Source: Planctomycetota bacterium (GTDB taxonomy: Bacteria; Planctomycetota; Planctomycetia; Pirellulales; Pirellulaceae). From it: DNA of 33,759 nucleotides. The notes under the pieces were generated by a model. It was not told the origin of the DNA. It saw only the letters and a program-made list of their open reading frames with translations, and ran no database searches. Shown piece after piece: positions 1 to 33,759 of this stretch (its first letter is position 1; each line of letters opens with the position of its first letter). Position numbers and translations under genes: made by a program. The stretch spans positions 1-33,759 of the forward strand of contig JAPLNL010000031.1 in assembly GCA_026692905.1 (NCBI GenBank), given 5' to 3'.

Positions 1-540
1 GCCCAGCCCGCGCTTCACCGCGACCTCGGCGCCCATGCCGTTGGCCCAGAAGCCGTCGATCTTGCCCTCTTCCATCGCCTTGGCGGCGTTGACACCGAAC
101 GAGACGCTGGCCTGAGCCGGCATCGGCGGCGGCGCGATCTGCACGCCGTCGCGCTTCGGATCGATGCCGTATTCCTTCAGCATCTCGATCAGACCGATGT
201 CGATGAGCGGCGCCGCGCCGATACGCATGCCTTTGACCGCCGCGACGTCGCCGCGCTTCACGTTCAAATCCTTGCGCATGATCAGGAACCAGTAGGTGTG
301 CTGCGCCAGCGCGCCGAGGAACTTGACGCCGTTCCATTCCGGAAACGCCGTCGGCGCCGAATGGGACGAGCCGCCGACGAAATCCGCCTTGCCGTCACGC
401 AACGCCTCATAGCATTTGCCGACCGGGTAGATCAGCTCAAGCTCGGCATCGAGGCCCTCTTCCTTGAAGAAGCCCATCTCCACCGCGGCGATGGCGGGGA
501 AGTACGAGTTGGAAACGAGATCGGGAATGACGACTTTCAT
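1..540 (-). CDS. ABC transporter substrate-binding protein (NMT1/SsuA-like), C-terminus cut by window edge
   Basis: Reading the minus strand from an ATG at 538-540 gives about 180 residues starting MKVVIPDLVSNSYFPAIAAV and remaining open to base 1. The pattern (VSNSYFPAIAAVEMGFF, then GLDAELELI, then ALRDGKADFVGGSS, then a WFLIMRKD strand and a DGFWANGMG region) matches periplasmic solute-binding proteins of the nitrate/taurine/thiamine-precursor type. These bind a small ligand and hand it to an ABC permease. No signal peptide is seen at this start, so either the true start is different or the protein is one of the leaderless members. The GC-rich third codon positions are unlike every other gene in the window and resemble Bradyrhizobium-type alphaproteobacteria. 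Family call is confident; ligand unknown. Confidence 0.8.
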   Translation of the reverse strand, partial: MKVVIPDLVSNSYFPAIAAVEMGFFKEEGLDAELELIYPVGKCYEALRDGKADFVGGSSHSAPTAFPEWNGVKFLGALAQHTYWFLIMRKDLNVKRGDVAAVKGMRIGAAPLIDIGLIEMLKEYGIDPKRDGVQIAPPPMPAQASVSFGVNAAKAMEEGKIDGFWANGMGAEVAVKRGLG

Positions 541-610
541 GGACTACTCCGTTGCATTGTTTGTTGTCATTCCCGGATCGCCACGGTGCGGCGGGGAATA
601 ACGGGAAAAG

Positions 611-685
611 CTAACCCTCGTCCGGCAGCGACACGATCGAATAGCCGTGCGTGAGCTTTCGCCCCAGCACCGGATCCTCCAGCAA
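611..685 (-). other. C-terminal tail of a second foreign reading frame
   Basis: On the minus strand a frame ends at a TAG (611-613) and reads back ...KLTHGYSIVSLPDEG with GC-rich codons. It meets an in-frame TAA at 686-688, exactly where base composition changes. I infer the end of a gene lying upstream of the solute-binding gene in the source organism and cut off at the junction. The product is not recognisable. Confidence 0.35.
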
Positions 686-690
686 TTAGG
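683..690. other. Composition junction (probable chimeric joint)
   Basis: Left of about 685 the sequence is GC-rich with alphaproteobacterial-type coding on the minus strand. Right of it the sequence is A/T-richer and continues into a planctomycete repeat and gene. A gene tail is broken at this point. No attachment site, integrase, insertion sequence or target duplication is visible, so an assembly or ligation chimera is more likely than natural transfer. A BamHI-type GGATCC lies at 672-677, close to the joint. Confidence 0.6.
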
Positions 691-752
691 TTGCCAGCGA
701 CACATCAAAGCCTGCGACATTTCATCGAAAGCTTCGAAAACAACTCACCGAT

Positions 753-821
753 GTAGCGAAACTCGTCAAGAGTTTCGGTCGTGTTAAGGAAGAATCCGAA
801 AGTCTTGACGACTTTCGCTAC
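753..821. repeat. Nested double-hairpin palindromic repeat
   Basis: Two 26-base arms (753-778 and 796-821) are inverted copies of each other except for two positions. Each arm is also a complete hairpin alone: CGAAACTC-GTCAA-GAGTTTCG on the left and CGAAAGTC-TTGAC-GACTTTCG on the right. The two differences between arms are compensated inside each arm, so both small stems stay perfectly paired, and the two loops are complementary. It begins 18 bases past the stop of the BBP7 gene and may end its transcript, although no clear T-run follows. Confidence 0.75.
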
Positions 822-838
822 GGGCAATCATGACTTTA

Positions 839-2464
839 TTAGTATCTCCATTGCAGACCGTAGTCCAAGCTATGCAAAGCGTAGTTGCTTTCTTTGAGCG
901 AAAAGCCTGGTGTGCTCGCACCGGTTGGAGGGTTGCTCAAATTGGAAGCCAAGTTGGGGTCAAGCTGATCGGCTACGCGAGCGACTTTCGGCAGGCATAA
1001 ATAACTATATCCGACGGTCGCTTCCAAGCGAGGCGTTAAACGATATCCGAACGTCAGGTTCGTTTCAGGCGTTACCACAAAGGCGTTCTGAATGTAGTTT
1101 CCATCGTTCGTGCCTCGTGCCAACAAACCGTTGGCTGTCGTACTGGTACTGCCTGGATTGCCCGGGACCGTAATGGTGGACGAACCGTTGATGGTTACAT
1201 TGCGTTCCATGTTTCCCAGTCCAAGCTTAACCAAGCCTGAGAGGCTCCAATTGCGCTGTCGAAGGATACCGTTGAAACCTAGCGCCATGCCGTTGAATCG
1301 GTTGATCGTATGGAAATGGTCGGACAATTGCGACACCGTTCCGGCCGGGGCAGGTGTGTTCACCAGAGCCGTGGTCGTTGAATTGATGGACAAGTCTTCA
1401 GCAAGTCTCGCGTTTTGGTAACCAGCGAGGAATTCGACGCGCCCTGCGCAGTCTCGAAGGATCAACTTTCGGAACAATATGTCGCCGCCATACACATCGC
1501 TCGTGATCTTTGCGTTCAACGAACCCGATGTGCTGTTCGGATAGTTGACTGCAACCGTCGACTGCGCGTTGTTAGCAGTGCTAAAGAAAGGACGCATAAC
1601 CACCGGCTCCGATGTCGGAGTGCTGTTGTACGACAGCGAATTGCTTGCAACATAAAAGAACCGCACTAACACGCCATGCGACTTGGATGGGTCGAAGTAA
1701 GTGCCGAGATCCCCTCGAAGCCCCTGCGTCGACTCGCCGAGCACATTCGAACCGCCAAACAAGTTGGTGGTGTCATTCCGACCGATCAGACCGTCAGTGG
1801 CTGGGTCATTGGCAGGTCTTCGCGTGGTGACCAATTGAGGCAAGTTTTGCCCCTCTGGCCAAAACGTCGCGGCCTCGATGCGAAGCTGCATACGGCATAG
1901 AATGCTTCCGATGATAGGAGGCGTCTGAATGAGTAGTCCTGTCTCTGGGCCGGTCATGCAGGGCTGACAAGTCGAGCCGTAGACCATGCCGTTAGGGTCG
2001 TGGATCGCGTCGCTAAGCCCTAAGTCCATGGATTCTTCTTCGTCGACAACGACCTGGCTTGGTCTGGCCGCGATGGGATGCGAGTGCGAAACTCCCGCTT
2101 GGCAACTCTTGCAGCCCGCTTGGACGACGTGACTTGGGGGATGTTCCCCTGCGGCATGACGAACGGTATTCTGCGAACGCTTGACTTGCCTAATCGGTGT
2201 CTCTTCTTCAGAAACCAGTTCGTTCGCCGACGCTTGAACAACTTCCGATTTCGTCCGTTTGCTGACCGCTTTCGAAGTCGCTGCCGGCTTGGGCTCAGTC
2301 GGAGTGTAAAACTCGCGGTCGCTACTACGCCCTGTTCGGAGTTGAGCAAAAGTAGAGGAAACGTACGCGAAGTTGCTTAATGCAAAAACACTCGCTCCAA
2401 GGCCCAAGTTCAAAGCGTTCCTCAAAGACTGACGGCGAAATTCGCTGATCTCTCTCAATGCCAT
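839..2464 (-). CDS. BBP7-family outer-membrane beta-barrel protein
   Basis: A 541-residue protein with a basic N-terminus and hydrophobic stretch (about residues 14-40, ending STFAQ) that serves as export signal. A low-complexity spacer rich in Ser, Lys and Glu follows to about residue 150. A long C-terminal region of alternating polar and hydrophobic strands ends in an aromatic residue (LQWRY), as barrel proteins do. The segments NWSLSGLVKLGLGNMERNV, NYIQNAFVVTPETNLTFGY and RLEATVGYSYL are the conserved core of the planctomycete BBP7 barrel family, probably pore or scaffold proteins of the outer membrane. The ATG at 2462-2464 has a GAGG eight bases upstream, which supports this start. Transcribed alone, divergent from the lipoprotein gene at 2788. 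Family call strong; transported substrate unknown. Confidence 0.85.
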   Translation of the reverse strand: MALREISEFRRQSLRNALNLGLGASVFALSNFAYVSSTFAQLRTGRSSDREFYTPTEPKPAATSKAVSKRTKSEVVQASANELVSEEETPIRQVKRSQNTVRHAAGEHPPSHVVQAGCKSCQAGVSHSHPIAARPSQVVVDEEESMDLGLSDAIHDPNGMVYGSTCQPCMTGPETGLLIQTPPIIGSILCRMQLRIEAATFWPEGQNLPQLVTTRRPANDPATDGLIGRNDTTNLFGGSNVLGESTQGLRGDLGTYFDPSKSHGVLVRFFYVASNSLSYNSTPTSEPVVMRPFFSTANNAQSTVAVNYPNSTSGSLNAKITSDVYGGDILFRKLILRDCAGRVEFLAGYQNARLAEDLSINSTTTALVNTPAPAGTVSQLSDHFHTINRFNGMALGFNGILRQRNWSLSGLVKLGLGNMERNVTINGSSTITVPGNPGSTSTTANGLLARGTNDGNYIQNAFVVTPETNLTFGYRLTPRLEATVGYSYLCLPKVARVADQLDPNLASNLSNPPTGASTPGFSLKESNYALHSLDYGLQWRY

Positions 2465-2787
2465 AGTTTAAACCTCAAGCAACTCAAAACAGAACGATCA
2501 CGCAGAGTTTGACGGCTGCGCACTTTGTTGTCTTCTCATCGGAAGTTCCGGTTGTAGAAATTGAGTAAAGATGGCAGGATTTGCGGGCTGAATTATGCTC
2601 GTAATGATAGCAATAGAGCATGTTGAGTTTGCAGGATATGTGGACTAACGGACCTAAACAAGCATTTGCGATGTCCTTGAGAACCGACTGCCGATCTTGA
2701 CATTGTCAGGACCCGAACGGATTTTGGGACGAGTAGATTGCTATCTTGAATCAGATCGAACGGATCTGCTGTAAAAGGAATTACGAC
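2465..2787. other. Divergent intergenic region between barrel and lipoprotein genes
   Basis: This 323-base gap must carry the promoters of two divergently transcribed envelope genes. It holds the GAGG ribosome site of the minus-strand barrel gene close to its start. A purine-rich AAAAGGAA (2773-2780) lies 7 bases before the lipoprotein ATG. I see no convincing sigma-70 box pair, palindrome or small RNA in it. Confidence 0.4.
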
Positions 2788-3351
2788 ATGCGACGATCGC
2801 TCACGGCTCTCACCATTGCCGCTTTGTCTGGTAGCTTTATTGGATGTGCAAATGTTCGACACCAGGCAGGCATTGACTACGCTCGTAATGTCTCTTGGCC
2901 GCAACCGTTCCGCGCAGCAGACTGCAATTCCGTCATTGCCCCGTTCGAAGTCATGCGGGACAACGGTTGGCGGGAAAACAATACGCTCGGATCAAGCCTA
3001 TTCTCTGCAGACCAAGCATTGAGCGATGCGGGCGAGATCAAGGTGCAATGGATCGTGACACAGGCCCCCGTAAGCCATCGCATTGTGTACGTGAAGTCCG
3101 GTGCCTCGGAACAAGAGACCAACGCCCGTGTCGAAAGCGTGCAATTGGCCGTTTCGAAGTTAATACCGAGTGGGCCGCTCCCTCAAATCCTGGTCACAGA
3201 AATCGAACCAGCAACATCGTCTGGTGCATACCAAACCTTGGTTCACCGTGCCTTGATCAAAACAACGCCTACTCCGCGGCTTTCGAAGTTCAGCGGATTG
3301 AATGCTCCGTCGCAACAGACAGTGGCTCCTAATGCGAGTGAGACCAAGTAG
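2788..3351 (+). CDS. Small hypothetical lipoprotein
   Basis: Predicted 187-residue protein starting MRRSLTALTIAALSGSFIGC. It has a short basic N-terminus, a hydrophobic core and a lipobox-like SFIG-C ending at Cys20, so it is probably lipidated and anchored in the envelope. The rest has a mixed alpha/beta look with the stretch VQWIVTQAPVSHRIVYVKSG and a Pro/Ser-rich C-terminal tail. I chose ATG 2788 rather than an upstream TTG at 2746 because it follows AAAAGGAA at good spacing and puts the signal sequence at the very N-terminus. Function not recognised. Its divergent position next to an outer-membrane barrel hints at an envelope role only. Confidence 0.7.
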   Translation: MRRSLTALTIAALSGSFIGCANVRHQAGIDYARNVSWPQPFRAADCNSVIAPFEVMRDNGWRENNTLGSSLFSADQALSDAGEIKVQWIVTQAPVSHRIVYVKSGASEQETNARVESVQLAVSKLIPSGPLPQILVTEIEPATSSGAYQTLVHRALIKTTPTPRLSKFSGLNAPSQQTVAPNASETK

Positions 3352-3458
3352 AAGTAACGCCGTCTCACTTCTGGAATCGCTTTGACTTGAGAGGCGATTG
3401 ACCTAGGTTTTTGGAGCTGAATCCGTAGGGCTTCGGCGGATTGGGAACGGTCTTCGCA

Positions 3459-4631
3459 ATGACAAATTCATGGATTCTTGCAAGCGCACGAACTCCGATT
3501 GGCCGGTTTTTGGGCGAGCTTTCGCATTGGAAAGCGCCGCAGTTGGCTGGCTACGCAATCGATGCGGCTATCGGTGCGTCCCAGGTCGAGAGGGCTCAAA
3601 TCGATGAAGTCATCCTGGGACAAGTTTTGACGTCGGGTGTTGGGCAAGCGCCTGCCCGACAAGCTTCCATCAACGCAGGTATCTCCGCGGCCGTGGGATG
3701 TGCGACGGTTGGAAAGGTCTGTGGTTCAGGCCTGTATGCCATTATGCTAGCCGATCGAGGCTTGAGAGCGGCTGATAGCTCCATCATTGTGGCTGGCGGA
3801 ATGGAAAGCATGAGCCAATCGCCTCATTTGCTGCGAAATTCACGGGCTGGCTGGAAGTATGGCCAACAGCCGTTGCTGGACGCAATTGAGACCGATGGAC
3901 TCTACTGTCCACATGGCTCGGCCCTCATGGGCGTGTATGCCGAGAACGTAGCACGCGAGTTTGGCATTGATCGCCGAGCTCAGGATGAATGGTCCATGCA
4001 GAGCCACCAGCGGGCCGTTGCCGCTCAGAGCTCGGGTGCATTCCAATCCGAAATCGTACCCGTACCTGGGGCCAAAGGCGAAATGGTTCTATCCGATGGC
4101 GGTCCTCGGGCTGATTCCTCGTTAGAAAAACTTGCGAAGCTAAAACCGGCCTTCGACGTCAATGGTACCGTTACGGCTGGCAACGCTTCGACACTAAGCG
4201 ATGGTGCTGCAGCCGTGGTCGTGGTGAGCGAAGCGGTCCGCAAGTCCCTGCCGCAGCAGTCCGCCTTTCGAATCGTTGACTCCGCAGTCCATGCACGGAA
4301 ACCTCAAGATCTCTTTTTGGCGCCCGTCGGTGCAATTGAGAAATTGCTCCACAAAACCAATCGCAAATTGTCCGAAGTGGATTTGTTCGAAATCAACGAA
4401 GCCTTCGCGTCGCAAACCATAGCCTGCATGCGAGAACTGAAGATCGCGTCAGAGAGACTGAACGTCAACGGCGGAGCCTTGGCTTTGGGACATCCAATCG
4501 GTTGCAGTGGAGCTCGAGTGCTCGTGACGTTGATGCACGCGATGAAAACACGCGGATTATCGCTCGGCGTGGCTTCCTTGTGCCTAGGAGGTGGCGAGGC
4601 GGTCGCGATGATGATCGAATTGCAAGCTTGA
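3459..4631 (+). CDS. Acetyl-CoA acetyltransferase (thiolase)
   Basis: A 390-residue thiolase catalysing CoA-dependent cleavage or formation of acetoacetyl-CoA or related 3-ketoacyl-CoA. The N-terminal signature KVCGSGL places the nucleophile at Cys88. NEAFA (Asn313 region) is present. [16 protein letters not shown] gives His345, and CLGGGEA gives the second catalytic Cys375; the usual Gln after GGG is Glu here. Length is normal for the family. I prefer the ATG at 3459 to a TTG at 3441 because the alignment naturally starts at [15 protein letters not shown]. The following aromatic amino acid hydroxylase gene begins at or overlaps its stop, so they are probably one operon. Degradation of Phe/Tyr yields acetoacetate, which would explain the pairing, but that link is inferred. 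Confidence 0.9.
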
Positions 4632-4654
4632 ACACGACGATCGACGAAAAACAA

Positions 4655-5977
4655 ATGGCCATGATCTGCGCTAGACATGGCATCGATTTGCAATCGGTTC
4701 AGCCAATGGATTTCGATTTAAGAAATCAGGAATTGGCTCTATGCCTTGCACGACAAGACGTACCGTATCCGATCGATCGCGAAAAAGCGTCGGCTTATTT
4801 TGAGGCAGCCAAAGCAGGGCTCCCGTTCGATGTGGGAACACTTTCAGATGAAGCTGTCGATTTAGGAAGCTTCCGCAATGCCCAACATTATAACCGCTAC
4901 ACTCGCGAAGAGCATTTGAGCTGGGCATGCTTGATCGCTGAACAGCAGAAGACCAAACATCGATATGCTTGCCAAGAGTACTTGGATGGCGAATCGATTT
5001 TTGAAATCGGTGGAAGTGTGATTCCTGATTTCTATTTGCTCAATGCAAGAATCTACCAGCAGACGAGTTGGCAACTGGCTACCGTCAGCATGATCATTCC
5101 AGCTGAGCTCTTCTTTACTTGTCATAGCCGGCGTTTTTTCCCGGTAACGACATTCATGCGTGCGATCGAGCAAGACTACCTTCAAGAACCGGACATCGGT
5201 CATGACGTGGCCGGTCACGTTGCCACATTTACGATCCCAGCGGTGGCCCACGTCATGCGAAACCACGGCGTCGCACGCAATCTCATCTATGAGGAACGAG
5301 ATCGGCGACTCGAGCGAGCGACTTCCGAAGAAGCAAGACAATGCATTCAAAAAAGGGCGGATGAGCTCTTGCTGTATGCGGAGCGAATTTACTGGTTTAC
5401 GGTCGAGTTCGGGTTGGTGATGCAACAAGGGCAAGTTCGCGCATTCGGTGCGGGCATCCTTTCTTCGCCAGGTGAAACGGTGTTCAGCGTCAACTCGCCC
5501 AAGCCAACTCGGCTCTTGATTGACCCATCGTTGGATACAGATTTGCTTCGGCTGGCAACCACGGACTATTTGATCAGCGAGTTTCAGAAGACCTATTTTG
5601 TCATGGAACGATTCGACCTCTTGGAAACCATCACACCGGAACGGATTGTCGCGACGGCCAATCTGGCATCCAAGCTGCCACATTTTTCTTGGCGAGACAT
5701 TGCCCCCGGCGATCGCGTGCTCAATGTTGGGGAATCGGCGATTTCAACCAACGAAAAGTACCTCAGGCTCATGAGCAATCAATTGTGCGACGATTGCTTG
5801 ACGCGCGCCTCGATCCGAAACCTGCGGCTCATCGTCCACGGTCTCGATCCATCCATCGATCTTCAGACAACATGGCGTGGTCCAATCGCAGCCATTCCGG
5901 AAGGGCTGATCGCTTGGTTTCGAGACGAAGACGCATCACACCGATTCTTGCAGGCGACGAAGCCTCTGAGCTTCTGA
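4655..5977 (+). CDS. Biopterin-dependent aromatic amino acid hydroxylase (phenylalanine 4-monooxygenase-like), long form
   Basis: A 440-residue protein related to phenylalanine/tyrosine/tryptophan hydroxylases, which use tetrahydrobiopterin, O2 and non-haem iron. The iron facial triad is readable: EPDIGHDVAGH gives His183 and His188, and YWFTVEFGL gives Glu251. EEHLSW, RYACQEYLDG and AFGAGILSSPGE are further family blocks. Compact bacterial enzymes are about 260-300 residues. This one has an N-terminal extension of about 75 residues and about 120 residues after the catalytic core, so it belongs with longer forms. Start is uncertain: a TTG at 4628 overlaps the thiolase stop (TTGA) and would add nine residues. 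No pterin carbinolamine dehydratase gene is in the window. Phenylalanine as substrate is the default guess; tryptophan or tyrosine is possible. Confidence 0.85.
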   Translation: MAMICARHGIDLQSVQPMDFDLRNQELALCLARQDVPYPIDREKASAYFEAAKAGLPFDVGTLSDEAVDLGSFRNAQHYNRYTREEHLSWACLIAEQQKTKHRYACQEYLDGESIFEIGGSVIPDFYLLNARIYQQTSWQLATVSMIIPAELFFTCHSRRFFPVTTFMRAIEQDYLQEPDIGHDVAGHVATFTIPAVAHVMRNHGVARNLIYEERDRRLERATSEEARQCIQKRADELLLYAERIYWFTVEFGLVMQQGQVRAFGAGILSSPGETVFSVNSPKPTRLLIDPSLDTDLLRLATTDYLISEFQKTYFVMERFDLLETITPERIVATANLASKLPHFSWRDIAPGDRVLNVGESAISTNEKYLRLMSNQLCDDCLTRASIRNLRLIVHGLDPSIDLQTTWRGPIAAIPEGLIAWFRDEDASHRFLQATKPLSF

Positions 5978-6060
5978 GTACAAGAGCATCTTGGAAATTG
6001 ATATAGGCTTGAAGCGAAAGCTATGATGTCTCGTTGACGTTCTGGAATCCCGGTCGCGCC

Positions 6061-6080
6061 TACGCAATCGTCGCGGAGCG
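6061..6080 (+). repeat. Partial copy of the GCAATCGTCGCGGAGCG dispersed repeat
   Basis: The 20-mer TACGCAATCGTCGCGGAGCG is identical to the first 20 bases of the longer copies at 10854-10917 (same strand) and 15522-15583 (opposite strand). The sequence then diverges. It lies in the gap between the convergent hydroxylase and Pro-rich genes. Confidence 0.7.
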
Positions 6081-6106
6081 TTCACAAAAGTGCTCTAAGC
6101 ACCTCA

Positions 6107-6325
6107 TCAAGTTGGACAGAACGGTTGAAGCGGTTTCGGGCTCTTCTCAGGTGGCGAATGGGTGGGAGTTTCCCGAAACGGTTGCCTAGGCCGTTTATCA
6201 GGTAAAGGAGCTGGCGTTGGAACACGCACTGGACTCGGTTTCAAGGGTTTCGCGGGCGTATTCGGCCTCGTCGGCATCGGAATTGTTGGTGACAACGGTT
6301 CTTTCGTTGGTGTTTGTGTACCCAT
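6107..6325 (-). CDS. Proline-rich small protein
   Basis: A 72-residue protein from ATG 6323-6325 to TGA 6107-6109, dominated by Pro, Thr, Lys and Arg (for example TRPNTPAKPLKPSPVRVPTP). No signal peptide or membrane segment is seen and it is probably disordered. The start lies five bases after the stop of the large upstream gene and has a clear GGAGG ten bases before the ATG. That is one of the better ribosome sites in this window and supports real translation in an operon. Function unknown. It could be a flexible partner or tether for the upstream protein, which is inference from position only. Confidence 0.55.
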   Translation of the reverse strand: MGTQTPTKEPLSPTIPMPTRPNTPAKPLKPSPVRVPTPAPLPDKRPRQPFRETPTHSPPEKSPKPLQPFCPT

Positions 6326-6330
6326 GAAAA

Positions 6331-8958
6331 TCAAACCTCCATCCCTAAGCTTGCGCGAGGGTAGAACCGAAGATCGCGAATCGCTCCCGGAGCGTCTTGA
6401 ATTCGTGGAACAATTTCGCTGAACCAAAACAGCTCATCGTCACCTGTCATCCGCCCTTGAGACAGCCCGACTCTCTGGCCTTGGATCACGGCGGTCATGT
6501 CAAACGTATCGATGTACAAATCCATCTCGGGTTGCGAGCCAAGCTGCAGCGCATCGCACATGACCAGGACCGGAAAATCCTCCTTTCGAGCCGTGGCGGA
6601 TTCTCGCATCGCATGCCATTCGTACGCCTGCACCAGCATCCGGATCGAGTTCCGATTGGAAACGGCATCCGAACTTTCTTCTAATCGAAGCTGATCCTGC
6701 GATGCGGGAGCTTCAATACCAAGATGATCGCCAACAATTGAATCGTCGATATGCTCCGTTGTGATAACTCGCCCTGCAGTGTAGCCACGATGCCAGTATG
6801 CATGAGCGATGCAAAACAGTTTATGTAGGTTCGTGTACTTGTCCACGAGCTTCCAAATCCGGTCTTCCACGTCGCCTAATATGGCCGCTCTTTGTTCGTT
6901 CAATCGGCTCAACTCTACTTCGAGTCGCCTGCCCGCTGCACTCAACTCGATCATTCGCTCTTGCCCCACTTCGCTTCGGTGATAGCGATGACTTTGTTGT
7001 TCCCATTCCGCAATTTGTTGATTGTGCTCTTCTGTTCTGCGACTCAGATCCTCCAAGGGGTGTTTCAATTGATTGAGACCCATTCGCTGGCCGAGGCGAA
7101 TCAAGTGGCTATCGAAGCCAGACAGGATTGCCGAAACCCCGCCCACATCGATGGCTTTGTCTCGAATCAATGAGTGATCAAGGAACGCTCGAGGGCTTTG
7201 GAACTGATCGTTCAGATCCGGTCGGCGTTGGTCGAAACCGACGAAGTCGGCATAGGGGATTTGTGTCCCAAGCAACAACTTGGCGACGCCTTCATTCGGA
7301 ACTAGATAGGCAACTTCTTGAAACGGATTCCGAAAGTGATCGTTGAACACAATCAGCGAGTAATGTTCGCCGTTTTCATTGGGCAGAAAGTAATCGCGTC
7401 GCTTGCATGAAATGAGGAGACAGCCACGCAAAAAGACGAACTCTGTTTCGTCAAAATGATCCATGGCCTCTGCTAAGCCTGGCCACGCATTTTTGTAGAT
7501 TCGAAATGGATCATCGCTTGCACTCTCCCTCTCGATAGAACCTGTCGCAAAACACTTGGCCAGTTTCAAGCGGGTCAGAAAAAACCCTTTGCCAGGGAAA
7601 AGGTTTGCATCTTTGGCGTTGATATAACGGACGGATTTTTCGGAACCGACGTCGATTGCAAACTGCACTAAATCCGGCGGTTCGCGAAACGGTCCTCGTT
7701 TGGCAGAAATGAGTCTCGACGTAAAGCCGCGGTGAATGGCATTCAACTCATTCCAATGATCGAGTCGCGTGCGCAATAGCTCAGGCGAAACCAATTGGGT
7801 ACCTTCTCGAAGCCTTAGGCGATCGACATGGTTGACCGCTGAGGCCGTAAGCACACGGTGCGTTGCTAGGTTTTGAACCTGTTGAAAATCGGTTATCCGT
7901 TCGATCGACTTGAGAAGTTCGCTCGCGTTGGAAACCTCGCCCCGCTCAAATGCGGCGAGCAAGTATTCAATGCGAAAGCGATCGACGTTGGACTCCATTG
8001 CATTTTCGAGCAATCGCCCCAACTCAAACACAAAGTGCCTGGGGCGTCCCGTTGAGTCAATCGACCATCCTCTCAGTAGTAATTTCGCGAACTCTCGATG
8101 TTCGTCGTGAATTGCTAATTGGCGATACCAGCGCGCCATCGTTAAGACTTCTTTTGCGGCAAGCGTTGGCTTACTCACAAGCTGCATCATGAGAGCTTCG
8201 CATTCGTCTCCCGTCAGCTCGCGCAACTTGGACAATTTGGGCTGCAGGAGAACGAAAGCCTGCATACACTCAGTCGCATCATGCTGGCCTTGGTATGCCG
8301 CCATCAAAATGCGGTTCAGCGGCTCAAGCGTCGAAGCGATGTCGCACTTTTCCGCATAAGCATCCACGGATTCCAACGATTCGGAAAAGAGATCCAACGC
8401 AATCAAATCGCTGTTAGCTCGTTTTGATTCTGAGACGAGCAATAGAGAATACAATGGCATCAAGGGTGGCAACCACTTTGGCGACGCCTGGATCAAGCGA
8501 ACAAATTGTTGGTGAAGTGACGAGTAGACTTGAGAATTGAAGAGAGTCGCGTTGTTGAGCAGCGACTCAAGAATTTCCGAATAACAAACGGCCATCGATG
8601 CATTGCCAGAATCGATTGCTACGCCACTCTGAGTGAATTGGCAGACCGCAAGCAAACGAACAGTTGGCGAGCTTGGCAGGCGAACCGGCGGGCTTAGTGT
8701 CGAGACCAAACCTTGCATGAGCGAAACCGATCGCAACTGACTCGAAACATACGTCAGCAATTCAGGCCCCAGCCGAAATGGATCTTCAGCAGCCTTGACT
8801 GCCGCGAGTGCTTGCTCGTGTAGTGCTTTCAGCTGATCACCGTCTTCATCCAGTCCGCCAACATCAGAACTTGATTCCGATCGACCAAGCCCTTGCGCAC
8901 CTACACGCGTGGCCTCATGAAGCAATCGATTTAATGCGTTGGTAGAAGCGGAATACAT
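6331..8958 (-). CDS. Large uncharacterised protein with C-terminal coiled coil
   Basis: An 875-residue protein I do not recognise. Most of it is helix-rich without signal peptide or membrane segments, so it is probably cytoplasmic. The middle has a mixed alpha/beta block with FVFLRGCLLISCKRR and EHYSLIVFNDHFRNPF. From about residue 650 to 730 it is charged and heptad-like (RTEEHNQQIAEWEQQ and RLEVELSRLNEQRA), suggesting a coiled coil. The C-terminal part contains FPVLVMCDALQLGSQPEMDLYIDTFDMTAVI. I use the ATG at 8956-8958; a TTG at 8989-8991 would add 11 residues. It is co-transcribed with the Pro-rich gene and divergent from the ACT gene. The codon pattern matches its neighbours, so it is probably an old lineage-specific gene. 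Confidence 0.75.
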   Translation of the reverse strand: MYSASTNALNRLLHEATRVGAQGLGRSESSSDVGGLDEDGDQLKALHEQALAAVKAAEDPFRLGPELLTYVSSQLRSVSLMQGLVSTLSPPVRLPSSPTVRLLAVCQFTQSGVAIDSGNASMAVCYSEILESLLNNATLFNSQVYSSLHQQFVRLIQASPKWLPPLMPLYSLLLVSESKRANSDLIALDLFSESLESVDAYAEKCDIASTLEPLNRILMAAYQGQHDATECMQAFVLLQPKLSKLRELTGDECEALMMQLVSKPTLAAKEVLTMARWYRQLAIHDEHREFAKLLLRGWSIDSTGRPRHFVFELGRLLENAMESNVDRFRIEYLLAAFERGEVSNASELLKSIERITDFQQVQNLATHRVLTASAVNHVDRLRLREGTQLVSPELLRTRLDHWNELNAIHRGFTSRLISAKRGPFREPPDLVQFAIDVGSEKSVRYINAKDANLFPGKGFFLTRLKLAKCFATGSIERESASDDPFRIYKNAWPGLAEAMDHFDETEFVFLRGCLLISCKRRDYFLPNENGEHYSLIVFNDHFRNPFQEVAYLVPNEGVAKLLLGTQIPYADFVGFDQRRPDLNDQFQSPRAFLDHSLIRDKAIDVGGVSAILSGFDSHLIRLGQRMGLNQLKHPLEDLSRRTEEHNQQIAEWEQQSHRYHRSEVGQERMIELSAAGRRLEVELSRLNEQRAAILGDVEDRIWKLVDKYTNLHKLFCIAHAYWHRGYTAGRVITTEHIDDSIVGDHLGIEAPASQDQLRLEESSDAVSNRNSIRMLVQAYEWHAMRESATARKEDFPVLVMCDALQLGSQPEMDLYIDTFDMTAVIQGQRVGLSQGRMTGDDELFWFSEIVPRIQDAPGAIRDLRFYPRASLGMEV

Positions 8959-9227
8959 GGTTGTCAACAAACCGTTGGAGTGATCCGACAAAGACTCTCT
9001 AATTTTAGCAGAAAGAATTTAGGTCGCGCGCAGCAACCTTGTTATATTGCGACGGCACAGAAGCCGACCATCTTGTTTGCGTGCACGTAATTTCGTGCTC
9101 CTTCGGTTCTTGAAAAGTCTGGTTCCGCTTCATTGGACTCAAGTGCTCTGCTAGGATCGCATTGGCGCGAAGTTGAAATTCTGTGGTTCGAACGCCGCGA
9201 TGGCTTGATTCGAAAGGGTGGATTGGG

Positions 9228-9641
9228 ATGGATATTGGCATCAAACGACAAATTAGCGTCGCGATTGAAAACCAGCCTGGCAGGCTGGGGCAAATCGGAC
9301 GTTTGCTAGCCGAAAAAGGCATTCATATCAGTGCCTTTAGCGTCATCGACAACGTAGAACAAGCCATGGTGCGACTTGTTACAGATGACTCCACCGCAGC
9401 CCGAATTGCCTTGCAATTTGCTGGGCTTCCAGTCGTGGAAGTCGACGTGTTGGTCATTGAAATGACGGACGACATCGGCAGTCTCGCGTTGATCGGTGAA
9501 ACGCTTGCCGCAGCCGACATCAACATTGAATATGCCTATTCGTCGACGGCAACGATCGGCAATCGAGGCCGCCTCATCGTTAAGACGGCCAATCCGCGTG
9601 CCGCACAATCCGTTTTGGTCGCCTTAAGCGGAAAGCAGTAA
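9228..9641 (+). CDS. Tandem ACT-domain protein
   Basis: A 137-residue protein made of two ACT-like beta-alpha-beta-beta-alpha-beta units. The first is ISVAIENQPGRLGQIGRLLAEKGIHISAFSV (about residues 8-70) with the usual N-x-PGxL loop. The second runs from about 75 to 135 (GSLALIGETLAAADINIEYAY). ACT domains bind amino acids or similar small ligands and usually regulate enzymes. There is no catalytic domain, so this is a stand-alone sensor or regulatory subunit. The start at 9228 follows GAAAGGGTGG. Its stop codon overlaps the start of the next gene (TAATG), which indicates translational coupling and suggests the two products work together. Ligand unknown. Confidence 0.8.
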   Translation: MDIGIKRQISVAIENQPGRLGQIGRLLAEKGIHISAFSVIDNVEQAMVRLVTDDSTAARIALQFAGLPVVEVDVLVIEMTDDIGSLALIGETLAAADINIEYAYSSTATIGNRGRLIVKTANPRAAQSVLVALSGKQ

Positions 9642-10822
9642 TGTTGCCTTCGACTTTTCAAACGGTCGGCATTTTGCCCGTAGGCGCACTCGGTGCTGCC
9701 TTTTATTATCACCTCACACGCGGGTGTACCGAGAACCAAGCTCGAGTTCAGTTTATTGAACGCCGAGGCTCGACCAATAACGCGGCCCTTGCACAACACG
9801 GAACGCTTACAATTGCCGGCGACGGCAAAGTGCATTCGATCCCAGCCCAAAACGTTTGTCGCCCCGATCTCGTGACCTGTGGTAAATCGGGATGGTTGCC
9901 AGATGTCTTATTGGTTTGCACGCAACCAGACCAGTTGCTCCAAGTGGTCGGCGACTACGTTCGATTGCTTGAGCAGCTTCACCATACTCACGGTCTTGAA
10001 TCTGCCATCTCGCGATTACCCATCATGATCTTGAGCAGCAACGGCATCTATCACGAGCGAGTACGACGGTTCCTGGTCGAGTTGCTGGAGGAGTCAATGC
10101 TCTATGGTCGTCTTCCCGACTTGTGGAATGATTGGATGGGGCTCATCGTTGGAAAACTGATCCGAGGCGTGACCGTCCAAACTGGCTATCGCGAGGGGAC
10201 AGGAGCCAATGCCGTTTTTTGCGCCGGGGCTTCTGCAAGGACGACGCTAGCAGGTGGCGAACCCGGCAAACGTCGACGCTGTGCAGAGTTGCTGCAAGGC
10301 TTGGGTGGTTGGTTCGAAGCCGCCAATGCAGAGCCCCCGGTTCGAGTTGAGTTCGATAAGGCCCTTGTCAACTTGTGGAGCAACTTGCTTGGACAACTGA
10401 AAGCGATCGATGCGCATGGTGAGTTTCGATTGCTATGCATCCGCGAAATCTTTTCCGACTCCGAAGGGGCTGAACTGCGAGAACTTTCGAGTCACCTGTT
10501 TGCGATAGGAAAAGCTGTGCGAGCTTACCGACCAGACGAAGACTTCGGCCAACTCCACGACAAAACTCTGGGACTTTCTAGGATTGCAGGTGACCACTTT
10601 CCCTCGAGTCTTAAGTGGATTGAATCGCAATTGAATGCAGGCACGCTTAGTCCTCAGCTGACACCAACGGAAAAATGGCTACTCGACCCTCTCGTCCATT
10701 ATGCTCGCACAGCAGGACTGGAAGACGCTGCCGACTATTTCAGCTCGCTTCGACTACGCATCGAACAAAAACTGGCGTTGGCAATCAAGTGTCGCTCGGC
10801 TTTCCGAGCCGAAGCTTCCTAG
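9641..10822 (+). CDS. Ketopantoate reductase-like (ApbA/PanE superfamily) dehydrogenase
   Basis: A 393-residue protein with an N-terminal nucleotide-binding start (TVGILPVGALGAAFYYHL) in which the glycine-rich loop is altered from the usual GAGxxG. ILSSNGIYHE (Asn134) corresponds to the NG motif of ketopantoate reductases. FDKALVNLWSNLLGQL (Lys240, Asn244, Asn248) corresponds to the catalytic K-xxx-N-xxx-N helix. The fold is therefore that of NADPH-dependent 2-dehydropantoate 2-reductase relatives. At 393 residues it is about 90 longer than PanE, with extra sequence around 150-235 and at the C-terminus. It overlaps the ACT gene by one base. It may be a homologue with a different substrate controlled by the ACT protein; I would not call it panE without further evidence. 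Confidence 0.7.
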   Translation: MLPSTFQTVGILPVGALGAAFYYHLTRGCTENQARVQFIERRGSTNNAALAQHGTLTIAGDGKVHSIPAQNVCRPDLVTCGKSGWLPDVLLVCTQPDQLLQVVGDYVRLLEQLHHTHGLESAISRLPIMILSSNGIYHERVRRFLVELLEESMLYGRLPDLWNDWMGLIVGKLIRGVTVQTGYREGTGANAVFCAGASARTTLAGGEPGKRRRCAELLQGLGGWFEAANAEPPVRVEFDKALVNLWSNLLGQLKAIDAHGEFRLLCIREIFSDSEGAELRELSSHLFAIGKAVRAYRPDEDFGQLHDKTLGLSRIAGDHFPSSLKWIESQLNAGTLSPQLTPTEKWLLDPLVHYARTAGLEDAADYFSSLRLRIEQKLALAIKCRSAFRAEAS

Positions 10823-10853
10823 TTGGTGGCACATTCCTTGTGTCTTACGCCTA

Positions 10854-10917
10854 TACGCAATCGTCGCGGAGCGACGAGCGACAATGTCGCCCTTCGCTCC
10901 GCGAAGGTAGCGTTCGG
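10854..10917 (+). repeat. Dispersed repeat, full copy (GCAATCGTCGCGGAGCG family)
   Basis: A 64-base copy that starts TACGCAATCGTCGCGGAGCG and contains two short GC-rich palindromes (GAGCGAC...GTCGC and CTTCGCTCCGCGAAG). It matches the reverse complement of 15522-15583 almost base for base and shares its first 20 bases with 6061-6080. It sits 32 bases after the stop of the ketopantoate-reductase-like gene, between convergent genes, so it could help transcript ending. Confidence 0.75.
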
Positions 10918-10995
10918 CAAGACAGAGTACATATACGGTACGCCTACGGCTAACCGCTAAACGAAATACACTTGCAAAAGCACACCAACACCCAC

Positions 10996-12222
10996 TCAAA
11001 GCTTATCGCGTTGAACGAGCGACGGAAAAAGACGCATCCAAAGTCCTACCACTAGCAATGTCCCAAGTCCACCAAGCACAACCGATGGAACCGTTCCCAG
11101 CCAAGCTGCCATCATGCCCGATTCAAACTCGCCAAGTTGGTTCGATGCTCCGATGAACACCGAGTTCACAGCGCTCACGCGACCTCGCATGTCGTTGGGT
11201 GTCTCCAACTGAACCAGAGATTGCCGAATAACGACGCTAACACAATCTGCTGCTCCCAGAATGATCAGCGTTGTGAGTGAGAGCCAAAAGGAAGTCGACA
11301 GTCCGAACAACACGGTTCCCAGACCAAAGATTGCAACCGACACGAAAAGCTGTCGCCCAACCTGTTTTTGAAGCGGATATTTTGCCAAGAAAAATGTCAT
11401 GACTAACGCTCCCAAGGCAGGAGCCGCTTGCAAGAGTCCAAGCCCCGTCGGACCAACATGCAAAATATCCTTCGCAAAGATGGGCAGCATCGCCGTCGCT
11501 CCGCCAAGCAATACCGCGAACAAATCCAACGAGATCGCCCCCAGAATCACAGGCTTGGCCGCGATGAAGTGAATCCCTGCAAGCAGCGATTCGCTAGATC
11601 GAATGCGCTGCACTGCAACGTGAATACGCGGCATAGTCGCCATGGAAACACTTGCTACGATAAAGAACGCCGTTGCGGTGGCGTACACCGCAGTTAATCC
11701 AGCTAGGAAAATCAAGCCGGCCATCGCGGGACCTCCAATGATTGCTATCTGAGTAGCTGCCGTCGACATGGCCAATGCTCGCGGCAGCGACGTCGCGGGG
11801 ACAACGTTCGGCAACAACGACTGCATTGTCGGCATCTCAAAGGCGCGAGCAGCGCCGATGATTGCAATCAATCCAAAGATCAACTCTCTCGAAAGAAAAC
11901 CCTGCCAGTTTCCTATGGCCAACATTCCGCAAGCTAACATTTGGGCCAAAGTACAAATAAGTGCGATCCAACGTCGATCGTATCGATCCGCAACCGCTCC
12001 AGCCCAAAGAGTCAAAGCGATTCTCGGCAGGAACTGAACCAGTCCAACCAGACCGAGATCAAAAGGGTTGTTCGTCAAAACATAGACGGACCATCCGGTC
12101 GCAACGACCTGCATCTGATAGGCCCCCATCGAGCAAACACGGGCCGACCAATAATGGCGAAAAGGCCGGTAGCGAAATAAGGATCGCTGTTCCAAATTGG
12201 CTGGCACGTCATCGTTGTTCAT
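10996..12222 (-). CDS. MFS transporter (EntS-like exporter family)
   Basis: A 408-residue membrane protein with about 12 hydrophobic segments and a cytoplasmic loop AVADRYDRRW between helices 2 and 3, the MFS signature. The N-terminus FRYRPFRHYWSARVCSMGAYQMQVVATGWSVY is typical of the MFS_3 group, which includes the enterobactin exporter EntS and multidrug exporters. It probably exports a small molecule using the proton gradient. No substrate can be read from the sequence and no siderophore genes lie nearby. I use ATG 12220-12222; a GTG at 12229-12231 would add three residues. Transcribed alone. Its upstream side is a repeat cluster, so the promoter must lie just before 12240 or within repeats. 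Confidence 0.85.
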   Translation of the reverse strand: MNNDDVPANLEQRSLFRYRPFRHYWSARVCSMGAYQMQVVATGWSVYVLTNNPFDLGLVGLVQFLPRIALTLWAGAVADRYDRRWIALICTLAQMLACGMLAIGNWQGFLSRELIFGLIAIIGAARAFEMPTMQSLLPNVVPATSLPRALAMSTAATQIAIIGGPAMAGLIFLAGLTAVYATATAFFIVASVSMATMPRIHVAVQRIRSSESLLAGIHFIAAKPVILGAISLDLFAVLLGGATAMLPIFAKDILHVGPTGLGLLQAAPALGALVMTFFLAKYPLQKQVGRQLFVSVAIFGLGTVLFGLSTSFWLSLTTLIILGAADCVSVVIRQSLVQLETPNDMRGRVSAVNSVFIGASNQLGEFESGMMAAWLGTVPSVVLGGLGTLLVVGLWMRLFPSLVQRDKL

Positions 12223-12304
12223 TGGGATCACGCTGGTGTACCGGCTTTAGCCGGCTTCGAAATTAAAATAGAACACGAATCGATCGCAACATTGTCAACA
12301 ATCC

Positions 12305-12323
12305 TAGCACGACGCGCAAGCTA
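12305..12323 (+). repeat. Half copy of the TAGCACGACGCGCAAGCTA repeat
   Basis: TAGCACGACGCGCAAGCTA is identical to one arm of the perfect inverted repeat at 21692-21751. Only one arm is present here. Confidence 0.65.
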
Positions 12324-12335
12324 TTGAACCACTCG

Positions 12336-12360
12336 CGTTCCAGGGCTCTGCCTTGGAACG
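12336..12360. repeat. Palindrome of the CGTTCC-AGGC-GGAACG family
   Basis: A 25-base imperfect inverted repeat with CGTTCC at one end and GGAACG at the other around an AGGGCTCTGCCTT core. Related copies sit at 17392-17412, 12667-12691, 30246-30270 and 33545-33567. These are dispersed intergenic palindromes of the genome. Confidence 0.65.
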
Positions 12361-12400
12361 GGATGCTTTCTAGGCTCCTCCTCACGTTTCTGCGACTGAA

Positions 12401-12657
12401 GAGGCGGGAGCCCACCGCTGTAAACATGTTTCCAACGAGTTTACCTAAGTCATTCATTGCTCGGGAGGGTGAGGCTCCTGCCGAACCTTTGCACCGTTGG
12501 CTCGGCAGGAGCCTCGCCCTCCCTAGCCTCGCCCTCCCTAGCCTCGACCTCCCTAGCCTCGCCCTCCCTAGCCTCGCCCTCCCTAGCCTCGCCCTCCCTA
12601 AGGTTTTCAATGGAATTGACTTTGCAAAGATATTTACAGGGGTGGGCGGGAGCCTCC
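12401..12657. repeat. Composite inverted-repeat element with central 22-bp hairpin
   Basis: The centre is a hairpin with 22-base arms (12463-12484 and 12502-12523, one G/T-type mismatch) around an 17-base loop containing ACCGTTGG. Right of it, after the tandem units, comes AAGGTTTTCAATGGAATTGACTTTGC and TTTACAGGGGTGGGCGGGAG. Left of it comes GGGAGCCCACCGCTGTAAACATG, a decayed inverted counterpart. The same hairpin and right flank recur in reverse orientation at 33641-33759. Open frames through it give only repeats of Arg-Glu-Gly-Glu-Ala or Ser-Leu-Ala-Ser-Pro and are not genes. Confidence 0.7.
12511..12600 (+). repeat. Tandem repeat, six copies of a 15-bp unit
   Basis: Six head-to-tail copies of GCCTCGCCCTCCCTA, at 12511, 12526, 12541, 12556, 12571 and 12586. 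Only the third differs, by one base (GCCTCGACCTCCCTA). The first copy is the outer end of the element's hairpin arm, so the array is an expansion of the arm tip. The related copy at the window end has just one unit. Confidence 0.9.
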
Positions 12658-12666
12658 GATGCATTG

Positions 12667-12691
12667 CGTTCCCAGGCGGAGCCAGGGAACG
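12667..12691. repeat. Palindrome CGTTCCC...GGGAACG
   Basis: A 25-base inverted repeat (CGTTCCCAGGCGGAGCCAGGGAACG) belonging to the same family as 12336-12360. With its left flank GGGAGCCTCCGATGCATTG it matches 30246-30295 in reverse orientation. Confidence 0.65.
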
Positions 12692-12794
12692 AGTTCAAGT
12701 ACTTGGCAAATGCAAAGAGCCTCGATTGCATGACAATCAAGGCTCCGAAGTGAAAACCGGGGCTTGCGCCCGCCGCCTAATTACTTGCTAAATC

Positions 12795-14336
12795 TTAGTA
12801 TCGGTAAGCGTCAGCCTTGTATGGCCCGTTCTTATCGCAACCTAGATAATCGGCTTGGGCTGTCGACAAAGTCGTCAACTTGACACCGAGTTTGCCCAAG
12901 TGGAGTCGAGCAACTTCTTCGTCCAAGTGCTTTGGCAGCGTGTAAACAGTCTTGTCGTACTTTGCTGTGTTGCGCTCGATCCAAAGTTCCAACTGTGCCA
13001 ACACTTGGTTGGTGAAGCTGGTGCTCATGACGAAGCTTGGGTGGCCTGTTGCACAACCCAAGTTCATCAAGCGGCCTTCGGCCAATACCAAGATGCTATG
13101 CTTGGTATCGTGGAAGTACCATTGGTCGAATTGAGCCTTGATGTTACGGCGTTCGACTTTGCCCGATTTTTGCATCTTCTCGAGACCAGCCATGTCGATT
13201 TCATTGTCGAAGTGACCGATGTTGCAAACGATTGCCTTGTCCTTCATCTTGGACATGTGTTCGGCAGTGATGATGTCCTTGTTGCCGGTTGCGGTAACGT
13301 AGATGTCAGCGGTTGGCAGGAAATCTTCCAATGTCTTGACTTCATAGCCTTCCATGACGGCTTGCAAAGCACAGATTGGATCGATTTCAGTTACGATCAC
13401 TCGGCAACCTTGGCCTTTGAGCGATTGGCAGCAGCCTTTGCCCACGTCACCGAAACCGCAAACGACTGCGACCTTGCCAGCGAGCATCACGTCGCTTGCA
13501 CGGTTGAGTCCGTCGATCAGCGAGTGGCGGCAACCGTAGAGATTGTCGAACTTGCTCTTGGTAACGGAGTCGTTCACGTTGATGGCTGGAAACAACAAAG
13601 TCTTGGCATTGGCCATTTCGTACAATCGCTTGACACCCGTGGTGGTTTCTTCCGAAACGCCCATGCAAGCCTTGCCCATAGCGGTGTATCGGCCTGGGTT
13701 GACGACCAATTCCTTTCGGAGGAGTTCGAGAATAACTCCCCATTCTTCTGGTTCGTTGTCCGCGTCAAAGTCAGGGACTTGGCCGGTAGCTTCGTACTCG
13801 GTGCCTTTGTGGATCAACATGGTTGCATCGCCACCGTCGTCGACGATCAAGTCTGGACCGGTTCCATCTGGCCATACCAACGCTTGAACGGTGCACCACC
13901 AGTATTCGGTGAGCGTCTCGCCTTTCCAAGCGAAAACAGGGCTGCCAACTGGATTGTCCAATGTGCCGCCGCGGCCAACGACAACGGCGGCTGCCGCGGA
14001 ATCTTGTGTCGAGAAAATATTGCAGCTAACCCAGCGAACGTCGGCGCCGAGATCGGCAAGCGTTTCGATGAGCACGGCTGTTTGAACTGTCATGTGCAAG
14101 GAACCCATGATCTTGGCACCTGCCAATGGCTTGGACTTGCCATGTCGCGCTCGCAACGCCATCAGACCTGGCATCTCGTCTTCAGCAAGTTGAATTTCCT
14201 TGCGTCCGAGCGATGCAAGTTCTTCGGCTTCCTTGCGGTTTCCAGCTGCAAGGAAATCGAAAGCGCGAACCTTGAACGGAACGCTGCCGGCATTGGCGCT
14301 GCCGACGTGGGTGTTTTTGGTAACTACAGTACTCAT
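12795..14336 (-). CDS. ahcY: Adenosylhomocysteinase (S-adenosyl-L-homocysteine hydrolase)
   Basis: A 513-residue enzyme that reversibly splits S-adenosylhomocysteine into homocysteine and adenosine, removing the product inhibitor of methyltransferases. Recognisable blocks: [16 protein letters not shown] (79-94), [14 protein letters not shown] (104-117), the [14 protein letters not shown] substrate region (257-270), the NAD-binding GFGDVGKG (294-301) and the C-terminal YKADAYRY (506-513) that completes the partner subunit's cofactor site. It is slightly longer than usual because of an N-terminal extension of about 20 residues. An AGGAG sits ten bases before the ATG at 14334-14336. The gene follows the ArsR-methyltransferase regulator by 33 bases on the same strand and is very likely in its operon. 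No SAH riboswitch-like structure was seen in the short gap. Confidence 0.97.
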
Positions 14337-14369
14337 TCGAACATAACTCCTAGGAAAGAAACAAAAGTT

Positions 14370-15308
14370 TTATCGGATAGCGGTCGTAACAAACAAGCCA
14401 GTTCCCTTGGCATCGGTCTCGGGAGGCATCAACGCATAACGCGATTTCTGCCAGCCCGCCAGGCTCATCCATGATTGAATCTGATCGGCAGGAAAACCCT
14501 GCCATGAGTGACCAAGCTCCTCGCGGTACTCAGATCGATCATGCGGAACCATGTCCACAACAATCAGCTTGCCACCAGGCTTGGTTACTCGCCAAGCCTC
14601 ATCGAAAACCGACTGTGGTGTCGTCAGATACGGCAACACCAAAATCAAAATTGCATGTGAAAGTGTCTCGTCTTCGATCGGCAGTTGTGTCAGCTCGCCA
14701 CGTCGCAGATCGATGTTATTCAAATCCTTAAGTCGCTTGCGTGCAGACTGCATCATGGCGGCGGAGGAATCGACGGCGATCACTTGCTCAACCCAAGGTG
14801 CAATGGTTTGAGCCACCGCACCGGTACCACACCCCAAATCACCTACAACGGCATCGCTCGACAACGCAGCCGCAAACGCCCAAGCATCCACGCGATGTCC
14901 AAAGAGTTCCGCTCGCAATCGATCCCACTTGCTGGCCGCAGATGAAAAGAAGGCCTGTGACTTAGATCGCCTCGCCTCGATCACCTGCTCAAGCCTCGCA
15001 TCGTCCTGGTCGGAAGTACTGGCAGAAACGCTGTGGCTTTTCACGACATTCCAGAGCTTTTTCTGAGCCGGTTCCATGTCGCCGTTTGGCATTCGGTACA
15101 GGTTGCTCGTCCCATCGCGTCGCGACACCGCCCAGCCGTCATCGGACAGCAATTTTAAATGCCGGCTCACGGTACTTTGTGGGAGTTGAAGGGTGGTGCA
15201 CATTTCGGCGACGGTAAGTTCGGTTCGCTCCAAGAGACGCAACAACCTAGCTCGTGTGGGGTCCGAGAGGCTCTGCATCCAGAGAATCATTGGGGCTGAA
15301 GTGGTCAT
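14370..15308 (-). CDS. ArsR-type HTH regulator fused to SAM-dependent methyltransferase domain (SahR-like)
   Basis: A 312-residue two-domain protein. Residues about 8-75 form an ArsR winged helix (LSDPTRARLLRLLE, then LPQSTVSRHLKLLSDDGW with the recognition helix near 42-54). Residues about 125-312 form a class I methyltransferase domain with motif I DLGCGTG at 157-163, an acidic AVDSS strand and a VTKPGGKLIVVDM post-motif. Such fusions, known as SahR in Proteobacteria, repress methionine-cycle genes and sense S-adenosylhomocysteine through the methyltransferase-like domain. Position directly before ahcY supports that job here. I place the start at ATG 15306-15308 because homologous HTH domains begin there; ATG pairs at 15324-15329 and a GTG at 15356 are alternatives. 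True enzymatic activity is not excluded. Confidence 0.85.
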   Translation of the reverse strand: MTTSAPMILWMQSLSDPTRARLLRLLERTELTVAEMCTTLQLPQSTVSRHLKLLSDDGWAVSRRDGTSNLYRMPNGDMEPAQKKLWNVVKSHSVSASTSDQDDARLEQVIEARRSKSQAFFSSAASKWDRLRAELFGHRVDAWAFAAALSSDAVVGDLGCGTGAVAQTIAPWVEQVIAVDSSAAMMQSARKRLKDLNNIDLRRGELTQLPIEDETLSHAILILVLPYLTTPQSVFDEAWRVTKPGGKLIVVDMVPHDRSEYREELGHSWQGFPADQIQSWMSLAGWQKSRYALMPPETDAKGTGLFVTTAIR

Positions 15309-15326
15309 TTGATTGGGTCTAAGCAT

Positions 15327-15344
15327 CATCCGTTTATCCGGATG
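15327..15344. promoter_or_regulatory. Candidate operator for the SahR-like regulator
   Basis: CATCCG-TTTATC-CGGATG is a perfect 6+6 inverted repeat spaced by six bases, centred about 27 bases upstream of the chosen ATG of the ArsR-methyltransferase gene. Winged-helix ArsR dimers bind such sites over their own promoters, so this is the best autoregulation site in the region. If the regulator started at the upstream GTG, the site would be inside the gene, which makes that start less likely. Confidence 0.45.
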
Positions 15345-15348
15345 AAAG

Positions 15349-15370
15349 AATAACACCCTTCGGCGTTATT
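15349..15370. promoter_or_regulatory. Inverted repeat upstream of the regulator gene
   Basis: AATAACACC and GGCGTTATT form nine-base arms with one mismatch around CTTC, followed by TT on the plus strand. It lies immediately beyond the candidate operator. It could be part of the regulatory region, a second weak site, or a short terminator-like hairpin on the plus strand. Confidence 0.35.
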
Positions 15371-15490
15371 TTCAAGACGGACCTAGATATTGCAGAAAAA
15401 ACTTACGATTTCCGGTGCGATACAGCCAGGCAATCAGCCGAAAAGAACGAAAGAAGGCAAAAAAGAAGTTGCAGGATTTGGCAGCGCAAG

Positions 15491-15511
15491 GTCACTTTCG
15501 ACAAAAGTGAC
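15491..15511. repeat. Short hairpin GTCACTTT...AAAGTGAC
   Basis: Perfect eight-base arms with a five-base loop (CGACA) in the gap between the regulator promoter and the symporter stop. It directly precedes the dispersed repeat at 15522, so the two may be one composite unit. Confidence 0.5.
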
Positions 15512-15521
15512 CCACCGTGGG

Positions 15522-15583
15522 AACGCTAACTTCGCGGGAGCGAAGGGCGACATTGTCGCTCGTCGCTCCGCGACGATTGCGTA
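15522..15583 (-). repeat. Dispersed repeat, full copy in reverse orientation
   Basis: The reverse complement begins TACGCAATCGTCGCGGAGCG and follows the 10854-10917 copy through the ACAATGTCGCCCTTCGCTCC block with only a few differences. It lies 47 bases beyond the stop of the Na+/alanine symporter gene. Confidence 0.75.
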
Positions 15584-15630
15584 CACGCGACCAGGATTCA
15601 AGTTAAACGAAATACACATCATTACGGTGC

Positions 15631-17001
15631 CTAAGTCCGCTGCCGCTTATGGTCCTGCACGATCTTCGCCGCCACGCCAGAAAGGCCGATGATGCCGACG
15701 AGATTTGGGAAGATTTGCAGACTGTTCATCAAATCCCCCCAGCTCCACACAATTTCGACTTTGCTCGTCGCCCCAAGAACAATCAACGCACAGTAAATCC
15801 ACCGATAGGGTACGACCACCTTCGGGCCAAAGATATACTCGAGTGACTGCTCTCCGTAATAAGACCAGCCAGTCAATGCGGTGAAGCCAAACAAGAAAAC
15901 ACAGACGGTTACCACCGAGCCGCCAATGCCAGGCATCGATGCCTCAAAAGAACTTGCCACTGCCGCCGCTCCGGTAAGTTGTTTCTCACCCACATCTACT
16001 TTCCACACACCCGTTACGAGAATCGCCAGCGCGCTAATCGTGCTGGTTACAAAGGAGACGATAAAGACTTCCGTGATGGAGTTTAGTCCCTGTTGGAACG
16101 GATCCTTGCTGCGAGCGGCCCCGTATACCACAGCGGCTGTGCCATAACCTGCTTCGTTGGCATAAATGCCGCGAGCAATTCCATATCGCATCGCAATCAT
16201 GATCCCAACACCAGCCGTACCACCCAGGGCTGCATCGGAATTAAAAGCCCCTCGAAAGACCATCGACAACACAGACGGGATCTCGGTCGAGTGCGTGAGC
16301 AATACAACAACACCACCAACAAGATACAAAAGCACTTTCAGCGGAGCCAGTTTCTCAAGCGCCCGACCGATCGATTGAACGCCGCCGATGATGGTAAGCA
16401 GAGCAAGAATCGCGAGACATATCCCGGTCGCAAGCTTGGGTACATGCCATTGCGAGTTCATTACATCCGCAATCGAATTTGGCTGAGTGAATGGAGTTGT
16501 GGTCAAAGCCGCAATCCCTGCGACGAAGGCATAGACCCAACCAAGCCGATGCATGTTAAGGCCATCTGCCAAATAGATCATAGGACCGGCCAACAATCGC
16601 CCCTCGCCATCGCGACGGTAGTGTACACCAAGCACGGCCTCCGTAAATTTCACCGCCATGGCAATCAAGCCCCAGGCCCAAATCCAAAAGAGAGCTCCAG
16701 GTCCACCCGTTACGATGGCGGTCGCAACCCCTGCAATGTTCCCGGTCCCAATCGTTGCCCCAAGCGCGGTCATGAACGTCTGAAACGGGGACAATGCTCC
16801 CTTGGCCTTTGATTCGTCTACGCCGAAAAAGGAACGCAAGGCTTCACCGAAGTACACAAACTGCACAAATCCAAGCCGGATCGTGAGAAACAAGCCTACG
16901 ACAAACAGCAACGCAATCGTCCAAGGCCCGAAGACCAAGTCGCTGGCCCATTGGATTGCAGCGCCAATTATTTCGCCAAATGTTTCTGGTTGTTTATTCA
17001 T
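15631..17001 (-). CDS. Sodium:alanine symporter family protein (AGCS)
   Basis: A 456-residue inner-membrane protein with about ten or eleven hydrophobic segments. The family block is clear: FQTFMTALGATIGTGNIAG (about 73-91), followed by FWIWAWGLIAMAVKFTEAVLG and later RGIYANEAGYGTAAVVYGAAR. AGCS proteins bring alanine or glycine into the cell with sodium. Length is normal. The start is ATG 16999-17001 with no clear Shine-Dalgarno site. The repeat-bearing gap at 15372-15630 separates its stop from the promoter region of the SahR-like gene on the same strand. Which amino acid is transported cannot be read from the sequence. Confidence 0.92.
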   Translation of the reverse strand: MNKQPETFGEIIGAAIQWASDLVFGPWTIALLFVVGLFLTIRLGFVQFVYFGEALRSFFGVDESKAKGALSPFQTFMTALGATIGTGNIAGVATAIVTGGPGALFWIWAWGLIAMAVKFTEAVLGVHYRRDGEGRLLAGPMIYLADGLNMHRLGWVYAFVAGIAALTTTPFTQPNSIADVMNSQWHVPKLATGICLAILALLTIIGGVQSIGRALEKLAPLKVLLYLVGGVVVLLTHSTEIPSVLSMVFRGAFNSDAALGGTAGVGIMIAMRYGIARGIYANEAGYGTAAVVYGAARSKDPFQQGLNSITEVFIVSFVTSTISALAILVTGVWKVDVGEKQLTGAAAVASSFEASMPGIGGSVVTVCVFLFGFTALTGWSYYGEQSLEYIFGPKVVVPYRWIYCALIVLGATSKVEIVWSWGDLMNSLQIFPNLVGIIGLSGVAAKIVQDHKRQRT

Positions 17002-17011
17002 GGATTGCGTG

Positions 17012-17266
17012 TCATTTCAAATCGATTTGCTTCGGCAACGCGCCGTCTTTCTCATCACCGAGCAACTTGCTGAGCCACTTTCGAAATTGCTTGTCACCAA
17101 GATCGACCACCTTGCCCAACACCTTGGGTATCTCGACCCTCTTCCAACGAACGGCCAGTAAGTCGTCGATTGTACCTGATCTTTGGTCGATACCATGCGA
17201 CCGAATCAAGACCATCTTTGCCAAAAAGAAATCGTCAACGAATAGCTCAAGCGGCTTCCCCGTCTT
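17012..17266 (-). pseudogene. Fragment of an unknown coding sequence
   Basis: The frame reads LKTGKPLELFVDDFFLAKMV, then about 65 more residues ending PKQIDLK at TGA 17012-17014. It looks protein-like (charged amphipathic helices, KVLGKVVDLGDKQFRKWLSKLLG). Upstream only Phe-rich translation of an A-rich stretch is found (near 17271-17299), which resembles intergenic sequence at 15428-15464. An ATG at 17213-17215 would allow a 67-residue protein ten bases upstream of the symporter start. I favour the C-terminal remnant of a larger gene, but a genuine small gene in the symporter operon is possible. Family unknown. Confidence 0.35.
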
Positions 17267-17391
17267 TAGCCGAAAGAAACGAAAAAAGGCAAAAAAATTG
17301 ATTCTTTCCTTTGCTGAATTTCAAAGTGGCAATTCCGGATACCGGCCAAGGAGATCAAAGCCATTGATCAACGCGAACGTTCACCCTCGAT

Positions 17392-17412
17392 CCTAGGCTC
17401 TGCCTTGGAACG
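17392..17412. repeat. Partial palindrome of the GGAACG family
   Basis: CCTAGGCTCTGCCTTGGAACG shares its right 17 bases with 12344-12360. It is followed by a second related hairpin (about 17428-17468, AGGCTCTGCCTC with GAGGCAGAAGCC). Confidence 0.55.
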
Positions 17413-17487
17413 CACAGCCCAGGCTCTGCCTCGTTTTTGGCTGTTTTGAGAACTCAGGAGGCAGAAGCCCCGTCCGCCGCATTTGAT

Positions 17488-17595
17488 ACAGCAGACAAAA
17501 GTGAGCCCGAGGCGCTAGCCGAGATCCGGGAATTCACAAAAATCGGCTAGTAGCGCCTCAGGCTCAAATGCAAGGAATCGACTTTTGTCGGCTGT
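17488..17595. repeat. Long imperfect palindrome downstream of the DUF1501 gene
   Basis: Outer arms ACAGCAGACAAAAGT (17488-17502) and ACTTTTGTCGGCTGT (17581-17595) differ by one base. Inner arms TGAGCCCGAGGCGCTAGCC (17502-17520) and GGCTAGTAGCGCCTCAGGCTCA (17545-17566) pair with a three-base bulge. It lies eight bases beyond the DUF1501 stop. The rest of the gap 17216-17602 holds only the A-rich stretch and two GGAACG-family hairpins; no gene is seen there. Confidence 0.65.
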
Positions 17596-17602
17596 GTCTA
17601 CT

Positions 17603-18979
17603 CTAGAAAAGTTCTTTGATCTCGCGATAACCAAAGTCCACCAGCGGAAAGGGTCGACCGGCTGGTCCTGGCAAATGGCTCTCGAGGTTCAATCCAAGCG
17701 AATGAAAAATCGTAGCGACGACTTCCGGTGGCTCGGTTGGTCGTTCGACAGGGACAGCTCCGATAGGATCGCTTGCTCCGACGATTCGTCCACCCTGAAC
17801 ACCACCTCCTGCAAAGTAAACGGTGAAACATTGCGGCCAGTGGTCGCGGCCTCCGGCTGGGTTCACTTTAGGCGTACGACCAAACTCGGCCAAATTGCAA
17901 ACCAACGTGTCGTCGAGCATGCCCCGTTGGTGAAGGTCTTCAATCAACGCCGAATAGCCCTGATCGTACATCGGGGCCACGATGTTTTTCATCCCTTCGA
18001 TGGACGTAAAGGGCTTGCTGCCGTGAATATCCCAGCTGACTTCATCAAAGACGGTGAGGAAGGTGTTCACCGTAACAAATCGAACGCCTGCTTCGACCAA
18101 CCGCCGAGCCAACAAACAGCATTGACCGAATCGATGCATACCATAACGCTCTCGAACCGATGTTGGCTCTTGGTTCAAGTCGAATGCGTTGCGGGCTTCT
18201 GGGCTCGTCATAAGTCGATATGCCGATTGAAAGTTTTCATCCATCAGCTTTGCCGATTCGCTCGATTCAAAATTGCGAATGGTGCTGTCAACGACATCGC
18301 GCATCCGGCGTCGACGATCGATGCGAGCGGTACCGATATTGTCTGGTGGCAGCAGGTCCGGAACCTTAAAATCTTTTTTCGATGGATCGGCCATCAGTGC
18401 GAAGGGGTCTTGCGACTTGCCCAAAAACCCGCCTGCCTGGCCATTGGGCAAATTGCCTCCGCCACGGCCCATAATCTCTGGCAAGACGACGTGCGGCGGC
18501 AAATCGGACCGACGTCCTAAAAGATAGCTGGCCACTGCACCTGCGTGAGGAGTATTGACACCGCCGGCAAACTGGCGGCCTGTTTGCATGATTTGCCAAC
18601 CGGCATCGTGAACGGCTGCCCCGCGATGAAAGCAAGAGCGGACAAGCGAAAATTTGTCGGCGATCTTGGCGTGGAGTGGCAGAATCTCCGAAATCTGCAT
18701 CCCGGGCGCTTTGGTTGCGATCGGTTGGAATGGGCCACGAATTTCGGCTGGAGCATCCGGCTTCATATCGAACGTATCGATCTGACTTGGCGCGCCGAGA
18801 TTGAAGATCATGATCGCCGAGCGTTTGCTCTTGCTCGGGTCGATTTTGCCGGCTTCTGCTGCAGCCAAATACTCAGGCAACCCGAGACCGATCGCTCCCA
18901 AGGTGCCGGCTTGCAAAAAATCGCGACGCGTCACGCCGTTGCAGGAATGTGCGGAGCCCTTTCCAGTGAATGTAAGCAT
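17603..18979 (-). CDS. DUF1501 domain-containing Tat-exported protein
   Basis: A 458-residue member of the DUF1501 family, abundant in Planctomycetes and related by fold to alkaline phosphatase/sulfatase-like enzymes. The N-terminus has a twin-arginine signal (TRRDFLQAG, Arg18-Arg19, then GAIGLGLPEYLAAA), so it is exported folded. Conserved blocks include MIFNLGAPSQIDTFDMKPDAP, SCFHRGAAVHDAGW, DIHGSKPF and the C-terminal EFGRTPKVNPAGGRDHWPQ, which is diagnostic. Most planctomycete copies stand next to a DUF1549/DUF1553 cytochrome-like gene; here there is none. The biochemical reaction of the family is not established. Start at ATG 18977-18979. Confidence 0.93.
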   Translation of the reverse strand: MLTFTGKGSAHSCNGVTRRDFLQAGTLGAIGLGLPEYLAAAEAGKIDPSKSKRSAIMIFNLGAPSQIDTFDMKPDAPAEIRGPFQPIATKAPGMQISEILPLHAKIADKFSLVRSCFHRGAAVHDAGWQIMQTGRQFAGGVNTPHAGAVASYLLGRRSDLPPHVVLPEIMGRGGGNLPNGQAGGFLGKSQDPFALMADPSKKDFKVPDLLPPDNIGTARIDRRRRMRDVVDSTIRNFESSESAKLMDENFQSAYRLMTSPEARNAFDLNQEPTSVRERYGMHRFGQCCLLARRLVEAGVRFVTVNTFLTVFDEVSWDIHGSKPFTSIEGMKNIVAPMYDQGYSALIEDLHQRGMLDDTLVCNLAEFGRTPKVNPAGGRDHWPQCFTVYFAGGGVQGGRIVGASDPIGAVPVERPTEPPEVVATIFHSLGLNLESHLPGPAGRPFPLVDFGYREIKELF

Positions 18980-19074
18980 CGTATTCGAGGGCTCCGAGTT
19001 GAGATGATGAAGGCGGGGATTTTCGATCGTGTGGGAGATCCCATTATATCACGTTCACAGCTCCTTGCCCTATA

Positions 19075-19135
19075 TGATTATCTCTCCCCCTCGCCCCGCT
19101 TCGGGGAAAGTCGGGGAAAGGGGGGCAAGGGGAGC
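19075..19135. repeat. G/C-rich low-complexity hairpin region
   Basis: CTCCCCCTCGCCCCGCTTCGGGG followed by G-runs forms imperfect stems. It lies in the gap between the DUF1501 start and the lipid kinase stop and resembles a repetitive intergenic element. It may end the lipid-kinase operon transcript, but no T-run is present. Confidence 0.4.
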
Positions 19136-19180
19136 AATCGCATCCCTGCGGGATTTGAATCGCTTCGCGTTTTTGTGGCT

Positions 19181-20083
19181 TTAGCCCACGATTCTCAAAT
19201 TCCGCGGCACAATTTGGACTTCAACCGGCAAGTCGCAGACCCAATCTCCGTCCGCCTGACAGGAAGCGACCAGACCGGCTCGAGGCGGCTGGCTATCCAA
19301 TTCAATCTTGATCGAGTTGCTTCGAAAGCGGCGCCATTGTTTCAGTTGATGATGATTGCCGCGGATGACACTCCAGTAATACCACATGTTGCGTATCAAG
19401 CCACCACGATCGAACACCCCTACGTCGAGCAAACCGTCATGCTCGACAGCATCGTTCATGATGGCGAGGCCAGCCGCGTAACGCGGAACGTTGAACACAA
19501 ATACCCAGCCGCCACGAAACTCGTCCAGCAACTTGGCCTTCTCATCGTAAATGGAAATCTTCAGGTTGGGCCAGCGATAGCGAAAAAGTGTTCCCACAAT
19601 TGCAGACCAATAATTGAATTTCGTCACGTGCGATCTCCGAGTTTGATGCACCCGCCGAACAACCTCGGCGTCAAAACCAATACTCGCCATCAGCAGCGAT
19701 ATTTGGCCATTGACCGTCATGACATCGATCGGGTTCGTTCTCAATTTCTGAATCGAACGAGCGCAAGCCGCAGGTTCCGCCGAAATGGAAAAGTACCTAG
19801 CGAGCAAGTTTTCGGAGCCCGTGGGGAACAACGTCAACGGCACTTCGTGCGGTATAAGACTTGCCACCTTGGATGCGGTCCCATCACCACCTGCCGCAAC
19901 CACCGTTCGAAGCTCCCCAACCTGAGAGAGCGCCCGGCATCGGCTAGCCATCTCGTCCAAGTTCGTATGCAACTCACACGGGAAACCGAGGGCCTCAATT
20001 TGGGTTTTCAGTTCAACGATGAGGCCGTGGCGACTAAACGATCCTGATTTCGGATTCGCAGAGATGATCACTGTCTGATTCAT
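19181..20083 (-). CDS. Diacylglycerol kinase-like lipid kinase
   Basis: A 300-residue DAGK-catalytic family protein (YegS/BmrU type) that phosphorylates a lipid head group with ATP. Visible motifs: ANPKSGSFSR near the N-terminus, AAGGDGTASKV (GGDGT 65-69) and FPTGSENLLARY (87-97), where the usual GTGN is GSEN. The C-terminal all-beta domain includes FDAEVVRRVHQ and LDVGVFDRGG. Third gene of a minus-strand set with an LpxL-like acyltransferase and a small protein, 32 bases after the latter. This suggests an envelope-lipid or lipid A task. A sphingosine- or DAG-type substrate cannot be distinguished. Start at ATG 20081-20083. Confidence 0.85.
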   Translation of the reverse strand: MNQTVIISANPKSGSFSRHGLIVELKTQIEALGFPCELHTNLDEMASRCRALSQVGELRTVVAAGGDGTASKVASLIPHEVPLTLFPTGSENLLARYFSISAEPAACARSIQKLRTNPIDVMTVNGQISLLMASIGFDAEVVRRVHQTRRSHVTKFNYWSAIVGTLFRYRWPNLKISIYDEKAKLLDEFRGGWVFVFNVPRYAAGLAIMNDAVEHDGLLDVGVFDRGGLIRNMWYYWSVIRGNHHQLKQWRRFRSNSIKIELDSQPPRAGLVASCQADGDWVCDLPVEVQIVPRNLRIVG

Positions 20084-20115
20084 AGACGTGCGGCTCTCAA
20101 GGAAGTTGTGGAGAA

Positions 20116-20586
20116 CTAGGTGATAGCGCGTTTCGATTCGATATTGAACGACTTGAGCATACTCACCAGCATCGCTTTGAAGACCATTTCGAGCCCTTCG
20201 AAATCGCGGTCCTCCGATTGGATTTGAACCAAAAATGTCTTCCGGTCGACTGTGAAGGCCACGAAGCGTGACACGATGAGCAGGTCCAAGTAATAGAAGT
20301 GAGCATCGCCGGCTCGACTATCGGCAAGCGGCTTGCCATCAAGCTCCAATTGCGGATCGATCTCTTCGTACTCGACGTTGTCGTATTCCGCCTTCATAAC
20401 CTCTTCGGCTTGCTCCAAGGCCTCGCGCGGCGCGACGGTCCATGGATACTCGGTGACGGTCATAAACGCGGCGGTCGGACTCTCCAGTGTGAAGCCGACC
20501 ACTCGCCCCTCGTCCGTGTCTTCGGTGAGACTCCAGTTTTCGGGGTACATGCAAGATAGGCCGAGGCCTTGGTAAATTTTTGTCAT
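20116..20586 (-). CDS. Uncharacterised small protein between acyltransferase and lipid kinase
   Basis: A 156-residue protein starting MTKIYQGLGLSCMYPENWSL, with alternating beta strands and a C-terminal helix (FEGLEMVFKAMLVSMLKSFNI). The opening YPENW and the strand pattern resemble the PsbP/MOG1-like fold often seen in bacterial proteins of unknown role, but I cannot assign a family with confidence. No signal peptide is seen. Its ATG (20584-20586) lies two bases after the stop of the acyltransferase, so it is translated with it. I rejected the longer frame from 20652 because its first 22 residues overlap the acyltransferase gene. Confidence 0.7.
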   Translation of the reverse strand: MTKIYQGLGLSCMYPENWSLTEDTDEGRVVGFTLESPTAAFMTVTEYPWTVAPREALEQAEEVMKAEYDNVEYEEIDPQLELDGKPLADSRAGDAHFYYLDLLIVSRFVAFTVDRKTFLVQIQSEDRDFEGLEMVFKAMLVSMLKSFNIESKRAIT

Positions 20587-20588
20587 AG

Positions 20589-21542
20589 CTATGCGGCGCG
20601 GCTGGAGCGTCGTTGCGGCGGCGGCTCTCTCCAACGGCGGTGAACCCACCAATACTGTTCGGGAAACGATCGAATAAGTCCTTCAAGGCACTCATTGTAC
20701 CATCGGGTCAGCGACGGCACGCTGTTGAGATGCTCTCCTCCCTCGACGGGATCCGCAATACCTAACACCGAAAGGTCGAATTGCAACGGGCCTCCGGTCC
20801 GCACATTGCAACAGACAATCATAGGGGCACCGCTAGATAACGTAAACAACGCCAAGCCTTTGTGGCAAGACGCAGGTTTGCCGAGAAAATCAACCCAACA
20901 CCCTTTTGCTCCTGCGTGCTGATCCGCCAGGAGCGTGAGGTTTCCATTTTGATTCAACAAATCCTGAATCTGCTGGGAACTACCTTCTTTCGGCAAAAAG
21001 TATTGGCCTCCCATCGATCGAAACTTGGTGACGTAATCGTGAACAAACCCGTTATCGAGCGGCCTTGCTACCGTGGTGGTCGCAATCCCAAAGAGCCCGG
21101 TCAGGAACCCAGCCAACTCAAAATTTCCAAAGTGGGCAGATACCAAAACCGTTGGCCGATCATCCATCACGATCTTGAGCATGGAACGGCGATCCGGAAT
21201 ATGGAAATGCTCGTGCCAGTTTTCACGATGCACTTTTCGTGGAGCTTGAGCCACTTCGCAGGCCATCAGCAACATGTGATGCCACATTTGCTCGGTAACT
21301 TGTTCAGACCGCTCCGGCTTCCAATTCGGAAAAATCATCTCCAGATTTTCTCGAATCAGCGACTGTCGAACTGGAATCCAATTGCAGAAAACTTTGGCGA
21401 TCAACCGGCAAATGCGATCGCATCGCTCCAGAGGAATCATTTGCAAAAGACAAATGATCGTTCTGAATATCGTGTAAGCTAAGCGGTCCCTCAGGTTGTA
21501 AGTTTGATTCTCTTGGACTTGTGGGGTGATTGCGATTGGCAT
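20589..21542 (-). CDS. Lysophospholipid/lipid A acyltransferase (LpxL/HtrB family)
   Basis: A 317-residue acyltransferase of the LpxL/HtrB family, which adds secondary acyl chains to lipid A precursors or related lipids at the inner membrane. The catalytic H-x4-E is HFGNFE (His137, Glu142). The segments MLLMACEVAQAPRK, ADQHAGAKGCWVDFLGKPA and the C-terminal PEQYWWVHRRW are typical. One N-terminal hydrophobic helix (FRTIICLLQMIPL) anchors it. I prefer ATG 21540-21542, preceded by AAAGGA ten bases upstream; an ATG at 21579-21581 would add 13 residues. It heads a three-gene operon with the small protein and the lipid kinase. This agrees with planctomycetes having an outer membrane with lipid A. 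Confidence 0.88.
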   Translation of the reverse strand: MPIAITPQVQENQTYNLRDRLAYTIFRTIICLLQMIPLERCDRICRLIAKVFCNWIPVRQSLIRENLEMIFPNWKPERSEQVTEQMWHHMLLMACEVAQAPRKVHRENWHEHFHIPDRRSMLKIVMDDRPTVLVSAHFGNFELAGFLTGLFGIATTTVARPLDNGFVHDYVTKFRSMGGQYFLPKEGSSQQIQDLLNQNGNLTLLADQHAGAKGCWVDFLGKPASCHKGLALFTLSSGAPMIVCCNVRTGGPLQFDLSVLGIADPVEGGEHLNSVPSLTRWYNECLEGLIRSFPEQYWWVHRRWREPPPQRRSSRAA

Positions 21543-21691
21543 TGCGACCCATCCTTTGGTCGTAGTTTGGACAATTAGCATTGGCCGAGCTATTCGCCCC
21601 CAAGCATATGCCGCATTGTCTCTAAGTTGCTCTCGCTGGCAAAGACCAATTCTTTGCGATTGCCATCATTCGGAAAGCGTTGGTGTATTGC

Positions 21692-21751
21692 TAGCACGAC
21701 GCGCAAGCTAGTGAATTGGACAGTAAATTCACTAGCTTGCGCGTCGTGCTA
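21692..21751. repeat. Perfect 26-bp inverted repeat (hairpin, terminator-like)
   Basis: Arms 21692-21717 and 21726-21751 are exact reverse complements around an eight-base loop (GGACAGTA). Each arm contains TAGCACGACGCGCAAGCTA, found once more at 12305-12323. It lies three bases from the DinB-like stop (21755), so it is well placed to end that transcript, although no T-run follows. Confidence 0.85.
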
Positions 21752-21754
21752 ATG

Positions 21755-22303
21755 CTAGCGAACGGGCGCGAGACCATGCATGCGTCTAAGTGCGCCGATT
21801 TGCCCCGAGTGAATGGATTCGTGCAGGGGGCAAAACAACAATGCACCAAGCTTAATCGGGTGCACCGCATAAGGCATCTCCGTCGGTTCCATCAACTGCT
21901 CTGCGGTAAAGTTTGGAAGAGCGGCCATGGAAGCGGTATGGATTTTATCTAGACACTCCAGCAACGCAGCTTTGGACGGAATATCGCTCGGATCCGTTGG
22001 CGGCACGCTTCCTCTCCCAAAACGCTTGCGAAGCCAGCCTGGCATCAACTCCAAATCTCCCTCAGCGCGTCCCCGTTGTCGGAAGAGCATCAAGCCGTAT
22101 TGAGAAACCGCCAAATGCCCAACTTGCCAAGAGATATGAGAACTGCCACCGGTTGGCACCACCGACCAAAACTCCTCAGGCACATTTTCCAGGAGTCCCA
22201 GTGTGTACCTGCGTGCAAAATCGACTTGCCCCAAAACCGAATCTCGCATGGCAAGAACACTCTCCGGTGACAAGATCGAGGCGGCTGTCGTGTAGGGTTC
22301 CAT
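21755..22303 (-). CDS. DinB-like (DinB_2 superfamily) protein
   Basis: A 182-residue four-helix protein of the DinB/YfiT type. The N-terminal helix ends RRYTLGLLENVPEEFWSVVP, followed by SSHISWQVGHLAVSQYGLMLF, where the first metal-site His is expected. CPLHESIHSGQIGALRRMHGL supplies the further histidines (H-x3-H). Members bind Zn or Ni and are often thiol-dependent transferases or stress proteins; the reaction here is unknown. ATG 22301-22303 is chosen because the homologous region begins there. Upstream in-frame sequence to 22531 is Arg/Phe-rich and looks non-coding. Single gene, followed by the perfect 26-bp hairpin. Confidence 0.75.
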   Translation of the reverse strand: MEPYTTAASILSPESVLAMRDSVLGQVDFARRYTLGLLENVPEEFWSVVPTGGSSHISWQVGHLAVSQYGLMLFRQRGRAEGDLELMPGWLRKRFGRGSVPPTDPSDIPSKAALLECLDKIHTASMAALPNFTAEQLMEPTEMPYAVHPIKLGALLFCPLHESIHSGQIGALRRMHGLAPVR

Positions 22304-22517
22304 GGATAACTTCGCTCGCGACGCGGGTTTGGGGGATGGCACTCTGGGAAATCGCTCTGGGAAATCGAGAAAACACCCGAGCAATAGATCGAACCTTTCG
22401 TATTTGGTCAATCGCAGCCTCGCCCTTGGAAATCGCAGAATGGTGAGGCTACTTGCTTGGTTTGCCCTGGAGCATGACAATACGCTGAGCGGCAAGAAAA
22501 AACGCACCACGGTTCGT

Positions 22518-22567
22518 AGCTGAATTCGCAAGAATTCAGTTAGTTCTGAATTCTTACGAATTCAGCT
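22518..22567. repeat. Nested double-hairpin repeat (CTGAATTC family)
   Basis: Arms 22518-22539 and 22546-22567 are reverse complements with one mismatch, six-base loop. Each arm is itself a perfect hairpin: CTGAATTC-GCAA-GAATTCAG and CTGAATTC-TTAC-GAATTCAG. The architecture is the same as at 753-821 but the sequence is different. It lies in the 358-base gap between the divergent DinB-like and MoxR genes, where no other feature was found. Confidence 0.8.
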
Positions 22568-22661
22568 TCGGTGGTTTTCACTCCTCCGCTCACCCAAGTG
22601 CCGATCGAGCGCTATCTTTGTTTGCTCGAAACCGACCTCGTACCAAAAGCAATTCAATAAC

Positions 22662-23708
22662 GTGTCAAACGCGCCTCCAGGAAAACCTGCCAAGAGTATC
22701 GGGGATTTGTTGCGCGAGTTCCGCGAACACCGTGATCAAATGCGGAGCGAACTCGGGAAAATGATCGTCGGCCAAGACGAGGTTATCGAGCAACTCTTCG
22801 CAGCCATCTTCACCAAAGGACACTGCTTGCTCGAAGGGGTGCCTGGCCTCGCGAAAACGTTGATGGTGGCCTCGCTGGCCAAGATCCTAGACGTCAATTT
22901 CAAACGCATTCAATTCACCCCCGACTTGATGCCATCCGACATCACCGGTACGAACGTCCTCGAGGAAGACTCGCAAGGCAAACGCGAGTTCCGATTTGTC
23001 GAAGGCCCGATTTTCACGAACATTTTGCTGGCCGATGAAATCAATCGAACTCCTCCCAAGACTCAGGCCGCACTTTTGCAAGCCATGCAAGAACGCGAAA
23101 TCACAGTCGGACGCAACACGTACCAACTTCCCGAACCGTTCTTCGCTATCGCAACTCAAAACCCTATCGAACAAGAAGGAACGTACCCGCTCCCGGAAGC
23201 ACAACTCGACCGCTTCATGTTCAATATCAAAGTCGGCTACCCAAGCGCCGAAGAAGAAGAAAGGATCTTAACTTCTACCACTCGCAGCGAACGGCCAGAA
23301 GTATCGAAGGTTCTCTCGGCTCGAGCCATTATGAATATCCAAAAGCTCGTCATGAGTGTGGCAGTCAGCCCATTCATTGTGAAGTATGTTGTTTCACTCG
23401 TTCGAGCAACCCGTCCTGGCGAACCAGACGCACCCGAGGTGGTGAAAGAGTTGCTCGATTTCGGGGCAGGCCCTCGAGCTGGACAATTCCTGATCCACGC
23501 CGGTAAAGCCATCGCAGCCATGGACGGACGATTCAGCGTGGGTATCGAAGACATCAAAAAGATTGCTGTCCCAGTCTTGCGCCACCGCTTGAGCACCAAT
23601 TTCCAAGCTCAAGCCGAAGGCATGACCACCGATAAAATCATCGTTCGACTGCTCAAGGACATCAAAGAACCGAACGTCCCAAAGTACGCAGGCATCGATA
23701 CGAAATAA
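22662..23708 (+). CDS. MoxR-family AAA+ ATPase
   Basis: A 348-residue MoxR ATPase, a chaperone-like protein that uses ATP to assemble or activate partner complexes. Walker A is EGVPGLAKT (58-66), Walker B LLADEINR (122-129), sensor 1 ATQNPIEQEGTYPLPEAQLDRF, and the lid domain follows from about 230. Length is normal. The start is GTG 22662-22664 without a strong ribosome site; an internal ATG at 22740 would lose the first 26 residues. MoxR genes are usually followed by a DUF58 gene and von Willebrand factor proteins. Here the next gene is a small membrane protein, so the partner is either elsewhere or different. Confidence 0.92.
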   Translation: MSNAPPGKPAKSIGDLLREFREHRDQMRSELGKMIVGQDEVIEQLFAAIFTKGHCLLEGVPGLAKTLMVASLAKILDVNFKRIQFTPDLMPSDITGTNVLEEDSQGKREFRFVEGPIFTNILLADEINRTPPKTQAALLQAMQEREITVGRNTYQLPEPFFAIATQNPIEQEGTYPLPEAQLDRFMFNIKVGYPSAEEEERILTSTTRSERPEVSKVLSARAIMNIQKLVMSVAVSPFIVKYVVSLVRATRPGEPDAPEVVKELLDFGAGPRAGQFLIHAGKAIAAMDGRFSVGIEDIKKIAVPVLRHRLSTNFQAQAEGMTTDKIIVRLLKDIKEPNVPKYAGIDTK

Positions 23709-23749
23709 GACACGTTCCTAAACAATTTTTTTCTCTAACAAATACTCCC

Positions 23750-24163
23750 ATGTCGAACAATCCAACCAATCCCTACGCATCGACTTCGATGCCACCCGAA
23801 GGCAATCATATCCCAGCGGGGGTGGACCCCGCATTGCTTGCCAAAATCAATGCGATCGTCAAGGATGCCGGACAGTTCTGGCTGGCCATGATATTGTGTC
23901 TTTGCTGCTCAGCGCTCGGTAGCATTATCATTGGCATCTGGTATGCCGTGCGACTCATGCAATGGAATGCCATTGCAAACAGTCAAACTTGGCTGATGGT
24001 TCCAAATGCACCGCCGGGTAGCCTGCCTGCGAAATTTCAAGGCGCAAAGACCAAGCTCATCATTGGAATGGTCTTTGGATTCGTTGTGCTATTCTTGGTG
24101 TTTGCTTACGTTGGCCTCGTCGTATTTCTCGGGGCGACAACCCAAGTTCAAGGTAATCCGTAG
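23750..24163 (+). CDS. Small membrane protein with two transmembrane segments
   Basis: A 137-residue protein with a polar Asn/Pro-rich N-terminus (NNPTNPYAS). A first hydrophobic segment lies at about 43-68 (FWLAMILCLCCSALGSIIIGIWYAV), then a polar loop with WLMVPNAPPGSLP, and a second hydrophobic segment at about 103-130. I do not recognise a family. It begins 41 bases after the MoxR stop on the same strand, so it may be co-transcribed; a membrane partner of MoxR is a guess from position only. No strong ribosome site; the upstream bases are T/A-rich (TTTTTTTCTCTAAC). Confidence 0.65.
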   Translation: MSNNPTNPYASTSMPPEGNHIPAGVDPALLAKINAIVKDAGQFWLAMILCLCCSALGSIIIGIWYAVRLMQWNAIANSQTWLMVPNAPPGSLPAKFQGAKTKLIIGMVFGFVVLFLVFAYVGLVVFLGATTQVQGNP

Positions 24164-24289
24164 CGGTGTCGAGTCACCGACTTAGAGTGCGGGTGCTGTG
24201 TGCTTGCGTCTTTCAGGACAAACTATGTCCCCAGCTTCCTTCAACGCTGTGAAGCATTCTTGCTATCATTACCCTTGCTCGGAGAACGG

Positions 24290-25186
24290 ATGAACGTTCG
24301 ACGTCTTGCAGTTGTCTTAAATCCTCGCGGTGGCAGACGGAACGGGCTCCGTGTGCTTGAACGAGTTCGCCCCATCTTTCATGCCGCGGGGATCGAGCTC
24401 GAAGTTCACGTTACTGAGCAAGCAGGCCATGCCAGCGAAATTGCTCAATCGCTCGAACTGCAACCGTTTGCAGGGATCTGTGCAGTCGGCGGTGATGGTA
24501 CGTTTCACGAAGTGGCAAACGGTTTAATGCAGCGAGATGAAGCCGTATCGATCCCAATCGGGATCATTCCTGCCGGGACCGGTAACTCGATAGCACAGCA
24601 TTTGCAGTTTGACGATCCGATGGAAGCTGCCAAGCGGATCGTTGCCGGCCGTTTTCAGCCGCTGGACGTGGTCCGAGTTACGCTCCAAGATCGAGTCATT
24701 CATTGCGTCAACATCGTGGGTTGGGGAGCCGTCTCCGATATCAATGTTACGGCCGAAAAAATGCGTTTCATGGGACCGACTCGTTACACGCTCGCCGCCC
24801 TCAGACACATCTTGACTCCAAAGATGCGGCGGGCGACTCTGATGCTTGACGACAAAACGATGACGGACGATTTTCTGTTCGTCATGGCTTGCAATACAAA
24901 ATACACGGGTGCAGGCATGAAGCTGGCTCCGGAAGCCGAAATAGGGGATGGCAAGATAGACGTCGTCGTGATTCGCCGCGTTTCCCGTTGGCAAATGTTA
25001 CGGCTGTTCATGAAAGTCTTCGATGGCTCCCACGTTGGATTGAATTGCATCGAGTTCCATCAAGTCCGCTCGTTTTCGATCCAATCAAACGAAGGGGATC
25101 AAATGAACTGCGACGGTGAGTTGAAAGGAACTAGCCCAATGACGGCAACGCTACTGCCGTCGGCCCTGTCGGTCTTTGTTCGTTAA
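24290..25186 (+). CDS. Diacylglycerol kinase-like lipid kinase (YegS/BmrU type)
   Basis: A 298-residue DAGK-family enzyme. Motifs are more canonical than in the copy at 19181: NPRGGRRNG (11-19), VGGDGTFHEVANGLM (GGDGT 67-71) and IPAGTGNSIAQHL (94-100). The C-terminal domain has KLAPEAEIGDGKIDVVVIRRVSR and NCDGELKG, as in YegS and sphingosine-kinase-like proteins. Predicted to phosphorylate a lipid with ATP; substrate unknown. ATG 24290-24292 is preceded by GGAG five bases upstream, which decides against a start at 24200. It is the second such kinase in 6 kb; the two are divergent in motif sequence and not a recent duplication. Confidence 0.87.
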   Translation: MNVRRLAVVLNPRGGRRNGLRVLERVRPIFHAAGIELEVHVTEQAGHASEIAQSLELQPFAGICAVGGDGTFHEVANGLMQRDEAVSIPIGIIPAGTGNSIAQHLQFDDPMEAAKRIVAGRFQPLDVVRVTLQDRVIHCVNIVGWGAVSDINVTAEKMRFMGPTRYTLAALRHILTPKMRRATLMLDDKTMTDDFLFVMACNTKYTGAGMKLAPEAEIGDGKIDVVVIRRVSRWQMLRLFMKVFDGSHVGLNCIEFHQVRSFSIQSNEGDQMNCDGELKGTSPMTATLLPSALSVFVR

Positions 25187-25205
25187 ACGCGGGGAACCTG
25201 ATTCA

Positions 25206-25226
25206 CAGACGGCACAAGTCCGTCTG
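25206..25226 (+). terminator. Short hairpin after the lipid kinase gene
   Basis: CAGACGG and CCGTCTG are perfect seven-base arms around CACAAGT, 20 bases past the stop at 25186, extendable by TCTG. No T-run follows. Between here and 25434 there are further small hairpins (GTCGG...CCGAC types near 25318-25415) and no gene. Confidence 0.45.
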
Positions 25227-25434
25227 GGTCTGTGTTATTCGATGTTATTGGTGGCTCGCGTTGTTAGGATCTAGCCTACGAACCGTTGGCTCAGATGGAG
25301 CAAGACCGTCTGGGGCCAGTCGGCTTTTGGCCGACTTCTGAGTTCGCTTAGTTTGACAAAGAGTCGGCTTGCACGACGTCGCCCCCTCGTCGCCCCCACG
25401 TCGGCTTGTCCGACGGGAGCGAACGGTTCGCGAG

Positions 25435-25578
25435 CTAAGCACATCCGCAAGAGTCTTCGAGTGAAACAAACCAATAGCCGTTGGGCGCTAGCCCCGGTTT
25501 TCCACTCGACATTCGTCGAGAACCGGGGCTAGCGCCCATCGGCTCATTAATACGAAAAACAAATGCCGAAGTGCGTAG
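25435..25578 (-). repeat. 144-bp palindromic element, copy A
   Basis: Bounded by CTAAGCACATCCGCA on the left and TGCCGAAGTGCGTAG on the right, which are imperfect terminal inverted repeats. The core is a long palindrome GGGCGCTAGCCCCGGTT...AACCGGGGCTAGCGCCC around CGACATTCGTCG. It is the same length as copy B at 30455-30598 and matches its reverse complement with few differences. Too short to encode a transposase, so it would move only in trans (MITE-like). Confidence 0.85.
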
Positions 25579-25809
25579 CATCGGTCGCAAGACGAAGCAT
25601 CGGCTCCCAGACGGGCTTGTCCCGTCTGAAGCCAAAGGTTCTGCAGCTGAAACACTCCTAGTCAGTCCTTCGCAACGAGCTGTTCGAACCTCGATGCCAG
25701 GTTTGATTTGGAGCTTGGGCTGGGTCTCCTGCAGCCGATCCAGTTTGGGCTCTTGACCGCATACGGCTACTTGAAATAAAGCCAGCACGATGAGTGTGCG
25801 AAATAGCAT
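25435..25809 (-). pseudogene. Secreted-protein gene truncated and extended by a 144-bp repeat element
   Basis: From ATG 25807-25809, with GGGAG eight bases upstream, the frame starts MLFRTLIVLALFQVAVCGQE, a good signal peptide, and continues about 55 residues of Gln/Lys/Glu-rich sequence. It then passes a short repetitive stretch (GLTRSV to PMLR) and enters the 144-bp element at 25578, which is read in frame for 47 codons. It stops at TAG 25435-25437, the terminal three bases of the element. Only the first part looks like original gene. It begins 15 bases after the BaiN gene stop, on the same strand. Either a decayed gene or a genuine short exported protein with a repeat-derived tail. Confidence 0.5.
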
Positions 25810-25824
25810 TTGATTTCTCCCGAC

Positions 25825-27096
25825 TTACACATGAAGCCCAGCAGCGTGGCCGGTGCTCCAAGCGGCTTGGAAATTGTAGCCGCCGATTGGTCCGTCTAAA
25901 TCGAGGATCTCCCCCGCGAAAAACAAGCCCGGCGTTTTGCGGCTCTGCATGTCTTGAAAGTTGACCTCGTTGAGTGCAACGCCGCCGGCAGTTACTTCCG
26001 CTTTTGGATACCCCCGTGTGCCATGTATCGGTACCGATAACGCTTTGAGTCGCTCGACCAATCCGTTGCGAACCTTCTTGGACATCTCGGCCGTGTGCAC
26101 TTCGTTGGTCGAACCCACGATTGCGACCAAGGACGTAGCAAGTCGTTTGGGTATTCGCTGACTGAGCACATTGGTTATCGTTTTGTTCGACTCTTTCGCA
26201 GCATCGATCAGCCACTGCTCGCAGGCTTCACGCGAAACATCCGGTAGCAGATCGACCAACATCGACGCAGGCACTTCATTGGCCAAATCCGAAAAGCAGC
26301 GGGATACATTCATGGCAGTTGGACCACTGCACCCCATATGCGTCCAAAGCAATCCACCTCGCGAGCTGGCTCGCTCCAGTTTTGCCATTTTGGAATCAGA
26401 ACCGATGACGCGGGCTGTTACCTCGACATCGTCAAGCGTAATGCCGCTCAGTTCATGAACCCACGCTTCCTTGGAGAGCAACGGTGTGAGGGCTGGCCGC
26501 AACGGAGTAATCGTATGGCCCATGGCTTGTGCCCAAGGATAGCCGTCGCCGGTCGTTCCGCAGCCGCTATAACTGAGGCCACCACATGTCAAGAGAAGCG
26601 AGTCGCACACAAATTGAGCGGTCGATTGTCCACCGATCATCGCTGTTACTTCGAAGCCGCCGCTTTCCAATGGCATAGGCCGAATCGATTGGACCGCAGC
26701 CCCTGTGACCAGACTGGCCCCTTCTCTGGCCAATCGCCGAACGACAGCATCGCGAACATCGATAGCTCGATCGCTGGCTGGGAATATCTTTCCGGTCTCC
26801 TCGACTTTGGTTGGAACCCCTTCTTGGTCCATTTGCCGAACGACATCTTGAGGTGACAAACGGCTCAAAACGGAGAGCAAAACGCGGCCGTTTTTGCCAA
26901 AGGCCTCAGCAATTTTTCGACTGTCGCAATTGTGGGTAATATTGCAACGGGTACCACCGGACATGAGGATCTTAACGCCGGCTTTGTTGTTCTTCTCCAA
27001 AATCAATACTTTTCGGCCTCGCGCAGCCGCGGTCCCAGCAGCCCAAAGCCCCGCTGCACCACCACCAACAATAATAACGTCCCAACGCGTTTGCAT
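25825..27096 (-). CDS. BaiN/HI0933-family FAD-dependent oxidoreductase
   Basis: A 423-residue flavoprotein of the HI0933/YhiN/BaiN family. The N-terminal dinucleotide-binding motif is VIIVGGGAAGLWAAG (about 7-21), followed by LILEKNNKAGVKILMSGGTRCNITH, the family's strongest signature. LLTCGGLSYSGCGTTGDGYPWAQAMGH lies in the middle. The C-terminus has KAEVTAGGVALNEVN and LFFAGEILDLDGPIGGYNFQAAWSTGHAAG, which close the FAD site. The physiological reaction is unsettled: BaiN of gut clostridia has been linked to bile-acid reduction, but most members are unassigned. I use ATG 27094-27096 because the FAD motif should start within ten residues. Divergent from the radical SAM gene with 114 bases between starts. 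Confidence 0.92.
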   Translation of the reverse strand: MQTRWDVIIVGGGAAGLWAAGTAAARGRKVLILEKNNKAGVKILMSGGTRCNITHNCDSRKIAEAFGKNGRVLLSVLSRLSPQDVVRQMDQEGVPTKVEETGKIFPASDRAIDVRDAVVRRLAREGASLVTGAAVQSIRPMPLESGGFEVTAMIGGQSTAQFVCDSLLLTCGGLSYSGCGTTGDGYPWAQAMGHTITPLRPALTPLLSKEAWVHELSGITLDDVEVTARVIGSDSKMAKLERASSRGGLLWTHMGCSGPTAMNVSRCFSDLANEVPASMLVDLLPDVSREACEQWLIDAAKESNKTITNVLSQRIPKRLATSLVAIVGSTNEVHTAEMSKKVRNGLVERLKALSVPIHGTRGYPKAEVTAGGVALNEVNFQDMQSRKTPGLFFAGEILDLDGPIGGYNFQAAWSTGHAAGLHV

Positions 27097-27210
27097 GAAT
27101 GATTCGCTATTCGTTCTGCACGATTTTCGATTCGAGGTTACACTATGTGCGAAGGTTTTGGCGACTTTCGCCACCTATCGCCGATCCAAGGCTACCACCC
27201 AATCGCAACT

Positions 27211-28566
27211 ATGTCGACAGAAGTAAAAAAAACAGAAGTCGGAAGTTACTTCATTTCCAACTATCCTCCCTTTTCGCAGTGGACAGGCGATGCATTGCCT
27301 GCCATTACCTCCGCGATGGCGAGCCCACCTCGAATGCAACGCTCTGCTACTGGCGAAGCGGTCGAAACTCCGTTGGGGTTGTATCTGCACATTCCCTTCT
27401 GTCGCAAGCGATGCAAATTTTGCTACTTCAAGGTTTTCACCGACGTCAACGCGGGCGAAATCGAACGTTATGTTTCGGCATTGACCCGTGAAATCGAACT
27501 CGTTTCGCAGCAACCGGTCATGGGTGGCCGCCCCTTCCGTTTTGTGTACTTTGGAGGCGGGACACCGAGCTTTCTATCGGTGAAGCAATTGCAATCGCTG
27601 TTCGATCGATTGCACAAGAGTATCTCCTGGGAGCAGGCCGAAGAGGTTACCTTTGAATGCGAGCCGGGTACGCTCAGCGAATCCAAAGTGCACGCGCTCC
27701 GCGAGCTCGGGGTGACACGGTTGAGTCTCGGCGTTGAGAATTTCTCCGACGCCATCTTGGAGGAGAACGGTCGAGCCCACCTTTCGAAGGAGATTCATCG
27801 GGCGTGGGAGTGGATTGTGGCCGCTGGCATCCCGAACGTGAATATCGATTTGATTTCGGGCATGGTCGGCGAGACCTGGGACAATTGGCGAGAAAACGTC
27901 CGAAAGACATTGGAGCTTTCGCCGGAAAGCGTCACGATCTATCAGATGGAGTTACCGTTCAACACCGTCTACTCCAAAGGCCTACTGCAGACGCACGAGG
28001 CGGCACCGGTCGCCGATTGGCAAACCAAACGCGATTGGGTTCAATACGCGTTCGAAGAGTTTCAGAAATCGGGCTACAAAGTGAGCAGCGCTTACACCGT
28101 TGTGAAAGACCCGACGAAAGTAAGTTTCTCCTATCGCGATAACTTGTGGCGCGGTTCCGACTTGATCGCGACCGGCATCGCCAGCTTTGGGCATGTGTCG
28201 GGCGTGCACTACCAAAACGTACCGGAATGGCCGCAGTATCTCGGCGCTTTGCTCGATGAAAATCGGCTACCGATTGGACGCGCCTTTGTGCCAACCGAAG
28301 AACAATCGCTCATTCGCGAAATGATTCTGCAATTGAAGCGTGGTTATCTCGACGTTGGATACTTCCAGGCGAAGTTTGACACCAATATCGTCGAGCGTTG
28401 GGAAAAAGAGTGGAACGAATACGTCGACGAAGGATACGTCATATTGAAATCCGACGACGCGGGCAAATGCAATCGAGTCGAATTGACGATCGACGGATTG
28501 CTGCGGGTCGATGGCCTGTTGACGGCGTTTTTTGAGCCGCAGTTTCGTGGAGTCAGGTACACATGA
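27211..28566 (+). CDS. Radical SAM protein, coproporphyrinogen III oxidase (HemN/HemW)-like
   Basis: A 451-residue radical SAM enzyme. GLYLHIPFCRKRCKFCYF carries the [4Fe-4S] cluster cysteines C64, C68 and C71 (CxxxCxxC). YFGGGTPSFLS (GGGTP 115-119) is the SAM motif; TFECEPGTLSESK and RLSLGVENFSD follow as in HemN/HemW. The C-terminal domain has the HemN-C-like IREMILQLKRGYLDV. No HemW-type haem-binding evidence can be read. About 55 residues precede the core, including FISNYPPFSQW. I take ATG 27211; the frame opens at 27145. It overlaps the next gene by four bases (ATGA). Context with a lipoyl-type carrier and a ferredoxin argues for a role other than simple haem synthesis. Reaction unknown. 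Confidence 0.85.
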   Translation: MSTEVKKTEVGSYFISNYPPFSQWTGDALPAITSAMASPPRMQRSATGEAVETPLGLYLHIPFCRKRCKFCYFKVFTDVNAGEIERYVSALTREIELVSQQPVMGGRPFRFVYFGGGTPSFLSVKQLQSLFDRLHKSISWEQAEEVTFECEPGTLSESKVHALRELGVTRLSLGVENFSDAILEENGRAHLSKEIHRAWEWIVAAGIPNVNIDLISGMVGETWDNWRENVRKTLELSPESVTIYQMELPFNTVYSKGLLQTHEAAPVADWQTKRDWVQYAFEEFQKSGYKVSSAYTVVKDPTKVSFSYRDNLWRGSDLIATGIASFGHVSGVHYQNVPEWPQYLGALLDENRLPIGRAFVPTEEQSLIREMILQLKRGYLDVGYFQAKFDTNIVERWEKEWNEYVDEGYVILKSDDAGKCNRVELTIDGLLRVDGLLTAFFEPQFRGVRYT

Positions 28567-29039
28567 GCGAGTCGCTCACGTTCATGATGGGGGATTTTGC
28601 AGCCGAGTTTCCCACGGATCGACTTTACGCAAAAAATCATATGTGGGCTATCCGAATGCCGGACGACGTCGTTCGGTTTGGCTTTTCGGCTTACGCCGTC
28701 CGGTTGTTGCAAGATATTTATTTCTTGGAGTTTGAGATCGATAAGAATTCCGAGTTGACGAACCGTCAGGAGTTCGGCAACATCGAAAGCAAGAAGGCCG
28801 AAAGCGGATTGTACTCACCGATGGCTGGCAAAGTGGTCCGCATCAATGATCAGTTGCTGAACGACCCATCCGGCATTAACGTGGACAAGTACGGCGAAGG
28901 CTGGTTGATGGAGATGCGGGGCGATTCCAACGAATTGCTGACGCCGACGCAGTATTTAGAACACTTGGCAAAAGCCTGGGAGATTGCCCAACGTACAATC
29001 AAGGGGCAAGCCAACACGATGGAAACGAACGAGGAATAG
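28563..29039 (+). CDS. GcvH-like lipoyl-domain protein
   Basis: A 158-residue relative of the glycine cleavage H protein. The lipoyl hairpin is NIESKKAESGLYSPMAGKVVRIND (73-96); Lys78 in ESKKAES aligns with the lipoylated Lys of GcvH (ES-x-KA-x-S). NHMWAIRMPDDVVRFGFSAYA and GEGWLMEMRG are the other H-protein blocks. It has about 30 extra residues compared with GcvH, mostly an N-terminal extension of about 20 and a polar tail. No GcvP or GcvT gene is adjacent. ATG overlaps the radical SAM stop (ATGA), so translation is coupled, and the ferredoxin gene follows after two bases. It probably carries lipoate or a related group for that pathway (inference). Confidence 0.88.
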   Translation: MSESLTFMMGDFAAEFPTDRLYAKNHMWAIRMPDDVVRFGFSAYAVRLLQDIYFLEFEIDKNSELTNRQEFGNIESKKAESGLYSPMAGKVVRINDQLLNDPSGINVDKYGEGWLMEMRGDSNELLTPTQYLEHLAKAWEIAQRTIKGQANTMETNEE

Positions 29040-29041
29040 AC

Positions 29042-30217
29042 ATGGTCGATTCAAGCAACGGTAGTTCACAATCCGATAGGGTTTTGGCCAATGGAGTTCC
29101 GGCCAATGGACTTTTGGTCGTGATATCGCAGGGGCAGAGTCGTAACCCTGAAAAGCGTGTGCTCGAGGATTCGATCGCGACGGTTGCTGCAAGCTTGCCA
29201 AACACAACGGGTCTTGTTGTGCCGCACCTGTATGACCTGGCATCAGACAGCCAAAGCGTTCTCAAGATGCGAGAGTGGACTGGCCCGATTGTGATTCTGA
29301 GCTGGCTCTTTGACCGAGCTGGTTTCTGGGTCCTCGACCGTCACGAGATTCGAGGTCAGCACGGTGAAGTCGAATTGAAAAATCTTGAACTTGCGAATGA
29401 CGACGACGAGGAAGAGGACGAGGACAAAGAAGACGAAAAGGCGGCGGATCGGGTCGCCAACATTGCGGTCCGACCGGCCCGCAGAATTTATTCGATCGAT
29501 ATGCGATCCGGAAATTCCGCCGAAGTCTTTGCGAAGGAGTTTCAACGCATTTTGGTTTCGGAACAACTAGATGCACCAAAGAAAGATCTGCTCTCACTCG
29601 ACAGGTTTTTGAACCCTACCAATTCGACCGCCTTGTCGATGGATGGTTCTGGACGATTGGATATTGTTGATAAACCGGTGTCGCACGAATCACCGTTGGG
29701 CATTGTCCCGATTCGAATGGACGAGCATCCGCAGCGGCGTTGGTATCCCGTGATCGACTACAGCCGATGCACGAATTGCATGGAGTGCATCGATTTCTGC
29801 TTGTTCGGTGTGTATGGAGTGGATCGAGGCGAGACCATTTTGGTTGAGCAACCGGACAACTGCCGCAAGGGATGCCCCGCATGTTCGAGAGTTTGCCCAG
29901 AAAATGCAATTATGTTTCCGCAGCACAAAACGCCGGCCATAGCTGGAGCACCGGTCGATGCGGGTGGATTTAAGATCGACTTGTCAAAGCTGTTCGGTGC
30001 TCCGGAACGAGACGAAGACCCCGTGGCAGCTGCTGCGAGAGAAAGAAACGAACAACTCATCCTGGCGGGCCGTGCAGCAGTCGACTTTAATCCAGCAAAT
30101 GCAGAATCAGCCGCTACCGAAACCCCACCGCTAGTCGAGACGATCGCGTCCAAGCCGGAACGTAAACCCGACGCGATCGATTCGCTTCTAGACCAACTCG
30201 ACGCCTTGGATTTGTAA
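29042..30217 (+). CDS. Two-cluster [4Fe-4S] ferredoxin-domain protein with unique N-terminal domain
   Basis: A 391-residue protein. Residues about 20-110 form an alpha/beta domain (GLLVVISQGQSRNPEKRV, then LVVPHLYDL, then IVILSWLFDRAGFWVLDRHEIRG) that I cannot assign. A very acidic linker (119-132, almost all Asp/Glu) follows. The ferredoxin part has CTNCMECIDFC (C243, C246, C249, C253) and CRKGCPACSRVCPENA (C274, C278, C281, C285), enough for two [4Fe-4S] clusters. The tail ends in a short amphipathic DAIDSLLDQLDALDL. No membrane segment or signal is seen, so it is cytoplasmic. Starts two bases after the GcvH-like stop. Likely electron donor or acceptor for the radical SAM or carrier step. 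Confidence 0.88.
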   Translation: MVDSSNGSSQSDRVLANGVPANGLLVVISQGQSRNPEKRVLEDSIATVAASLPNTTGLVVPHLYDLASDSQSVLKMREWTGPIVILSWLFDRAGFWVLDRHEIRGQHGEVELKNLELANDDDEEEDEDKEDEKAADRVANIAVRPARRIYSIDMRSGNSAEVFAKEFQRILVSEQLDAPKKDLLSLDRFLNPTNSTALSMDGSGRLDIVDKPVSHESPLGIVPIRMDEHPQRRWYPVIDYSRCTNCMECIDFCLFGVYGVDRGETILVEQPDNCRKGCPACSRVCPENAIMFPQHKTPAIAGAPVDAGGFKIDLSKLFGAPERDEDPVAAAARERNEQLILAGRAAVDFNPANAESAATETPPLVETIASKPERKPDAIDSLLDQLDALDL

Positions 30218-30245
30218 ATTCGCAAGACGGCAAAGCGTTGGCGCT

Positions 30246-30270
30246 CGTCCCTTGGCTCCGCCTGGGACCG
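30246..30270. repeat. Palindrome of the CGTTCCC...GGGAACG family, reverse copy
   Basis: CGTCCCTTGGCTCCGCCTGGGACCG and its right flank CAATGCACCGGAGGCTCC match the reverse complement of 12649-12691, showing the unit is longer than the palindrome itself. Confidence 0.6.
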
Positions 30271-30378
30271 CAATGCACCGGAGGCTCCACCCAACGCCGT
30301 GAAGCATTTCAGGACGGCTGGGGCTTGCCCCTCCGTCCGCAGCTTTGGAGTTCTAGATTCACGCCGCCCGACAACGCG

Positions 30379-30425
30379 CCTCCGGTTTCGTCGCACCGCC
30401 AAAGGCGGTGCGACGTATCCGGAGG
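30379..30425. repeat. Hairpin with GTCGCACCGCC stem
   Basis: Perfect 11-base arms GTCGCACCGCC (30390-30400) and GGCGGTGCGAC (30404-30414) around AAA, plus outer arms CCTCCGG (30379-30385) and CCGGAGG (30419-30425). Located after the ferredoxin stop; it may help end that operon. No gene is seen in 30218-30599. Confidence 0.7.
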
Positions 30426-30454
30426 TGTCATTTTCATCAAGCAGGGGACGAGTG

Positions 30455-30598
30455 CTAAGCACATCCGCATTTGTTTTTCGTATTAATTAGCCGATGGGCG
30501 CTCGCCCCGGTTCTCGACGAATGTCGAGTGGAAAACCGGGGCTAGCGCCCATCGGCTAAAGGTTTGTTTCACCGGAAGATTCATGCCGAAGTGCTTAG
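30455..30598 (+). repeat. 144-bp palindromic element, copy B
   Basis: Starts CTAAGCACATCCGCA and ends ATGCCGAAGTGCTTAG. The same length as copy A and in inverted orientation to it. The frame used in copy A has a TAG at the eleventh/twelfth codon here, so this copy is not openly readable. Its end lies one base from the stop codon (30600-30602) of the DUF6263-like gene, so that gene survives intact. Confidence 0.85.
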
Positions 30599-30599
30599 T

Positions 30600-31523
30600 T
30601 TAAAGTTGGGGCGAATACTTTAGCTTCATCGTTTGCTTGACCGTCTGCTTTGTTTTGGTGCTTGGTTTCGCCGGGTCGGTGCTTTGCCTGTCGACCTTAA
30701 TGGACATTTCTTGTTTGAATTCGGAGTGGTCGATGCTGCCACGGGTGTTATCAAACCAAATGATGCCTCCGGATTCTTGGCTTTCCATTTTCAGCCCCGA
30801 ATTGCCAATCGCATCCGCGACCTTGATTGCCTTCGTTTCCTTAATGCGGTCCAATATTCTCCCTCCGACCGTTTCTTCGCCGAGATACTGATACGTTGTG
30901 CTCACTATCAATTTCCCAAACGGGGGCATTTCTAGTTCATATTGAGCAGGCCAGCTTTCGCCGACACCGATCGATTTTGCTGGAAACGTGAGGGTTCCAT
31001 TTGCTGCGATTTCCTTGAGGCCGGCGATACTTAGCTCATTAAGATTCTTGAGCATATCATCTGGGATTACGACATCTGAAACCTCGCCGCTTGGTTTCGT
31101 TTTAACTACAAACCGGGAGCCGGCCAACGGTCGAATTCCTTTTGCCATCAACTCACCAATTCCTGTTAGCGGCTGATTGTTGTTGGTGTCGATTTGAAAA
31201 TTCCCGGCTGGTGACTTTAAATCGAGTTGAACCCGTTTGACCAACTGCTCGATGGATGCTTGACCATCCGGCGCGATCTCTTTGACGGTCCATGTGATGT
31301 TGGAAATCTGGTGTTGCTGAGTCTGGATAGGTGAGACCGCTCCGCCGCTGGCTGTTTCCATTTGGATGCTTGTATCTTGCTCGATCAGCAAGTTGGTGAC
31401 GCTGTCTCTTTTGAATTTCCATGCGAGGGTTTTCTGAGCCCAGCAGGCAGGTGTCGCAAAGACAAATGCGGATACGAACACAACAAAGGCCGTTAGCCTA
31501 CGCAAAAGAACAGGAGGAATCAT
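30600..31523 (-). CDS. Secreted DUF6263-like protein
   Basis: A 307-residue protein with a signal peptide (RRLTAFVVFVSAFVFATPACWAQ, about residues 8-29). The rest is mostly beta: LAWKFKRDSVTNLLIEQDTS, TWTVKEIAPDGQASIEQLVKRVQL, GSRFVVKTKPSGEVSDV and GVGESWPAQ are blocks I associate with DUF6263, a planctomycete family of unknown function. A Lys/Thr/Gln-rich C-terminus precedes KLKYSPQL. ATG 31521-31523 is preceded by AGGA at nine bases. Single gene. The 144-bp element abuts its 3' end without changing the reading frame as far as can be seen. Confidence 0.75.
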   Translation of the reverse strand: MIPPVLLRRLTAFVVFVSAFVFATPACWAQKTLAWKFKRDSVTNLLIEQDTSIQMETASGGAVSPIQTQQHQISNITWTVKEIAPDGQASIEQLVKRVQLDLKSPAGNFQIDTNNNQPLTGIGELMAKGIRPLAGSRFVVKTKPSGEVSDVVIPDDMLKNLNELSIAGLKEIAANGTLTFPAKSIGVGESWPAQYELEMPPFGKLIVSTTYQYLGEETVGGRILDRIKETKAIKVADAIGNSGLKMESQESGGIIWFDNTRGSIDHSEFKQEMSIKVDRQSTDPAKPSTKTKQTVKQTMKLKYSPQL

Positions 31524-31763
31524 TCTTGGTTTCCTGATGGGAAGTGAAATTTGCGGAGTTCATTTCATGCTGTTTCGCGAAGAATGCTAGCAGGGCTCCA
31601 TGACAAACATGACAATAACCATGCAATGTTATAGTAGACTTGGATCGATATGACCACCTCGCCGTTGGTTGCGAGACTTCGAATCATGCCCTTTGTGCTA
31701 AGATATCCCAAGCATTCGTCGAGTCGCGATGAGACCCATTTCCCAACTTCAAGCACTTCAAAT

Positions 31764-33542
31764 ATGAATCGTTTCCATCTCAAACCATTGTTGGCAATTC
31801 CAATTGGCCTTTTGCTCAGTCTGCAGCCTATCAACGAAGCTATCGGGCAATCCAGCAAGCCCTCCGCCGGTCCGAACGACGCCGAGGTTGCGAGCGCATT
31901 TCAAGTGTGGCTTGACGCGGAATGCAAACGGCATCCGGTTTTCGCGACACAACAAGGAATGCGAGAGTTCGATGGCCAAATGGACGATTTATCAACCAAA
32001 GCACGCGCAGAGGATGCGAAACAGGACGAAGCAGTATTGCTCGAGTTGTCCAAAAAGTTTGACCGAGCCAAGCTCTCCAGGAACGCACAGATCGATCTAG
32101 AAATATGGGAAAGCTTTTTGAAATATCGCGGCTGGCAATACAAAAATAGCGATGACTTTGCCAACGACCCTAGAACGTATCTTGTTTACTGCTCCGATAG
32201 CGTCTTCGGTTTATTCACTCAGTCCACGCTACCACGTCACCGAAATGTCGAAAACGCAGCTAGCCGAATCGCACATATTCCTGAGGTCCTTGCCGCCGCG
32301 AAAGCTTCGCTCAAAAACCCGCCCAAAATCCTGACTGAGGTGGCGATCAAACGAACCGATGGTGCGATCGCTTTTTACGACAAGGATATCTTTGCACTTG
32401 CCGAAGAGTCACCTCAAATCAGCTCGCTCGCGAGCCCAAGTCGCAAAGCGGCTGACGCACTGCGCGAGTACAAAAAATTCTTGGAGGACGAGGTCTTGCC
32501 ACGATCCAACGGCGAATGGCGAATCGGAGAAAAAAAGTTCAGCGAGAAACTGTCCATGGAATTGGACGCTGGACTCACTGCAAAAGAAGTCATCGATACC
32601 GCAGAAGCAGAAGCGGATCGGGTGGAACGCGAAATGTACTACGTCGCCAAGCAACTTTGGAGCTCCGTTTTCGAGAATATAACGGTGTATCCAGACGATG
32701 CGACTGGTCGACGCGAGACCATTCGAGCCGTGTTGGCTGAGCTTGGTAAAGACCGCGGATCGGCCACAACGCTGCTGACCGACACGAAAAACACGGTCGA
32801 CAAAATCAAGAAGTTCATCGAGCGCAAGAAGATTCTGACGCTCCCGAATCCTGATCAATGTTCCATTATCGAAATGCCGGAGTTTCAACGCGGGTTTTCG
32901 GCCGCCTACCTAAACCAAGCTCCCCCGTTAGACTCGAAAGCAAAGAGCCTTTACGCGATCTCACCACCTCCTTCCGATTGGCCGACCGAACGTCAAGATG
33001 CGTTCTTCCAAGAGTACAATCGCTCGATGCTGCAGGTGCTTACGATCCACGAAGCGTATCCAGGACACTACGTCCAACTCGATTACAGCAACCGAATGGA
33101 TTCTCTCGTTCGCAAAGTTCTTTCGTCGGGAGTCTTTGCCGAGGGATGGGCCGTCTATACGGAACAAATGATGCTTGATGAAGGCTACGGGGACGGGGAC
33201 CTTGCACTGCGTCTTCATCAGCTCAAGTTCTACATGCGAGCGGTGTTAAATGCGATTCTGGACTATCGCATGCACTGCTCCGCCATGACAGACGACGAAG
33301 CTTTATCATTGCTCGTCGATCGCGGTTTTCAGACCACCGGCGAAGCGGTCGGCAAGATCCAACGAGCCAAACAAAGCTCCTGTCAGTTATCGACTTATTT
33401 TGTTGGCAGGACAGCCTTTTATCGTTTGCGTCAAAACGTTCAACGAGCTCGCGGTAATGCATTTGAGCTCGGGCCGTACCACGAAGAGGTCCTGCTCAAA
33501 GGAACTTTGCCTGTGAAGTATTTGCCTGAGCTGGTTAAGTAG
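31764..33542 (+). CDS. DUF885 family metallopeptidase-like lipoprotein/secreted protein
   Basis: A 592-residue DUF885 protein. The signal peptide MNRFHLKPLLAIPIGLLLSL is followed by a predicted cleavage near IGQ, so it is exported. The zinc-peptidase-like HEAYPGH lies at 429-435 (His429, Glu430, His435) and FAEGWAVYTEQ supplies a downstream glutamate (Glu460), as in M32/M3-like gluzincins. SIIEMPEFQRG and the C-terminal GAYxxG-type FELGPYHEEVL are also typical. Probably a periplasmic peptidase; substrate unknown. I place the start at ATG 31764 because it gives a signal peptide at the N-terminus; the frame is open from 31650. No strong ribosome site. Single gene, followed by repeats. Confidence 0.9.
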   Translation: MNRFHLKPLLAIPIGLLLSLQPINEAIGQSSKPSAGPNDAEVASAFQVWLDAECKRHPVFATQQGMREFDGQMDDLSTKARAEDAKQDEAVLLELSKKFDRAKLSRNAQIDLEIWESFLKYRGWQYKNSDDFANDPRTYLVYCSDSVFGLFTQSTLPRHRNVENAASRIAHIPEVLAAAKASLKNPPKILTEVAIKRTDGAIAFYDKDIFALAEESPQISSLASPSRKAADALREYKKFLEDEVLPRSNGEWRIGEKKFSEKLSMELDAGLTAKEVIDTAEAEADRVEREMYYVAKQLWSSVFENITVYPDDATGRRETIRAVLAELGKDRGSATTLLTDTKNTVDKIKKFIERKKILTLPNPDQCSIIEMPEFQRGFSAAYLNQAPPLDSKAKSLYAISPPPSDWPTERQDAFFQEYNRSMLQVLTIHEAYPGHYVQLDYSNRMDSLVRKVLSSGVFAEGWAVYTEQMMLDEGYGDGDLALRLHQLKFYMRAVLNAILDYRMHCSAMTDDEALSLLVDRGFQTTGEAVGKIQRAKQSSCQLSTYFVGRTAFYRLRQNVQRARGNAFELGPYHEEVLLKGTLPVKYLPELVK

Positions 33543-33544
33543 TT

Positions 33545-33567
33545 GTTCCCAGGCTTTGCCTGGAAAC
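33545..33567. repeat. Palindrome of the GTTCCCAGGC family
   Basis: GTTCCCAGGCTTTGCCTGGAAAC is an imperfect hairpin starting three bases after the DUF885 stop. Same family as 12336-12360. Confidence 0.6.
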
Positions 33568-33640
33568 ACACGGCTAATCCTTGTAAACGTCATGGGTTAG
33601 CCAAAACGTACGGCAATCTTTGAGAGGTCGAGACCACGTC

Positions 33641-33759
33641 GGGAGGGCGAGGCCACCGCTGTAAACATCTTTGCAAAGTAAATTTCATTGAAAACCTTAG
33701 GGAGGGCGAGGCTCCTGCCGAGCCAACGGTCCAAAGGTTCGGCAGGAGCCTCACCCTCC
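33641..33759 (-). repeat. Second copy of the composite inverted-repeat element (cut by window end)
   Basis: The reverse complement follows 12463-12523, then, skipping five of the six tandem units, 12601-12650, with few differences, including the hairpin with the GGCTCGGCAGGAGCC arm. It has a single GCCTCGCCCTCCCTA unit where the other has six. The window ends inside it, so its full length is unknown. Confidence 0.8.

Follow-up and report, generated by a model that had tools for sequence, protein, structure and literature searches.

A GcvH-like carrier and a ferredoxin that co-occur with a SPASM-type radical SAM enzyme in Planctomycetota

Introduction

In a 33,759-nucleotide stretch of DNA from a member of the Pirellulaceae (the window), the genes for a HemN-family radical SAM enzyme, a GcvH-like carrier and a ferredoxin follow one another on one strand. 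Lipoyl carriers are known to work in 2-oxoacid dehydrogenases, in glycine cleavage and in the sulfur pathway called sHdr (PMC10332631). The question here is what this carrier serves and which radical SAM enzyme is its partner. A further user of lipoyl carriers, if confirmed, would give an old cofactor a new role. No published description of the gene set was found among the open-licence papers listed by the literature searches, as judged by titles and opening abstract lines. The earlier note on this DNA had proposed a dedicated pathway in which a carrier-bound group is made or used by the adjoining HemN-type enzyme with electrons from the ferredoxin.

Layout of the locus and conserved residues

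The features of the locus are given in Table 1. The three genes and their close spacing, as described in the earlier note, were confirmed by the sequence and by a Pfam scan of eight ORFs of the window, and the residues that it had listed as intact proved to be conserved among homologues.

Table 1. Features of the locus in the window
Feature	Positions	Strand	Remarks
HemN-family radical SAM gene, 451 aa	27211..28566	+	End of module A in relatives
CX3CX2C radical SAM motif, Cys64/Cys68/Cys71	27400..27423	+	Alignment, 15 rows
ATGA overlap	28563..28566	+	Stop TGA of the radical SAM gene shared with the GcvH-like start (sequence)
GcvH-like lipoyl carrier gene, 158 aa	28563..29039	+	PF01597, 76 bits; second GcvH-type gene in the genome
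Candidate lipoyl Lys78 codon, motif GNIESKKAE	28794..28796	+	Alignment, 90 rows
2-base gap, GcvH-like gene to ferredoxin ATG	29040..29041	+	Sequence
Ferredoxin gene, 391 aa	29042..30217	+	N-terminal alpha/beta domain, acidic linker, 2x[4Fe-4S] domain, C-terminal tail
Ferredoxin N-terminal domain, residues 20-112	29099..29377	+	Confident structure prediction; no known relative found
Eight cluster Cys, CX2CX2CX3C (243-253) and CX3CX2CX3C (274-285)	29768..29896	+	Alignment, 55 rows

The open frame of the HemN-type gene would allow an earlier start at 27145. Met at 27211 is the start in 12 of 15 aligned rows (the window counted), the remaining three being trimmed at the match start. The Radical_SAM domain scored 76.4 bits, above the Pfam gathering score, and the three Cys of the motif were invariant in all 15 rows. 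The protein remained below the NCBIfam cut-offs for HutW (173.7 against 400), HemW (168.9 against 205.4) and HemN (165.4 against 324.95). By hand mapping, Y58, Y113, R170, D213 and T242 align with Y34, Y96, R153, D196 and S225 of the class C methylase NocN, a Ser/Thr change being the single difference in the second-SAM residues. The enzyme probably adds a one-carbon unit to an unsaturated intermediate or alters it in some other way.

The carrier matched GCV_H with 76 bits against a curated Pfam score of 22.2 and fell under both NCBIfam gcvH cut-offs (76.7 against 115.85 and 93.2 against 117 bits). Lys78 was invariant in 90 of 90 GcvH-type rows, which comprise 82 window-type sequences and 8 paralogues; 86 of the rows are distinct, since a few genomes entered the set in duplicate. 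The absence of GcvP, GcvT and lipoate ligase genes asserted in the earlier note may hold inside the window, but for GcvT and the ligase it does not hold for the genome: according to the Pfam scan, contig C18 carries GcvT side by side with a canonical GcvH and a gene of the LplA/LipB family. A second LplA/LipB-family gene is located on C128 and LipA on C122. As a normal gcvT-gcvH-ligase locus thus exists elsewhere, the GcvH-like gene of the window is an extra copy.

A GcvH-like carrier outside glycine cleavage could be a sulfur carrier of the sHdr type, comparable to LbpA. In PMC6067878, LbpA is described as having two strictly conserved Cys near its termini, which are missing in GcvH, some archaeal proteins excepted. 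Of the 82 window-type carriers, 43 contain no Cys at all, 33 contain one and 6 contain two. The sHdr-type reading is therefore disfavoured by the sequences and considered very improbable. No Hdr-like gene and no dedicated lipoate ligase was recognised on inspection of the conserved neighbours.

Gene order in relatives

In relatives the HemN-type gene stands last in a series of genes for an AMP ligase, an aldehyde dehydrogenase, an Fe-alcohol dehydrogenase and a beta-propeller protein (module A). The GcvH-like and ferredoxin genes stand first in a second series (module B), which also has genes for a cyclase-like protein, a DUF116-polyprenyl synthase and a SPASM-type radical SAM enzyme. The loci for this survey were a non-random choice from match lists (40 of 95 ferredoxin matches in one set), and UbiA-type prenyltransferases were sought among the recurring neighbours by eye alone. 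The reading of a 190-aa protein as chorismate-lyase-like was not retained: it had a single match (2nwi_A) at E 0.079, and the members examined with Pfam gave none. In the genome of the window, the ligase, cyclase, synthase and SPASM genes are located outside the window. The SPASM gene lies on contig C29, so that its tie to the carrier and the ferredoxin there is one of co-occurrence, not of order.

A GcvH gene was present in 61 of 77 loci with at least 700 bases downstream of the HemN-type gene, and 25 of these 61 had the same overlap spacing, which argues that the adjacency is not due to chance. In locus L138, from Blastopirellula marina DSM 3645, the HemN-type, GcvH-like and ferredoxin genes follow one another as in the window. 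The 77 are near relatives, being part of 80 loci found by the HemN-type gene alone (the best 80 of 580 confirmed). The kept junction could mean a direct tie, counter to a division into two modules, and it is the main point in favour of the original proposal that the HemN-type enzyme works on a group bound to the carrier with electrons from the ferredoxin of the window. The grouping of the three genes nevertheless stood only in part: the genes were found apart, which the earlier note had named as a ground for refuting its reading, outside the taxonomic order of the window but not inside it. GcvH-ferredoxin pairs occurred in 8 of 10 loci of the same taxonomic class (L144-L153), and none of these ten 19-kb stretches contained the HemN-type gene. 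In six further loci (L192, L193, L194, L196, L198 and L199), whose genomes are devoid of the GcvH-like and ferredoxin genes, the HemN-type gene was accompanied by those for the ligase, the dehydrogenases and the propeller protein. In L067, L068, L070, L071 and L216 the HemN-type gene was located a few genes from gcvP.

Co-occurrence across genomes

The presence of the genes was compared in sets compiled by hand from search tables; the Fisher and phi values obtained take no account of shared ancestry. The HemN-type gene was present in 57 of 60 relatives, with or without the GcvH-like and ferredoxin genes, and 13 of the 60 had HemN-type and ligase genes but lacked both of the latter. Its phi value with the ferredoxin gene was -0.13. 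The HemN-type neighbour was thus not upheld as the partner of the pair, and the original arrangement of the trio has become an unlikely explanation.

The SPASM gene behaved differently from the HemN-type gene. Among the 60 relatives, 44 had both the ferredoxin and the SPASM gene, one had the ferredoxin gene alone, one the SPASM gene alone and 14 had neither. When 392 genomes were sampled across the phylum, 95 proved to have the ferredoxin domain; 83 of the 392 had both genes, 12 the ferredoxin alone, 2 the SPASM gene alone and 295 neither, on the assumption that both searches covered identical genomes and with ten genomes excluded as non-orthologous (best SPASM row at E 1.6e-52 or weaker, at most 35% identity). 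The radical SAM gene that tracks the GcvH-like and ferredoxin genes is therefore the SPASM-type gene, not the adjoining HemN-type gene, and operon adjacency by itself may point to the wrong partner.

There were exceptions. Genome G040 had the GcvH-like and ferredoxin genes and no SPASM match, and in G021 the GcvH-like gene was situated at a contig end and neither of the other two was found. The ferredoxin and SPASM genes were present and the GcvH-like gene absent from the sets in G004, G011, G012, G026 and G052; the completeness of G012 is 76% and that of G026 82%. The polyprenyl synthase gene (PPS) occurred without the ferredoxin in genomes 8, 21, 39, 43, 53 and 55, and the squalene-hopene-cyclase-like gene (SHC) in genomes 8, 21, 37 and 49, so that module B is not a single unit everywhere.

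LipA and LipS1/S2 produce lipoate. Because carrier, ferredoxin and a radical SAM enzyme co-occur and the Lys motif is intact, the SPASM enzyme might likewise act on the carrier itself, altering its octanoyl or lipoyl group and yielding a changed cofactor. LipA and two genes of the LplA/LipB family are, however, already present in the genome, and the nearest folds to the model of the SPASM enzyme are SkfB, SuiB and anSME, which makes such a changed cofactor a rather remote prospect.

The ferredoxin and the c11 protein

The Fer4_7 domain of the ferredoxin scored 36 bits, above the Pfam gathering score of 27, and all 55 distinct rows of the alignment have Cys 243, 246, 249, 253, 274, 278, 281 and 285. 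The N-terminal domain was modelled with a mean pLDDT of 88-97 for the ten-residue blocks from 21 to 120. Profile libraries gave no match to this domain, and a Foldseek search with the whole model gave nothing under E 0.001.

A sister version of the system has a separate four-Cys protein, c11, in which Cys 10, 12, 44 and 68 (first-row numbering) were invariant in 20 rows. We propose that the N-terminal domain of the ferredoxin is the counterpart of c11. An hhalign comparison of the two was weak (probability 7%, with P 0.005 as a single test), and the better evidence comes from loci L181 and L175, where the ferredoxin is fused to a c11-type domain. By eye, c11 looks similar to the N-terminal domain of HdrA (CxC...C...C-x-x-R...NMR), which would favour an sHdr-type function. 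This link found no support in a search of the c11 profile against the PDB, which gave one weak, unrelated match at E 0.25, or in Pfam and NCBIfam scans, the latter over 20 members, which gave no relevant match.

The close pairing of GcvH and ferredoxin genes in order and content, together with the invariant Cys of c11 and its fusions, would also be consistent with a redox relay, in which the ferredoxin, with c11 or the N-terminal domain, reduces or oxidises the lipoyl disulfide and the dithiol acts as electron partner for the SPASM enzyme or another step, no cargo being carried. Residues 20-112 of the window ferredoxin contain no Cys, however, and the library searches with c11 matched none of the known disulfide reductases, so that a relay of this kind is possible but doubtful.

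The sister version is not cleanly separated in the carrier tree. In a tree of 40 GcvH-type rows, 14 GcvHb rows formed a group with a support of 95/89, and the grouping of the remaining 25 cluster rows was less firm (84/73); the sole canonical row formed a very long branch, which makes the root unusable. The GcvHb set (11 genomes) was assigned from rows at 26-31% identity, most of them close to a ferredoxin paralogue. Loci L156 and L157 adjoin CobW yet fall among the 25 non-GcvHb rows. System version and tree group thus do not fully agree.

Proposed function

Gene content, gene order, conserved residues and co-occurrence point to the trio as the seam between modules A and B of one planctomycete biosynthetic set, in which the SPASM enzyme, as part of a pathway related to terpenoids, would be served by the carrier and the ferredoxin. 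We assign this reading a probability of roughly 0.53. Of the dedicated radical pathway first proposed, it keeps a GcvH-like carrier that has a conserved lysine and a ferredoxin of its own, lies apart from the glycine cleavage locus and is linked with radical SAM genes, and it replaces the HemN-type partner. In module A, the genes for the AMP ligase, the ALDH-family protein, the Fe-alcohol dehydrogenase and the beta-propeller protein are followed by that for the HemN-type enzyme, which would modify an unsaturated intermediate. Module B begins with the carrier and the ferredoxin and includes the SPASM enzyme, SHC and PPS. A lipoyl arm, putatively attached to Lys78, may make direct contact with the SPASM enzyme and bring it a group or the dithiol of the arm, and the ferredoxin would provide this enzyme with low-potential electrons. 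Both modules may contribute to one product, presumably a terpenoid, perhaps with an aromatic part. If so, this further user of a lipoyl carrier, with its link to genes of the radical SAM and terpenoid types, would provide a concrete gene set for a planctomycete product.

A more specific and quite tentative version is that the lipoylated GcvH-type protein, the dedicated ferredoxin and the SPASM enzyme build or tether a polyprenyl-derived, cyclase-shaped terpenoid intermediate on the lipoyl arm, for example by radical carbon-sulfur bond formation. Lipoate would then act as the arm of an assembly line that makes lipids or natural products, and not in central metabolism or sulfur oxidation.

Comparison with known systems

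LbpA of the sHdr system is likewise a GcvH-like lipoyl carrier outside glycine cleavage (PMC6067878), but the carrier of the window lacks its two conserved Cys. With the H protein of glycine cleavage the carrier shares the PF01597 match and an ESxKA-type lipoyl-lysine motif, and it differs in a longer C-terminus and in its sub-cut-off NCBIfam scores. Module A is similar to the fatty acid reductase LuxC/LuxE in pairing an AMP-ligase-like protein of about 370 aa with an ALDH-family protein and an Fe-alcohol dehydrogenase, although its Pfam matches include neither a LuxC nor a LuxE model and the AMP-binding match is below the cut-off. Like the SPASM/twitch enzymes SkfB, SuiB and anSME, the SPASM enzyme has three extra invariant Cys, but it scores far under the NCBIfam cut-offs (best 69.6 against 525). 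The HemN-type enzyme has the CX3CX2C motif and the second-SAM residues in common with HemN, HemW, HutW/ChuW and NosN/NocN, and its alignment covers most of HemN; unlike all of these, it travels with ligase and dehydrogenase genes.

Structure and conservation of the trio

The three genes were located at the coordinates given in the table, and the four-base overlap and two-base gap claimed in the earlier note were confirmed. The Radical_SAM, GCV_H and 4Fe-4S dicluster matches in a Pfam scan were all above the curated scores. The NCBIfam comparison placed the HemN-type enzyme about equidistant from HutW, STM4012, HemW and HemN and under every cut-off. The residues described earlier as intact also hold across relatives: the radical SAM cysteines were invariant in 15/15 aligned rows, Lys78 in 90/90 GcvH-type rows (86 distinct) and the eight ferredoxin cysteines in 55/55 rows.

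Features of the window at and around the trio
Feature	Position	Strand	Basis
HI0933/aminoacetone-oxidase-family flavoprotein	25825-27174	-	
HemN-type radical SAM gene	27211-28566	+	ORF, Pfam Radical_SAM
GcvH-like gene	28563-29039	+	ORF, Pfam GCV_H
Ferredoxin gene	29042-30217	+	ORF, Pfam 4Fe-4S dicluster match
DUF6263 match	30600-31523		under cut-off
DUF885 protein	31650-33542		335.9 bits

No link to the trio was seen for the two genes downstream of it. The divergent flavoprotein gene adjoins the HemN-type gene in near relatives as well (L044-L048, L203, L207).

Gene order

The best 80 of 580 loci from a named-genome scan with the radical SAM alignment were compared; their titles named Pirellula, Blastopirellula, Rhodopirellula, Stieleria, Mariniblastus, other planctomycetes or an unspecified bacterium. 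Gene clustering of these and the window gave a recurring order of AMP-ligase-like (31 of 81 loci), ALDH-family (34), Fe-alcohol dehydrogenase (41), PQQ-type beta-propeller (55), HemN-type radical SAM (81), GcvH-like (53) and ferredoxin (42) genes, complete in 13 of the 81; short contigs were common among the loci. Among the best 80, GcvH followed the radical SAM gene in 61 of 77 loci with enough downstream sequence, and the ferredoxin was present in 34 of 61 loci of at least 3 kb. Some loci continued with genes for a SPASM-type radical SAM enzyme (SPASM), a squalene-hopene-cyclase-like protein (SHC) and a DUF116-polyprenyl synthase (PPS), as well as one for a protein of 190 residues that bears a weak resemblance to 2nwi, an entry with the title hypothetical protein that we take to be chorismate-lyase-like. 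Locus L159 contained all eleven genes.

In some near relatives (L067, L068, L070, L071, L216) the HemN-type gene had no GcvH-like neighbour and lay a few genes from gcvP (GDC-P, 625 bits in L070).

Co-occurrence

Each protein was searched in each of 60 relatives. The HemN-type enzyme was present in 57, the ligase in 56, PPS and SHC in 49 each, ferredoxin and SPASM in 45 each, and the GcvH orthologue in 31, with the sister-version protein GcvHb in a further 11. The ferredoxin agreed with SPASM in 58/60 relatives (phi 0.91), one of the two exceptions being an assembly break (L213, L214), with SHC in 56/60 (phi 0.82) and with GcvH orthologues in 56/60. It showed no association in these relatives with the HemN-type enzyme (phi -0.13) or the ligase (phi -0.15), and 13 genomes had these two without carrier or ferredoxin. 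The HemN-type enzyme, previously proposed as the partner of carrier and ferredoxin, belongs with the ligase and dehydrogenases. In eight loci from these 13 genomes (L190-L194, L196, L198, L199) its gene was part of the upstream module of ligase, dehydrogenase and beta-propeller genes, had a PPS, SHC or chorismate-lyase-like gene as its neighbour, or showed both arrangements; in L195 and L197 it stood alone.

The ferredoxin domain occurred in 95 of 392 sampled genomes of the phylum: 83 with SPASM and 12 alone; SPASM alone occurred in 2 and neither in 295. In each of the families f3 and f7 the pair was present in one genome and absent from another, so a single old split does not explain the agreement; co-occurrence P values are still inflated by shared ancestry.

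Sister version and other recurrent genes

The system occurs in two versions, that of the window and a sister one. Forty loci fetched from ferredoxin matches contained a GcvH-type gene within 4 kb in 31 cases and a HemN-type gene within the stretch in six. The sister order, with variations, was GcvHb, CobW GTPase, c11 (a four-cysteine protein), ferredoxin, SPASM, PPS, c15 and SHC. The metal-chaperone-type GTPase stood between GcvHb and c11 in L165, L171, L172, L177 and other sister loci. The polyprenyl synthase was fused to DUF116 in L058 (1836-3662) and relatives; matches in genomes G053 and G055 covered query positions 233-599 and 235-590, respectively, and did not reach into DUF116. A tryptophan-halogenase/geranylgeranyl-reductase-like flavoprotein (L182, L198, L219, L153, L061) and a small protein, by eye hotdog-thioesterase-like (L052, L118, L182, L190, L196, L198, L199), were also recurrent.

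The window's genome

Ligase and ALDH genes were found together on contig C121, the SHC, PPS and chorismate-lyase-like genes on C105, and SPASM on C29. C18 holds GcvT, canonical GcvH and an LplA/LipB-family gene, and C122 LipA; the genome could therefore support lipoylation, with the GcvH-like protein of the window being one more beside the canonical GcvH.

Interpretation

The trio marks the seam between two modules that probably belong to one pathway. GcvH-like protein, ferredoxin and SPASM co-occur as the functional set, and may contact one another. PPS and SHC-like genes suggest a terpenoid product, the least secure step, and only the weak chorismate-lyase-like gene suggests an aromatic part. 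An LbpA/sHdr function is disfavoured because the cysteine pair that defines LbpA is missing. No description of the combination was found in the open-licence literature searched; the individual parts are of already known kinds.
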